Below are positions 1-54,666 of a stretch of DNA of 54,666 nucleotides, piece after piece (position 1 is the first letter of the stretch; the number at the start of each line of letters is the position of its first letter). The stretch covers positions 1 to 54,666 of the forward strand of contig JALVUD010000004.1 in assembly GCA_027035765.1 (NCBI GenBank), given 5' to 3'. Source of the DNA: Campylobacteraceae bacterium (lineage in GTDB: Bacteria > Campylobacterota > Campylobacteria > Campylobacterales > Sulfurovaceae). The position numbers and the translations under genes are program-made. Below the pieces are notes generated by a model, which worked only from the letters and a program-made list of their open reading frames with translations, searched no databases and was not told where the DNA came from.

Positions 1-688
1 GGGTGTCGCCTTTGGAGACGATCTCTTTGATCTTGCCGAAGGCGGTGAAGTGATCCATGGCCGCCAGGGGGTCCTCGGAGGTGGAGACGATATCCAGGTC
101 GCCCACGGTCTCTTTGCGGCGGCGGAAGCTGCCGGCAACCGTAAGCTGATGAATCGCCTTGAAGCCTTTGAGATACTCATAGAGCTCCAGAGCATAGGGT
201 TCCGCCTCGGCGTAGAGGAACCGCTTGCCCTCTTTTTTGTAGAGGACGACCCCTTTGAGGATCTTCTCCTCGGTTTTGACATCAAAGCCCGGAAGTTCAC
301 GGATCCTGTGCTCCTCGGCGGCCTTTTTGAGATCTTCCAGGGAACCGATGCCGAGCTTTTCGTAGAGGACTCGCGCCCGTTTGGGTCCGATCCCTTCGAT
401 CTTGAGCAGGTCCAGGATATGAGGGGGGAACTCCTTTTTGACCGCTTCGAGCTTGGTCAGCTTCCCGGTGGTGACGATTTCGGCGATCTTTTTGGCGATC
501 CGCTCCCCGATATCGGGAAGCTGGGAGAGGTCGTATCCCTCTTTGACCAGTTTGGTGAAGTCGTAGCCGCTGGTCTCGATGGTCCGGGCGGCGTTGCGGT
601 AAGCCCGGATGCGGAAAGGGTTGTCCCCCTTCAGTTCCAGATAGTCGGCAAGGGTTTTGAAAAAGGCAGCGATCTCACTGTTGCTCAT
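1..688 (-). CDS. polX: DNA polymerase/3'-5' exonuclease PolX (C-terminus beyond window)
   Basis: Reading the minus strand from an ATG at 688 gives an uninterrupted frame to the window edge (about 229 codons). The start has a GGAG-type ribosome site about 10 nt upstream. The protein opens with the family-X helix-hairpin-helix region (FRIRAYRNAARTI near residue 26) and has a second HhH around KIEGIGPKRAR (near residue 96). It then enters the nucleotidyltransferase fold, with GSFRRRKETVGDLDIV carrying the Gly-Ser and the metal-binding DxD. Bacterial PolX is about 570 aa with a C-terminal PHP exonuclease; that part and the stop lie outside the window. Expected role: gap-filling and abasic-site synthesis in base excision repair. 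It is divergent from the next gene. Confidence 0.93.
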   Translation of the reverse strand, partial: MSNSEIAAFFKTLADYLELKGDNPFRIRAYRNAARTIETSGYDFTKLVKEGYDLSQLPDIGERIAKKIAEIVTTGKLTKLEAVKKEFPPHILDLLKIEGIGPKRARVLYEKLGIGSLEDLKKAAEEHRIRELPGFDVKTEEKILKGVVLYKKEGKRFLYAEAEPYALELYEYLKGFKAIHQLTVAGSFRRRKETVGDLDIVSTSEDPLAAMDHFTAFGKIKEIVSKGDT

Positions 689-877
689 AGGAGGCTCCTT
701 CTGAAATCTTTGTCTCATATTTTACAATATATTATCATGCCGCAGTACGTTAAGTACGAAAAAGAGGGCAGTAGCAAATTATATTTATTAATATAATTAT
801 AGATTTTAATATGAATTTCTGTACCATGATATCCCAAAACAGGATGTTCGAATAGGATGTATTTAAAAGGACAGGGT
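689..877. promoter_or_regulatory. A+T-rich divergent promoter region between polX and the L,D-transpeptidase gene
   Basis: These 189 bases separate two divergent genes and are far richer in A+T than the flanking coding DNA. On the plus strand a perfect TATAAT lies at 792-797, about 80 nt before the transpeptidase start. On the minus strand the stretch around 720-740 is also AT-rich and could serve polX. I see no clear -35 boxes and no operator palindrome. Short ORFs here look like chance. Confidence 0.45.
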
Positions 878-1540
878 ATGAGAAAAATTTTGGTCATGGT
901 TGCTGTACTCTTTGCCGCACTTCAGACAGCCCAGGCGGGTAAAAAAATCGTGGTGGATCTGAGTGAGCAGGAAGCTTATGCCTACGAGGATGGACGAATG
1001 CTCTTTCACGGCTGGATCTCCACCGGCAAACCGGGACGCCGTACACCTACCGGACGTTTCCGGGTCCTGGAGAAGGAGCTGCGCCACGTCTCGAGCAAGT
1101 ACCCGGAGCCGCACGGCGGAGCCCGCATGGACTATATGCTGCGCCTCACCAACTATGGTGTAGCTATGCATCTGGGCTATGTCCCCAACTATCCTGCCTC
1201 CCACGGCTGTATCCGGATGGAGAACGGGTTCGCCCAGAAGATGTACAACTGGGCCAGTGTCGGGACTCCCGTCATCATCCGCGGTTATCCTCCCCGTCAT
1301 GTGGATCGCCCCATTTCCCGTAACGCGCCTCGGGTTGCCCGTCGCGGTTCTTCTGCCCATGGGAGCTTCGTGGGGAATGATCCTCTGAAACTTCTCAGTA
1401 GCGTACCGGGCAAAAGTGCCTCAATCAAAAAGCCCCTCAAAAAGAAAAAACTGGTTCGTAAAAAAAGAAAAAGTAATACCGGCCGGCAGTTGACCGACAA
1501 TGAAAAACCGGCCACCCCTCTGGGAATGCTCAAGGGATAG
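878..1540 (+). CDS. Exported L,D-transpeptidase (YkuD domain)
   Basis: The start at 878 is preferred over an in-frame ATG at 857 because AAAGGACAGGG sits directly upstream and a clean signal peptide follows (MRKILV...LQTAQA, residues 1-20). The mature protein has one YkuD catalytic domain with the signature HLGYVPNYPASHGCIRM; His98, His109 and the nucleophile Cys111 are all present. Such enzymes make 3-3 cross-links or attach proteins to peptidoglycan in the periplasm. The C-terminal ~70 residues are basic (KKPLKKKKLVRKKRK), probably a wall-binding tail. At 220 aa it is a short single-domain member. Which substrate it uses cannot be told from sequence. Confidence 0.88.
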   Translation: MRKILVMVAVLFAALQTAQAGKKIVVDLSEQEAYAYEDGRMLFHGWISTGKPGRRTPTGRFRVLEKELRHVSSKYPEPHGGARMDYMLRLTNYGVAMHLGYVPNYPASHGCIRMENGFAQKMYNWASVGTPVIIRGYPPRHVDRPISRNAPRVARRGSSAHGSFVGNDPLKLLSSVPGKSASIKKPLKKKKLVRKKRKSNTGRQLTDNEKPATPLGMLKG

Positions 1541-1716
1541 TTCTCCCCGTTGCTCTCCTTTTCAAATCTTATAGATCAGGTGAGTCGGTTCCGCACTTGA
1601 TCGTTGCTTCTATGCTTTAGACAAGCTTCACCATCTCCAGCCCCATCTCTCCTTCGCACTTTATTATTTACATGGAACCGTTGAGGAGAGTCATTTTCGC
1701 AGTTAACTTTTTGGAG

Positions 1717-1722
1717 TATAAT
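1717..1722 (+). promoter_or_regulatory. -10 element for the beta-CASP hydrolase gene
   Basis: TATAAT preceded by an ACTTTTTGGAG tract lies 28 nt before the ATG at 1750. The same TTTTNGGAGTATAAT arrangement recurs at 53994, so it looks like a local promoter style. No convincing -35 hexamer is visible, as is usual in Campylobacterota. The rest of the 1541-1749 gap shows no gene. Confidence 0.6.
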
Positions 1723-1749
1723 GAAAAAAATCGCACAAAGGGGCATAAA

Positions 1750-3150
1750 ATGGCCATATTGGAGTCTCACGGAGCGGATGAGGTGGTGACGGGATCCTGT
1801 CACCTGCTCAAACTCGAAAACGGTTTGAAGATCCTGGTAGATTGCGGGATGTACCAGGGCACCGAGGAGCATCGCAATTATGAGCCTTTCGGTTTCGATC
1901 CCAAAAAGGTGGATGCACTGCTGGTAACCCATGCCCATCTGGACCACGTGGGTCGGATCCCCAAGCTGGTCAAAGAGGGGTTCCGGGGTCCGATCTATGC
2001 CACGGAAGCCACGTTCGACCTGGCCAATATCGTCCTGCTGGACAGCGCCAAACTGATGGAAGAGGAGTATCGGACTCTTTATAGAAAGGCTCAGCGCCGC
2101 GGAGAAGAGAAAAAGGTACGTCCTCCCCTCTATACGGTCGAAGATGTTCAGAATGTCTGGCTGCGCCCTACGGTCTATGCCGTCTACGGCAAATGGATGC
2201 GTATCGCCAAGGGGGTCCGCGTCCGTTATCGCAACGCGGGGCACATTCTGGGATCGGCCTTTATCGAGATCGAATATACCGAAGGGGAGGGGAAGAAGCG
2301 GATCGTTTTCAGCGGAGATCTGGGCAACAAGGTGGAAGTGGTCATGCCGTTCACTGAGCGTGCCAAGATTGCCGACAGCCTTGTCATCGAATCGACGTAT
2401 GGCGATCGGGATCACCGTCCGCTCAAAAAGAGTATCGAAGAGTTCAAAAAGGTGGTGATTGAAACGCTGCTCAACCGGGGCAACGTCATCATTCCCAGTT
2501 TCGCTATCGAACGGACCCAGGATCTGCTCTGCGTGCTGAAACAGATGTACAAGGACAAAGAGCTTCCCTTCTGCAAGGTTTTTCTCGATACCCCCATGGG
2601 AATCCGGGCGACCAACGTCTTCAACAAATACGTCGATCAGCTCAGTCCCCGCTGCCAGAAGTTCTACAAAGAGGACGGCGAAGTCTTCCAGTTTCCCCGA
2701 CTGATTTTTACCCCGGATGTGGAAGACTCCAAACGGATCAACGACGTAGGCCGTGGCGCCATCATCATCGCCGGCAGCGGTATGTGTACCGGCGGGCGGA
2801 TTCTGCACCACTTCAAACACCAGATCTGGAACAAGCGCAATGCCGTGATCTTCGTCGGGTATCAGGCGGAGGGGACCATCGGCCGAGAGATCGTGGAGGG
2901 TGCCAAATGGATCAAGATCTATCATGAGGATATCCGTGTAAGGGCCTCGATTCATACCATCAACGGTTTTTCAGCCCACGCCGATCAGGATGAGCTTATT
3001 GACTGGATGAAAGCCTACAAACGGCTCGGGGATGTCTATCTGGTCCACGGAGAGCTGGATAAACAGAAGGTATTACAGAAGGTGATGAAAAAGAAAATAG
3101 ACAAAAAGGCGATTATCGTCGAACAGGGTAAAGACTATTCCCTAGATTGA
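1750..3150 (+). CDS. Metallo-beta-lactamase fold/beta-CASP RNA-processing hydrolase
   Basis: The start at 1750 (MAILESHG) has AAAGGGG just upstream and follows a TATAAT; the longer frame from 1672 would run through that promoter. The 466-aa protein has the lactamase zinc motif HAHLDH (VTHAHLDHVGRIPKL), a central beta-CASP domain, motif-B-like GSGMCTGGRILHHF and the late His motif HTINGFSAHAD. This is the architecture of YSH1/CPSF-type exonucleases (COG1236), which act on RNA in the cytoplasm. Length and motifs are complete. It stands alone, with its own promoter, and its exact RNA substrate is unknown. Confidence 0.88.
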   Translation: MAILESHGADEVVTGSCHLLKLENGLKILVDCGMYQGTEEHRNYEPFGFDPKKVDALLVTHAHLDHVGRIPKLVKEGFRGPIYATEATFDLANIVLLDSAKLMEEEYRTLYRKAQRRGEEKKVRPPLYTVEDVQNVWLRPTVYAVYGKWMRIAKGVRVRYRNAGHILGSAFIEIEYTEGEGKKRIVFSGDLGNKVEVVMPFTERAKIADSLVIESTYGDRDHRPLKKSIEEFKKVVIETLLNRGNVIIPSFAIERTQDLLCVLKQMYKDKELPFCKVFLDTPMGIRATNVFNKYVDQLSPRCQKFYKEDGEVFQFPRLIFTPDVEDSKRINDVGRGAIIIAGSGMCTGGRILHHFKHQIWNKRNAVIFVGYQAEGTIGREIVEGAKWIKIYHEDIRVRASIHTINGFSAHADQDELIDWMKAYKRLGDVYLVHGELDKQKVLQKVMKKKIDKKAIIVEQGKDYSLD

Positions 3151-3194
3151 AAAATATGCTATCTGGTTTGCATATGTTTTAGAGAATATCGGGA

Positions 3195-3200
3195 TACAAT
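3195..3200 (+). promoter_or_regulatory. -10-like element before the SQR-like gene
   Basis: GATACAAT contains TACAAT about 29 nt before the ATG at 3229, followed by an AAAGGAG ribosome site. It probably drives the flavoprotein and H+-ATPase genes together, because no terminator separates them. No -35 box is evident. Confidence 0.45.
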
Positions 3201-3228
3201 CTAGAAACAAACGATCAAAGGAGATATC

Positions 3229-4623
3229 ATGAAGATATCATCTAAGAAAACACTCAAAGACTCCTCACTTTCCCGACGAGATTTTCTTAAAGGGGCTGCA
3301 ACGGCGCCTCTGCTGGGTTTGGTTGCCTCACAGAGTGCTGATGCTGCCGAAAGCAAGCTTACAGCCTCCATAAGCAACAAAGCAGCAAAAATCATCATCG
3401 TTGGTGCAGGGACCGGTGGGATCGATGCGGCGGCTCGCCTTCGTCGCGCCGCTCCCAAGGCCAAAATCACTGTTGTCGCTCCCAACGGTGTGCATCTCTA
3501 TCAGAGCGGTCAGGTCTTTGTGGCTGCCGGGCTCTATACCCAGGCGGACAATCGGCGAGATACCTCCGAGCTCATTCCCGACGGCGTGGAGTGGCTGCAA
3601 GACCGGGTGACGGCTTTCGATCCCGACAACAACAGTGTCATTACAGAAAAGAGGGGCAAGATCTCTTATGATGTTTTGGTTGTCGCCATGGGGGCCGAAC
3701 ACGATTTCGCTTCGATCGAGGGATTGAAGATCGACGATTTCGGTCGCAACGGAATTGCCAGTGTCTATCTTAATGATATCGACAGCGGGAAGGTTGCCGG
3801 CGGTGAACAGGTACGGCAGTGGTTCGAGCAGATTGCTCAGGCAGCCCAGGAGAAGGAGCAGACGATTCTTTTCACGATCCCCAAGGGGGATGTCAAAGCG
3901 GAAAATGCAACCTTGGATATTTTGATGCTGGGCATGGATATTCTACGGGGTAAAGGCCCCGGTCAAGGACCGGATGTGAGCGACAGGGTTTCGGTAACCC
4001 TTTCTGTGGGCAATGACCATATTATCGCTTCTAACGCGTTCGATTCCACCGTGAGGAAGATCCTCCAGAAGGAAAAGCGTCTGCAAATCATCTTCGACAG
4101 TCACCTGAGTCGGGTCGATCCGACCAAGAAAACGGTGACGCTCCAAGGCAAAAACGGCGAAAGATCTTTGCGTTACGATTTCCTGCATATCGCTCCGCCG
4201 ATCAAGGCCCCGGATCCGGTCGCTTCTTCCAAACTGGCCCTCGCCGAGGGGGTGCGGAAAGGTTTTGTGGAAGTCGATCCGGTGACGTTGCAGCACAAAC
4301 GCTATCCCAATGTTTTCGCTTTGGGAGACGTGGCGGCCCTGCCGGCCAAGAGCGGAGCGGCGACTCGAGATATGGCGATCGTCATACAGGACAACGTGGC
4401 CAATGCGTTGGAAGGGCGCAAACTGAGTACCCGTTATACAGGTTATACCGCCGCACCTTTCAAAACCCGTTTTGGACGGGAAATGCTGATCGAATATGAC
4501 CGCAAGGGACCTTCTCCCACCTTCCCCCTCGATCCGACGGTTCCGCGATGGATTTGGTGGGAAGTGGATCTTCACCTGTTGCGATGGGTCTATTTTGATC
4601 TGATAATGCATGGGATGCTGTAA
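3229..4623 (+). CDS. Tat-exported sulfide:quinone oxidoreductase-like flavoprotein lacking all cysteines
   Basis: The 464-aa protein begins with a Tat signal (SRRDFLKGAA, residues 15-24). It then shows an FAD-binding Rossmann motif (GAGTGGIDAAARL, ~59-71), the SQR-like segment VHLYQSGQVFVAAGLY (~88-103) and a late NVFALGDVAALPAKSGAAT, where SQR binds flavin and reads GDC. The amphipathic C-terminus (RWIWWEVDLHLLRW) resembles the SQR membrane anchor. SQR normally needs two or three redox cysteines. Here the position of the PVKCAGAP cysteine reads DVKAENA (Ala224), the GDC position is GDV, and I find no Cys in the whole protein. It therefore probably does not oxidise sulfide by the usual persulfide route. 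It could be an NADH/quinone-type or regulatory flavoprotein. The stop lies 11 bp before the H+-ATPase start. Confidence 0.8.
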   Translation: MKISSKKTLKDSSLSRRDFLKGAATAPLLGLVASQSADAAESKLTASISNKAAKIIIVGAGTGGIDAAARLRRAAPKAKITVVAPNGVHLYQSGQVFVAAGLYTQADNRRDTSELIPDGVEWLQDRVTAFDPDNNSVITEKRGKISYDVLVVAMGAEHDFASIEGLKIDDFGRNGIASVYLNDIDSGKVAGGEQVRQWFEQIAQAAQEKEQTILFTIPKGDVKAENATLDILMLGMDILRGKGPGQGPDVSDRVSVTLSVGNDHIIASNAFDSTVRKILQKEKRLQIIFDSHLSRVDPTKKTVTLQGKNGERSLRYDFLHIAPPIKAPDPVASSKLALAEGVRKGFVEVDPVTLQHKRYPNVFALGDVAALPAKSGAATRDMAIVIQDNVANALEGRKLSTRYTGYTAAPFKTRFGREMLIEYDRKGPSPTFPLDPTVPRWIWWEVDLHLLRWVYFDLIMHGML

Positions 4624-4634
4624 AGGAGTGGAAA

Positions 4635-7430
4635 ATGAGAAATAAACATAAAAAGACAAAAGAGTCTCTTCCTACTACCGATCGGGAAAACAATGAAGAG
4701 ATGAAAAACACTGCCGAAACTTCTCCGAACGACATGGCGAACACACCACAATCAACGGCCAGAAACACCGATGCTTCGATCCATTCCGGGGAAAAAGGAA
4801 AAATAGAAGAAAAAAAGACCCCCCAAAAAGATGCTTCCCCTGAAAGTCAGCAGCCTCAATCTCCGACAACAGATCAGCTTACCGCCAAAGGTCTCAGCAG
4901 CGAGGAGGCCCAAAAGCGATTGCAACAATATGGACCCAATGCGATCGAAGAGAAAGAAGAGACCTGGTGGCATAGGCTTTTCCGCCGTTTCTGGGGACCG
5001 ATTCCCTGGATGATTGAGGTGGCGGCGATCCTCTCGGCTATCGCCCATCGTTGGGAAGATTTTACCATTATCATGGTCCTGCTCCTGGTCAACGCCATTG
5101 TCGATTTTTATCAGGAATCCAAGGCCCTCAATGCCATTGCGGTTCTGAAAAAAAAGTTGGCGCGCAAAGCTTTGGTATTGCGCGACGGCAAATGGCAGGA
5201 GGTAGATGCCAAGTTGCTCGTACCCGGGGATATCGTCAAGGTCAAGATCGGCGACATTGTCCCTGCCGACGCCAAGCTTCTGGGAGGCGGGGAGTTTCTG
5301 CTCGTCGATCAGTCGGCTTTGACGGGTGAATCTCTGCCGGTGGACAAAAAAGCCGGAGACGATCTCTATGCCAATGCCATCATCAAACAGGGAGAGATGA
5401 TCGCTCAGATCACGGCAACCGGCAAGCATACCTATTTCGGCAAAACCGTTGGTCTGGTGGCCAAAGCGGAGCGTGAAGAGCGCAGCCACTTCCAGCAAAT
5501 GGTCATCAAGGTAGGTAACTTCCTCATCTACGTCACACTGGTGATGATCGCCATTATCATCTGGCACGGATTGCGAACCCATCAGCCTACCGTCGATCTG
5601 CTGATTTTTGCGCTGGTTTTGACCATCTCGGCGATTCCGGTAGCGATGCCGGCGGTCCTGACGGTCACCATGGCGATCGGAGCCCGTGTCCTGGCAGCCA
5701 AGCAGGCAATCGTCAGCAAGCTCGCTTCTATCGAAGAGATGGCGGGGATGGACGTGCTCTGTTCCGACAAGACCGGGACGCTGACACAAAATCGGATGAG
5801 CCTGGCCGATCCCTATGTCGTGGACAAATATGACGCCGATACTTTGATGCTCTATGCGGCATTCGCAAGCAAAGAGGAAAACAACGATCCCATCGAGAAA
5901 CCGATCTTCGAATATATCGACTCCCATAAACTTCGCCAAGAACTGGCCAAACACACACTGAGCAAGTTTCTTCCCTTCGATCCGGTGCATAAACGCACTG
6001 AAGGGCTTTACAAAGAAAAAGAGTGCATGGTCTATACCAAAGGGGCACCCCAGGTGATCATCGAGCAGTGTGACGAGAAAGAGTTCGATAAGAAAGCGGC
6101 CTATGCCCAAGTGGAGGCCTTTGCTGAAAAAGGCTTCCGGACCCTGGGTGTCGCTTATCGCCGCTGTGAAGAGGATCTCTATCATTTCGTCGGACTCATT
6201 CCGCTCTTTGACCCGCCGCGACCCGACAGCAAAGAAGCGATCGCCGAAGCCAAGGCCAAGGGGGTCGAGGTCAAGATGGTCACCGGCGACAACATCGCCG
6301 TGGCTAAATATATCGCTTCCATTCTGGGGATCGGTGAGAACATCAAAGATGTGCGGGAGCTCAAGGGAGAATCGATCGAAGAGTATCTCTATCTCTCCAA
6401 AGTCCTGGCTAAAGCCATCGCCGAGCAGATGCACCCCGACGCCACCGATGCAGAGGTGGCGAAGCAGGTCGAAGCCATCATGAAAAAGGTGAAGCGCGAG
6501 CTCTACAATATGCCGATCCCCAAGGGGACTGTCAAGAAGCATGAGAGTGAGATCATTGCCGCCATTGAATCGGCCAACGGCTTCGCCCAGGTCTTCCCCG
6601 AAGACAAATATTTCATTGTCGACGAGTTGCAAAAGGCCGATCATATCGTGGGAATGACCGGTGACGGTGTCAATGATGCGCCGGCGCTCAAAAAGGCCGA
6701 CTGCGGTATCGCTGTCAGCGGGGCGACCGATGCAGCCAGAGCCGCGGCGGCCATTGTCCTGATGGCGCCAGGCCTGCGGGTGATTGTCGATGCGATCAAA
6801 GAGGCCCGTAAGATCTTTGAGCGGATGAAGAGCTACACGATCTTCCGGATCGCCGAGACGATCCGTATCATCATCTTCATGACGCTGGCTATCGTCATTT
6901 ACGATTTCTATCCCATTACGGCAATTATGATCATTGTACTGGCGTTGCTCAACGATATTCCCATCATGACCATCGCTTACGACAACACGAAGGTACGAGA
7001 ACAGCCGGTCCGCTGGGATATGAAAGAGATTTTCGTCCTGGCCAGCTGGCTGGGATTGGCAGGAGTGCTCTCCTCCTTTACTCTTTTCTGGATTCTGATT
7101 TCAGTGATGCATGTACCGCTGGAGTTTGTGCAGTCGGCCTTTTTTGCCAAACTGGTCATCGCCGGTCACGGTACCATCTACAACACCCGGATCGACGACT
7201 GGTTCTGGAAACGCCCCTGGCCCTCCTGGACCCTTTTTAACGCCACCTTCTTCAGCCGGGTGGCGGGTACGATTATCGCCGTCTACGGTTTTGGCTTGAT
7301 GCAGCCCATCGGCTGGGTCTGGGCGCTCTCGATGTGGGCATACGCTTTGGCATGGTTCGTTTTCAACGATGTGGTAAAAATGGCTGTTTTGCGCTATTAT
7401 CGAAAAAGATATCATAGCGATGTGATCTAA
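4635..7430 (+). CDS. P-type (P3A-like) plasma-membrane H+-ATPase
   Basis: The 931-aa membrane ATPase has the actuator motif LTGES, the phosphorylation motif DKTGTLT (Asp378) and the hinge TGDGVNDAPAL. Transmembrane segments lie before and after the cytoplasmic loops, as in PMA1-like proton pumps. It should export protons with ATP and help hold cytoplasmic pH and membrane potential. The first ~75 residues are a hydrophilic, Lys/Glu/Thr/Pro-rich extension not needed for the fold and probably disordered. It lies 11 bp after the SQR-like gene and is probably cotranscribed with it. Family-level call is firm; H+ rather than another cation is inferred from overall similarity. Confidence 0.9.
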   Translation: MRNKHKKTKESLPTTDRENNEEMKNTAETSPNDMANTPQSTARNTDASIHSGEKGKIEEKKTPQKDASPESQQPQSPTTDQLTAKGLSSEEAQKRLQQYGPNAIEEKEETWWHRLFRRFWGPIPWMIEVAAILSAIAHRWEDFTIIMVLLLVNAIVDFYQESKALNAIAVLKKKLARKALVLRDGKWQEVDAKLLVPGDIVKVKIGDIVPADAKLLGGGEFLLVDQSALTGESLPVDKKAGDDLYANAIIKQGEMIAQITATGKHTYFGKTVGLVAKAEREERSHFQQMVIKVGNFLIYVTLVMIAIIIWHGLRTHQPTVDLLIFALVLTISAIPVAMPAVLTVTMAIGARVLAAKQAIVSKLASIEEMAGMDVLCSDKTGTLTQNRMSLADPYVVDKYDADTLMLYAAFASKEENNDPIEKPIFEYIDSHKLRQELAKHTLSKFLPFDPVHKRTEGLYKEKECMVYTKGAPQVIIEQCDEKEFDKKAAYAQVEAFAEKGFRTLGVAYRRCEEDLYHFVGLIPLFDPPRPDSKEAIAEAKAKGVEVKMVTGDNIAVAKYIASILGIGENIKDVRELKGESIEEYLYLSKVLAKAIAEQMHPDATDAEVAKQVEAIMKKVKRELYNMPIPKGTVKKHESEIIAAIESANGFAQVFPEDKYFIVDELQKADHIVGMTGDGVNDAPALKKADCGIAVSGATDAARAAAAIVLMAPGLRVIVDAIKEARKIFERMKSYTIFRIAETIRIIIFMTLAIVIYDFYPITAIMIIVLALLNDIPIMTIAYDNTKVREQPVRWDMKEIFVLASWLGLAGVLSSFTLFWILISVMHVPLEFVQSAFFAKLVIAGHGTIYNTRIDDWFWKRPWPSWTLFNATFFSRVAGTIIAVYGFGLMQPIGWVWALSMWAYALAWFVFNDVVKMAVLRYYRKRYHSDVI

Positions 7431-7433
7431 AAA

Positions 7434-7450
7434 ACGGGGCTTCGCCCCGT
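7434..7450 (+). terminator. Hairpin after the H+-ATPase gene, possible terminator
   Basis: Perfect 7-bp arms ACGGGGC and GCCCCGT with loop TTC start three bases after the stop codon. There is no T-run on the plus strand, but an AAAA precedes it, so it would have a T-run if read on the minus strand. It could be a weak terminator or the hairpin module of the repeat that follows. Confidence 0.45.
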
Positions 7451-7476
7451 GTCATCGGTCATTAGTCATTGGTCAT
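7451..7476. repeat. Short tandem GTCATNGGTCATT-type intergenic repeat
   Basis: Four copies of GTCAT separated by CG, TA or TG fill the gap between the hairpin at 7434-7450 and the ppk2 ribosome site. Similar words occur at 17139-17156 (opposite orientation), 45418-45543 and 51204-51228. In most cases they lie next to small perfect hairpins. Confidence 0.6.
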
Positions 7477-7490
7477 AAGGAAGAGAGAAG

Positions 7491-8249
7491 ATGAAAAAGA
7501 AAGAGTACAAAAAACAGCTCTATGCGTTGCAGGTGCAGCTGGTGAAGTTCCAGCGTCACGTGATCGAGAACGATCTGAAAGTCTGCGTGATCTTCGAGGG
7601 GCGCGACGCGGCGGGAAAAGACGGGACCATCAAGCGCTTTCGGGAGCACCTGAGCCCCCGTGAGGCGCGGGTGGTGGCCCTGGGCAAACCCAGCGACCGT
7701 GACAGAAAGTCCTGGTATTTCCAGCGCTACGTCCCTCAGCTGCCCAGCGGCGGGGAGATCGTCTTTTTCAACCGCAGCTGGTACAACCGGGCCGGAGTCG
7801 AGCCGGTGATGGGCTTTTGCACCGAGGAGGAGTACCGCTCCTTTATGGAAGAGGTGGGGAGCTTCGAGCAGATGCTGGTGCATAGCGGCATGATTTTCAT
7901 CAAATACTACCTCGACATCTCCAAAGAGGAGCAGAAACGCCGCCTGGAGGCACGCAAAAAAGATCCGCTCAAGCAGTGGAAACTGAGCCCCATCGACATG
8001 CAGGCCCTGAAGCTCTGGAAAAAATACTCCAAATATCGTGACAAAATGTTCGAAAAAACCTCCTTCGTCTTCGCCCCCTGGCATGTCATTCACAGCGACG
8101 ACAAAAAGACCGCCCGGATCAACGCCATCAAACATTTCCTCTCCCGGGTCGACTATCCCGAAAAAGATGAGAAACTGCTCATCTATGACAACGACGTCGT
8201 CTGCGAATTCGACCCACTTTGTTATGACAAGGGGCTTATCGCACCATGA
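7491..8249 (+). CDS. ppk2: Polyphosphate kinase 2 family protein
   Basis: The 252-aa single-domain protein carries the PPK2 Walker A (FEGRDAAGKDG), the Walker B/lid signature (VFFNRSWYNRAGVE) and the segment PLKQWKLSPID typical of the family. PPK2 enzymes transfer phosphate between polyphosphate and nucleotides, mostly making NTP from polyphosphate. The start has GGAAGAGAGAAG upstream. Its stop overlaps the next gene by ATGA, so the two are translationally coupled. The subclass (NDP- or NMP-phosphorylating) is not certain; the length fits class I single-domain enzymes. Confidence 0.9.
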   Translation: MKKKEYKKQLYALQVQLVKFQRHVIENDLKVCVIFEGRDAAGKDGTIKRFREHLSPREARVVALGKPSDRDRKSWYFQRYVPQLPSGGEIVFFNRSWYNRAGVEPVMGFCTEEEYRSFMEEVGSFEQMLVHSGMIFIKYYLDISKEEQKRRLEARKKDPLKQWKLSPIDMQALKLWKKYSKYRDKMFEKTSFVFAPWHVIHSDDKKTARINAIKHFLSRVDYPEKDEKLLIYDNDVVCEFDPLCYDKGLIAP

Positions 8250-9496
8250 TCCTGGCTCCCGAACTGGTCCATTTCATTCTGACCGTCACCTTCGGCTTCC
8301 TGATCGGACTGGAGATCCGCAGCTATCGGGAGCATTATCGCCCCGACAAACCCAAAGATTTCTTCGGCACGGCGCGGACCTATACCTTCGTTGCCATTCT
8401 GGGCTATATCTTCTACCGCCTCGACCCGGAGCGTCTGATCCTCTATACGACGCTTCTGGTCGGACTGACGCTGCTCTATGCGATCTTCTACTATCGTAAA
8501 GTTCAGGAGAATCGCCACAGTATCCTTCTCTATCTGGTGATGCTCTCGGTCTACAGCTTCGGGCCGCTGACGGAGCGTTTTCCCATCTGGATGTCGGCGC
8601 TGCTTTTCGTTCTGACGGTCTTTCTCCTCAATGCTCAGTCGATGATCCAGCGTTTCTCCACCGATTTCAATACCTATGAGTTCGAGACCCTGGGGAAGAT
8701 GGTGCTCCTTTCAGCAGTGATTCTGCCGATTCTGCCCGATCGCAATGTCATCCCCTATATTCCGCTTTCACCCTTCAAGATCTGGCTGGCAGTGGTGGTG
8801 ATCTCGGGGATCAGTTACGGCGGTTATCTGGCCCAGAAATACTTTTTCCCCAATCGGGGCTATTTCCTCACCGGGATCATCGGCGGGACCTACTCCTCTA
8901 CCGCCACCACCGTGGTTTTGGCCCGCAAGGCGCATGCCTTGGGAGAGAATCCTCTCATCGACGCTTCCATCATCGCTGCGACGTCGATGATGTACCTTCG
9001 GCTCATTGTTGTGGCACTGATCTTCAATTTTTCCGTCGGGATGCAGCTGCTCGTACCTTTTACCGTGCTAGCTCTACTGGGCTTTCTCTTCGCCGTTTTC
9101 TACATCCGCCGTGGGAAACAGGCCCAAAGCCGCCCCGATTTCGTCGACCGCAACCCCTTAGAGCTGCGTACCGCCTTCCTTTTCGCTTTTCTTTTTGTCT
9201 TGATGATGGTGATTACCGAATATGTCACCCGTCACTACGGCAGCGGCGGGCTGAAGGCCCTGTCGTTTCTCGTGGGATTTACCGATATCGATCCCTTTGT
9301 CCTTTCGATCCTGACGGGGAAATATGCCGTTTCACTGCATGAGATCGTTTCAGCTATTATCATCGCCGCAGGGAGCAACAACCTTCTCAAGGCAGCCTAT
9401 GCCCTCTGGTTTGGAGGGCCGAAAGTCACCTGGAGATCGGCTTTGTGGATCAGTGTGCTGGGGGTCGTGACGATCGGATACGGACTGCTTGTGTAG
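8246..9496 (+). CDS. MgtC/SapB-type and DUF4010 multi-pass membrane protein
   Basis: The 416-aa protein has about 11-12 predicted membrane segments. The N-terminal part (FGFLIGLEIRSYREH, with TARTYTFVAILGY) matches MgtC/SapB membrane proteins. The C-terminal half (GGTYSSTATTVVLARKA, AAGSNNLLKAAYALWFGG) matches DUF4010. No transport activity is established for this family. It overlaps ppk2 by 4 bp, which suggests a linked role, perhaps in ion or phosphate balance. The call at family level is good; the function is unknown. Confidence 0.82.
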   Translation: MILAPELVHFILTVTFGFLIGLEIRSYREHYRPDKPKDFFGTARTYTFVAILGYIFYRLDPERLILYTTLLVGLTLLYAIFYYRKVQENRHSILLYLVMLSVYSFGPLTERFPIWMSALLFVLTVFLLNAQSMIQRFSTDFNTYEFETLGKMVLLSAVILPILPDRNVIPYIPLSPFKIWLAVVVISGISYGGYLAQKYFFPNRGYFLTGIIGGTYSSTATTVVLARKAHALGENPLIDASIIAATSMMYLRLIVVALIFNFSVGMQLLVPFTVLALLGFLFAVFYIRRGKQAQSRPDFVDRNPLELRTAFLFAFLFVLMMVITEYVTRHYGSGGLKALSFLVGFTDIDPFVLSILTGKYAVSLHEIVSAIIIAAGSNNLLKAAYALWFGGPKVTWRSALWISVLGVVTIGYGLLV

Positions 9497-9509
9497 GATC
9501 GTCTCTCCG

Positions 9510-9557
9510 GGAGGCGGGACTTCAGTCCCGCAAGTGCGGGGTTGAAACCCCGCCTCC
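9510..9557. repeat. Nested inverted repeat between DUF4010 and LOG genes
   Basis: An outer palindrome (GGAGGCGGG ... CCCGCCTCC) encloses two smaller hairpins: GCGGGACTTCAGTCCCGC and GCGGGGTTGAAACCCCGC. No T-run follows. It could form a cruciform or a three-way RNA junction and resembles small mobile intergenic palindromes more than a terminator. Confidence 0.6.
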
Positions 9558-9603
9558 GATGGATCGTGGCATGTGGCTCAATGTAAACAAGTAAGAAAGG
9601 AAA

Positions 9604-10566
9604 ATGATGAAGAAAAAACTCCCCATTGAAAATATTGAACTCCCCTGGGAACATCCCAAGTCCAGATCGGAAGATCCCCATGCGCAGCAACTGGTCAAAA
9701 AGATTATGCAGAGTCCCACCTACCGCCTTGCTGAAGAGGATCTGGATTTTCTCCAGTCCTACAATACACGGGGAATCCGCCTGGAGCTGGACTACCTCAA
9801 ACCGGAGCTGCATATGGCCAGAGCCGGGATCAAACATACCATTGTCGTTTTCGGCAGTGCCAGGATCCGGGAGCGCAAGACCGCTATGGCCCATCTGGAA
9901 GAGATTCAAAAAAAGCTCAAGAAAGATCCCGAAAATGAGCGGTTGATGCAGGAGCTCTATGTGGCGGAGCGGATGCTGGAGAAGAGTATCTACTACGACG
10001 ATGCCCGAATGTTCGGTCGCTATGTAAGCCGCAGCGGCAAAGGGCCCGAGGATAGCCGGGTGGTGATCATGACCGGCGGCGGACCGGGGATCATGGAGGC
10101 AGCCAACCGGGGTGCTTACGATGTGGGAGCCAAGACCGTCGGGCTCAATATTCATCTACCTCACGAGCAGTTTCCCAATCCCTATATCACCCCGGAGCTC
10201 TGTTTTCAGTTTCATTATTTCGCTATCCGCAAGCTTCACTTTCTCAACCGGGCCAAAGCCCTGGTGGTCTATCCCGGAGGATTCGGTACCTTCGACGAAC
10301 TCTTTGAAACCCTGACTTTGATCCAGACCCGGAAAAACGATCCGATTCCGGTGGTGCTGGTCGGCCGCTCCTACTGGAACAAAGCGGTCGATTTCGATTT
10401 CCTGGCGGAGGAGGGGGTGATCGCTCCGGAAGACAGAGAGATCTTCCATTTCGCAGACAACGCCGCCGAAGCCTGGAAACACATCCTCCATTGGCACGAA
10501 ACTTACAATACACCGCTTTTGGCCAAAGGTGAAAAGAATGGGATCGAAGAAAAAGACGATAAGTAA
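9604..10566 (+). CDS. LOG-family protein (Rossmann-fold nucleotide-binding, lysine-decarboxylase-like)
   Basis: The 320-aa protein has the family motifs GGGPGIMEAANRGA (~158-171) and PGGFGTFDELFETL (~225), the PGGxGTxxE signature of LOG proteins. True LOG enzymes are cytokinin-riboside-monophosphate phosphoribohydrolases, and many bacterial homologues cleave nucleoside monophosphates. The N-terminal ~75 residues are an extension beyond the usual ~200-aa core. AAGAAAGGA precedes the ATG at 9604. The AT-rich stem at 10562-10584 spans its stop codon. Substrate is unknown; older databases mislabel the family as lysine decarboxylase. Confidence 0.85.
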   Translation: MMKKKLPIENIELPWEHPKSRSEDPHAQQLVKKIMQSPTYRLAEEDLDFLQSYNTRGIRLELDYLKPELHMARAGIKHTIVVFGSARIRERKTAMAHLEEIQKKLKKDPENERLMQELYVAERMLEKSIYYDDARMFGRYVSRSGKGPEDSRVVIMTGGGPGIMEAANRGAYDVGAKTVGLNIHLPHEQFPNPYITPELCFQFHYFAIRKLHFLNRAKALVVYPGGFGTFDELFETLTLIQTRKNDPIPVVLVGRSYWNKAVDFDFLAEEGVIAPEDREIFHFADNAAEAWKHILHWHETYNTPLLAKGEKNGIEEKDDK

Positions 10567-10654
10567 AGATAAAGAATCTTTACTGCTGCTATTTAATATC
10601 AGTTAATGCAAGTGGCATATATTATGTTTATCCAAATGCACTAAAGGAGAAACA

Positions 10655-11770
10655 ATGAGAAAGATGATGATTTCAGCCGCCGCAGCGATGGTGGTGGGAA
10701 CGGGACTCCATGCTGGGAATGCCGCTTCGGCGAACGCTCGCGGAAAACCGGTACTGCATAACGAAGTGGCTGGCGCCAGTTACTACAGCATGCAGAAGAA
10801 AGCGGCTCGCTCCTTTATCCCCGCGGCGATCAAGGCTCACCATGCCGCGACGCCCAAGCCTCCCAAAGAGATTCTCAAGGCTTTCGGCGATACGGTGCGC
10901 GCTGTGCAGGCGATTCAGCACAAAGACACCAAGTCGGCGCAGAAATACCTGCAAGAGGCTGACAAACTCTTTACGAGCGTGCTGAAGAAAAACCCTCAAC
11001 TCAAGTTTGTACCGGTGGATGAGATGATTCTGGTCAACGATGTGATCATCACCCCTCAGGATGCCAAACGGGTCGTCGACGGAGCGAGAGAATTGCTGAA
11101 ATACTATCGGACCCAGGCCGCAAGAGAACTGTTGACACCGTTGAAGGATGAGATGGATGTGCTGACCTCCTATCTGCCCATGGAGCTCTATCCCGCTGCG
11201 ACCAAAAAGGCGCTGGAGGCACTGAAAAAGGGCAAAGTTGATCAGACTCTCGGGGTGCTGGCCGATGCCTTCAATACGATCGTCACCGTCAAGACTGTGA
11301 TCCCCATTCCTCTCCTGGCTGCCCAGGACTTTGTCCGTCAGGCGGCCGCACTGGACAAATCCAAAAAAGAGGAGGCGACCAAGCTTCTCGAAGCGGCCAA
11401 AGCGGAACTGCAGAAAGCCTACTACTTTGGCTATACGGATAAGCGCAGTGCCGCCTACAAAGATCTCTACGACCAGATCAATGCCCTGGAAAAAGAGATC
11501 AAAGGCAAAAATATGGTCGAAAAGCTCTACACCCATCTGAAAGAGAGCTTCAGCAAGCTGATCGGCAAAATCTACTCTGATATGAGAGACACGGTTGCAA
11601 CTGAAGAGGCCAAAGTGCTGAAAAATCCCAAGGAGGCCCTGGGGATTCCTTCCGCCAAAGCCAAAGTGGAAGAGACCAGGGACAAAGACAGGTTTGAAGC
11701 AAAAATGAAAGCCTCGGACTTCGGCAAAGAGGTGGAAGCTGACTTGAAAAAGGCGGCTGTCTCCCAATAA
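10655..11770 (+). CDS. Exported YfdX-family protein
   Basis: The 371-aa protein has a signal-like N-terminus (MRKMMISAAAAMVVGTGLHAGNA). The central region (FVPVDEMILVNDVIITPQDAKRV, residues ~121-143, through IPLLAAQDFVRQAAAL) matches the YfdX family. The rest is helical and Lys/Glu/Ala-rich. In E. coli YfdX belongs to the acid/drug-stress EvgA regulon, but its biochemical role is unknown. This copy is longer than the ~210-aa E. coli protein, with a ~150-aa charged C-terminal extension. An AAAGGAG site precedes the ATG, and a strong terminator follows at 11783. It probably forms a single-gene unit. Confidence 0.75.
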   Translation: MRKMMISAAAAMVVGTGLHAGNAASANARGKPVLHNEVAGASYYSMQKKAARSFIPAAIKAHHAATPKPPKEILKAFGDTVRAVQAIQHKDTKSAQKYLQEADKLFTSVLKKNPQLKFVPVDEMILVNDVIITPQDAKRVVDGARELLKYYRTQAARELLTPLKDEMDVLTSYLPMELYPAATKKALEALKKGKVDQTLGVLADAFNTIVTVKTVIPIPLLAAQDFVRQAAALDKSKKEEATKLLEAAKAELQKAYYFGYTDKRSAAYKDLYDQINALEKEIKGKNMVEKLYTHLKESFSKLIGKIYSDMRDTVATEEAKVLKNPKEALGIPSAKAKVEETRDKDRFEAKMKASDFGKEVEADLKKAAVSQ

Positions 11771-11782
11771 GCTTCTTCTCTG

Positions 11783-11820
11783 AGAGTGGGCAACAGTCGC
11801 CCACTCTACCTCTCTTTTTT
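11783..11820 (+). terminator. Intrinsic terminator of the yfdX-like gene
   Basis: Nine-bp perfect arms AGAGTGGGC (11783-11791) and GCCCACTCT (11799-11807), a 7-nt loop, then ACCTCTCTTTTTT. The start is 13 bp after the stop codon. Confidence 0.88.
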
Positions 11821-11942
11821 GCCAGTATCTTCCCATATGATCACTCAGGACCCAATTCAAAAACAGAGACTGGCGATACGTATTATGCCCAGGCTCCTAT
11901 GACGTTTAGAATTACAGACAAAACATATCTAATGGTCACACA

Positions 11943-12527
11943 TTATGCGTTTTCCCTGGCTTTCTTCAACTCTTTGAAGACATATATAGAAACCGAAAGA
12001 ATGACAAATCCCAGCAGAATCAGCGAAAACAGGGCGGCGCTTTTGTCGGCGGTTTCCCCTTCGCCGAAGATATAGCCGATGAGGAGCATGAATCCCACCC
12101 AGATGAGGTTGGCGGCGAAGGTGAGTGGGATGAAGGTTCGCAGGGGCATATGGGACAAGCCGGCGGGAATGGAGATGTACTGGCCCAAACCCGGAGTCAG
12201 AGGAGCGAGAAAGACCGAGATCTTTCCATGGAGGCGGAAAAAGAGGCTGACCTTTTTGACAATGGGTTTCTCTTTGAAAAAACGGTGGACGAGATAGCGG
12301 GAGAGGGCGTAGTTGACCAGCGCGCCGCTGAGGCTTCCCAGGGCTCCCGAGACAAGGAGCAGAGCCAAGCTCTTCTCTCCCAGGGAGGCGAGATAGCCCG
12401 CGGGGATCAGGAGGATCTCACTGGGAAGCGGGATGAAGGTGCCGACCAGCAGCATATAGAGATAGACGCCGAGATAGCCCATGCTATCGGCGAACTGTAT
12501 CAGCAGTGTCGTGAGAGCGTGAAGCAT
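11943..12527 (-). CDS. DedA/SNARE-associated-family membrane protein
   Basis: The likely start is the ATG at 12527 (MLHALTTLLIQFAD), one base after the stop of the upstream gene; a longer frame from 12587 would overlap that gene. The 194-aa product has the DedA signature FIPLPSEILLIPAGYLAS and the conserved late segment FLAPLTPGLGQYISIPAGLSHM, with about five hydrophobic segments. DedA proteins are inner-membrane proteins, now viewed as lipid-carrier flippases or ion-coupled transporters, often needed for envelope integrity and pH tolerance. It is probably cotranscribed with the ferritin-like gene. A second DedA gene is at 26501-27088. Confidence 0.88.
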   Translation of the reverse strand: MLHALTTLLIQFADSMGYLGVYLYMLLVGTFIPLPSEILLIPAGYLASLGEKSLALLLVSGALGSLSGALVNYALSRYLVHRFFKEKPIVKKVSLFFRLHGKISVFLAPLTPGLGQYISIPAGLSHMPLRTFIPLTFAANLIWVGFMLLIGYIFGEGETADKSAALFSLILLGFVILSVSIYVFKELKKARENA

Positions 12528-12528
12528 T

Positions 12529-13314
12529 TCAGATACCGAGAACCCGCAGGGTCCCCTGGATCGTGGAGGCGGTGGCGTTTTCCACATGACGATGCAGATG
12601 CAGAGGATGCATCAGCATCTTGACGGCCATTTTGTAGGGGTAGAACTCTTTGGCAAAGGTTTTGGTCTGGGCTTTGAAGCTCTCGAAATCTTCACCGGGG
12701 GCGATGTATTTGTGGGCGATGAAGATATCTTCGTCGCTGGCCATCTTGAGCCGGGCGTAGATTACTTTGGTGATCTCCGTGCGCCCCAGATGCTCCTCTT
12801 CATTGTATTTTTCGAAGCCCTTGTCGAACTCTTCGTAATGATAGACTTCGTCTTTGTGGATATTGTGGGCGATCTCGGCCAGGATCGGTTCGTCAATGGA
12901 CTTGGCGTAGTCGGTCATGGCCCGGTAGAGGGTGGAGGTTCCTGTCTCCACCACCATCCGTGCCAGCATCTCCCGGGCCCGGGTAGGCTGGAATTCGTCA
13001 AGGGTACAGAGTTTGCCGTACTCCCGGCGGAATCCTTCGTAGGCTTTGTCCCAGTCGAAATCGGGCCAGACGGTTCGGACATATTTTCGCAGCGCTCTGC
13101 CGTGCTGAATCTCTTCGGGTTCCCAGGTGCTCTCCAGCCAGGAGACGATCGGTTCGTCGCCTGCGTAAAACTCCGCCAGGTTCTTTTCGTAGAGATCGGA
13201 AGTGATCTCGATAAAAGAGGCGATGGCGACCACCTTGAAAAGAAAATCATTATCCTGAATTTTTGCTACATCGATAGCACCGTACTCGATTTCCCGGTAA
13301 TTCCAACGTGCCAT
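12529..13314 (-). CDS. Ferritin-like diiron protein (acyl-ACP-desaturase-like fold)
   Basis: The 261-aa protein has a four-helix-bundle diiron pattern: Glu in FIEITSDLYEKN, EPEEIQHGR (ExxH), Glu in VVETGTSTLYRAM and DEVYHYEEF (ExxH-type). The EEIQHG and DEVYHYE segments resemble the EENRHG and DEKRHE motifs of stearoyl-ACP desaturases. It could be a fatty-acid desaturase-like oxidase, an oxygen/peroxide-handling protein or an iron protein; sequence alone does not decide. It is one base from the DedA gene downstream and divergent from ppsA. A TATAAT and a Crp/Fnr-like palindrome lie in the shared upstream region. Confidence 0.72.
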   Translation of the reverse strand: MARWNYREIEYGAIDVAKIQDNDFLFKVVAIASFIEITSDLYEKNLAEFYAGDEPIVSWLESTWEPEEIQHGRALRKYVRTVWPDFDWDKAYEGFRREYGKLCTLDEFQPTRAREMLARMVVETGTSTLYRAMTDYAKSIDEPILAEIAHNIHKDEVYHYEEFDKGFEKYNEEEHLGRTEITKVIYARLKMASDEDIFIAHKYIAPGEDFESFKAQTKTFAKEFYPYKMAVKMLMHPLHLHRHVENATASTIQGTLRVLGI

Positions 13315-13376
13315 TTTTTTGTTTCCTTTTCACTTTCGACATTCGGGCTTATGTATTTATGGAGGCAATCGAATAA

Positions 13377-13382
13377 ATTATA
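13377..13382 (-). promoter_or_regulatory. -10 element for the ferritin-like/DedA operon
   Basis: A perfect TATAAT on the minus strand (13382 to 13377) would start transcription near 13370, about 56 nt before the ATG. The palindrome at 13405-13418 is centred about 41 nt upstream of that start. Confidence 0.55.
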
Positions 13383-13394
13383 ACCGAAATATTT

Positions 13395-13418
13395 TCACTG
13401 AAAAGTGACATAGGTCAC
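13395..13418. promoter_or_regulatory. Crp/Fnr-like operator between ferritin-like gene and ppsA
   Basis: Two overlapping palindromes share one half-site: TCACT-GAAA-AGTGA (13395-13408) and GTGA-CATAGG-TCAC (13405-13418). The second matches the core GTGA-N6-TCAC of Crp-type sites. It lies between divergent genes, at about -41.5 relative to the predicted minus-strand start, the class II activator position. The ppsA side has a TATCAT at 13441-13446, which would place the site around -40 there as well. Confidence 0.5.
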
Positions 13419-13487
13419 GTTTTCGTTTAATCATTGGTGCTATCATTGACCTACGTAGAGGCAAAATCAATACAGAAAGGATCGTCG

Positions 13488-15905
13488 ATGAGTCAATTTG
13501 TCAAATGGTTTGAAGAGATCGGCATCGAGGATGTCCCCGAAGTGGGGGGCAAAAACGCATCGCTCGGGGAGATGTATCGCAATCTGACGCAGGAGGGGGT
13601 GCGGGTTCCCCACGGCTATGCCGTGACGGCGACGGCCTATCGTCACTTTTTGGAGGCCAACGGCCTGGAACCAAAACTCCATGAAATTCTGGACGGCCTC
13701 GACTACGACGATGTGGCGGCGTTGCAGAAGGCCGGGGCAGCCTGCCGCAAGCTGATCCAGGAGGCTCCGGTTCCTGAGGATCTGCGCCAAAAAATCATCG
13801 AGGGATACCGCAAACTCCAGGAAGAGTACGGCGAGGGGGTCAGCCTGGCGGTTCGTTCCTCCGCCACCGCCGAAGACAGTCCCGAAGCCTCTTTCGCCGG
13901 ACAGAACGATACCTACCTCAATATCAAAGGCGACGACGCCCTCATCGACGCCTACCGCCGCTGCCTGGCCAGCAACTTCACCGACCGAAGCCTGCATTAC
14001 AAACACGACAACCACTTCGACTGGGCCAAAGTCTATCTGAGCGTGGTGGTGATGAAAATGGTCCGCTCCGACATCGGTGCCAGCGGGGTGATGTTCAGCC
14101 TGGATACCGAGACGGGCTTCCGCGATGTCGTCTTCATCAATGCGGCACTGGGGCTGGGAGAGAATGTGGTGCAAGGCACCATCGATCCTGACAGTTTCTA
14201 CGTCCACAAACCGACGTTTGAAAAGGGCTATCGGGCGGTGCTCAAACGGCGGCTGGGCAAAAAAGAGCTCAAGATGGTCTTCACCGACACGCTCAACACC
14301 GACAACATCGCCGTGGAATACACCAAAAACGTCCCAACGAGCGAGGAGGAGCGCAGTCACTTTGCCATCACCGACGAGGATGTGATGGTCCTGGCCGACT
14401 ACGCCATCAAAGTCGAAAAACACTACTCCCAAAAAGCGGGCCATGACAAACCGATGGATATGGAGTGGGCCAAAGACGGCGAAGACGGACACCTCTATAT
14501 GGTCCAGGCACGCCCGGAGACGGTGCAGTCGCAGAAAAAAGGAACGATCCTGGAGATCTATCGCCTCAAAGAGCGGGGCAAAGTGCTGGTCACCGGCCGG
14601 GCCGTCGGGACCAAGATCGGTCAGGGCAAAGTGCACTACATTCCCGATGTCAAGCACTTGAGCGAGTTCAAACCGGGTGAAGTGCTCGTCGCCGATACCA
14701 CGACTCCCGACTGGGAACCGGTGATGAAAACCGCCGCGGCGATCGTCACCAACAAAGGGGGCCGCACCTGCCACGCCGCCATCGTCAGTCGGGAATTGGG
14801 TATCCCCGCAGTCGTCGGCGCCGAAGGAGCCACCGAGACTTTGAAAAACGGTCAGGAGGTGACCGTCAGCTGCGCCGAGGGGGAGACCGGCTACGTCTAT
14901 GAAGGCAAGCTGCCTTTCGAGATCGAAAAGGTGGACCTGAGCAACCTCCCCAAACCCAAGACCGAGATCATGATGAACCTGGGCAATCCCGACCAGGCCT
15001 TCAGTCTGGCCGATCTGCCCGTTGACGGTATCGGCCTGGCGCGGATGGAGTTTATCATCAACGAATATATCAAGGCCCATCCCATGGCCCTCAAACATCC
15101 TGAAAAGGTCGATGACGCCACCCGCAAGCAGCTGGAAAACTTGGCCAAAGCCTATGACGACATGGTGGACTTTTTCGTCAAGACCCTCTCCGAGGGGGTC
15201 GCCACCATCGCCGCGGCGGTCTATCCCAAGCCCTGCGTCGTGCGGATGAGCGACTTCAAGACCAACGAGTACGCCACCCTGCTGGGCGGTAAATTTTTCG
15301 AGCCCGTCGAAGACAACCCGATGATCGGCTTCCGCGGTGCGGCGCGCTACAGCCATCCGGCGTACGAAGAGGGCTTCGCGCTGGAGTGCGCGGCGATGAA
15401 GCGCGCGAGGGAAGTGATCGGGATGGAAAACATCACTCTGATGATCCCCTTCTGCCGCCGGGTCGAAGAGGGGCAGAGAGTGGTCGACACGATGGCCAAA
15501 CACGGCCTGAAAAAAGGGGAGAAGGATCTCAAGATCTACGTCATGTGCGAAATCCCCAACAACGTCATCCAGATCGACCGCTTCAGCGAAATCTTCGACG
15601 GCTTCAGCATCGGCAGCAACGACCTGACCCAGCTGACTCTGGGAGTGGATCGCGACAGCGAGATCGTCGCCTTCGACTATGACGAGCGCGATCCCGGCGT
15701 GCTCAAGATGATCGAGCTGGCCGTCGAAGGATGCCAGCGCAACCACCGCCACAGCGGCATCTGCGGCCAGGCCCCTTCGGACTACCCCGAAGTGGCGGAG
15801 TTTTTGGTCAAGCTGGGCATCGACAGCATCAGCCTCAACCCCGACAGCGTGCTTCGCACGATCCAGGACATCGACAAGTTGGAAGAGAAACTGGGCCGGA
15901 AGTAG
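13488..15905 (+). CDS. ppsA: Phosphoenolpyruvate synthase
   Basis: The start at 13488 (MSQFVKWFEEIG) is chosen because AGAAAGGA lies just upstream and the family begins there; the longer frame from 13434 covers promoter DNA. The 805-aa protein has the N-terminal ATP-grasp domain (VGGKNASLGEMY; AVRSSATAEDSPEASFAGQ), the swivelling domain with GGRTCHAA (phospho-His429) and the C-terminal TIM barrel with GICGQAPSD (Cys near 759). It makes PEP from pyruvate and ATP, the entry to gluconeogenesis. The next small gene starts 4 bp after the stop, and aldolase follows, so this is a gluconeogenic operon. Confidence 0.96.
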   Translation: MSQFVKWFEEIGIEDVPEVGGKNASLGEMYRNLTQEGVRVPHGYAVTATAYRHFLEANGLEPKLHEILDGLDYDDVAALQKAGAACRKLIQEAPVPEDLRQKIIEGYRKLQEEYGEGVSLAVRSSATAEDSPEASFAGQNDTYLNIKGDDALIDAYRRCLASNFTDRSLHYKHDNHFDWAKVYLSVVVMKMVRSDIGASGVMFSLDTETGFRDVVFINAALGLGENVVQGTIDPDSFYVHKPTFEKGYRAVLKRRLGKKELKMVFTDTLNTDNIAVEYTKNVPTSEEERSHFAITDEDVMVLADYAIKVEKHYSQKAGHDKPMDMEWAKDGEDGHLYMVQARPETVQSQKKGTILEIYRLKERGKVLVTGRAVGTKIGQGKVHYIPDVKHLSEFKPGEVLVADTTTPDWEPVMKTAAAIVTNKGGRTCHAAIVSRELGIPAVVGAEGATETLKNGQEVTVSCAEGETGYVYEGKLPFEIEKVDLSNLPKPKTEIMMNLGNPDQAFSLADLPVDGIGLARMEFIINEYIKAHPMALKHPEKVDDATRKQLENLAKAYDDMVDFFVKTLSEGVATIAAAVYPKPCVVRMSDFKTNEYATLLGGKFFEPVEDNPMIGFRGAARYSHPAYEEGFALECAAMKRAREVIGMENITLMIPFCRRVEEGQRVVDTMAKHGLKKGEKDLKIYVMCEIPNNVIQIDRFSEIFDGFSIGSNDLTQLTLGVDRDSEIVAFDYDERDPGVLKMIELAVEGCQRNHRHSGICGQAPSDYPEVAEFLVKLGIDSISLNPDSVLRTIQDIDKLEEKLGRK

Positions 15906-15908
15906 GCT

Positions 15909-16091
15909 ATGAGAGAGCGGATCGATGAGGATAGTCTCATTGCCGAAATCATCTCTATGAAGATCAGAAACGGTGAGATGAAAACCCGCGATGCCGAAGA
16001 GGTTTTTGCCGAATTGCACCTCTTTGGTGATAGAGGGGGAAAGAAGAATGAGGCTAAGAGCAGTTCAAAAGTGACAAAGGAGAAAAAATGA
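15909..16091 (+). CDS. Hypothetical 60-aa protein between ppsA and the aldolase gene
   Basis: The 60-aa reading frame starts 4 bp after ppsA and overlaps the aldolase start by ATGA, exactly the spacing expected of a real operon member. The product is hydrophilic and charged: an acidic helix-forming N-terminus (RERIDEDSLIAEIISMKIRNGEMKTRDAEEVFAELHLF), then a Lys-rich tail. It has no cysteine, membrane segment or signal peptide. I do not recognise the family. It could be a small partner or regulator of PpsA or the aldolase, or a translational coupler. Confidence 0.6.
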   Translation: MRERIDEDSLIAEIISMKIRNGEMKTRDAEEVFAELHLFGDRGGKKNEAKSSSKVTKEKK

Positions 16092-17008
16092 TACAAGAAG
16101 ACATTCGAAACTTCCTTCCTGCCGATGTGCCGGGAGAGATGGAAAAGACCTTTCTCGAGAATTTCGAGAAGACCACCAACGGAACCGGGCGCTTGATGCT
16201 CTTTGCCGGGGATCAGAAGGTCGAGCACCTCAACAACGACTTCTACGGCCCCGATATCCCCGAAGAGGACAACGACCCCGAGCACCTCTTTCGCATCGCC
16301 CAATTGGCCAGGATCGGGGTTTTCGCCACCCAGTTTGGGCTGATCAGCCGCTACGGCAGGGACTACAAAGAGGTTCCCTACCTTGTCAAGCTCAACTCCA
16401 AAACCAACCTGGTCCCCTACGACGCCAAGGACCCCTACAGCCAGCAGTGGTTCGACGTGGAGGATGTGGTGCGCTTCCGCGACAGCAGCGGCCTGGATAT
16501 CCGCGGGGTGGGCTATACCGTCTATCTGGGGGGTGAGCATGAGCATTCGATGCTGCGCGAAGCCGCCCGGATCGTCCATGAAGCCCACCTTCACGGGATG
16601 CTGGCGGTGCTTTGGATGTATCCCAAGGGGCCCTTCGTCAAAAACCAGCACGATCCCCATCTGATCGCCGGAGCCGCCGGCGTGGCCGCCTGCCTGGGGG
16701 CCGATTTCGCCAAAGTGAAGGTCCCCTACGACAAAGAGGGCGCTTTCATCCCCGAACTCCTCCGGGAGGCCACCACGGCCGCCGGCCGCACCGGGGTGCT
16801 CTGCGAAGGGGGCAGCAAGATCGATGAAGAGGCCTTTTTGCGCGAACTGCACGAGCAGATCCACATCGGTGGCAGCCGCGGCAACGGCACCGGACGCAAC
16901 ATCCACCAGCGCCCGCTGGAAGAGGGGGTCAAGATGGCGGATGCGATCTATGCGATTACGTGTGAGAATGCGACGGTGAAAGATGCTTTGGAAATCCTCC
17001 GGAATTGA
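16088..17008 (+). CDS. Class I fructose-bisphosphate aldolase, archaeal (DhnA) type
   Basis: The 306-aa protein belongs to the DhnA/FbaB aldolase family: LFAGDQKVEHLNNDF near the N-terminus, GADFAKVKVPYDKEG with the Schiff-base lysine (Lys209 or Lys211) and GGSRGNGTGRNIHQRP, the phosphate-binding loop. It catalyses the reversible aldol cleavage of fructose 1,6-bisphosphate without metal. Its place right after ppsA favours the gluconeogenic direction. It overlaps the small upstream gene by 4 bp with AAAGGAG as ribosome site. Whether it also has fructose-bisphosphatase activity, as some archaeal enzymes do, cannot be told; that activity belongs to a different family. Confidence 0.88.
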   Translation: MIQEDIRNFLPADVPGEMEKTFLENFEKTTNGTGRLMLFAGDQKVEHLNNDFYGPDIPEEDNDPEHLFRIAQLARIGVFATQFGLISRYGRDYKEVPYLVKLNSKTNLVPYDAKDPYSQQWFDVEDVVRFRDSSGLDIRGVGYTVYLGGEHEHSMLREAARIVHEAHLHGMLAVLWMYPKGPFVKNQHDPHLIAGAAGVAACLGADFAKVKVPYDKEGAFIPELLREATTAAGRTGVLCEGGSKIDEEAFLRELHEQIHIGGSRGNGTGRNIHQRPLEEGVKMADAIYAITCENATVKDALEILRN

Positions 17009-17160
17009 GGATTGAGGATTGAGAATGGAGAATTTTGGTTGGCGTTGCTATGCAACGCTTTTGTCCAAAAAGGTAAGAAGGTTGGATCGGCGCTTCGCAC
17101 CTGGTGAGAGGGTAAGAAAGACAACTTTCAGCTCTTTCCCAATGACCAATGACAAAATCA
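17009..17160. repeat. Composite intergenic repeat region after the aldolase gene
   Basis: The gap opens with GGATTGAGGATTGAGAATGGAG words. It continues with a perfect hairpin GCGTTGC-TAT-GCAACGC followed by TTTT (17042-17062), which may terminate the ppsA operon, and ends with CCAATGACCAATGACAAA (17139-17156), the reverse complement of the TCATTGG words seen elsewhere. No ORF is credible here. Confidence 0.55.
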
Positions 17161-17177
17161 AATAACAAGGAATTTCA

Positions 17178-18572
17178 ATGAAACATTACGATCTCATCGT
17201 CATCGGCGCCGGTCCCGGCGGTACGCCTGCCGCGACGGCGGCGGCGCAATTCGGCAAAAAGGTGCTCTTCATCGACAAGCGTGGGGAGCCGGGGGGAGAG
17301 TGCCTCTTTGAGGGGTGTATCCCCTCAAAGATCCTGGAAAATGCCGCCAACCGCTACGCGATGCTCCAAAACTCCGGAGCGTTTCATATTGACCTGGAGG
17401 GGGCGCCACAGATACACTGGGAGCAGGTGATCGCCGACAAAGAGGCACTTTTGCAGCGACGCTCCCAGGCGGCGCTGAAGCAGATCGAAGCGATACCCAC
17501 ACTCGATTTCCTCGGAGGAGAGGCGGCTTTCGTCGATGAGCACACTGTGGAAGTGAACGGTGATCGATACAGTTTCGACAAGGCGATCGTCGCCACGGGG
17601 GCGAGTGCGCACATCCCGCCGCTGCAAGGCGAAGGGGTGGCGCACGCCTGGACCAATGCCGATATCTTCAAGCAGACCGAGCTCCCTGACGAGATCGCCT
17701 TTATCGGTGCCGGGGCGATCAGCTGCGAGCTGGTGCAGATGTTCGCCAAACTGGGGGTCAAGTGCCACCTCCTCGAGCGCGGCCCCCGGATCCTCAAGCG
17801 GATCGACGAAGAGGCGGCACTGGCAGTGCAGAAACGGATGCAGGAGCAGGGGATCGACGTGCTCCTGAACGTCACCTTCGGCGAGATCGAAGGCCGGGAA
17901 GGGGATTTTACGATCCGTTACGAACAAAACGGAGAGTCAAAAAGTCTGAAGGTTCCCCATCTGCTCATCGCCACGGGGCGGGCGGCCAACGTCGAGGGCA
18001 TCGGGCTGGAGAAAGCAGGGATCGAATTCGACCGCCACGGTATCAAGGTGGATGAGACGCTCCAGAGCTCACAACCCCATATCTATGCGGTGGGCGACTG
18101 CGCCGTTGGGCCCAAATTCGCCCATTGGGCCAGCTATATGGCCGGGATCGCCGTCCACAATCTTTTTGCACCGATGAAGCACAAGGTGGAGATGGAGAAA
18201 CTGAGCTGGGTGCTTTTCAGTGATCCCCAGATCGCTTCGGTCGGCCTCACCGAAGCCGATGCCGCCAAAGCAGGGATCGAAGTGACGGTGGAAAAATACG
18301 ACTACCGTATTGACGCCCGGGCCCAGATCGACAAAGATATCGACGGGTTCGTCAAATTTGTCATCGAGAAGCAAAGCGGTGTGATCAAAGGGGTCCAGGT
18401 GCTCAGCTACGACGCCTCCAGTCTCAGCGGTGAAGCGTCGCTGATCGTGGCTGCGGGGATGACGCCGATGCAGGTGATGAACACGATCCATCCCCATCCG
18501 ACCCTCACCGAAGGCTTCGGCAAACTGGCACAGAAGATCTTTTTCCAATCGATGATGAAGCGGGGGCGCTGA
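17178..18572 (+). CDS. lpdA: Dihydrolipoyl dehydrogenase-type flavoprotein (E3), copy 1
   Basis: The 464-aa protein has an FAD motif (VIGAGPGGTPAA), the redox pair in GGECLFEGCIPSK (Cys42, Cys47), a second Rossmann motif (IGAGAISCELVQMFAKLG), VGDCAVGPKFAHWA and the C-terminal His/Glu dyad in HPHPTLTEGF. These are all the parts of an E3 reoxidising dihydrolipoamide with NAD+. It sits beside the ppsA/fba unit rather than pdhABC. A second E3-like gene lies at 51267-52595. The next gene begins on the last base of the stop codon. Confidence 0.88.
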   Translation: MKHYDLIVIGAGPGGTPAATAAAQFGKKVLFIDKRGEPGGECLFEGCIPSKILENAANRYAMLQNSGAFHIDLEGAPQIHWEQVIADKEALLQRRSQAALKQIEAIPTLDFLGGEAAFVDEHTVEVNGDRYSFDKAIVATGASAHIPPLQGEGVAHAWTNADIFKQTELPDEIAFIGAGAISCELVQMFAKLGVKCHLLERGPRILKRIDEEAALAVQKRMQEQGIDVLLNVTFGEIEGREGDFTIRYEQNGESKSLKVPHLLIATGRAANVEGIGLEKAGIEFDRHGIKVDETLQSSQPHIYAVGDCAVGPKFAHWASYMAGIAVHNLFAPMKHKVEMEKLSWVLFSDPQIASVGLTEADAAKAGIEVTVEKYDYRIDARAQIDKDIDGFVKFVIEKQSGVIKGVQVLSYDASSLSGEASLIVAAGMTPMQVMNTIHPHPTLTEGFGKLAQKIFFQSMMKRGR

Positions 18573-18811
18573 TGGTACACAAAAACGCCAAACCGAAACC
18601 TTTCAACCGGTCCCGATACTGGAAAGTCTCCTTTGTCTATTTCGTCGTCTTCGTGATGATCGTCTCCTTGATCGACTACTATGCGATGATGGCCTTCAAC
18701 TTCCTCTGGCTCCTGGTGCTCTCAGCAGTACTGGCCCTGGGCGTGGGCTATGTGCATGTAAAGAGCGGGAAAAAAGATCACGTGGACGAGGTGGCGGAGG
18801 AGCTTCTTTGA
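18572..18811 (+). CDS. Small two-helix membrane protein after lpdA
   Basis: The 79-aa product starts in the lpdA stop codon (1-bp overlap), so it is probably translated from the same transcript. It has a basic N-terminus, two hydrophobic helices (VSFVYFVVFVMIVSLIDYY and FNFLWLLVLSAVLALGVGYV) and an acidic tail. I recognise no family. It is too small for a transporter on its own and may be an accessory membrane protein. Real-gene status rests on coupling and composition. Confidence 0.6.
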   Translation: MVHKNAKPKPFNRSRYWKVSFVYFVVFVMIVSLIDYYAMMAFNFLWLLVLSAVLALGVGYVHVKSGKKDHVDEVAEELL

Positions 18812-18813
18812 TT

Positions 18814-18918
18814 GTGCGCTTTGCGCACGGCATTGGGCATTGAGGCAATGGGCATTTTGTTTTTTTCAAATGCCTACTGCCGATTCGCGAAGCGAATCTC
18901 AATGCCTAAATGCCCAAT
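18814..18918. repeat. Modular intergenic repeat (GGCATT words plus two hairpins)
   Basis: Perfect hairpin GTGCGC-TTT-GCGCAC (18814-18828), GCATTGGGCATT words, then TTTTGTTTTTTT, a second hairpin GATTCGC-GAA-GCGAATC (18882-18898), and inverted copies CAATGCC and AATGCCCAAT. The outer words are inverted repeats of each other, so the whole ~105 bp forms a large imperfect palindrome. The T-rich centre could also terminate transcription. Confidence 0.6.
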
Positions 18919-19049
18919 ATTTGCATCAAAAATGACCAGGATAAAGCGCTAAATGCCTTTCCCTTTTGTAACGCAGGTTGCATTCAACGCAATGAAAATC
19001 GGTTAGACTTTGAGAGTGTAACAAACAAAAAACTGCATGGAGGTGCACA

Positions 19050-19616
19050 ATGTGGAACTATGGAATGCTGCCCGACGATTCGCAGCTGCTCGGTAAATTC
19101 TCCAAACACGCGACGATCGCCGGGATCGTGATGATCATTCTGGGAACCCTGGCGATCATCTATCCCTTTGCCGGATCGCTCTTTACCGTGGCGTTTATCG
19201 CCTGGCTGATGATCTTCGGCGGCTTTATGGCAGGCTTCGCCACGGCCAAGACCAACCCCAAAGACTGGCTCGGCTGGTTCAAAGCCTTTATCCTGATCCT
19301 GACGGGTGCGCTGATGATCTTCAAACCCGGTGTCGGCATTCAGGCGGTCGGTTTGATCCTGGCGATCTACTTCCTGCTGGACACCTTCGCCGGTTTCGCC
19401 ATGGGAGAGATGATGCGCCCTGCCAAAGGGTGGTGGCTCTGGACCCTCAACGGGGTGCTGTCGCTGATTCTGGCCATCATCTTTCTGAGCTCCTGGATCA
19501 ATGTGGCGGAGACAGCCTGGCTGATCGGTATTTTCGTGGGAATCAGTCTGCTCTTTGACGGATTCGCTCTGCTTTTTATGGGCAGTACGTTCAAAAAGCT
19601 CTCCCGGGGAGAATGA
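19050..19616 (+). CDS. HdeD-family (DUF308) membrane protein
   Basis: The 188-aa product has about six hydrophobic segments arranged as three repeats typical of HdeD/DUF308, for example GIVMIILGTLAIIYPF, GWFKAFILILTGALMIFKPGVGI and TLNGVLSLILAIIFL. HdeD in E. coli contributes to acid resistance at high cell density; the molecular role is unknown. GGAGGTGCACA precedes the ATG. An intrinsic terminator follows. With YfdX and the H+-ATPase nearby, it fits an acid/pH-stress theme, but that is inference from context. Confidence 0.8.
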   Translation: MWNYGMLPDDSQLLGKFSKHATIAGIVMIILGTLAIIYPFAGSLFTVAFIAWLMIFGGFMAGFATAKTNPKDWLGWFKAFILILTGALMIFKPGVGIQAVGLILAIYFLLDTFAGFAMGEMMRPAKGWWLWTLNGVLSLILAIIFLSSWINVAETAWLIGIFVGISLLFDGFALLFMGSTFKKLSRGE

Positions 19617-19635
19617 TCTCCCACCGCTTATCCGT

Positions 19636-19663
19636 CCGGGAATCCTCTTCCCGGTTCTTCTTT
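19636..19663 (+). terminator. Intrinsic terminator after the HdeD-like gene
   Basis: Perfect 7-bp arms CCGGGAA (19636-19642) and TTCCCGG (19648-19654) with loop TCCTC, then TTCTTCTTT. It lies 20 bp after the stop and 25 bp before the enolase start. Confidence 0.8.
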
Positions 19664-19687
19664 ACACATCGTTAGAAAGGATTGATC

Positions 19688-20965
19688 ATGGCAGCCACAT
19701 CCATCGCCGATATCGGAGCGATTGAGATACTGGATTCCCGCGGCAATCCCACCGTCCGTGTCTTTGTGACTCTGGAGGATGGGACGCGGGTGAGTGCGTC
19801 GGTCCCCTCGGGGGCCAGTACCGGCGAGTACGAAGCCGTGGAACTGCGTGACGGTGACCCGGCCCGCTACGGGGGCAAGGGGGTGCTCAAAGCCTGCAAC
19901 AATGTCAACGAGGTGATCGCTCCGGCCCTCAAGGGGATGGATGCGAGGGAGCAGCTGCTCATCGACCGGACCATGATCGAACTCGACGGTACCGAGAACA
20001 AGGGGCACCTGGGGGCCAACGCGATTCTGGGGGTCTCCATGGCCGTGGCCAAAGCGGCCGCCGCGGCGGAGGGCGAAGAGCTCTACCGCTATCTGGGCGG
20101 CAGCGAGGCCCGTCGTCTGCCGGTGCCCTGTATGAACATCCTCAACGGCGGGGAACATGCCGACAACAGCGTCGATTTCCAGGAGTTTATGGCGGTGCCT
20201 CACGGGGCGCCAACCTTTGGCGAAGGGCTCCGCTATGTCGCCGAAACCTTCCATACGCTCAAAAAGATCCTGGAGGCCAAAGGCTACTCCACCGCTGTCG
20301 GCGACGAGGGGGGCTTCGCGCCCAACCTGGGCAGCAACGAAGAGGCCATCGAGCTGATCGTCGAGGCGATCGAAAAGAGCGGCTACAAGCCCGGCATCGA
20401 TATCTCCATCGCCATCGACAGTGCCGCGACCTCTTTCTCCACCGACAAGAAGGGGCATTATGACCTGCGATGGTCGGGAGCCGGCAAGATGACCAGCGAC
20501 GATCTGATCGCCCTGGCCAAGGAGTGGGTGGCCAAATACCCTATCATCCTCTGGGAGGATCCTCTGGCCGAGGAGGATTGGGAGGGCTTTGCCAAATTCA
20601 CCGCCGAGCTGGGGGACAAGATCGAAGTGGTCGGCGACGATATCTTCGTCACCAACACCAAATTCATCCGGCGCGGCATCGAACAGCACACCGCCAACGC
20701 CTCACTGATCAAGCTCAATCAGATCGGCTCCGTCACCGAGACGGTGGATGCGGTGCGGCTCTGTATCGAGCACGGCTGGCGGGCCTTCCTCTCCCACCGC
20801 TCCGGCGAAACGGCCGATACCTTTCTGGCCGACTTCTCCGTGGCGATGGGGACGGGACATCTCAAGAGCGGCTCCGCCTCCCGCAGTGAACGCCTGGCCA
20901 AATACAATCGGATCCTGGAGATCGAGGCGCAATTGGGTGCCGATGCCCTCTATTACTGGAAATAA
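19688..20965 (+). CDS. eno: Enolase
   Basis: The start at 19688 ([25 protein letters not shown]) fits the family and has GAAAGGA upstream; a TTG six bases earlier is less likely. The 425-aa protein has [41 protein letters not shown], the catalytic lysine in [13 protein letters not shown] and [10 protein letters not shown]. It converts 2-phosphoglycerate to PEP reversibly. With PpsA, GpmA (44335) and aldolase (16088) in the same window it supports a clustered lower-glycolysis/gluconeogenesis block. Length and all active-site residues look normal. Confidence 0.97.
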
Positions 20966-20980
20966 CAACGCGCTCTCCTT

Positions 20981-21042
20981 CCGGTATCCAGGGTTTGGAA
21001 TACCTATTTTGCCCTGGATGCTGAATCAAGTTCAGGATGACG
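20981..21042. repeat. Palindromic GTCATCCTGA-type intergenic repeat, copy 1 (left arm shortened)
   Basis: The right part (CCCTGGATGCTGAATC and TTCAGGATGACG) matches the full-length copies at 23703, 27118 and 37216. The left arm keeps only CCGGTATCCAGG. Core words are TCCAGG ... CCTGGA around a ~20-nt loop. Confidence 0.65.
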
Positions 21043-21111
21043 AGAGGATACAGATCGTTGACCGGTAGCTTATATATCAATAAATATTAAAACACTAAAA
21101 TAGGGATGGAT

Positions 21112-22455
21112 ATGTCATCACAAAGCGGCAAAACCAAAGCCTTCGGACTCTGGAGCGCTATATTTCTAGGGATCGGCTCCATGGTGGGGGCGGGGATCTT
21201 CATCGTCATCGGCCAAGCCGGAGCCATCGCCGGCAATCTCGTCTGGCTCTCCTTCGTGTTGGGTGGGATCGCCGCGGCATTGAGCGGCTACTCCCTGGCC
21301 AAGCTGGCGATGCGCTATCCCTCCCGGGGCGGGATTGTGGAGTATCTGGTGCAGGGCTACGGCGAGGGGGTCTTCTCCGGAGCGGCCAGCGTGTTGTTCT
21401 ATTTTGCTGGGCTCATCGCCATCGCCGCCATCGCCAAGAGTTTCGGCACCTACGCCGCGACCTTCTGGCACGCGCAGGCCCAGAGCTGGGTGGTGGACGC
21501 CTTCGCTCTGGGGATTTTGGGCTTTTTCCTCCTGGTCAATCTCGTCGGCGCCACTTTCGTCGCCCGCTCGGAAAATCTCATCGTTATCATCAAGGTTACG
21601 ATCCTGACGGTATTCGCCGTGGCGGCGCTTTTTACGGTCAAGCCCCAATACCTCTCCGCTTCCGCCATGCCGCCTCTTAAGGATATGCTCTTTGCCACGG
21701 GATTGACCTTTTTCGCCTATCAGGGGTTCAGCGTCATCACCAATACGGTGGAAGATATGCAAAACCCCGCCCGTACGATGATGCGGGCGATGATGGGGGC
21801 GATCGCCATCGTAGCGTTGCTCTATATCGTTACCGCCGTGGCGGTGCTGGGGAATCTCCCTCTCGAGAAGGTGATCGAGACCAAGGACTACGCCCTGGCC
21901 GAGGCGGCCAAGCCGGTCTTTGGGGTCTGGGGCTTCAAGATCATGGCGGCGACGGCCCTGCTGGCCACTGCTTCGGCGATCAACGCCTCCCTCTATGCCA
22001 CCGCTGACATCGGCTATACCATGGCCAAAGAGGGGAACCTCCCCAAAATCTACAGCTACAACGTCTTTCGTTCCTTCGAAGGGCTCATCATCAGCGTGCT
22101 CTTGATCGTACCGCTGGTGCTCTTTTTTGACCTGACGGCGGTGACGACCGTGGCGGCCCTGGCGGTGCTGGTGGTCCAGGGGCTCACCCATGTGGGCCAT
22201 CTGATGCGGCTCAAAGAGACCGGAGCCAATCCCTGGCTTGTGGCTCTGGCGGCGCTGGCCATGTTCGCCATCTCGGGCATGACACTGGTCTATACCAGCC
22301 GACACGAACCGATGATCGGCTATTATCTCTTGGGAGCGTTTGCCCTGGCCTTTTTGGTCGAAGTGGGGCTGCGTCTGGCGACGAAGCGGATCGTCACCCG
22401 CCAGATCGTGGATCTGTTCAATTTCAAAAGGTGGGAAGAGGAGAAACGGATATGA
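21112..22455 (+). CDS. APC-superfamily amino-acid permease
   Basis: About 12 hydrophobic segments; the N-terminal motif GIGSMVGAGIFIVIGQAG is the APC unwound TM1 (GxGxxIGxGIF), and YQGFSVITNTVEDMQNPARTMMRAM matches the TM6 region and following loop (E/D-NPxRxxP-like). The start at 21112 (MSSQSGK) is preferred to 21106, because AGGGATGG then lies at proper distance. It should import amino acids or amines with H+ or Na+. Its stop overlaps the next membrane gene by ATGA, so the two are coupled. Substrate is unknown. It ends with a charged cytosolic tail. Confidence 0.86.
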   Translation: MSSQSGKTKAFGLWSAIFLGIGSMVGAGIFIVIGQAGAIAGNLVWLSFVLGGIAAALSGYSLAKLAMRYPSRGGIVEYLVQGYGEGVFSGAASVLFYFAGLIAIAAIAKSFGTYAATFWHAQAQSWVVDAFALGILGFFLLVNLVGATFVARSENLIVIIKVTILTVFAVAALFTVKPQYLSASAMPPLKDMLFATGLTFFAYQGFSVITNTVEDMQNPARTMMRAMMGAIAIVALLYIVTAVAVLGNLPLEKVIETKDYALAEAAKPVFGVWGFKIMAATALLATASAINASLYATADIGYTMAKEGNLPKIYSYNVFRSFEGLIISVLLIVPLVLFFDLTAVTTVAALAVLVVQGLTHVGHLMRLKETGANPWLVALAALAMFAISGMTLVYTSRHEPMIGYYLLGAFALAFLVEVGLRLATKRIVTRQIVDLFNFKRWEEEKRI

Positions 22456-23660
22456 TCGCCAACGTTATCGTTATTTTCACGACCCTGGTGTTGACGCTGC
22501 TGCTTTTTTCCAAACCGGTAGAGAAGAGCTCCTGGTGGGCCGCGACGGTGATTCCGTTGGCCTCCATCATCGGGAGCGGCTTTCTGGTCGTTGCGCCGAT
22601 TTTGCAGATGAGTATGGGCCGCTATGCCGCTTTGGCGATGGCGGGGCTGGTGACGCTGGCCTATCTCATCGGAGCGGCGATCCGTTTCAACATCCGCTGG
22701 GTCGAGCCCAAACTGGCAGCAGGGACCCTGCATTCGGCTCCCAAAGGGCTGGAAGTCCTCTCCCAGTGGGCGCTCTCTTTTGCCTATGTGGTCTCAGTGA
22801 CCTACTATCTGGCGCTTTTTGGGGACTTCCTTTTGCGGGGAGTCAACGTGGTCAATCCGATACTCTCCCACACCATCACGACGGCGGTGTTGATCTTTAT
22901 CGCCGTATACGGACGCCACCGGGGATTCAATTTCCTTGGGCGTTTCGAAGCGCTGAAACTGGGGATCATCGGCGGATTGCTGGCGGGACTGGTCTGGGGC
23001 AACTGGAAAGCCTGGGAAACGGGGATCTGGCATCTGCCCGCTACCGGGACCCCGACATTGCATGACTGGCGGATTCTGCTGGGGATGCTGATCGTGGTGC
23101 AGGGCTTCGAGACTTCCCGCTATCTGGGGGACAAATTTCCACCCCTGCTGCGGATCCGCACCATGCGCTACGCCCAGTGGATCAGCGGGGGTATCTATGT
23201 GGTCTATATCGCGTTGATGCTCTATTATTTCAATTATCCGCTTCCGCCCCAGGGGCAGGATACGGCGATCATCACCCTGAGCAAACATGTAGCGCTGGTG
23301 CTGCCGGTGATGCTGCTGGTCCTGGCGCTCATCGCTCAGTTCGATGCGGCCATCGCCGATGCCCAGGGAGGCAGCGGGCTTTTGGAGGAGCTGAGCCGCC
23401 GCCGGATTACCCTGGCTACAGGCTATCTGATCATCGCCGTGGGCGGGATCCTCATCGTCTGGAGCTCCAATATCTTCCAGATCATCACTTACGCTTCCCA
23501 GGCCTTTGCACTCTACTATATGCTCCAGAGTATGGTAGCGGCGCTGACGGCGGCCAAGCATGAGGATATTCCCCATCGCTGGCCCAAGTTTTTCGGCTTT
23601 GCATTGGTGGCGGCAATGGCGGCGACGGTGGTACTCTTCGGAATTCCTGCCGGAGGGTGA
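22452..23660 (+). CDS. Uncharacterised APC-like (LeuT-fold) membrane protein
   Basis: The start at 22452 overlaps the permease stop by ATGA; the longer frame from 22431 is less likely. The 402-aa product has about 11 membrane segments. An N-terminal Gly-rich break (PLASIIGSGFLVVAPIL) and a mid-protein VQGFETSRYLGDKFPP recall TM1 and TM6 of LeuT-fold carriers. I do not know a characterised homologue. The tight coupling suggests it works with or on the same substrate as the permease, but this is inference. Confidence 0.65.
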   Translation: MIANVIVIFTTLVLTLLLFSKPVEKSSWWAATVIPLASIIGSGFLVVAPILQMSMGRYAALAMAGLVTLAYLIGAAIRFNIRWVEPKLAAGTLHSAPKGLEVLSQWALSFAYVVSVTYYLALFGDFLLRGVNVVNPILSHTITTAVLIFIAVYGRHRGFNFLGRFEALKLGIIGGLLAGLVWGNWKAWETGIWHLPATGTPTLHDWRILLGMLIVVQGFETSRYLGDKFPPLLRIRTMRYAQWISGGIYVVYIALMLYYFNYPLPPQGQDTAIITLSKHVALVLPVMLLVLALIAQFDAAIADAQGGSGLLEELSRRRITLATGYLIIAVGGILIVWSSNIFQIITYASQAFALYYMLQSMVAALTAAKHEDIPHRWPKFFGFALVAAMAATVVLFGIPAGG

Positions 23661-23702
23661 GGCGAATTGATGTATCATTCTGGAAAGAGTAGGGAATGAT
23701 TC

Positions 23703-23781
23703 CGTCATTCTGAGCTTGACTTAGGATCCGGCATTATGAGGTATTCCAACGCCTGGATCCCGGGTCAAGCCCGGGATGACG
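23703..23781. repeat. Palindromic GTCATCCTGA-type repeat, full-length copy
   Basis: Ends CGTCATTCTGAGC... and ...CCCGGGATGACG are inverted copies; inner words are TTAGGATCCGG and GCCTGGATCCCGGGTC. The element is ~79 bp with a ~20-nt centre. It sits alone in the 203-bp gap after the APC-like gene. Confidence 0.75.
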
Positions 23782-23863
23782 TATAGCGTTTTATTGAACC
23801 AAAATTATGCAGATGGCGTGCCGGCTAATGCATAGTTTGGGTTGAGTTCAAAAGGGGGATAGG

Positions 23864-24439
23864 ATGGTCGATTGGGAGCGGGTGAGGGAGCTGGCGCAGC
23901 GGCTGAAGGAGACGGAGGAAGCGCTCTATCGGGAGTTACGGGACGAAAGAGAGAAGGTCTCCTGCGATTTTGCCGAAGAGCGGATCGGCCTTTGGGACTA
24001 TATCCGCCGGGGGAAGATCTCCTACGGATTGACCGCTCCGGTGATCTACGGGATGATCGTGCCTGCCGTAATCCTCGATCTTTGTGTCACGGTCTATCAG
24101 GCGGTCTGTTTCCCGGTCTACGGTATTCCCAAAGTGCGGCGTCGGGACTATATCGCCCTGGATCGGCATCGACTACCCTATCTCAACGCTCTGCAGAAGC
24201 TCAACTGCGTCTATTGCGGCTACTTCAACGGCCTCATCGACTATGTCCGGGAGATCGCCTCCCGCACCGAGCAGTTCTGGTGCCCCATCCGCCACGCCCG
24301 GCGGGTCAAAGGCGTCCCCACCCGCTATTGGCATTTCCTGCGCTACGGCGACGGCAAAGATCTGAACCGCCGCTGGATACAGTTGCGCGAAGAGCTGCAT
24401 GAGATGGAGAAACGTGAATCGTCCTCTGATGTGGAATAG
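23864..24439 (+). CDS. Conserved hypothetical protein with paired cysteine motifs
   Basis: The 191-aa product begins with a charged coiled-coil-like helix (REL...ETEEALYRELRDER). It has one long hydrophobic stretch (GLTAPVIYGMIVPAVILDLCVTVYQAVCFPVYG, residues ~55-87) and then NCVYCGYFNGLIDYVREIASRTEQFWCPIRHARR, with Cys at three places like a metal or redox site. GGGGGATAGG precedes the ATG. It resembles conserved proteins of unknown function in proteobacteria with the same CxYCxYFNG/EQFWCPI pattern, by my recollection. It is probably inner-membrane associated. No function can be assigned. Confidence 0.7.
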   Translation: MVDWERVRELAQRLKETEEALYRELRDEREKVSCDFAEERIGLWDYIRRGKISYGLTAPVIYGMIVPAVILDLCVTVYQAVCFPVYGIPKVRRRDYIALDRHRLPYLNALQKLNCVYCGYFNGLIDYVREIASRTEQFWCPIRHARRVKGVPTRYWHFLRYGDGKDLNRRWIQLREELHEMEKRESSSDVE

Positions 24440-24446
24440 TCGAGTA

Positions 24447-24572
24447 GGGTGGGCTCTTCGAGCCCAGCGGATGAAGGTTGGATCTTTACCGAGAACAGGG
24501 TGTGTTATAGGACTTTTGGAGCGCTAGTCGGTGGGCCAGTAGGGCCCACCCTGAACCGAGTTCAGGATGACG
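24447..24572. repeat. Composite inverted repeat running into the 3' end of the ClC gene
   Basis: Outer arms GGGTGGGC (24447-24454) and GCCCACCC (24544-24551) are perfect inverted copies. Inside are the hairpin GGGCTC-TTC-GAGCCC and the arms TGGGCC/GGCCCA. It is followed at once by a half-copy of the other palindrome family, CTGAACCGAGTTCAGGATGACG (24551-24572). The minus-strand stop of the ClC gene (24562-24564) lies inside this half-copy. Confidence 0.65.
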
Positions 24573-25866
24573 GGGGCGTCTTTCCCAGAGTAGTGGGACT
24601 GTCGGCAGTCAGCTTCTCGATACCGAAGATCCGGTTCATCAGGTAGCCGCTCAGCACCACGGTGACGGCGGTGGGGACGATGATATTGTAGTCGTAGGTG
24701 ATCTCCAGAGCCAGGACCACGGCGGTCAGGGGCAGGCGCATCACGACCCCCATGAAGACCGCCGCGCCGATGGCGGCGAAGGCGTAGGAGTGGACGGCGA
24801 AGCCTCCGTAGAGGTTGAGCGCTTCGCCGTAGCCGTAGCCCACCAGGGCGCCGATGCTCATCAGGGGCAAAAAGAGCCCGCCCACGGCGTTGGCGTAGAT
24901 GGCGATGACCGTTCCCAGAATCCGCAGCAGTACCACCGTCAGGATCAAAAGCAGTGAGATATGGATCTGGCCGTTGATCAGCGCGGCGACCATCTGATGC
25001 CCCGAAAAGGTGGCGATAGGGGCCAGGTGCAGCAGTGTGCCGACCGTCGCCCCGCCGATGAGGGCAAAGAAGAGATTACGCCAGCGTCCCAGTCGACGAT
25101 GCATCAGCCAATCCAGAAGTGCCAGCAGACGCTTTTTGAGGATCAGGTAGAGTCCCAGCGTCACGATCATCACGGGAAGGAAGAGCAAAGAGGCCAGGAG
25201 ATAGTCGTAGTCGAAACGGCGTCCGGTCGAATAGTGAAAGACCAGGGGCTCGAGAAACTGATTGGCCACACCGAAAGCGACGGCGGCTCCCAGAATAATC
25301 GGACCCATCAAACGATCGAGAAAGGGAGCGGTGATATTTTCCAGCGCGAAGGTGATCCCCGTCACCGGCGAGACGAAGACCGCGGCGATCCCGCTGCTGG
25401 CCCCGATGCTGATCAGCAGGGTCACGAAACGCCGCGGTAGTGAAAAAAGGGCATTGAGTTTGTGGGCGATCATGGCGCCGATAGCGGCGGAGGGACCTTC
25501 GTTACCCACGTTGAAACCGCTAGCCAGCGAAAGGGTCGAAGCGAAAATTTTCAGTATCAACCCCCGGAGGGTGACAGTGTAGCGTTTCTCTTCGACAGCC
25601 TGGGCGATTTCGGCCACGCCGTATTCCCGAACGGTGGGGTCGAGAGCGATGAGGCGATTGACGATCAGGATCGCCACCGTCGGCACCGCATAGAGATACC
25701 AGACCGGCAGCGTGTCGTAGGTGGAGAGGGGATTGCCGAGAAAGAGCAGCCGGGTGAGCCCCTCGGTCGAAAGGACATAGAGGGTTACAGCCGCACCGAC
25801 CAGAAGGCCGGCCAAGACCGAGATTGCCAGGATACGTATCGGAAGGGCTCCGGGCACGTTTCTCAT
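24562..25866 (-). CDS. ClC-family chloride channel or Cl-/H+ antiporter
   Basis: The 434-aa membrane protein has the ClC selectivity motif GFNVGNEGPSAAIG, which keeps the gating glutamate of GxEGP, plus ISIGASSGIAAVFVSPVTGITFALE, with the helix-N-side Glu. About 16 helices fit the family. The start at 25866 gives the common ATGA overlap with the MarC gene upstream; an in-frame ATG at 25872 is the alternative. The last codons (TPPSS then stop) are encoded by a half-copy of a palindromic repeat, so the natural C-terminus may have been trimmed. Chloride movement coupled to protons would support pH and volume control. Confidence 0.88.
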   Translation of the reverse strand: MRNVPGALPIRILAISVLAGLLVGAAVTLYVLSTEGLTRLLFLGNPLSTYDTLPVWYLYAVPTVAILIVNRLIALDPTVREYGVAEIAQAVEEKRYTVTLRGLILKIFASTLSLASGFNVGNEGPSAAIGAMIAHKLNALFSLPRRFVTLLISIGASSGIAAVFVSPVTGITFALENITAPFLDRLMGPIILGAAVAFGVANQFLEPLVFHYSTGRRFDYDYLLASLLFLPVMIVTLGLYLILKKRLLALLDWLMHRRLGRWRNLFFALIGGATVGTLLHLAPIATFSGHQMVAALINGQIHISLLLILTVVLLRILGTVIAIYANAVGGLFLPLMSIGALVGYGYGEALNLYGGFAVHSYAFAAIGAAVFMGVVMRLPLTAVVLALEITYDYNIIVPTAVTVVLSGYLMNRIFGIEKLTADSPTTLGKTPPSS

Positions 25867-26504
25867 CCCCATAGCCCTTTGATTCCGCCGATGAGGAACT
25901 GGGCGGCGATGGCGCCGACGACGAGCCCCATGATCCGGGTCATGATCTTCATGCCGGTGACTCCCAAAGCGCGATTGATAATCCCCGAATAGCGGAGGGT
26001 GAAGTAGACCACGATGGTCGAGAGCAAAACGGAAATCGTCACAAGGGTGTAGGAGACGGTCAAGCCGAACTGTGCCGAATCGTTATGGTTGAGGACGACG
26101 ATGGTGGCGATGACCCCGGGGCCGAAGAGGATGGGGATCCCCAGAGGGACGATGGAGATATCCTCTTTCTCCTCCGCCTCCTCCTGCTCCTCTTTGGTGT
26201 GGCGGGCTTTGGAGGGCTGGCCGTAGGCCATATTGATGGCGATCATCATCAGAATGACTCCGCCGATGACTTTGATGGAGTAGACGTTGATCCCGAAGAG
26301 TTTGAAGAGGAACTCCCCGGTGAAGAGGGTGACCAGGGAAGCGACAAAAACTGTCAGGGTCGCCCGCCAAGCTGCCGGATAGATCTCGGCGGGAGTGGGG
26401 GGAGAGACCATTGTCACCAGGAGTCCCGCAGCGGCGATGGGGTTGAGAATGGTGATCAGCGCGATAGTGTCGTGCAGCAGTATCGGGAGATAGGATGTGA
26501 TCAT
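25863..26504 (-). CDS. MarC-family membrane protein
   Basis: The 213-aa product has six hydrophobic segments and the MarC signature: NPIAAAGLLVTM near the N-terminus, then VIGGVILMMIAINM, and later PLGIPILFGPGVIATIVVL. The loop at ~100-120 is acidic (KEEQEEAEEKED). Despite its name, MarC of E. coli is not required for multidrug resistance and its function is unknown. It overlaps the DedA gene upstream and the ClC gene downstream by 4 bp each, so the three are one translational unit. Confidence 0.87.
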   Translation of the reverse strand: MITSYLPILLHDTIALITILNPIAAAGLLVTMVSPPTPAEIYPAAWRATLTVFVASLVTLFTGEFLFKLFGINVYSIKVIGGVILMMIAINMAYGQPSKARHTKEEQEEAEEKEDISIVPLGIPILFGPGVIATIVVLNHNDSAQFGLTVSYTLVTISVLLSTIVVYFTLRYSGIINRALGVTGMKIMTRIMGLVVGAIAAQFLIGGIKGLWG

Positions 26505-27088
26505 TGGGGATCTCCTTCATCGTCGTCTTGGGAACGCAGTGCGTAAACGATCGTAAAAAAGAGCAGGCCGACGAAGAGGACCAGGACGAAGTTTTTCTGA
26601 ATGAAAAGGACCAGATTGATCGCCTGCTGGCCGAAATGGTAGCCGATGGAGAGGAAGGTGGCCGCCCACAGCAGGATCCCGATGATGTCGAACAGGAGGA
26701 ACTTCAAGTAGGGATAACCGGAGAGGCCGATGGTCAACAAAGCCGGGATATGGGTGCCGTAGATGAAACGCTCAAAGACGATGAGCCCGGCACCCCAGCG
26801 GCGAAACCATGCTAGGATGCGTTCCTTTTTCCAGGAGGAGCGCTCCAGCCACTCCATCGCCCGGCGTTCGAAAAGCCGTCCGAAGAGGTAGACGGCGTTG
26901 TCCCCGATGAAGGCCCCCGCGATAGCGACCAGATAGGCCTTGTCGAAGCTGAAGACCTCTCCCATGGAGGCGAGCCATCCTGTGAGCATCAGACCGATCT
27001 CCCCCTCCAGTATGCTCCAGATGAACAGGGCCAGATAGCCGTATTTCAACAGGACAAACACCGGAAGACTGAAGAGTTGTAGAAGCAT
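26501..27088 (-). CDS. DedA-family membrane protein, copy 2
   Basis: The 195-aa product has the DedA pattern: EGEIGLMLTGWLASMGEV, GAFIGDNAVYLFGRLFERR and RFIYGTHIPALLTIGLSGYPYLKFLLFD. It is clearly a different subgroup from the copy at 11943-12527. It is the first gene of DedA-MarC-ClC. The gap upstream holds a palindromic repeat at 27118-27191 and little else. A role in lipid-carrier recycling or ion homeostasis is inferred from the family. Confidence 0.85.
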   Translation of the reverse strand: MLLQLFSLPVFVLLKYGYLALFIWSILEGEIGLMLTGWLASMGEVFSFDKAYLVAIAGAFIGDNAVYLFGRLFERRAMEWLERSSWKKERILAWFRRWGAGLIVFERFIYGTHIPALLTIGLSGYPYLKFLLFDIIGILLWAATFLSIGYHFGQQAINLVLFIQKNFVLVLFVGLLFFTIVYALRSQDDDEGDPQ

Positions 27089-27117
27089 GCTCGGTTCCTT
27101 TTTTATCGAATGACGGT

Positions 27118-27191
27118 GTCATCCTGAGCTAGACTCAGGATCCAGGGCATGATAGGTTTTCAACACCTGGATTCCGGATCAAGTCCGGAAT
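27118..27191. repeat. Palindromic GTCATCCTGA-type repeat, right end shortened
   Basis: GTCATCCTGAGCTAGACTC... then GATCCAGGGCATG, with CACCTGGATTCCGGATCAAG as the inverted copy. The terminal ATGAC of the right end is missing. It separates the Nramp gene from the DedA-MarC-ClC unit. Confidence 0.7.
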
Positions 27192-27222
27192 AGATTTTTC
27201 GTCATTATACTCCGTATTTTGA

Positions 27223-28500
27223 TCAACGGAGCCACTGCCATATCATCACACCGCTGAGAGCTACTGTGACCCCAAAGGCCAGCACGGCGAAGGTGTTTTC
27301 AAAACGGCTGGCAAGATAGGTCCCCATGATTTTGGGATTGTTGGAGATCATCCACGCAATGAGGATCAATACCGGGATCAGCATCCCATCAAGCACCTGG
27401 GAGTAGTAGAGGGCGTCGACGACGCTGAGCGTATGGCCCAGATTGATCCCGGCGCCGACAAAGATCGCGCCGACAAAAACCAGGTAGAAACCTTTGGCGT
27501 CGCTGATGCGGTTGTCCATCCCCTCCCGCCAGCCGAAGGTGTCGGCTACGGCGTAGGCGGTCGAGCCCGCCAGCACCGGGATCGCCAGGAAACCCGCCGC
27601 CACGATCCCCAGAGAGAAGAGGGCGAAGGCGTACTCTCCGGCTGCCGGACGCAGGGTCTCGGCCAGGGTGCGCACGTCCTGGATATTCGCATGGGTGCCA
27701 TAGAGCAGCACGGCACCGGTGACGATCATGGCGTAGGCGAGCAGATTGGACCAGATCATCCCCACCATCGTGTCGAAGTCCGCTTCGTCAGCCTGGACGA
27801 CGCTGGTTTTCTCCTCCCGCTCCTCGGAGGCCTGCCAAAACATCAGATAGGGCGAAATGGTTGTCCCCAACATTCCCAGGGCGGCGACGATCCAGGCGCT
27901 CTGCAGATGGATCTGCGGCACGAAGGTGTCGGCGAGGAGTTTGAGCACCGGGGGCTTGGCCAGGATCGCCGAGACGATATAGACCCCCAGCACCGCCGTC
28001 AGCCAGATGAGCACCTTTTTGACGGTGCGGTAGGAGCCGAAGATCACCAGGGCGGCGATCAGCGCCGTGACAAAAAGGAGCCAGTGGATCGTGGGAAAGC
28101 CGAAAAGGATATGAAAGATCGCCGCCAGGGCATTCAGATCGGCACCGATGGTGAGGACGTTGGCCACCGCCAGGATCAGGACCATGAAGACGGTCAGTTT
28201 TTTGGAGTAAAACGCCGTGGTGATCTCCGGCAGGCTTTTGCCGGTGACGATGGCGATGCGGGCCGCCATATTCTGGATGGCGATCATCATCGGGGTCGAA
28301 AGGAGCAGCAGCCAGAGCTGGGAAAAGCCGGTGGTGGCCCCCACGACGGTGTAGGTGACGACGCCTGCCGGATCGTCCCCCGCGCCGCCGGTGATGAGGC
28401 CGGGACCCAGCTCTTCGATGCGCTCACGGTTTTTGGCGATGTCTTCGCGGATGCGTTCTTTGATAGGTTTGCGTAGGGGAGTAGGGCTTGAGTTTTCCAA
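27223..28500 (-). CDS. Nramp-related divalent-cation transporter, non-canonical metal site
   Basis: The 425-aa protein has about 11 membrane helices. It carries GAGDDPAGVVTYTVVGA at TM1, where canonical Nramp has DPGN, and LGTTISPYLMFWQASEE at TM6, where canonical Nramp has MPH. The Asp is kept but the Asn and Met ligands are replaced, so substrate may differ from Mn2+/Fe2+. This places it in the COG1914 branch with DDPSG-like motifs. The start is a TTG directly after the upstream stop, with GAAGGGG about 5 nt before it. It is cotranscribed with the CPA1 antiporter. Confidence 0.82.
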   Translation of the reverse strand: MENSSPTPLRKPIKERIREDIAKNRERIEELGPGLITGGAGDDPAGVVTYTVVGATTGFSQLWLLLLSTPMMIAIQNMAARIAIVTGKSLPEITTAFYSKKLTVFMVLILAVANVLTIGADLNALAAIFHILFGFPTIHWLLFVTALIAALVIFGSYRTVKKVLIWLTAVLGVYIVSAILAKPPVLKLLADTFVPQIHLQSAWIVAALGMLGTTISPYLMFWQASEEREEKTSVVQADEADFDTMVGMIWSNLLAYAMIVTGAVLLYGTHANIQDVRTLAETLRPAAGEYAFALFSLGIVAAGFLAIPVLAGSTAYAVADTFGWREGMDNRISDAKGFYLVFVGAIFVGAGINLGHTLSVVDALYYSQVLDGMLIPVLILIAWMISNNPKIMGTYLASRFENTFAVLAFGVTVALSGVMIWQWLR

Positions 28501-30057
28501 TCAGGCCCCTTCGTTTTCCAGAGAGAAGATCTGGCCGTCGATCTCGTTTTTGAGGGCTTCGTAGGTGCCGTAGTCGATGGTGCCGCTGCGGTAGAGTTCG
28601 AAAAGATCGTTTTTCTGATCCATCAGCAAGCGCCGTTTGGTTCGGATCAACTCCTCTTTGAGGAGGGCCTCTTTGTCGGGGGTGGCTTTTTGAAGCTCTT
28701 CGAGGATCTCGTCGATCTGTTTCTGAAACTCATCCTCCAGAGTCTGGGCACTCCGGGCGCTGATCATATGACGTTTGCGGAGGCGGTCGATGGCATCCAT
28801 GGTGTTGTGCAGCAGCGTGATCTGGGTCTTGAGCTGTTCGTAGGTTCGGATTTCCGACAATGGGGTGACGATCCCCAGCCAGCGCAAAATCCCCGAAATC
28901 GTCAGTCCCTGGATAAACAGAGCCAGGAGCACGACTCCGAAGACCAGGGTGACGATGAGGTTTTTGTAAGTGAAGCTATCGGGCAGACTCAGGGCCAGCA
29001 CCATACTCAGCGCTCCCCGCAGACCGCCCCAGCCCAGGATGATCGTCCAGCGAAAAGGGAATTGCAGCCGGGTAGGATAAAAAACTCCCCAGGTTCCGGT
29101 CACGACGATGAATCGGGCGACGAGCATGGAGAAGTAGGCTAGCAACACGAAGGGCCAGAGCTGCCAGAGCATTTTCAGATCGATGGCCAGCCCCATGAGC
29201 AGGAAGATCAGGGAGTTCATGGCAAAGGCGATGTATTCCCAGAAGTTTTCGGTGCTCAGGCGGATGGAGGGGAAGAGGGTATTGGTAAAGCCCCGCTGGC
29301 CGACTACCAGTCCCGCGGCGACGGTGCTCATGACTCCCGAGACCCCCAGGCGCTCGGCGATGAGAAAAGAGCCGTAGGCGGCGACGGTGGTGAGGGTGAT
29401 GACGATCATCACATCGTCCAGGTTCTGCATCGCCACCGCCGTCAGAAAGCCGACGATCACCCCCACCAGCAGCCCCAGCCCCACGACCCGGAAAAATTCG
29501 ACTACCGCATCCTGCGGGGTGGCCAGATCGCCGTGGATGAAGGCCCAGACGAGGGTGAAGATCACGATGGCGGTGCCGTCATTGAGGAGGCTTTCGCTCT
29601 CCATGAGGATCCGCAGGCGCTGAGGGACCCCCAGCTTTTTGAAAAGGGCCACCACCGCCACCGGGTCGGTCGCCGCCACCGCCGCGCCAAAGAGGATCCC
29701 CACCGCCCAGTCGAGGGCGTGCATCTGGGGGAGATAGTGGCTGATGGGGATCATCACCGCCGCCGTGGCCAGGGTCGAGAGGATAACCCCGGGAACCACG
29801 AGGGTGGCGATGGGCCAGAAGTCCCGCCGGAGATCGTCTCCACGGAGGTGAATCGCCGCTTCGAAGATCAACGGCGGCAGGAAGATATCGTAGAGCAGTT
29901 CCCGGCTCAGATGGGGGGCGTTGAGCAGATGCAGAGCCCCCAGGACGATCCCCACCGCCATCAGGGCGATGGTGTAGGGCAGATTGATCCGCCGGGCCGC
30001 CACGGCGACGACGGAGGCGATGACGAAGAGAACCAGAATGGCGGTTTCGTAGGGCAC
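28501..30057 (-). CDS. CPA1-family Na+(K+)/H+ antiporter
   Basis: The 518-aa protein has 12-13 membrane segments and the family motifs AAVAATDPVAVVALFKKLG and ESESLLNDGTAIVIFT (the ND pair for cation/proton exchange), followed by WGGLRGALSMVLALSLP. The last ~115 residues are a charged, coiled-coil-rich cytosolic tail, probably regulatory. It starts 3 bp after the end of glgB, so it may be cotranscribed with the glycogen cluster. It should exchange Na+ or K+ for H+ across the inner membrane; the preferred ion is not visible. Confidence 0.9.
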   Translation of the reverse strand: MPYETAILVLFVIASVVAVAARRINLPYTIALMAVGIVLGALHLLNAPHLSRELLYDIFLPPLIFEAAIHLRGDDLRRDFWPIATLVVPGVILSTLATAAVMIPISHYLPQMHALDWAVGILFGAAVAATDPVAVVALFKKLGVPQRLRILMESESLLNDGTAIVIFTLVWAFIHGDLATPQDAVVEFFRVVGLGLLVGVIVGFLTAVAMQNLDDVMIVITLTTVAAYGSFLIAERLGVSGVMSTVAAGLVVGQRGFTNTLFPSIRLSTENFWEYIAFAMNSLIFLLMGLAIDLKMLWQLWPFVLLAYFSMLVARFIVVTGTWGVFYPTRLQFPFRWTIILGWGGLRGALSMVLALSLPDSFTYKNLIVTLVFGVVLLALFIQGLTISGILRWLGIVTPLSEIRTYEQLKTQITLLHNTMDAIDRLRKRHMISARSAQTLEDEFQKQIDEILEELQKATPDKEALLKEELIRTKRRLLMDQKNDLFELYRSGTIDYGTYEALKNEIDGQIFSLENEGA

Positions 30058-30060
30058 CGT

Positions 30061-31998
30061 CTACTCCTTCCTCACTTGGGGATTTGCGGTGTTGCCTGTG
30101 GAGCGGAGGCGCTGCAGATAGAGGACTCCCAGTGCCGGCAGATCCAGAGCCAGAGAGTGTTCCCGTCCGCAGCAGGGCTCGGCCTCTGTCCGGAAGGTTT
30201 GCTCCGGCAGGTCCTCCCAGCCCTGATAGCGGCCGGACTGGCTGTTGAACAGCAGCCGCCACTCGCCCGCTTCGGCCAGGGGAAGCAGGTAGCGCTCGTA
30301 GCGGCAGTCGGCGAAGTTGCAGACGACGAGGATCTCCTCGGTATCGCTGCGGCGCAGGAAGCTCAGTACGCTGCGCTGGGCATCCCGCTCGTTGACCCAC
30401 TCGAAGCCCTCCCGCCGTTCGTCCCAGGCAAAGAGGGCGTTGTGTTCCCGGTAGAGCCGGTCCAGGGTCGCCAGCATCGACTGCAGTCCGCTGTGCAGAG
30501 GGTTTTCCAGCAGATACCACTCCAGCTGATCCTCATAGTCCCACTCTTTCCACTGGCCGATCTCGCCCCCCATAAAGAGCAGCTTTTTCCCCGGATGGGC
30601 GATCATGTAGGCAAAGAGCGCCCGGAGATTGGCGAATTTCTGATTGACGTCGCCGGGCATCTTGTTGAGGAGGGAGCCTTTCATATGGACCACTTCGTCG
30701 TGGCTGAGGGGGAGGATGAAGTTTTCGTCATAGGCGTACCACATACTGAAGGTGATCTGGTTGTGGTGGTATTGGCGAAAGAGGGGGTCGGTTTTGAAAT
30801 ATTTGAGGGTGTCGTGCATCCAGCCCATGTTCCACTTGAAGCCGAAGCCCAACCCTCCCGCATCCACGGGACGGGTGACCCCGGGAAAGGCGGTGGACTC
30901 CTCGGCGATCATGGTGATTCCGGGGAAGCGGCCGTAGCAGCTGACGTTGAGATGGCGCAAAAATTCGATCGCCTCCAGGTTCTCGTTGCCGCCGTGGATG
31001 TTGGGGACCCATTCCCCCTCTTTGCGGGCGTAGTTGAGATAGAGCATACTGGCCACCGCATCGACCCGGATCCCGTCAATGTGGTAGCGATCGAGCCAGA
31101 AGTGGGCCGAGGAGGTCAGGAAAGAGCGCACCTCCCCTTTGCCGTAGTCGAAGACGGCGCTTTTCCACTCGGGGTGGTAGCCTTTGCGGGGGTCTTCGTA
31201 TTCATACAGTGCCGTCCCGTCAAAGGCGATGAGACCGTGGCCGTCGGTGACGAAATGGGAGGGGACCCAGTCCATGATCACCCCGATCCCGGCGGCGTGC
31301 ATCCGGTCCACGAAGGCCATGAACTCCTGGGGAGTGCCGAAGCGGGCGGTGGGGGCGAAGTAGCCGCTGACCTGATAGCCCCAGGAGCCTTTGAAGGGGT
31401 ATTCGGTCACGGGCAGAAGCTCCACGTGGGTGTAGTTGAGGCGGGTCAGATACTCGGCCAGGGCCTCGGCCGCCTCTTCGTAGCTCAGATAAGAGCCGTC
31501 GATGTGGCGGCGCCAGGAACCCAGGTGGACCTCGTAGATGTTCATGGGGTTTTCGTGGACCGACGTTCGGGCGCGCCTCTCCATCCAGGCGTCATCAGCC
31601 CAGAGGTAGCCCTCCAGCTCCCAGACCCGGGAGGCGGAGGCGGGGGGCTTTTCGGCGGCGAAGGCGAAGGGGTCGGCCTTGAGCAGCTCGGTGTCGTAGG
31701 GAGTGCGGATATGGTATTTGTAGGTGACCCCTTCGGGGATCTTTTCGATAAATCCCTCCCAGATCCCGCTGCCGTCGTCGCGTTTTTTGAGGGGGTGGAT
31801 CCTTGGATCGTAGGCGTTGAAGTCCCCGACGACGCTTACCGATCGGGCGTGAGGCGCCCAGACGGCAAAGTAGACCCCTTTTGTGCCGTTATGCTCCATG
31901 AAGTGGGCGCCGAATTTTTCGTAGAGGCGGGTGTGGGTGCCCTCCCGGAAAAGATAGACGTCGGTTTCACTGAAGCGGCTCAGGTCATACCGGATCAT
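30061..31998 (-). CDS. glgB: 1,4-alpha-glucan branching enzyme
   Basis: The 645-aa protein has a CBM48-like N-domain (VYFAVWAPHARSVSVVGDFN), the GH13 barrel with GIRVDAVASMLYL (nucleophile Asp313), ITMIAEEST (acid/base Glu366) and LPLSHDEVVH (Asp434), and a C-terminal beta-domain. It forms alpha-1,6 branches in glycogen. It overlaps glgA by ATGA. Its length matches the short (N1-lacking) GlgB form. All three catalytic residues are intact. Confidence 0.96.
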   Translation of the reverse strand: MIRYDLSRFSETDVYLFREGTHTRLYEKFGAHFMEHNGTKGVYFAVWAPHARSVSVVGDFNAYDPRIHPLKKRDDGSGIWEGFIEKIPEGVTYKYHIRTPYDTELLKADPFAFAAEKPPASASRVWELEGYLWADDAWMERRARTSVHENPMNIYEVHLGSWRRHIDGSYLSYEEAAEALAEYLTRLNYTHVELLPVTEYPFKGSWGYQVSGYFAPTARFGTPQEFMAFVDRMHAAGIGVIMDWVPSHFVTDGHGLIAFDGTALYEYEDPRKGYHPEWKSAVFDYGKGEVRSFLTSSAHFWLDRYHIDGIRVDAVASMLYLNYARKEGEWVPNIHGGNENLEAIEFLRHLNVSCYGRFPGITMIAEESTAFPGVTRPVDAGGLGFGFKWNMGWMHDTLKYFKTDPLFRQYHHNQITFSMWYAYDENFILPLSHDEVVHMKGSLLNKMPGDVNQKFANLRALFAYMIAHPGKKLLFMGGEIGQWKEWDYEDQLEWYLLENPLHSGLQSMLATLDRLYREHNALFAWDERREGFEWVNERDAQRSVLSFLRRSDTEEILVVCNFADCRYERYLLPLAEAGEWRLLFNSQSGRYQGWEDLPEQTFRTEAEPCCGREHSLALDLPALGVLYLQRLRSTGNTANPQVRKE

Positions 31999-33449
31999 CG
32001 CATCACTTCCAAAGCGGCGCGGTAGAGCGCCTCGTACTCCCGGGCGCTGCGCTCCCAGCTGAAGCGGCGGCTCATGGCCCGATCCCGCATCCGCTCAATC
32101 GCTCCGGGATCCTTTTGCCAGGTCTCCACGGCCCATCGGACGGTATGGTAGAGGGCCTCTTTGCTCGGCTCCCAGAATTTGAAGCCGTCGCCGGTGCCCT
32201 GCTGCGGATCGTAGTTTTCCACCGTATCGTCCAGGCCGCCTACGGCGCGGACGATGGGGAGGGTGCCGTAGCGCAGGGAGTAGATCTGATTGAGACCGCA
32301 GGGCTCGAAGAGGCTGGGCATCAGGAAGAGATCGGCTCCCCCTTCGATCCGGTGGGAGAGCGCCTCGGAGTAGCCGATATAGCTGCCCACCTGGCCGAAG
32401 CGCCCCGCCAGATCGCCGAAGAACCCCTCGGCCCACTTCTCGCCGCTGCCGAGAAAAACCCACTGGGCGGGCAGATGGAGCATTTCGTGCATCGCCGCGG
32501 CGATGAGTTCGATCCCCTTTTGCTGGGCGAAGCGCCCGACGAAGCCGATGAGGGGGAGATCGGAACGTTTCTCCAGACCCATGCGTTCCTGCAGATCGGC
32601 TTTGCATTGGGCTTTGCCCTCCATATTCCCCCGGTCGTAATGGGCTGCCAGGTAGGGATCGGTGGCGGGATTCCACTCGTCGTAGTCCACGCCGTTGAGG
32701 ATCCCCCTGAGCTTGTAGGCGTGGGCCCGGATATGCTCCTGCAGGCCGAAACCGAACTCCGGAGTCTGGATCTCTCTCGCGTAGGTCGGGCTGACGGTGC
32801 TGAGCTTGTCGGCGTGGTAGATCGCCCCTTTCATCAGATTCAGCGCCCCCATCGCCTCCAGCTCCCGCGGATTGAAGTGCTCCTGGCCCAGCTGGAGATA
32901 GGCCAGGGCACTGCGGTCGAAGATCCCCTGGTGCTGAAGGTTGTGGATGGTATAGACCGAGCGGCTCTTCCGGAAAAAGGGATCGTCACGGAGCAGCGTG
33001 TTGAGCCAGATGGGCTGGGGGGCGGTGTGCCAGTCGTTGGCGTGGACGATATCGGGGCGGAAATCGAGCGCCCGCGCCAGCTCCAGGGCCGCCCGGGAAA
33101 AGAAGATGAAGCGCCGGTCGTTGTCGGGGTAGGAGAAGCCGTCGTCGTCGGTATAGAGGTTTTTGCGGCCGAAGAAGGCTTCGTAGTCGATGAAATAGAC
33201 CGTCAGGTTCTCAGCCAGCGCTTTGCGGTAGACCCCGGCCCAGAGGGTCCCCAGCGGCCCCATGGGAACCCCCAGATTGCCGAAGGCGAACTCCAGCTCT
33301 CCCCGGTCGATGCTGTAGTAGCGGGGCAGCACCACGGTCACCTCGTGGCCCAGCCGGGCCAGGTATTTGGGCAGGGCGGCGGCCACATCCGCCAGACCGC
33401 CGGTTTTGGCAAAGGGGGTCATCTCTGACGCGCTGAAGAGGATCTTCAT
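31995..33449 (-). CDS. glgA: Glycogen (starch) synthase
   Basis: The 484-aa GT5 enzyme has the N-terminal KTGGLADV (Lys15-Leu19, binds the ADP-glucose phosphates) and the C-terminal SLFEPCGLNQIYSLRYG with the catalytic-site Glu. It elongates alpha-1,4-glucan from ADP-glucose. Its ATG follows directly on the ROK-kinase stop, and its own stop overlaps glgB. No glgC is in the window; the donor could come from the fusion at 39273-41798 or from a gene elsewhere. Confidence 0.95.
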   Translation of the reverse strand: MKILFSASEMTPFAKTGGLADVAAALPKYLARLGHEVTVVLPRYYSIDRGELEFAFGNLGVPMGPLGTLWAGVYRKALAENLTVYFIDYEAFFGRKNLYTDDDGFSYPDNDRRFIFFSRAALELARALDFRPDIVHANDWHTAPQPIWLNTLLRDDPFFRKSRSVYTIHNLQHQGIFDRSALAYLQLGQEHFNPRELEAMGALNLMKGAIYHADKLSTVSPTYAREIQTPEFGFGLQEHIRAHAYKLRGILNGVDYDEWNPATDPYLAAHYDRGNMEGKAQCKADLQERMGLEKRSDLPLIGFVGRFAQQKGIELIAAAMHEMLHLPAQWVFLGSGEKWAEGFFGDLAGRFGQVGSYIGYSEALSHRIEGGADLFLMPSLFEPCGLNQIYSLRYGTLPIVRAVGGLDDTVENYDPQQGTGDGFKFWEPSKEALYHTVRWAVETWQKDPGAIERMRDRAMSRRFSWERSAREYEALYRAALEVMR

Positions 33450-34226
33450 CTATAGCCTTTCAAGGAGGATTTTGGCCCCCTCCAGGGAGGCGTTTTCCAG
33501 ACGGCTCCGCTCGATACGCACCCCTTCGAGGGCGAAAGGGGGAGCATATGTCGGGAGCTCTGTTTTGACTAATTCTACCAGATCGGGATGATGGGTGATC
33601 ACTCCGCCGCCGAGAATCAGAAACTCAGGGTTGAAGAGCGTCAGCAACGTGGCGGCGGCATAGAGCAGCGCCTCCTCGTAGCGTTTCCGAATGGCGAGCT
33701 CATCGAGGCTGGGGGCCAGGCCCAGACGGCGGGCCCATTTGGCGATGCCGTTGCCCGAAGCGTAGAGCTCCAGGCAGTTGTCCTTGCCGCATCCGCAGCG
33801 AAAAGGAGCCCGGCGGAAGGGGACGTGCCCGATCTCTCCGGCCAGGTTGCGCCTGCCCCGGATGGGCTCGCCCCGCTCCAGAGTGGCACTGCCCAGTCCC
33901 GTGCCGGAATAGAGGGCCGTCAGCGAGCCGCTGCCCCAGTCGCGCCCTTCGGCCAGGACGGCACATTTGAGATCGTTTTCGATCCGGTAAGGGATTCCCA
34001 GTTTGGCCGGATCGAAGCCGGCGGAGATGTTGGGGGCCGAGAGGATCCGGTTGTCGTACACCTGCCCGGCGAAAGAGATCGCTACAGCCTTGACGGCGTA
34101 GCGGTCGATCAGCTCCCGCAGATAGGCCTGGGGATCGACCCCGGCGGTGGCCACCCGCCCCGTTTGGCCGCCGGGAATCAGCTCCCAGCGCAGCCAGGTG
34201 CCCCCCAGATCAACGGCCAGACGCAT
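33450..34226 (-). CDS. ROK-family sugar kinase (probable glucokinase)
   Basis: The 258-aa protein has the ATP-phosphate motif VDLGGTWLRWEL, the sugar-site segment NDLKCAVLAEG, GTGLGSATLERGEPIRGRRNLAGEIGH and the zinc motif CGCGKDNCLE (the ROK CxCGxxGCxE pattern). It should phosphorylate glucose (or a related hexose) released by the GH57 enzymes. It is shorter than most ROK kinases (~300 aa). It overlaps galT by 17 bp upstream and abuts glgA downstream with no gap. Confidence 0.88.
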   Translation of the reverse strand: MRLAVDLGGTWLRWELIPGGQTGRVATAGVDPQAYLRELIDRYAVKAVAISFAGQVYDNRILSAPNISAGFDPAKLGIPYRIENDLKCAVLAEGRDWGSGSLTALYSGTGLGSATLERGEPIRGRRNLAGEIGHVPFRRAPFRCGCGKDNCLELYASGNGIAKWARRLGLAPSLDELAIRKRYEEALLYAAATLLTLFNPEFLILGGGVITHHPDLVELVKTELPTYAPPFALEGVRIERSRLENASLEGAKILLERL

Positions 34227-35223
34227 GATCGCCTCTGAGAACCCGGGCCGCCAGCTCGGGGGTGACGGGGTTGATGGCCGAGCCGCTCATCAGCTCGAAG
34301 CCCGCCAGTTTGTAGAGGCGGGGGGTGATCCGGAGGTAGAAGCGGTAGCAATCGCCCAGATCGTCGAAGAAGGGGGCGTTTTCAAAGTTGGGATTGACGG
34401 GTGGGAGCATCAGCAGCAGATTGTAGGCGAAACTCCCCAGCTCACGCTCCATCGCGACGAAGAGCTCGCGGAGCGTTTCGGCCAGCTCTTGCAGCGCCCG
34501 ATCCTCCAGATCGGTGAGATTGGCGGCCCCTTTGGCGAGAATCAGGGTCTCGAAGGGAAAAGCGGAGGCGTAGGGGCAGTAGGCGAAAAAGTGCTCCGTC
34601 TCCCGCAGCAGGCGATCCTTGCTCTCCCGTTCGTAGTCGATGATATCCGCAAAAAGGCTCCGCCCGTGCTCCTGCCAGTATCGGTGGGCATGGACGAAAG
34701 CGGCTTTGCGGGCTTTGCTCATCACCGGCAGGGCCAGCAGCTGGGTGTGGGGATGGGGCTGGGTGGCTCCCGCGGCGGCGCCTTGGTTTTTGAAACACTC
34801 GATCTGGATCAGCCGCCGGTCCCGGCGCAGATCGGTCACCCGCTCCCGCAGGGTCTGCAGCCAGAGGAAAATCTCCCGGGGTGTCATCGTCGCCAGCCTG
34901 GCGTCGTGACGGGGGGTGTCGATGACGATCTCGTGAGCGCCGAATCCGCCCCAGACCTCGTTGACCCCCTCCCGGTGGGAATCAAAGGGGGTTTCGATCT
35001 GCACCGCCTTGTAGAGATTGGGGACGACCCGGGTGAGCCAGTGTCCCTTTTGGCGGATGGCGTAGATCTCGTCGGGCGCCAGGGATTCGTTGCCCGGGCA
35101 GAAGGGGCAGCGTTTGGGCTCCTCGGGATCGATCTGTTCCCGGATCTCCCTGGGGCGGTGGAGCCGTTCGGGGGCGATGAGGATGTATTCGTCGTGGATC
35201 AGATCGTATCTCAACTCAGACAT
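34210..35223 (-). CDS. galT: Galactose-1-phosphate uridylyltransferase-like HIT protein
   Basis: The 337-aa protein has RCPFCPGNE near the N-terminus (zinc-site cysteines), RVVPNLYKAV, HEIVIDTPRH and the nucleotidyl-transfer motif GATQPHPHTQLLALP (HPHTQ in place of the classic HPHQQ). These fit GalT/ADP-sugar phosphorylase-type HIT enzymes. In a glycogen operon without galE or galK it may act on ADP- or UDP-glucose rather than galactose; that is inference. It overlaps both neighbours (13 bp and 17 bp). Confidence 0.8.
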   Translation of the reverse strand: MSELRYDLIHDEYILIAPERLHRPREIREQIDPEEPKRCPFCPGNESLAPDEIYAIRQKGHWLTRVVPNLYKAVQIETPFDSHREGVNEVWGGFGAHEIVIDTPRHDARLATMTPREIFLWLQTLRERVTDLRRDRRLIQIECFKNQGAAAGATQPHPHTQLLALPVMSKARKAAFVHAHRYWQEHGRSLFADIIDYERESKDRLLRETEHFFAYCPYASAFPFETLILAKGAANLTDLEDRALQELAETLRELFVAMERELGSFAYNLLLMLPPVNPNFENAPFFDDLGDCYRFYLRITPRLYKLAGFELMSGSAINPVTPELAARVLRGDHASGR

Positions 35224-37187
35224 AGCGATCCTTTCAGCCGGAGAGTGCCTTCAAAAGGGGTGAGGAAGGCCAGGGCGATCCCCTGGGTCGTCAGGCTGTA
35301 GCCCCCCTCGTCCTGGGAGACGGTGCGGATCGGCACCATCAGCGCTTCCATCTGCCGATCGAAAAGGAAACGGAGGCTCCGACGGGTATAAGGATCCTCG
35401 ATCCTCAGTTCGTTGCCCAGATGCTCCAGCCCCTCCCCCAGAGCCCGGCCTTCGATGCGCAGCGTCTCGTAGTGGGCGAAGTGAAGGTTGAACTCCAGGA
35501 CATAGCGGTAGATCCGCCGGGCTGCTGTCTGCAGGTCGATGGAGAAATGGAGCGTCTCTGCTTCGATACGGTAACGTTTCTCCAGCGTCGCCGGTCTCTT
35601 CTCGTCGTCGTAGATCCCCCCTTCGCGGCGAAAGTGCAGCGGCCCCTCCATCGCAAAGGGTTGATCGGCAAAGTCGCCGAACTCCCGAAAATCGCAGCGG
35701 CTGAAGCTCTCCAGACCGAAATGCTCATCGGTGATGTGGTCGATAAGGGAGTTGCGGGGGTACCAGTCGAAAGCGAGCTGTTGCCGGATCGCCTCGTCCG
35801 CGGCGCGCTTTTCGGTGTGGATGGTGCGGATCCCTCTGTCCGCTTCCTCTTCCTGCGGGGCGGGAGGGTGGAGGATCGCTTCGTGGTAGGCCTCGTAGCG
35901 GCGGGTGAGGGTGTTTTGGAAGTTGAACTCCCGCTCCAGATCCAGCAGCTCGATGAGCTGACCGCCGCGGCGCTCGTAGAAACGCCACACGAAACCGGGG
36001 GTGCGGACCCGGCTCTCCCGGTAGCCGTCCAGGTCCGTGTCGGCGACCCGCTCTTCCCGGTCGGGGAGGGCACGTTCGCACTGGGCCAGATAGCGGTAGG
36101 CGTTGTCCCGGAGATTGGGGAGGTAGAGGCCCCCGAAGACTCCGTGCCAGTAGACGTCGTTGGTCTGGAGGCGGTGCAGCGGCTCCCGGGCGTTTTCATC
36201 CAGCCGTGGGGCCATCTCCAGCATCCGCTTGTGGAGGCGGTTGGACTCTTCGTATTTGACGAAGAAGTTTTTCCAGATTCCGCCCCGGATGAATTTGATC
36301 CCCGTCTTTTCGAAATACCTGGGGTCGAAGCGGTGTCGCAGCTTTTCCAGCTCCAGGGCGTCGCGTGCTCTGAGGCTCCACTCCCCCATCTCGTAGTAGG
36401 AGACGTTGGGGAGGTAGGCCAGCCCCCTGGGGCGATCCTCCAGCGCGTCGGCGTAGTGGATCGTCTCGATGTCCGGATCCTCGAGGATCCCCTCTACGAA
36501 ACGGCGCAGCCACCCTTTGTCGTAGACCCAGCTGTGGGTTTCGGGCCAGAGGCCGAACTTCTCCGCGTCGTCGAAAATCACGGCGAACTCCTGCTCCTTC
36601 ACCGCCTGAAGGGCCGCGTAGACCTCGTGGAAAGGCAGGGCGTAGCGCAGAGCCTTGGAGATGGGAAAGAGGGCGAGGGGAATTCCCCCCTCTTCGGTGA
36701 GGAAATAGCCCTCCAGTTCTTCGGGATCGAAGCCCGCCGCCAGGAAGTGGTAGTCGTCTACGACCAGATAGTCGATCCCTGCGGCGTGGAGATCCTCCAC
36801 CAGGCCGTTTTCCCAGACCCGTTCGGTCAGCCAGAGCCCCCGGGGACGCTGTGAGAAATGGCGGGCGAGGGTCTCGGAGAGTCGGTCGATCTGGGCTCGG
36901 CGGTCGGCGGAGGGGATGGAGGCCAGGATCGGTTCGTAGTAGCCGGCGGTGAACCACTCGATGCTCCCGGCGGCGTTGAGGCGCTGCAGATCGCTCCAGA
37001 CTTCGGGAAAATCGGTGCGGATCTTCTCCAGAAGCCAGCCGCTGCAGTGGAGGCTGAAGCGGAAGTCTGGATACTTCACGAGGGTTGCAAACAGGGGCGC
37101 ATAGCATTCACCGACGGCCCGTTCCACCGCCTCGTCCAGGTTCTCCACGGGCTGGTGCATATGGAGGCCGAAAAGGAGGCGCGTCAT
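35211..37187 (-). CDS. GH57 4-alpha-glucanotransferase/alpha-amylase-type enzyme
   Basis: The 658-aa protein starts with the GH57 motif FGLHMHQPVEN. It has GLWLTERVWENGL with nucleophile Glu122, and AVIFDDAEKFGLWPE with the acid Asp206/207, matching the Thermococcus 4-alpha-glucanotransferase. The C-terminal ~270 residues form the beta-rich domain of that subgroup. It should rearrange or trim alpha-1,4-glucans in the cytoplasm; there is no signal peptide. It overlaps the galT-like gene by 13 bp. Confidence 0.88.
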   Translation of the reverse strand: MTRLLFGLHMHQPVENLDEAVERAVGECYAPLFATLVKYPDFRFSLHCSGWLLEKIRTDFPEVWSDLQRLNAAGSIEWFTAGYYEPILASIPSADRRAQIDRLSETLARHFSQRPRGLWLTERVWENGLVEDLHAAGIDYLVVDDYHFLAAGFDPEELEGYFLTEEGGIPLALFPISKALRYALPFHEVYAALQAVKEQEFAVIFDDAEKFGLWPETHSWVYDKGWLRRFVEGILEDPDIETIHYADALEDRPRGLAYLPNVSYYEMGEWSLRARDALELEKLRHRFDPRYFEKTGIKFIRGGIWKNFFVKYEESNRLHKRMLEMAPRLDENAREPLHRLQTNDVYWHGVFGGLYLPNLRDNAYRYLAQCERALPDREERVADTDLDGYRESRVRTPGFVWRFYERRGGQLIELLDLEREFNFQNTLTRRYEAYHEAILHPPAPQEEEADRGIRTIHTEKRAADEAIRQQLAFDWYPRNSLIDHITDEHFGLESFSRCDFREFGDFADQPFAMEGPLHFRREGGIYDDEKRPATLEKRYRIEAETLHFSIDLQTAARRIYRYVLEFNLHFAHYETLRIEGRALGEGLEHLGNELRIEDPYTRRSLRFLFDRQMEALMVPIRTVSQDEGGYSLTTQGIALAFLTPFEGTLRLKGSLCLS

Positions 37188-37215
37188 TGGGATGCTCCGA
37201 TGATTGAACGAAATT

Positions 37216-37295
37216 CGTCACCCCGGACTGGATCCGGGGTCCAGGGCCTTGAATACCCTTTGGAACCTGGATCCTGAATCGAGTTCAGGATGACG
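37216..37295. repeat. Palindromic GTCATCCTGA-type repeat, full-length copy
   Basis: The clearest copy: left arm CGTCACCCCGGACTGGATCC and right arm GATCCTGAATCGAG then TTCAGGATGACG are inverted copies. The inner words are GGTCCAGGGCC and GGAACCTGGATCC around a ~15-nt centre. It splits the two GH57 genes. Confidence 0.78.
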
Positions 37296-37359
37296 GAAGT
37301 GGTGATACAACATTCATCACAACTGTTAATATTTGTAAATATATCACTCATATTCATTC

Positions 37360-39288
37360 CTATACGAACCAATTGCCGGCATAGTCCGGTTCCCGGGAGA
37401 TGAAGAGGCGTCCCACGCCGGGAAGGACCGCGACATTTTCTCCGTCGAGGGCGATTTCGAAGCGCACTTCGGCTTGCTCTTTTTTGAGCGAAGATTTCGC
37501 CACCGCGATCTCCACGATCTCGTCCTGGGCGATCTGCCGGGGAGTCACCTCCTCCTCGTCAAAGAAGATCCGCACCGTCAGATCGGCTGCCCGGGGGGAG
37601 TCGAGGCGGAAGTAGAACGCCGCTTCGTCACACCCCCAGTAGATCCGCTCCACGGGGGTGGAAGTATACTGCATCGCACCCCCGCCGCCCCGTTCGTCGA
37701 TGACGCCGCTGCCCAGCCATTCGAAAAAGGAGGTGATCCGCCCGTCGATGACGGGATGGATGGGCGCTTTGGGTTCGTTGACCAGGGCGTGGATTTGGTG
37801 GGCGCCGACGATGGGGATCCGCAGATCGGGCGGGACAGGCAGATGCAGGCGTTCGTAGATGCGGATCAGATGCTCCCGGTAGAGGCGGTCGAACTCCCGG
37901 GCGAACTCGGTGTAGTGCCCCTCCCCGTACCACCAGAACCAGTCGGAGGCCTCCGCCGCCAGAAACTCGGCCCGGATCACCTCGTCCTCCTCCCTCCCAT
38001 GGTGCTTGACATCCAGACGGGTCTGAAAGAGCAGCTCCCAGGCCCGGTTTTTCTCTTCGTCGCCGATCCAGGTGCGGAAATTGCCGTCGATCCAGGAGCC
38101 GGGGGCAAGGTTGTCGAGAGCGCGGGCGGGAAGTTTGGTCGCTTCGTCGCAGGTGAGGGTCTCGAAGGATTCCAGCATCCGGTAGAAGCCCTTGAGAAAC
38201 GGTCGCCCGTTTTCGGGGTAGTACTCCCAGGCGTTTTCGCCGTCGAGGATCACGAAGAGGGTGCCGTTTTTGCCCTCCAGCCGTTTGCGGAAATCCTCCA
38301 CCGCCGCGTCGGCGGGGAGGTTGCGGTAGCTGAATCCGATGAGATCGCTGAGGGTGTGGTCCCGGAAAAAGATCCGAATGCCCTGATAGTCGTAGGGGGC
38401 ATAGGGGTCGCCGCCGCCGCTTCGAGCCAAAATTGCCTCGTCGGTAGCGATCCACTGCACTCCGGCCTGGCGAAAGAGCTCGGCGCTGCTTGGATCCACC
38501 GCCCCTTCCGCCGGCCACATTCCCGCGGGATCCTTGCCGAAGTGGCGCCGATAGATCGCCCGGGCCTTTTGGATATGGAGCCCGGCATCCTTCTCCAGGC
38601 TGAAGCCGTCGGCAGGTAGGGCAGTGGAGGGATCGGCGGCTTTGGCGGTCCGGATGTCGATGAGCAGAGGGAGGATGGGATGGGAGTAGGGGGTGGTGGA
38701 GACGGAGATTCGCCCCTGCTTTTGGAGTTCGGCATAAAAGGGGAGGATTTTGGGAAGAAAGCCGAAGAGGGTTTTGAGCAGCTTCGTTTTGTCCTCCGCG
38801 TCGTAGCCGCGCCCTTTGCCCAGCAGGGTTTTGACCGTTTCGTCATGAGCGCGCAGCCAGGAACCGCACCAGGCCAGCAGGAAGCAGATCTCCAGATCGA
38901 TCAGCTCCGCGTCGCTGTGGCTTTCCAGATGATAGAGCTCCGCAAAGCGGGGAATGGGCTGCACCATCGTCTGAAACTGGGCTGAGCGGATGATATGGAG
39001 GAGATCTTCCCTTTCCTTGGGCTCGAGAGAGGCGGGATCTTTGGACCAGAGTTGCAAAAAACAGTCGCACTCACCCCCCTTGTCGATGTAGGCTTCCAGT
39101 TGCTCGATGAGAACGGGGGTGAGGTTGAACGTGGCTTTGGCCCGGCTCCCGGAGAGAATCCAGGGCATATCGTAGTAGTCTTTGATCGCGTGCAAAAAGA
39201 CCCAGGGCATCAGAAAACGCCCCGTCTCGTCCCGGTAGTCGGGCTGGTGCATATGCCAAAGCAGGATGACTTTCACTCGTTGAGCCAC
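37360..39288 (-). CDS. GH57 alpha-amylase/pullulanase-type glycoside hydrolase
   Basis: The 642-aa protein has LLWHMHQPDYRD at the N-terminus, AGMWPAEGAVDPSS with catalytic Glu261 and FVILDGENAWEYY with Asp349. These fit the amylopullulanase/alpha-amylase branch of GH57, distinct from the neighbour at 35211. It has no export signal and so acts on intracellular glucan. The C-terminal ~150 residues form an additional beta-rich domain (PVERIYWGCDEAAFYFRLDS). It overlaps the fusion gene upstream by 16 bp. Confidence 0.87.
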   Translation of the reverse strand: MAQRVKVILLWHMHQPDYRDETGRFLMPWVFLHAIKDYYDMPWILSGSRAKATFNLTPVLIEQLEAYIDKGGECDCFLQLWSKDPASLEPKEREDLLHIIRSAQFQTMVQPIPRFAELYHLESHSDAELIDLEICFLLAWCGSWLRAHDETVKTLLGKGRGYDAEDKTKLLKTLFGFLPKILPFYAELQKQGRISVSTTPYSHPILPLLIDIRTAKAADPSTALPADGFSLEKDAGLHIQKARAIYRRHFGKDPAGMWPAEGAVDPSSAELFRQAGVQWIATDEAILARSGGGDPYAPYDYQGIRIFFRDHTLSDLIGFSYRNLPADAAVEDFRKRLEGKNGTLFVILDGENAWEYYPENGRPFLKGFYRMLESFETLTCDEATKLPARALDNLAPGSWIDGNFRTWIGDEEKNRAWELLFQTRLDVKHHGREEDEVIRAEFLAAEASDWFWWYGEGHYTEFAREFDRLYREHLIRIYERLHLPVPPDLRIPIVGAHQIHALVNEPKAPIHPVIDGRITSFFEWLGSGVIDERGGGGAMQYTSTPVERIYWGCDEAAFYFRLDSPRAADLTVRIFFDEEEVTPRQIAQDEIVEIAVAKSSLKKEQAEVRFEIALDGENVAVLPGVGRLFISREPDYAGNWFV

Positions 39289-41798
39289 GTTTCGATCAAC
39301 CCGCGATATTTGTCGTGTATTCGCATCCCCTCCGCCCGGTCGTCTGCCTGGATGTAGAGGTTCAGATCCTCGCTGTATTGATCGGGGATCATTAGAACCC
39401 AGTCGTTGGCGTTCTCCCAGATTCTGACCCCGTCGAGGCTGGAGTGGTGCTTGTCCTTGGCATACTCAAGAAACTTGCGCATCATCCTGCCCTTTTTGCT
39501 CTGAGGGCAGGGGATTTTGCAGCGCTGATAGAAGAAGTGCCGAATCTCCTTTTCGATCTGCGAGAGGGCGATGCCGTGACGTGAGAGCATCTCCATGATC
39601 TTGAGGGTGGCAAAGAGGGCGTCCCGATGGTAGGCGAATTCTGTGAAAGCGAAATTGCCGTCGATAGTAGCGATGAGATCGACATTGGCATAGTCGTTTC
39701 GACTGAAATCCTGATACTGTCCCCGACGGATCTCCAGATGGCCGAAATCGCCGTCCATCCGATCCGGCGCCCAGCTGGGGAGGAAGACCCGGTAGGTTCT
39801 GCCCTCGACCTCAGCTTCCATATCCATCAGGCGCAGCACCGCAATCAACGCATCGACCCGGTCGAAGACCGACCCGTCGTCTCCGACCAGGGTCAGGCGC
39901 TGTCCGTGGGGGTAGATGACGGCACCCATCTGAAACTCCAGAGCCGGCATGATTTTGGAGAGTTCCTTTTTGGATTCGTTGATGTAATGGGTGATGGTCT
40001 CGATCCGCAGACGGTCGTAATAGGCATTGAGAAGGATGTTCTCGATCTGGGTTTCGGAGAGGATCCGGGGAAAAATGTCTTTGGTGATGCCGAAAAGCAG
40101 GTCGATGGCGACTCTGAACTCCTGCCCCCGGATAATGTGGTGATCGATGAGCGCTTCGATCTTCTCTTTGTAGCGACGATAGGCTTGCTGCTGAAGCTCG
40201 GGAGAGTCCTGCAGCCGGCCCATTTTCTTGTAGTCGACTTTGCGGAAGTTCTCTTTGAAGTAGTTCTTTTCGATCTTTTTGGCCGTGGCGTTGTCCAGGC
40301 GCAGGCCCTCGTCGTTGTAGAGGGTGATCTCCACGCTGGCAGGATCGTGGAGGCTTTTGCGGAAGTAGGCTCCGCCGTTGAGCGTTTCGTCGTGCTGGAT
40401 GTTGAAACGCAGCACCGAAGGAGGAATCTCATGCAGATCCACGATATTGACCCCGCTGGCGAGGATTCCCCCGTCGAAGGCCCGTTTGAGCATTCGGGGA
40501 GAGTCTTCGAAATCCCGGCCGATGGCGATGGTGCTGCCGGGCGGCAGCAGTGCGGCGAAGGCTTCGGCGATCTTGCAGGACATTTCGCAGCCGATCTCGA
40601 TATTGGCCTTGCCACTGATGACACCCTCGCGGAAAATGGCGTTTTTGTATTTGGTCCCCCAGACCACGTTGTTGGAGACGATGGCGGCGGGTTCGATCTC
40701 TTTGTCGGGCCAGATGGTGACGTCCTGGTCGAAGTTGACCAGTTTTCCGACCTGGCACCCCTCGGCCAGCACAAGGCCCGCTTTGGCCGTGACCATATCG
40801 CCGATACGGTTGTCGTTGCAGATGACGGCGTTGTCGAAGAAACACTTCCGTCCCATCTCAATGTCGTGCCAGAGCACCGAATTGCGCAGGCGGGTCTCCG
40901 TGCCGATGGTGACATTGTCGCCGATGGCCACGTTGTGGAGGCGGCAGTTTTTACCCAGACGGACATTGTTGCCCAAAACCACGGTATCGATGATCTCCAC
41001 GCTGGGGTCGATCTCGGCATCTCCCTGCAGCCAGAGGGTCCCCTCGGGGTAGTCGATCCGACGCCCCGGGATCTCGAAAGACACCCGCTGCATGAAGCAG
41101 TCGCGGTGGACTTCCCGGTAGCTGTCGGGGTTGCCCACATCCCGCCAGTAGCCCCGGGCGGTGTAGCCCCGCAGGGTGATCCCCTCACGCATCAGCAGCG
41201 GGAAGAGTTCCTTGGCGAAATCGAAAGGCTCCGCCCTCGGGATAAACTCCAGGATCTCCGGTTCGATGACATAGATGCCGGTGTTGATGGTATCGCTGAA
41301 GACTTCGCCCCAACTGGGCTTTTCGAGGAATTTTTCGATGATCCCCTCTTCGTTGACGATTACCACCCCGAATTCGAGGGGATTCTCAACGGAGGTGAGG
41401 GTGATGGTAAGTTTCGATCGGGTCTTTTGGTGGTGGGCCAGGATCTTGAGGAAGTCGAAATCGGTCACCAGATCCCCGCTGACGATCATAAAGGTGGTAT
41501 CGAGATGCTCCCGGGCGAAGCCTACAGCCCCGGCAGTGCCGTAATCGGCATCGGGGAGGACATAGTGGAGTTTCACCCCCCAGTCACTGCCGTCTTTGAA
41601 GTGGTCGGTGATCACCTCGGGTTTGAAGTAGAGCAGAATCACCACCTCCTCGATTCCGGCGCCCACCAGTTGCTTGAGGACGTTTTCCATCATCGGGACA
41701 TCCATGACCGGCAGCATCGGTTTGGGGATCGAGTGGGTGAGGGGCTGGATGCGCGTGCCGAAACCGCCGGCCATCAGGACCGCTTTGACCTTGTTCAC
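39273..41798 (-). CDS. Nucleotidyltransferase fused to a degenerate phosphohexomutase
   Basis: Residues 1-~230 are a sugar-nucleotidyltransferase domain (LMAGGFGTRIQPLTHSIPKPMLPV; GDLVTDFDF), followed by left-handed beta-helix hexapeptides (~255-375). Residues ~385-841 resemble phosphomannomutase/phosphoglucomutase. The phosphoserine loop TASHNP is replaced by a stretch around FRKSLHDPAS, and the DGDxDR metal loop by YPHGQRLTLVGDD. The mutase part is therefore probably inactive or altered. Family relatives are annotated as mannose-1-phosphate guanylyltransferases. Here it may supply the nucleotide sugar for glgA in place of glgC, which is inference. It overlaps the CBM48 gene by 4 bp. Confidence 0.82.
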   Translation of the reverse strand: MNKVKAVLMAGGFGTRIQPLTHSIPKPMLPVMDVPMMENVLKQLVGAGIEEVVILLYFKPEVITDHFKDGSDWGVKLHYVLPDADYGTAGAVGFAREHLDTTFMIVSGDLVTDFDFLKILAHHQKTRSKLTITLTSVENPLEFGVVIVNEEGIIEKFLEKPSWGEVFSDTINTGIYVIEPEILEFIPRAEPFDFAKELFPLLMREGITLRGYTARGYWRDVGNPDSYREVHRDCFMQRVSFEIPGRRIDYPEGTLWLQGDAEIDPSVEIIDTVVLGNNVRLGKNCRLHNVAIGDNVTIGTETRLRNSVLWHDIEMGRKCFFDNAVICNDNRIGDMVTAKAGLVLAEGCQVGKLVNFDQDVTIWPDKEIEPAAIVSNNVVWGTKYKNAIFREGVISGKANIEIGCEMSCKIAEAFAALLPPGSTIAIGRDFEDSPRMLKRAFDGGILASGVNIVDLHEIPPSVLRFNIQHDETLNGGAYFRKSLHDPASVEITLYNDEGLRLDNATAKKIEKNYFKENFRKVDYKKMGRLQDSPELQQQAYRRYKEKIEALIDHHIIRGQEFRVAIDLLFGITKDIFPRILSETQIENILLNAYYDRLRIETITHYINESKKELSKIMPALEFQMGAVIYPHGQRLTLVGDDGSVFDRVDALIAVLRLMDMEAEVEGRTYRVFLPSWAPDRMDGDFGHLEIRRGQYQDFSRNDYANVDLIATIDGNFAFTEFAYHRDALFATLKIMEMLSRHGIALSQIEKEIRHFFYQRCKIPCPQSKKGRMMRKFLEYAKDKHHSSLDGVRIWENANDWVLMIPDQYSEDLNLYIQADDRAEGMRIHDKYRGLIETWLNE

Positions 41799-42064
41799 GG
41801 CTGCACCTCCAGGAGAGAGTTTTCGCTGCCGAAGGGGGAGGGGACCGTCGGCAGAGTTTCGTCACACAGCCAGTCACCGTCACCGGTGAGATAGCCGAAC
41901 TCGTAGCGTCCCGGTTTGAGCCGTTTGGTTTTGCGAAAGAGCCCCGTCTTTTCGTCCCGCTTCATCGCTTCGGGCTGCCAGTCGTTCCAGCTTCCTTTGA
42001 TCCAAAGCTCGTCGGCGTCGCTTTCCAGCATGAAAATGACGCTTTTCGATGTCACTTTTATCAT
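41795..42064 (-). CDS. Free-standing CBM48 glycogen-binding protein
   Basis: The start at 42064 (MIKVTSKSVIF) is chosen because GGGGGAG lies 6 nt upstream; an ATG at 42097 gives a longer, less likely N-terminus. The 89-aa product is a single early-set domain: LWIKGSWNDWQPEAMKR and PGRYEFGYLTGDGDWLCDE carry the Trp residues that bind alpha-glucan in CBM48 and AMPK-beta. There is no catalytic domain. As first gene of the operon it may dock partner enzymes on glycogen. The role is inferred. Confidence 0.82.
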   Translation of the reverse strand: MIKVTSKSVIFMLESDADELWIKGSWNDWQPEAMKRDEKTGLFRKTKRLKPGRYEFGYLTGDGDWLCDETLPTVPSPFGSENSLLEVQP

Positions 42065-42115
42065 AGTATCTCCCCCTTTCCTAATGTTCACTCTCATTCA
42101 ATGCCAGTACCAATC

Positions 42116-42121
42116 ATTATA
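42116..42121 (-). promoter_or_regulatory. -10 element of the minus-strand glycogen operon
   Basis: Perfect TATAAT on the minus strand (42121 to 42116), about 52 nt before the CBM48 ATG, with transcription expected near 42110. The 147-bp gap is divergent. The glgP side has only weak AT-rich candidates (TTAAGATAAAG at 42179-42189) before its GAGGAGG ribosome site. Confidence 0.55.
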
Positions 42122-42211
42122 CACAGGAAGGGTAACGATTCGATTGCCCAAAATCAAATTATCGTTTAGAAATATAGGTTAAGATAAAGCATCGAGCTGA
42201 GGAGGAAACCC

Positions 42212-44347
42212 ATGATCCGACAAGACCCGTCAGCCAACTTCGCTCTGCCGCAGCTTCCCGAGGGACTGGAAACGCTGGGGGAGATCGCGCTCAATCTCTG
42301 GTGGACCTGGAACCCCCGGGGCAAAAATCTCTTTCGCCTCATCAATCCCTATCTCTGGAAAGAGTCAGGGCACAACCCCATCAGACTGCTGAAGATGATT
42401 CCTTCCGAGGAGCTGCAGGCTCTGATGAAGGAGGAGCGTTTTCTTCGGGAATATCGCTATGTCACGGCGCTTTTCCGCCAATACATGGAGGATAAGACAA
42501 TCTATAGTGAAGAGGAGCCGCTACCCATCGCCTACTTCTGCGCCGAATTCGGCCTGCACCATTCGGTGCCCATCTATTCGGGAGGGCTCGGTTTTCTGGC
42601 CGGGGATATTCTCAAAGAGGCCAGCGACATGGGACTGCCGATGGTGGGCGTGGGCTTCATGTATCCCGAGGGCTATGTGCGTCAGGTGATCGGTACCGAC
42701 GGATGGCAGAAAGGGGCCAACGAGACCATCGACAAAGATACGGCCCCCATCGAACGGGTTCTGGATGAGAAAGGGGGACATCTGACCTTTCAGGTCCCTT
42801 TCATCGATCCCCCGGTCTACGCCTCTCTCTGGAAAATCAATGTCGGGCGTGTCCCTCTCTATCTGCTGGATACAGACATCGAACAGAACGACCCCTGGGA
42901 TCGGCAGATCTCGTCCCACCTCTACGTTCCGGACCCCAATCAGCGACTCCGTCAGCAGATCGTCCTGGGGATCGGCGGCTATCGGGCGCTGGAACTGCTG
43001 GGGATCGAGTATTCGATCCTGCATCTGAACGAGGGGCATCCGGCCTTTGCCCTTTTTGAACGGGTCCGCTCCTGTGTGGAGAACGACAAACTCTCCCTCG
43101 ACGACGCCATCGATCGGGTGCGAAAAACTTCAATCTTTACAACCCACACTCCCCTTCAGGCGGCGACGGATGTCTACAGCTTCGATATGATGAGCCACTA
43201 CTTTTCCGACTATTGGCAGCGTCTGGGAATGGACAAAGAGCGTTTTATGAGCTTTGGGCTGAATCCCGATGCTCCGCAGGCGGGTTTCAATATGACGGTC
43301 CTTGGGTTCAAACTCTGTGTCCAACGCAACGCTGTGAGCCAAAAGCACGCCCAGGTGACGCGGGAAATCTGGAAGAGCCTCTTCGCCCAGGAGCCGGAAA
43401 ACAAAACCCCCATCGTCGGGATTACCAACGGCGTGCATCTGCCCACCTGGCTGGGGGACGAACTGCGCGAATCGATCGACGGCATCCTGGGGGAAAACTG
43501 GCTGGCTCTCCAGGCCGACCCCGATCTCTGGTCCCGGATCGACGAGATGGAAGACGAGGAGATCTGGCAGCTCCATTATGTCTACAAGGTGCGGATGGTC
43601 AACTTCATCCGGGAACGGGTGCGGCGCAAGTGGTCCGACGAACATATCGATCCGGTGGTGGCGATGGCCGAGGGGGTGATGCTGGATCCCGATGTTTTGA
43701 CGATCGGTTTCGCCCGGCGTATGACCGCCTACAAACGCCCCGATCTGATCCTGCACGATCTGGACCGTCTGGAGAAGATCATCAACAACTTCTCCCGGCC
43801 GGTGCAGATCGTCTTTGCCGGCAAGGCCCATCCGGCGGATCAACCGGGCAAGGAGATTCTGCAGCGGATTTTCCGAACCGCCCAGGATCGCCGTTTCCGG
43901 GGACGGATCGCCTTCGTCGAAGATTACGGCGAAGGAACGGCCAAATATCTGGTCCGCGGCTGCGACGTCTGGCTCAACAACCCCCAGATTCCCATGGAGG
44001 CCTGCGGTACCAGCGGGATGAAGGCGGCGATCAACGGGACGCTCCACTGTTCGACGCTGGACGGCTGGTGGCCCGAGGGGTACAACGGTCACAACGGCTG
44101 GGCCATCGGCGGGGAGAGCTCCGACGACGCCAAAGACGCCGAAGCCCTCTATACGCTCCTGGAGAAAGAGATCGTCCCCCTCTACTATACGCTGGACGAG
44201 CACAAGCGCCCCGCCGGCTGGATCGCCCGAATGCGGGAGTCGATCCGCAGTGTGGCCCCGCACTTTGGAAGCCGCAGGATGATGCAGGAGTATCTGGGCA
44301 AATTCTATCTGCCGATTTCAAAAGAGGTAACGACATGGGAACACTGA
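42212..44347 (+). CDS. glgP: Alpha-glucan (glycogen) phosphorylase, short GT35 type
   Basis: The 711-aa protein has YFCAEFGLHHSVPIYSGGLG at the N-terminus, HLNEGHPAF and the PLP site EACGTSGMKAAINGTL with Lys604. The length and the AEFG/EGHPAF pattern fit the bacterial/archaeal short phosphorylases rather than the ~800-aa GlgP. It releases glucose-1-phosphate from glycogen in the cytoplasm. GAGGAGG lies before the ATG. It overlaps gpmA by 13 bp, tying glycogen breakdown to lower glycolysis. Confidence 0.93.
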   Translation: MIRQDPSANFALPQLPEGLETLGEIALNLWWTWNPRGKNLFRLINPYLWKESGHNPIRLLKMIPSEELQALMKEERFLREYRYVTALFRQYMEDKTIYSEEEPLPIAYFCAEFGLHHSVPIYSGGLGFLAGDILKEASDMGLPMVGVGFMYPEGYVRQVIGTDGWQKGANETIDKDTAPIERVLDEKGGHLTFQVPFIDPPVYASLWKINVGRVPLYLLDTDIEQNDPWDRQISSHLYVPDPNQRLRQQIVLGIGGYRALELLGIEYSILHLNEGHPAFALFERVRSCVENDKLSLDDAIDRVRKTSIFTTHTPLQAATDVYSFDMMSHYFSDYWQRLGMDKERFMSFGLNPDAPQAGFNMTVLGFKLCVQRNAVSQKHAQVTREIWKSLFAQEPENKTPIVGITNGVHLPTWLGDELRESIDGILGENWLALQADPDLWSRIDEMEDEEIWQLHYVYKVRMVNFIRERVRRKWSDEHIDPVVAMAEGVMLDPDVLTIGFARRMTAYKRPDLILHDLDRLEKIINNFSRPVQIVFAGKAHPADQPGKEILQRIFRTAQDRRFRGRIAFVEDYGEGTAKYLVRGCDVWLNNPQIPMEACGTSGMKAAINGTLHCSTLDGWWPEGYNGHNGWAIGGESSDDAKDAEALYTLLEKEIVPLYYTLDEHKRPAGWIARMRESIRSVAPHFGSRRMMQEYLGKFYLPISKEVTTWEH

Positions 44348-45024
44348 TTCTACTTCGACACGGACAGAGCGTCTACAACAAGCAAAACATCTTCACCGGC
44401 TGGACCGATGTGGAGCTGAGCGACGAAGGGATCGCCGAGGCGAAACGGGCCGGGCAGATCCTCAGCGCAAACAGCCTTTTGCCCGATCTCTGCTTCACCT
44501 CCTGGCTCAAACGGGCGATCCATACCGCCCAGCTGGCGCTGCGGGAGATGGATTGGGAGCAGATCGACTGCCGGAAGAGCTGGAAACTCAACGAACGCCA
44601 CTACGGGGCCTGGCAGCAGCGCAACAAGGATGAGGTCAAAGCGGAAGTGGGCCAGGAGGCTTTTGTCGCGGTACGCCGAGGCTACGATACCCCGCCGCCC
44701 CCTTTGCCCGACGGCGATCCCCGCCTGCCGCAGAACGATCCCAAATTCCGCCTTATTGATCCGAACGAACTTCCCCGCAGCGAATCGCTCAAAGATACCC
44801 GGCGCCGGACGCTCAATTATTTCTACGAAGCGATCGCCCCGGAGCTTGCACGGGGCAAAACGGTACTGGTCAGCGCCCACGGCAACTCTCTGCGGGCACT
44901 GACTATGGCCATCGAAAATCTCAGCCCCGAAGCGATCGTCAAGGTGGAGATTCCCACGGGAATACCGATTCTCTACCGGTTCGATGAAACGCTTCAGATG
45001 CAGGAGAAGAAGGTGTTGGCTTGA
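44335..45024 (+). CDS. gpmA: 2,3-bisphosphoglycerate-dependent phosphoglycerate mutase
   Basis: The start at 44335 (MGTLILLRHGQSVYNKQN) has AAAAGAGG 9 nt upstream and lies inside glgP's end; a far longer open frame in this phase is a shadow of glgP. The 229-aa product has the phospho-His motif LLRHGQS (His9), FTGWTDVELSDEG, LNERHYGAWQQRNK (Glu and His) and VSAHGNSLRAL. It interconverts 3- and 2-phosphoglycerate. Complete and of normal length. Confidence 0.95.
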   Translation: MGTLILLRHGQSVYNKQNIFTGWTDVELSDEGIAEAKRAGQILSANSLLPDLCFTSWLKRAIHTAQLALREMDWEQIDCRKSWKLNERHYGAWQQRNKDEVKAEVGQEAFVAVRRGYDTPPPPLPDGDPRLPQNDPKFRLIDPNELPRSESLKDTRRRTLNYFYEAIAPELARGKTVLVSAHGNSLRALTMAIENLSPEAIVKVEIPTGIPILYRFDETLQMQEKKVLA

Positions 45025-45078
45025 CACGGAAAGATTGGAGAGTTATCATTGAGGAAAGTCCGATATAAGGAGGAAGTG

Positions 45079-45417
45079 ATGGGACGATATACCGAGAAAC
45101 TCGAAGAGATCAAACGGCTCATCGGAGACCTGCAGAAAGAGGCCCCCGAAGCGATTGGAGCCTTCCACACCTTCATGGAGGCGGTGGAGAAACCCGGCGC
45201 CATGGATGCCAAATCCAAAGAGCTGGTCAATGTGGGGCTGGCGGTGGCGGCCCAGTGCGAATGGTGCATCGCCCTGCATACCAAAGGGGCCCTGGATGCC
45301 GGCGCCACCCGGGCCGAGATCATCGACGCAGCGATGCAGGCGGTGCTGATGCACGGCGGGCCGGCCCTGATGTATATGACGCCGGTGATCGAGGCGCTGG
45401 ATGAATTTAATGCTTAA
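45079..45417 (+). CDS. Carboxymuconolactone decarboxylase/AhpD-like protein
   Basis: The start at 45079 (MGRYTEKLEE) has the strong site AAGGAGGAAG. The 112-aa product has the CxxC redox motif in QCEWCIALHTKGALDAG, matching the AhpD ExxCxxCxxxH pattern with Gln for Glu. Members often act as thiol peroxidase partners that can be reduced by lipoamide, which would fit the lipoylated pyruvate dehydrogenase genes just downstream. No decarboxylase activity is implied. Confidence 0.85.
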   Translation: MGRYTEKLEEIKRLIGDLQKEAPEAIGAFHTFMEAVEKPGAMDAKSKELVNVGLAVAAQCEWCIALHTKGALDAGATRAEIIDAAMQAVLMHGGPALMYMTPVIEALDEFNA

Positions 45418-45543
45418 GGTCATTTATGGTCATTTTGGGCTAACGCCCAGTCATTTGTAGTCATTAAGGAGAACATTTCAAATATTCCCTCAAATGACTG
45501 CACGCTATGCGTGCAAAATGACTATAAATGACCACAAATGACC
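45418..45543. repeat. Modular inverted repeat with TCATTT words and two hairpins
   Basis: Left words GGTCATTTATGGTCATTTTG, hairpin GGGC-TAAC-GCCC (45437-45448), and AGTCATTTGTAGTCATT. Right side: CAAATGACT, a perfect hairpin GCACGC-TAT-GCGTGC (45500-45514), then inverted words AAAATGACTATAAATGACC and ACAAATGACC. The whole makes a ~126-bp imperfect palindrome filling the gap before pdhA. An AAGGAG inside is not followed by a usable start. Confidence 0.7.
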
Positions 45544-45563
45544 GCGACACAAGGAGCAAAACA

Positions 45564-46529
45564 ATGGACAAACTGACAGCCGAAGAGATCTACTACACGA
45601 TGGTCCTGGGGCGGAAGTTCGAATACGCCGCCAAAGAGCACTATATGACCGGCGAGATTTCAGGATTTCTTCATCTCGATATCGGTCAGGAGGCCCTGAG
45701 CGTTGCGGCGATGAAGGCTTTCGACCACGGCGACGTCTTCACCACCTACCGGGAGCACATCATGGCGATCGCCAGAGGCATCGAGCCCAAGGCGGTGATG
45801 GCGGAACTGTTCGGTAAGAAAACCGGAGTGAGCGAAGGGCGGGGCGGGTCGATGCACCTCTTCGATCCGACCCACTTTTTCTACGGCGGAGACGCCATCG
45901 TGGGCGGCCATCTCCCCAACGCCGTGGGGTGCGCCTATGCCCGGAAATTCCAGGAGAGCGAACACGGGGTCATGGCGGTTTTCGGCGACGGGGCGACCAA
46001 CGGAGGCGCTTTTTTCGAGTCGCTCAATATTTCCAGCGCCTGGAAACTGCCGATCCTCTTTCTCTGCGAAAACAACCGCTACGCCATCGGCACCGAGATC
46101 ACCCGGGTGGCCCCCTTTCTGGAACAGGCCAAAAAGGCCGAGCCCTACATGCCCACGATGGAGGTCGACGGCAACGACGCCGTGGCGGTCTACGAAGCGG
46201 TCAAGGAGGCCCAGGCCTACATCCAGAAGAGCCACGGCCCCATTTTCATCGAAGCCTTCACCTACCGGTGGGAGGGGCACTCCATGAGCGATCCGGGGAC
46301 CTACCGCAGCCCCGAGGAGATGGAGATCTGGAAGCGGCGCGATCCGATCGCCCGGATGCAGGCACTTCTCAAAGAGCGTTATGGCATGAGTGAAGCGCAG
46401 ATCGAGGCGCTGGATCAAAAGGCCCAGGCAGCGGTGGACGAGGCGGTGGAATATGCTTCCAAAAGCCCCGAGCCGGTGGTTGCGGAGCTTTTTGAGCATG
46501 TTTTTGTGGAGGAGGTGGCCCATGATTGA
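45564..46529 (+). CDS. pdhA: Pyruvate dehydrogenase E1 alpha subunit
   Basis: The start at 45564 (MDKLTAEEIYYTMVLGRKFE) has AAGGAGC upstream; the frame from 45528 would run through the repeat. The 321-aa product has the thiamine-diphosphate motif GDGATNGGAFFE...ENNR (Gly141 to Asn170-171), EGRGGSMHLFD and the phosphorylation-loop-like RWEGHSMSDPGTYR. With pdhB it makes the decarboxylating E1. It overlaps pdhB by 8 bp. Branched-chain keto-acid or acetoin dehydrogenase E1 are related alternatives; the context (lipB, E3, gluconeogenesis) favours pyruvate. Confidence 0.9.
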   Translation: MDKLTAEEIYYTMVLGRKFEYAAKEHYMTGEISGFLHLDIGQEALSVAAMKAFDHGDVFTTYREHIMAIARGIEPKAVMAELFGKKTGVSEGRGGSMHLFDPTHFFYGGDAIVGGHLPNAVGCAYARKFQESEHGVMAVFGDGATNGGAFFESLNISSAWKLPILFLCENNRYAIGTEITRVAPFLEQAKKAEPYMPTMEVDGNDAVAVYEAVKEAQAYIQKSHGPIFIEAFTYRWEGHSMSDPGTYRSPEEMEIWKRRDPIARMQALLKERYGMSEAQIEALDQKAQAAVDEAVEYASKSPEPVVAELFEHVFVEEVAHD

Positions 46530-47508
46530 GATGCTCTATCGCGAAGCCCTGAACCGGGCGATTGACGAGTGTATGGCGGCCGATCCCAATGTGGTGATGC
46601 TGGGTGAGGATGTAGGGCTCTACGGCGGCAGCTACCGTGTCAGTGAAGGGCTGGTGAGCAAATACGGCGAAAAGCGCCTCATCGACACTCCCATTGCCGA
46701 ACTCTCCATCGTGGGGAATGCCGTTGGGATGGCTATCGGGGGCCTGCGCCCCATCGCCGAGATCATGACGGCCAACTTCAGCCTCCTGGCCTTCGACCAG
46801 ATCATCAACCATATGAGCAAGTACCGCTATATGAGTGCGGGCAAGATCACCCTGCCGATGGTAGTCCGTTTCCCCCAGGGGGTGAGCAAGCAGCTGGCGG
46901 CCCAGCACAGCGAGAGCTACGAACAGATGCTCAGTGCCGTCCCCGGCATCCGGGTTTTTGCCGCCGGGGATGTCAACTACGCCTACCATGCCCTCAAAAA
47001 GGCGATTCTGATGGACGATCCGGTGGTGTTTATCGAGCATGAACTGCTTTACAACAAAAAAGGGGAGGTCGATCTGGATGCCGAGGTGGATCCCTTCAAA
47101 GCCCGGATCGTCAAAGAAGGCAAGGACCTCACGATCGTCAGTTACCTCAAGATGGTCGACGACGTGATAGCGGCGGTTCCCGAGATCGAGAAGCAGACCG
47201 GCAAAAGCTGCGAAGTGATCGACCTGCAGTCCCTCAACCCCATCGACACCGAGACCCTGAAGGCCTCCATCGAAAAGACCGGTCGCCTGGTCGTCGTGGA
47301 AGAGGATCACAAAATGGGCGGCTACGGCGCCCAGGTCGTCAGCTGGGCCGCCGAGAGCCTCTTTTATGCCCTCGACGCCGCCCCGCTGCGCATCGCCGGC
47401 GAAAACGTCCCCATCCCCTACAACCGCAAACTGGAGCTCGCCTCCATCCCCACGCCCGACAAGATCGTGGCGAAGATCATCGAATGGGGGGCAAACAATG
47501 GCCTATGA
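46522..47508 (+). CDS. pdhB: Pyruvate dehydrogenase E1 beta subunit
   Basis: The start at 46522 (MIEMLYREALNRAIDE) has GGAGGAGG upstream. The 328-aa product has VVMLGEDVGLYGGSYRVSEGL, RLIDTPIAELSIVGNAVGMAIGG and PMVVRFPQG, and ends with the transketolase C-domain (EEDHKMGGYGAQVVSW). It completes the alpha2beta2 E1. It overlaps pdhA by 8 bp and pdhC by 11 bp. All standard segments are present. Confidence 0.92.
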   Translation: MIEMLYREALNRAIDECMAADPNVVMLGEDVGLYGGSYRVSEGLVSKYGEKRLIDTPIAELSIVGNAVGMAIGGLRPIAEIMTANFSLLAFDQIINHMSKYRYMSAGKITLPMVVRFPQGVSKQLAAQHSESYEQMLSAVPGIRVFAAGDVNYAYHALKKAILMDDPVVFIEHELLYNKKGEVDLDAEVDPFKARIVKEGKDLTIVSYLKMVDDVIAAVPEIEKQTGKSCEVIDLQSLNPIDTETLKASIEKTGRLVVVEEDHKMGGYGAQVVSWAAESLFYALDAAPLRIAGENVPIPYNRKLELASIPTPDKIVAKIIEWGANNGL

Positions 47509-48949
47509 GATCGTCATGCCCCAGCTCTCCGATTCGATGGAGGAGGGCAAGCTCATCAGCTGGAAGGTCAAACCCGGCGACCATGTGAAGGTCGGGGACA
47601 CCATCGCCGAAGTCGAAAGCGACAAAGCGATCATGGAGGTGCAGAGCTTCAAGGAAGGAACCGTCAAAGAGCTGAAGGTCCAGGAGGGCCAGAGCGTGCC
47701 CGTGGGGACGGTGATTGCTGTGATTGAGCCAACAGGCTCAATCACAAGTGAGAAGTTAGGAGTTAGGAGTGAGGAGCGGGCGAAGCCTGCGGCTTCGAAT
47801 GAGGAACGAGGAATGAGGAATGAGGAACCGAAGGAGAAGCCTGGGGCTCCGAATGAGGAATTAGGAACGAGGAATGAGGAACCGAAAGAAAAATCTGTAA
47901 AAAGCAAAAAATCAAACGACAAAGAGGCGCAGCGCGCCATTCAAACGACAAACGACGAAACCTCCATCCTCGACCAAATCCTCGGCCTCAACGAAACCCC
48001 ACCCCCAATCCAAAATCCGTCCGAGCGAAGCGACAACCCCGCAGGAACGAGGACAAAATCCAACATCCAACATCCCGGCGTAGCCGGATCCGCTTCGCCC
48101 AAAGCTCGCGCTCTGGCAGCCAAATACGGCCTCGACATCGAAGCGCTTCAAGAAGAGGGCAAACTCCCCATGCCGGCCCACGAGGCAGATATTAAAAAAT
48201 ATTACTACCGCCGCTATTTCACGGCCAAAGCCTTGAAGCTCCTGCACGAATACGGGCTCTCTCCCGAACTCTTCCCGTTGGGCAAAAAGCACAGCGAAAA
48301 GGAGATCCGCGCCTATATCGCCGAGCACGAGATCCCCAAACCCGAACCGCTCAGCCCCATGCGCAAGGCGATCATCGCCACGGTGACTCAGGCACAACAA
48401 AAACCGGTCTACCATATCTACGACGCCATCGACGCGACACTGCTCAAAGCCCACGAGAGCGAACGCTACACCCTCACCGTCTGGCTGCTCAAACTCTTCG
48501 CCGAGGCGATGATGCGTCACGAAGATTTCCGCAAGACCCTTAGCGGCAACGCCATGCAGCTGTGGCCCAACGCCTCGATCGCCCTGGCCATGGCCGACGG
48601 CGAAGCGCTCTATATGCCGGTCTTTCGGCACCTCAACCGCAAAAGCGTCGACCGGATCGCCGACGAGCTGGCGACCATGAAAGAGAAGGTCCGATCGGGC
48701 CGCGTCACCCCCGAGGATCTGAAAGGCTCGACCTTCGGCATCAGCAATCTGGGGATGACCGGCATCGAACGCTTCGACGCCATGATCAACGGCGCCGATT
48801 GCGGCATCGCCGCCATCGGCAGCGAGATCGAAGGCAAAATCTCCGTCACCCTCACCCTCGATCACCGGATCGTCAACGGTCTACAGGGGGCGCAGTTCAT
48901 GCAGACCCTCAAGGAGCTGGCCACAGAGAAGGCCTTTTTCAAGGCTTGA
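47498..48949 (+). CDS. pdhC: Dihydrolipoamide acyltransferase (E2) with a repeat-derived linker
   Basis: The 483-aa protein has one lipoyl domain (1-77; ESDKAIMEV, lipoyl-Lys43) and a long linker (78-197). Two peripheral-subunit-binding-like segments follow (~198-235, ASPKARALAAKYGLDIEAL; ~240-280, TAKALKLLHEYGLSPELF), then the catalytic domain (~285-483). The active-site motif is DHRIVNG (Asp455-Gly461): catalytic His456 is kept, but the usual DHRxxDG has Asn460 for Asp. In the linker an 18-residue unit occurs twice (PAASNEERGMRNEEPKEK and PGAPNEELGTRNEEPKEK), encoded by DNA that looks like the intergenic repeats. The frame stays open throughout, so it is not a pseudogene on sight. Confidence 0.88.
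   Translation: MAYEIVMPQLSDSMEEGKLISWKVKPGDHVKVGDTIAEVESDKAIMEVQSFKEGTVKELKVQEGQSVPVGTVIAVIEPTGSITSEKLGVRSEERAKPAASNEERGMRNEEPKEKPGAPNEELGTRNEEPKEKSVKSKKSNDKEAQRAIQTTNDETSILDQILGLNETPPPIQNPSERSDNPAGTRTKSNIQHPGVAGSASPKARALAAKYGLDIEALQEEGKLPMPAHEADIKKYYYRRYFTAKALKLLHEYGLSPELFPLGKKHSEKEIRAYIAEHEIPKPEPLSPMRKAIIATVTQAQQKPVYHIYDAIDATLLKAHESERYTLTVWLLKLFAEAMMRHEDFRKTLSGNAMQLWPNASIALAMADGEALYMPVFRHLNRKSVDRIADELATMKEKVRSGRVTPEDLKGSTFGISNLGMTGIERFDAMINGADCGIAAIGSEIEGKISVTLTLDHRIVNGLQGAQFMQTLKELATEKAFFKA
47720..47885 (+). repeat. Intergenic-type repeat sequence inside the pdhC coding region
   Basis: Starts with an 11-bp perfect hairpin GTGATTGAGCC-AACA-GGCTCAATCAC (47720-47745), then AAGTTAGGAGTTAGGAGTGAG words, a 7-bp hairpin CGAAGCC-TGC-GGCTTCG (47781-47797), and GAATGAGGAACGAGGAATGA words. 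A ~54-bp unit then repeats with a degenerate hairpin. Word-plus-hairpin structure matches the intergenic elements at 17009, 18814 and 45418. More of the same style (ATCCAAAATCC, ATCCAACATCC) occurs at 48003-48076. Confidence 0.72.
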
Positions 48950-48985
48950 CAAAAACAGGTTCGAAGAGTATCATTATGTATATAC
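48946..48985 (+). promoter_or_regulatory. Sigma70-type promoter and possible operator of mazEF
   Basis: TTGACA (48946-48951), a 17-bp spacer and TATCAT (48969-48974) form a near-consensus promoter; the TGA within TTGACA is the pdhC stop codon. The palindrome GTATATAC (48978-48985) lies over the expected start site and could be the operator bound by the antitoxin. GGAGGGG follows 11 nt before the mazE ATG. Confidence 0.7.
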
Positions 48986-49001
48986 TGATTGGAGGGGTGC
49001 G

Positions 49002-49238
49002 ATGACGATAGCGATTAAAAAATGGGGCAACTCTCTGGCCATCCGTCTGCCCAAAGATATCGCCAAATCCCTGGCGGTCAAGGACGATACTAAACTCGAA
49101 GTGCAAATCGAAGAGGGGAAACTGATCCTGACCCCGCAAAGGGAAGAGGATTTGTCGCAACTGCTGGCGAAAATCACCCCGGAAAACCTCCATCGGGAGG
49201 TCGAGACGGGCGAAGCGGTAGGCCATGAAATCTGGTAA
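49002..49238 (+). CDS. mazE: MazE-type (AbrB-fold) antitoxin
   Basis: The 78-aa product has the swapped-hairpin DNA-binding N-terminus (IAIKKWGNSLAIRLPKDIAKSLAV) and an acidic C-terminal tail for toxin binding (VETGEAVGHEIW). It should neutralise the toxin encoded just downstream and repress its own promoter. It overlaps the toxin gene by 14 bp. Residues match the MazE/PemI pattern well. Confidence 0.92.
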   Translation: MTIAIKKWGNSLAIRLPKDIAKSLAVKDDTKLEVQIEEGKLILTPQREEDLSQLLAKITPENLHREVETGEAVGHEIW

Positions 49239-49569
49239 GGGCTACGTCCCGGATCGGGGGGATCTCGTCTGGATCGATTTCAATCCCCAGGCCGGACACG
49301 AACAAAGAGGTCGCCGCCCCGCTTTGATCCTCTCCCCCAAACCCTACAACGAAAAAACTTCATTGTGCATCGCAGTACCGATCACCTCCAAAGTCAAAGG
49401 CTACCCATTTGAAGTGAACCTCGACCCCGCTTTGCCCATCCACGGCGTCATCCTTGCCGATCAGGTCAAAAGTCTCGATTTCACGGTCCGCAACGCCGAA
49501 TTGATCTGCCGGATCGACGAAGCGACATTTCAGGAGGTTCAGCGCAAGCTCTCGGTATTGATCCGTTAA
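49225..49569 (+). CDS. mazF: MazF-type mRNA interferase toxin
   Basis: The 114-aa product has the MazF core: RGDLVWIDFNPQAGHEQRGRRPALILSPKPYN, AVPITSKVKGYPFEV and VILADQVKSLDF. The conserved Arg of QRGRRPA and Thr/Ser of PITS are present, so it is likely active as a sequence-specific RNase. Paired with mazE it forms a type II toxin-antitoxin module inserted between pdhC and the oleate hydratase gene. Confidence 0.93.
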   Translation: MKSGKGYVPDRGDLVWIDFNPQAGHEQRGRRPALILSPKPYNEKTSLCIAVPITSKVKGYPFEVNLDPALPIHGVILADQVKSLDFTVRNAELICRIDEATFQEVQRKLSVLIR

Positions 49570-49589
49570 ACCAAAAGAGAGGAGCCCCC

Positions 49590-51200
49590 ATGCACCACCA
49601 CAAAAAAACCAAAGCGACCGAAGAGACCGAAGTCCATCTGATCGGCAGCGGGATCGCCTCCCTGGCGGCAGCCTATTACCTGATCGAAGACGCCGGGGTG
49701 ACACCTGAGAAGATCACGATCTACGAACAGCGCGACGTCACGGGAGGGGCTCTGGACGGATCGGGAGATCCCGAGCGCGGCTTTTTGATCCGTGGCGGCC
49801 GGATGCACGAGGAGCACTACCGCTGCTACTGGAGTCTCCTGGACAACGTCCCCTCCCTCGAAGATCCCGAGGTGAGCGTCACCGAGGAGTCCAAGGAGTT
49901 CAACAGCCGCTTCGTCTCCCACGCCCAGGCGAGGCTGCTGCGCAACGGCAAAAAGGTCGATCTGAGCTCCTACGGAGTAGGCACCAAAGACCAGCTCCTC
50001 ATGAGCCGGCTTCTGTTCACCCCCGAGAGCCGCCTGGACGGGCTCAAAATCGAGGAGTGGTTCACCGGGGAGTTCTTCCATAGCAACTTCTGGCTCCTCT
50101 TTACCTCGATGTTCGCTTTCCAGAAGTGGAGTTCCCTGATGGAGATGCGCCGCTATATGCTGCGCTTCATGCACCTGATGCCGGGGATGAAGCATCTGGA
50201 GGGGATTTTGCGGACCAAATACAACCAGTACCACTCGGTGGTCCTTCCTCTGCAGCGCCTCCTGGAGGAACGGGGGGTCCGCTTCGCCCTCGACACCCAG
50301 GTACTGGACATCGAATTCGCCTCCGAAGGCGAGGGGAAACGGGCGACCCAGCTGCGGGTACGCGAACGCGACGGCACGGAGCGGACCGTCTCTCTGGAGG
50401 AGCACGCCTACTGCTTCCTCACCAACGGCTCCATCGTCGACGCCGCCGACGAAGGGGACCTGGATCATGCCCCCGTCCTCAAAGGGGTGGAGGATGCAGG
50501 CGCCTGGCAGCTCTGGCGGAAAGTCGCCGCCAAGGATCCCTCCTTCGGAAACCCGGAGGTCTTCTGCGGGGACGTGGATCGGAGCAAATGGTACTCCTTT
50601 ACCGTCACGATGCGGGACTGGACCTTCCTAGACTATATGGAGGATTTCACCGGAAACACCCACGGAACGGGCGGCCTGGTGACGATGACCGAGTCCAACT
50701 GGCTCATGTCGATCGTCATCGCCCGGCAGCCCCATTTCCCCAACCAGCCCAAGGATACGACGGTCTTCTGGGGCTACGGCCTCTACCCCGATCGGATCGG
50801 AAACAAAGTCAAAAAACCCATGAGCGAGTGCACCGGGCGGGAGATCCTCGAGGAGCTCTGGTACCACCTGGGGATCGAGGAGCTCATGGAGCCGATCGTG
50901 CAAAGCGACCGCCTCGTCAACGCCATCCCGGTTGCCATGCCCTTCATCGACAGCCTCTTCATGCCCCGATCAACCGGAGACCGTCCCCGGGTGCTGCCCA
51001 AGGGGAGTGAAAACTTCGCCTTCCTGGGACAGTTTGCGGAGGTGGAGGATGACTGCGTCTTCACGGTGGAGTATTCGGTCCGCACGGCGATGGAGGCGGT
51101 CTACGGGCTCTTCGATTGCGGCAAAACCCCGCCCCCGGTCTACATCGGAGCCCACCACCCCAGCGCCCTGGTCAAGGCGATGGCGGCGCTGGCGGAATAA
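49590..51200 (+). CDS. ohyA: Oleate hydratase (MCRA family) with Met in place of the motif Glu
   Basis: The 536-aa flavoprotein has the FAD motif HLIGSGIASLAAAYYL (~16-31), YEQRDVTGGALDGSGD, IRGGRMHEEHYRCYW (~67-81) and YNQYHSVVLPLQRLL, the region of the substrate-site Tyr. Oleate hydratases add water to the cis-9 double bond of unsaturated fatty acids to give 10-hydroxy acids; FAD is structural. The conserved RGGREM reads RGGRMH here, so the Glu is replaced by Met72. GAGAGGAG precedes the ATG. Role may be membrane-lipid or fatty-acid-stress protection. Family call is firm; activity is open. Confidence 0.88.
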   Translation: MHHHKKTKATEETEVHLIGSGIASLAAAYYLIEDAGVTPEKITIYEQRDVTGGALDGSGDPERGFLIRGGRMHEEHYRCYWSLLDNVPSLEDPEVSVTEESKEFNSRFVSHAQARLLRNGKKVDLSSYGVGTKDQLLMSRLLFTPESRLDGLKIEEWFTGEFFHSNFWLLFTSMFAFQKWSSLMEMRRYMLRFMHLMPGMKHLEGILRTKYNQYHSVVLPLQRLLEERGVRFALDTQVLDIEFASEGEGKRATQLRVRERDGTERTVSLEEHAYCFLTNGSIVDAADEGDLDHAPVLKGVEDAGAWQLWRKVAAKDPSFGNPEVFCGDVDRSKWYSFTVTMRDWTFLDYMEDFTGNTHGTGGLVTMTESNWLMSIVIARQPHFPNQPKDTTVFWGYGLYPDRIGNKVKKPMSECTGREILEELWYHLGIEELMEPIVQSDRLVNAIPVAMPFIDSLFMPRSTGDRPRVLPKGSENFAFLGQFAEVEDDCVFTVEYSVRTAMEAVYGLFDCGKTPPPVYIGAHHPSALVKAMAALAE

Positions 51201-51203
51201 TGC

Positions 51204-51228
51204 GGTCATTGGCCATTGGTCATTGGGG
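51204..51228. repeat. Short tandem TCATTGG-type repeat
   Basis: GGTCATTGG-CCATTGG-TCATTGGGG right after the oleate hydratase stop. Same word family as 7451-7476. No hairpin accompanies this copy. Confidence 0.55.
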
Positions 51229-51266
51229 AACAGAGAGATCATTCGGTATACAAAAAGGACTATTCG

Positions 51267-52595
51267 ATGGACTATGACTACGACATCCTTTTCCTCGGCG
51301 GCGGACTCAACTACGCCGGGGCCGTGGTAGCCTCCAAAGCGGGGCTAAAGTGTGCTCTGGTGGAGAAGAACCCCGAGCATCTGGGGGGCACTTGCCTCCA
51401 CAACGGCTGCATCCCCTCCAAGATGTACCTGGAGGCCGCCGAGACGGTCCGCAAGGCGAAAAAGAGACATTTCATCGGTAGCGTCGCGCTGGATATGGCA
51501 AAACTCGACGACGAAAAAGAGGCGCTGCTGGCGCGGGCGACGGCGGCCATCACCAAACAGTGCGCCAAGGTCGATATCGTCAAGGGGGAGGGGAAACTCG
51601 TCGCCTCCCATACCGTCGAAGTGGACGGGCGGAAAATGACGGGACGATACGTGATCCTCGGCACCGGTTCGCGCCCCTTCATCCCCGAAGGGATCGAGTA
51701 TGACGGCAAGGGAGTGATCACCAGCGACGAAGTGCTCAATCTGAAGGCGTTGCCCAAAAAGATCGCCGTCTACGGCGACGGAGCCATCGGGCTGGAGATG
51801 GCGAGCTTCTTCGCGAGCGCCGGGGTGGAGACCGAGCTGATCTGGCGGCATGAGACGCTGCTGCGCAACGCCCATCCGACGATCTCCCAAAACCTGATGA
51901 AACAGATGGAGTCTCTGGGGGTCGCCCTAACGCCCAATAAGGAAATCCGCAGTGCAAAAACCACGAAACGGGGCGTGCACATCGTCTATACCGACGATTC
52001 GGAGCACTACGTCCCGACGCTTCTGGTGGCCACGGGACGCCGCGCGGTCACCGACGCCGTAGAGACCCCCGAGATCGAAATCGGCAAAAAAGGGATCGTC
52101 ACCGACGAACACTTCGAGACGACATTGAAAGATCACTACGCCATCGGCGACTGCAACGGCAAGCTCCAGCTGGCCCACGCCGCCCGGGCCGAAGTGCTCT
52201 ACGTAGTGCGCCGGATTCTGGGCAAAAAGCCCGAAACGATCGATCTCGAGCAGGTGGTCAAATTCATCCACACCCTGCCGTGCTCCTACGCCGTCGTCGG
52301 CAAAAGCAAAGCGGAGTTAGAAAGAAGCGGAATGGAGTACAGTGAAAGCGTCGTGCCGCTGAACGGACTCCCCTTCGCGGTCACCCACGACGGCGCCGAC
52401 GGGATGATGATCGTCTACGACGACGCGGAAGGGTTCATCCTCGGCGGCGAGATCTTCGCCCCGAACGCCGAGGAGCTCATCGGTATCGTCGCCATGGCCT
52501 TGGCCGGCGAAATGGACGCCGCGACGGCCAAACGGACGATCCTGGCCCACCCGACATTCAGCGAATCGCTGGAGAAGGCCTTTTTGCGGCTATGA
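51267..52595 (+). CDS. Dihydrolipoyl dehydrogenase-like flavoprotein (E3), copy 2
   Basis: The start at 51267 (MDYDYDILFLGGGLNYAG) has AAAAAGGAC upstream; the frame from 51216 would cover the repeat. The 442-aa product has the redox pair in GGTCLHNGCIPSK (Cys43, Cys48), a NAD-site motif (VYGDGAIGLEMASFFASAG), IGDCNGKLQLAHAA and the C-terminal AHPTFSE dyad. The first FAD motif is unusual: GGGLNYAGAVVA lacks the last Gly of GxGxxG. It may be the E3 of the nearby pdhABC. It overlaps lipB by ATGA, supporting a lipoyl role. Confidence 0.86.
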   Translation: MDYDYDILFLGGGLNYAGAVVASKAGLKCALVEKNPEHLGGTCLHNGCIPSKMYLEAAETVRKAKKRHFIGSVALDMAKLDDEKEALLARATAAITKQCAKVDIVKGEGKLVASHTVEVDGRKMTGRYVILGTGSRPFIPEGIEYDGKGVITSDEVLNLKALPKKIAVYGDGAIGLEMASFFASAGVETELIWRHETLLRNAHPTISQNLMKQMESLGVALTPNKEIRSAKTTKRGVHIVYTDDSEHYVPTLLVATGRRAVTDAVETPEIEIGKKGIVTDEHFETTLKDHYAIGDCNGKLQLAHAARAEVLYVVRRILGKKPETIDLEQVVKFIHTLPCSYAVVGKSKAELERSGMEYSESVVPLNGLPFAVTHDGADGMMIVYDDAEGFILGGEIFAPNAEELIGIVAMALAGEMDAATAKRTILAHPTFSESLEKAFLRL

Positions 52596-53194
52596 TCCTC
52601 CACCGCTGGGGCCTGATCCGCTATGAAGAGGCCCGCGAAAAGATGGACGAGGTCCACGCCACAGCCTCTGCCGACGGTCAAAACCATCTGATCTTTTGCT
52701 CCCATCCGCTCTGCTATACCGTCGGTAGCGACGATCCGGGTAACTGGCCGGTGGAGACGATCCCCACCGACCGGGGCGGCTCCATCACCTGCCACTCTCC
52801 GGGACAGCTGGTGGCCTACATTTGCTTTCAGGCGCCCGAGCCCGCCTTGTTTTACCGGAAAGTGCGCCGCTCCTACGACGCCCTTTTTGCCGAACTGCTA
52901 CCCCGGGCCCGCTACGATGCCAAACGCCCCGGCTGGTACATCGAAAACCGCAAGATTGCGTCCCTTGGTTTCCGCTACCGAAACGGCGTGAGTCTGCACG
53001 GCGTCGCTCTCAATGTCGACGTGGACCTGGCGGCTCACAACCGCGTCGCTCCTTGCAATCTCGAGAGTGTCATTGCTACTTCTCTGGCCGCCGAGGGAAT
53101 AGTGATTTCATTGGAGGAAGTAGAGTCGATTTTGCATTCCATTTTGTGTGCGGTATTTGAATCTCCTATTTTTAGACATACGTATATTAATTAA
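52592..53194 (+). CDS. lipB: Octanoyl-ACP:protein octanoyltransferase
   Basis: The 200-aa product has DRGGSITCHSPGQLVAYICF (RGGxxTxHGPGQL-like), NRKIASLGFRYRNGVSLHGVALNVDVDL with catalytic Lys121, and VAPCNLES with the nucleophile Cys155 (usual motif PCG). It attaches octanoate to lipoyl domains such as that of PdhC; a LipA partner is not in the window. It overlaps the E3 gene by 4 bp. The last ~30 codons are clearly more A+T-rich than the rest, so the 3' end may have been replaced. Confidence 0.88.
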   Translation: MILHRWGLIRYEEAREKMDEVHATASADGQNHLIFCSHPLCYTVGSDDPGNWPVETIPTDRGGSITCHSPGQLVAYICFQAPEPALFYRKVRRSYDALFAELLPRARYDAKRPGWYIENRKIASLGFRYRNGVSLHGVALNVDVDLAAHNRVAPCNLESVIATSLAAEGIVISLEEVESILHSILCAVFESPIFRHTYIN

Positions 53195-53241
53195 AAATAA
53201 AAGTTGTAGAATAGTAAAAAAAGAAATGTAAGGAGTGCCAA

Positions 53242-53949
53242 ATGAAAAAAATTGCTCTGTCCGGAATAGTGGCAATTGGATTGAGTGGACTTCTAATGGC
53301 GGGTGGGGATATTACTCCGGCCACTCTATCAGCTACAGATAGTTGGGGCGGATTTTATGTTGGGGTACAAGCAGGATGGATTCGTGGGACAGATGATGTG
53401 GATGTAAGCTCAAGTTATGGCTATAACGATCATTTTCACTTGAAACCTAACGGAGGCTTGGGAGGTCTATATGGAGGATACAATTGGCAGCTTCCCCAAA
53501 ACTGGTTAATTGGAGTGGAAGGAGAGTACAATTGGATATCTGCAGATGATGAAGTTCCTACTTTGGATCCCAATTACCATTATAAAATCAAATATAGATG
53601 GGAAGCAGTAGTACTGGCTCGTGTCGGGAAAATACTGAATCATACTTATATGCCTTATGTCCTGGGAGGATTGACATGGCAACGTATCACGGGTTTCTGG
53701 CCGAATACTGTCAATGATAGCTTTTGGGCGGCAGAAGATAAAAAAACTCTTCATGGATGGACTTTGGGAGCAGGGTTGGAAATGAAACTTTCGAAAAATC
53801 TGCATCTGAGATTGCAATATCGCTATAACCATTATCATCGAGGAGATCTTCTTCATGGAGAATGGTATTTGGGAACCTATTACGCTACATATGAAAAAGT
53901 CAAACAGCATGAAAACATAATTCAGCTCGGACTTAGCTATCATTTCTGA
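53242..53949 (+). CDS. Outer-membrane beta-barrel protein, A+T-rich
   Basis: The 235-aa product has a signal peptide (MKKIALSGIVAIGLSGLLMA). An eight-stranded-barrel pattern follows: WGGFYVGVQAGWIRG at the start, alternating aromatic strands (GGLYGGYNWQL, GVEGEYNWIS, LHLRLQYRYNHY) and a terminal Phe (LGLSYHF), as needed for barrel assembly. It resembles small Omp25/OmpA-like barrels. Its base composition is far lower in G+C than neighbours, a sign of transfer. GGAGTGCC precedes the ATG. Function (adhesion, structure or transport) is not visible. Confidence 0.8.
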   Translation: MKKIALSGIVAIGLSGLLMAGGDITPATLSATDSWGGFYVGVQAGWIRGTDDVDVSSSYGYNDHFHLKPNGGLGGLYGGYNWQLPQNWLIGVEGEYNWISADDEVPTLDPNYHYKIKYRWEAVVLARVGKILNHTYMPYVLGGLTWQRITGFWPNTVNDSFWAAEDKKTLHGWTLGAGLEMKLSKNLHLRLQYRYNHYHRGDLLHGEWYLGTYYATYEKVKQHENIIQLGLSYHF

Positions 53950-53993
53950 TGAATGGGGTGTTTGGGACTCAATAGTTTATAAGCTTTTCGGAG

Positions 53994-53999
53994 TATAAT
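53994..53999 (+). promoter_or_regulatory. -10 element of the antiporter-subunit leader
   Basis: TATAAT in the context CTTTTCGGAG, as at 1717. Transcription would begin near 54006 and run 160 nt to the ATG at 54165, through two hairpin-plus-T-run structures. Confidence 0.6.
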
Positions 54000-54014
54000 C
54001 GCCCCAAATCAGGA

Positions 54015-54044
54015 CTTACCCGACTCGGCTCAAGGCCGGGCAAG
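54015..54044 (+). ncRNA. Stem in the antiporter leader, candidate regulatory RNA
   Basis: CTTACCCG (54015-54022) pairs with CGGGCAAG (54037-54044), 7 of 8 bases, enclosing a 14-nt loop. It lies at the 5' end of the expected transcript, just before the first terminator. I recognise no known riboswitch consensus. It could be a sensor domain of an attenuator or the body of a ~70-nt small RNA. Confidence 0.4.
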
Positions 54045-54053
54045 CCCTCTTTC

Positions 54054-54077
54054 GCGCCGCGCTGCCGGCGCATTTTT
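54054..54077 (+). terminator. First intrinsic terminator in the leader
   Basis: Perfect arms GCGCCG (54054-54059) and CGGCGC (54066-54071), loop CGCTGC, then A and five T. It lies about 70 nt after the predicted transcription start and well before the coding region. Confidence 0.75.
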
Positions 54078-54116
54078 CCGAAGACGTTTCATTGTTGCGT
54101 TGTGCCGTTATCTTCG

Positions 54117-54150
54117 CCTCGTTTGGTTGAAACGGGGTGATTTTTCTTTT
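54117..54150 (+). terminator. Second intrinsic terminator, directly before the ribosome site
   Basis: Arms CCTCGTTT (54117-54124) and AAACGGGG (54130-54137), 8 pairs including one G-U, loop GGTTG, then TGATTTTTCTTTT. The GGAG ribosome site follows 2 nt later, so a full read-through is needed to express the gene. Confidence 0.7.
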
Positions 54151-54164
54151 TGGAGTCGTCGCTC

Positions 54165-54666
54165 ATGCCTTTTGCGTTTCAGTTCGATGCCCTGTCGATC
54201 CTCTTTGTCTTTTTGATCCTGCTGGGGGTGGTCCCCAATCTCTTTTACTCCCGGGGCTATCTGCCGCATATCGGGCGCAAAGCCCATTACCGGATCCACT
54301 ACTGGGGCTTCGTCCTCTCGATGCTGGGGGTGGTGACGGCGGCCAACGGGCTGACCTTTCTGCTCTTTTGGGAGCTGATGAGCCTGACCAGCTGGCAGTT
54401 GATCCTGACCGAGCCCGAAGAGGAGGGGACGATCCCTGCGGCGCGGTTCTACTTTTTCATGACCCATTTCGGCTTCGTCTTTTTGCTGCTCTTTTTCCTC
54501 ATCGCCACGGATGGGAATCTGGAGATGGACTTTGCGCAGATGCGTTCGGCGGTGGAGCATTTCGCCTACCCTTCCTTGCTCTTTTTCCTCCTGATTCTGG
54601 GTTTTCTCTCCAAGGCCGGGGCGGTGCCGCTGCATGTCTGGCTTCCCTATGCCCACCCGGCGGCCC
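54165..54666 (+). CDS. Hydrogenase-4/NuoL-type proton-conducting subunit (C-terminus beyond window)
   Basis: The frame opens at ATG 54165 with GGAG 9 nt upstream and an in-frame stop at 54138, so no longer start is likely. The visible 167 residues are very hydrophobic and have the antiporter-subunit pattern: LTFLLFWELMSLTSWQLIL and LGFLSKAGAVPLHVWLPYAHPAA, with the conserved TM Glu and Lys. The AGAVPLHVWLPYAHPAA segment fits HyfB/HycC of group-4 hydrogenases best, with NuoL, Mrp and DabB as relatives. It is probably the first gene of an energy-converting or inorganic-carbon operon that continues outside. Confidence 0.8.
   Translation, partial: MPFAFQFDALSILFVFLILLGVVPNLFYSRGYLPHIGRKAHYRIHYWGFVLSMLGVVTAANGLTFLLFWELMSLTSWQLILTEPEEEGTIPAARFYFFMTHFGFVFLLLFFLIATDGNLEMDFAQMRSAVEHFAYPSLLFFLLILGFLSKAGAVPLHVWLPYAHPAA

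Follow-up and report, generated by a model that had tools for sequence, protein, structure and literature searches.

A conserved hairpin in the 5′ leader of an Ehr-like operon of Campylobacterota as a candidate cis-regulatory RNA element

Organization of the locus

The window, which is the whole 54,666-nucleotide stretch of DNA analysed here (contig JALVUD010000004.1 of the Campylobacteraceae bacterium assembly GCA_027035765.1), ends within a gene that is preceded by a compact leader (Table 1). The gene encodes a Proton_antipo_M domain and belongs, as judged by homologue, to the hydrogenase 4 subunit B family. The leader had been ascribed to a gene of the proton-pump type, and this holds, as the gene is hyfB-like and the leader is conserved before it in relatives. 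The remaining genes of the operon were located on another contig of the same genome (C28), which begins with the bases that end the window's contig. In the complete loci that were read, the gene order is hyfB-C-E-F-G-I, and a second hyfB is sometimes present. The HyfG-like large subunit of this genome (L182:4417-5820) and of six others (L162-L166, L010) lacks the CxxC motif that supplies the NiFe-binding cysteines, and the operon therefore appears to encode an Ehr-like complex rather than a functional [NiFe] hydrogenase. Ehr (energy-converting hydrogenase-related) complexes are suspected of linking redox reactions to the translocation of charge (PMC6349859). The operon described here has the composition by which such complexes are recognized, with group-4-hydrogenase-like subunits, antiporter-type subunits and a large subunit without the NiFe-binding cysteines. 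In this genome the operon is flanked by lipoate genes: a lipoyl synthase gene (L182:6570-7421) lies after it, and a lipoyl-ligase-like gene (window 52592-53194) lies before the leader region.

Table 1. Features of the leader region, in window coordinates
Feature	Position	Strand	Description
TATAAT, −10 element of the leader promoter	53994..53999	+	Sequence; invariant in seven genus members
P1, conserved hairpin	54011..54048	+	Arms 54011-54020 (AGGACUUACC) and 54039-54048 (GGCAAGCCCU)
P1 A.C mismatches	54014.54045 and 54018.54041	+	
P1 variable apical hairpin	54021-54038	+	
T1, terminator-like hairpin	54054..54077	+	Hairpin 54054-54071, A, then U5 at 54073-54077
T2, terminator-like hairpin	54114..54151	+	Hairpin 54114-54140, then U5CU5 (TTTTTCTTTTT) at 54141-54151
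GGAG, Shine-Dalgarno sequence of hyfB	54152..54155	+	Sequence; directly 3′ of the T2 U tract, 9 nt before the ATG
hyfB-like gene, first of the Ehr-like operon	54165..54666	+	ATG at 54165; gene cut by the contig end, rest on contig C28

The original prediction, made from the sequence of the window, named a TATAAT, a structured 5′ stem, two terminators and a ribosome site, and all of these are present close to where they had been placed. The 5′ stem is slightly wider than the 54015-54044 first proposed, and the second terminator, given as 54117-54150 and as ending 2 nt before the ribosome site, in fact starts earlier and its U tract adjoins the GGAG. Both T1 and T2 conform to the intrinsic-terminator pattern of a GC-rich stem with a U tract immediately after it, T2 strongly so, and both are predicted to terminate transcription. 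Taken alone, T2 is far more stable than shuffled sequences (ΔG −15.7, z −5.4) and T1 modestly so (ΔG −11.7, z −1.1). Six terminator-like sites were counted in 2.7 kb, not an unusual number given the 3.0 ± 2.1 seen in shuffles, and the leader as a whole folds no better than its shuffles (z −0.42). The P1 stem folds weakly on the plus strand (z −0.8) and strongly on the minus strand (z −5.2). The leader thus stands out because it is conserved and not because of its folding energy.

Conservation of the leader and its hairpins

When the window's genome and 40 relatives were searched at the DNA level, the leader was matched in the window and in six of the 40, all from a single Nitratifractor-like genus, and in all seven genomes of this genus the leader lies directly before the hyfB-like gene. 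Its core, GTATAATCG...CAGGACTTACCC...GGCAAGCCCT, is nearly invariant among the seven. The T1 hairpin is kept in every one of them, with a U tract that is uneven and is poor in two (G008 and G011). The second hairpin with its U tract occupies the slot that is held in relatives by a different hairpin, P2, and this position suggests that P2 was replaced by T2 in the window. Emphasis had originally been placed on the two stacked terminators, and this does not stand, since T2 was found as a terminator only in the window and its closest relative (G008) and T1, with its inconsistent U tract, in one genus only. On sequence comparison, the tandem terminators appear to be a later addition limited to close relatives and not the conserved part of the leader. 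Conditional read-through may occur at T1 and T2, and conservation gives no support to attenuation there. Inspection by eye of the alignment and folds of the seven Nitratifractor leaders revealed no antiterminator pairing common to the clade. Two leaders (L080 and L081) contain a short hairpin, GCAAG-CCCUC-CUUGC, that overlaps the 3′ arm of P1 and the 5′ arm of T1 (compare L010:3740-3800), and that is possibly an antiterminator in these two leaders only.

The conservation of P1 extends beyond the genus. Its outer arms, AGGACU and AGCCCU, were found in 48 of 95 unique Campylobacterota hyfB upstream regions, where 0.10 would be expected from dinucleotide shuffles. The lineages that bear P1 include Nitratifractor, Sulfurovum, Sulfurimonas and an Arcobacter-like group, the last being a label for a leader type with a short distance from P1 to the start codon and not a taxonomic result. 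The arms are identical in five lineages in which the flanking sequences are only 14-50% identical, and they remain constant while the loop varies from 5 to 57 nt and the distance to the start codon from 14 to 138 nt. In 33 of 47 P1 leaders a TATAAT is located 11-16 nt upstream of the 5′ arm; in the Arcobacter-like leaders P1 lies ∼60 nt from the TATAAT. Approximately half of the sampled hyfB upstream regions are without P1, including those of second tandem copies and of many more distant hyfB loci, Nautiliales among them.

The search for covariation in homologous upstream regions that had been proposed as a check was carried out, and both P1 and P2 show changes that preserve pairing. For P1 these are AGGACG/CGCCCU in L061 and GAGACU/AGCCUC in L094 and L098, in a set that also includes L118 and L083, which were chosen for complementarity, so that the count overstates the case. 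The fourth position of P1 is an A.C mismatch in 43 of 47 leaders when scored with a version of the pattern that leaves this position free, a version used as a check because the main pattern fixes it, and in one leader (L074) a P1 mismatch has become an A-U pair. Nitratifractor leaders have A.C at position 8, where those of Sulfurimonas mostly have C.A. P2, which has the form GUCCGA[stem]CCGAAC, occurs in Sulfurovum-type and some Nitratifractor-like leaders. Double changes are seen at three of its three stem pairs (7 cells versus 2.5 in shuffles) while the flanking motif is nearly constant, and a standard pair never forms at either of its two mismatch positions, which are always or almost always A.C. 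A structured leader, as originally proposed, is retained, with the difference that its conserved unit is the 5′ hairpin that had been mentioned in passing, joined in many relatives by a second hairpin, and not the terminators.

Association with hyfB

A pattern combining the promoter with both P1 arms matched in 24 of 399 genomes of the order. By context, 17 of the 27 matching places precede hyfB and the other 10 resemble chance, at a level comparable to that of a reversed-pattern control. A covariance model of P1 and P2 gave good scores only before hyfB in 349 genomes. Use of the same element before other genes was considered and rejected, as the pattern matches away from hyfB are about as frequent as those of the reversed control, several of them lie inside open reading frames, and the weak model matches are at chance level. 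In two genomes with tandem hyfB genes, P1 is found before both copies. Such tandem genes are present in some genomes (L163, from the Sulfurimonas-type genome G266, L165 and L082), the second copy having its own P1 in L163 and L082 and not in the others.

The leader sits behind different genes in G008, G006, G011 and G004/G005 and keeps its own TATAAT throughout. It had been recognized that the hairpins might only terminate the upstream outer-membrane gene. That gene is upstream in this genome only and is absent in relatives that keep the leader, and therefore the hairpins do not serve it. The outer-membrane beta-barrel gene (window 53242-53949) lies between the lipoyl-ligase-like gene and the leader of hyfB, apparently as an insertion; the leader of the close relative G008 (L002) is immediately preceded by the end of the lipoyl-ligase gene.

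Comparison with known regulatory leaders

No family of Rfam 15, known riboswitches included, matched the window at the gathering score, the best weak matches having E values of 0.57 and 3.2, far below the cut-off, and six relatives yielded no match with E up to 1. A known riboswitch or small RNA was rejected on these grounds, in agreement with the original remark that no known consensus was recognizable. The order of promoter, structured leader, terminator-like hairpins, Shine-Dalgarno sequence and gene within 170 nt is that of terminator-attenuated and riboswitch leaders, which the present leader differs from in having no supported antiterminator, no Rfam match and terminators that are not conserved beyond the clade.

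Sequestration of the ribosome site, as in Shine-Dalgarno-sequestering switches and RNA thermometers, was also considered. In Sulfurimonas-type leaders, pairing is possible between the AGCCCUCC arm and the GGAG, but across the five leader groups the pairing energy is no better overall than that of shuffles (mean z 0.16, −0.29, 0.07, −0.53 and 1.23) and is worse in Arcobacter-like leaders. A cascade in which arms 1:2 and 3:4 would alternate with 1:3 and 4:5 is appealing by eye but was rejected, since it gives no general duplex-energy signal over shuffles. Leaders in which P1 is changed cannot form the 1:3 pairing (GGAC:GUCC). Control by CsrA was likewise rejected, as no CsrA was matched in this 99.9% complete genome and L094 and L098 lose the GGA of P1 while keeping its pairing. 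A small upstream open reading frame starting at an AUG within the Sulfurovum-type P2 was discarded on inspection by eye, its frame being broken in L033 and its AUG absent in L035.

Discussion

The region is most likely an undescribed cis-regulatory leader RNA of the Ehr-like operon, without a match in Rfam, and a survey of open-access papers turned up no description of a leader RNA associated with Ehr operons. More specifically, we propose, at a probability of about 0.5, that it is the 5′ untranslated leader of the hyfB-C-E-F-G-I operon, in which P1 acts as a cis-acting RNA site for a trans factor and T1 and T2 are an attenuator-like addition in the window's clade. The conserved core is P1, usually near the 5′ end, with its near-invariant AGGACU/AGCCCU arms and A.C mismatch. 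P1 would be read by a putative trans factor, either protein or ligand, that sets the amount of operon messenger made or used. The site may be completed in Sulfurovum-type leaders by a second hairpin, the internal CCGA/CCGA motif of which is invariant. The expression side was apparently rebuilt from T1 and T2 in the window's clade, where transcription would end ahead of hyfB except under conditions that permit read-through. Counting against this proposal are the weak fold of P1 on the plus strand, the A.C mismatches, whose minus-strand equivalents would be G.U pairs, the lack of a signal for Shine-Dalgarno sequestration, the many hyfB upstream regions that are without P1, and the confinement of T1 and T2 to a single clade.

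The strand is the main uncertainty, and pairing alone fits the minus strand better. All recurrent A.C mismatches, in P1 and P2 alike, would be G.U pairs there, and it is on that strand that P1 of the window folds well. The hairpins might accordingly belong to an antisense RNA that runs across the hyfB leader and base-pairs with the beginning of the hyfB messenger. We regard this as distinctly unlikely, and infer that the plus strand is more likely the active one, because it carries a promoter at a fixed distance from P1 in most leaders and a Shine-Dalgarno sequence behind it, because no minus-strand TATAAT lies within 60 nt downstream of P1 in any of the 47 leaders, and because the G.U pairs and U tracts of T1 and T2 are on the plus strand. 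In addition, L074 pairs on the plus strand by means of a G.U.

Stem-loops at the 5′ end are known to stabilize bacterial messengers, and P1, a hairpin that begins a few nucleotides into the predicted transcript in most leaders and that keeps its pairing while its sequence changes in L061 and L094, might merely protect the hyfB messenger from decay without any sensor. A stabilizer needs no particular sequence, however, whereas the arms of P1 are near-invariant and its A.C mismatch is conserved, and the Arcobacter-like P1 is far from the TATAAT; we therefore consider such a role unlikely. The near-fixed distance of the first half-site from the −10 element, and the joint change of both half-sites in L094 and L061, as under a shifted DNA specificity, would also fit an inverted repeat that serves as a DNA operator for a transcription factor and not as an RNA hairpin. 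This is very improbable given that the spacing of the half-sites ranges so widely, that the P2 stems covary around short loops and that the repeat lies far from the −10 element in Arcobacter-like leaders. The resemblance of T1 and T2 in the window to intrinsic terminators would agree with a small RNA of ∼70-150 nt that ends at either hairpin and leaves hyfB to be expressed through leaky read-through only, to which we assign little probability, as the restricted distribution of both terminators and the constant linkage of P1 to hyfB argue against it. The cis-acting RNA site proposed above could itself be a new type of sensor, in which the A.C mismatches lie beside G-C pairs and protonation (A+.C) or a ligand sets the stability of the helix and thereby the expression of the charge-translocating Ehr complex. 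This is a highly speculative extension, and if true it would constitute a pH- or energy-state-sensing class of RNA in vent Campylobacterota.

The locus illustrates that eye-catching terminators can be the youngest part of a leader, while the part that is conserved seems weak when judged by its folding energy. The conserved A.C mismatches are themselves unusual and amenable to testing. A leader RNA that is apparently dedicated to a single operon offers a regulatory handle on the Ehr complexes of vent Campylobacterota, which are poorly understood, and learning what triggers it would hint at the role of the Ehr-like complex.
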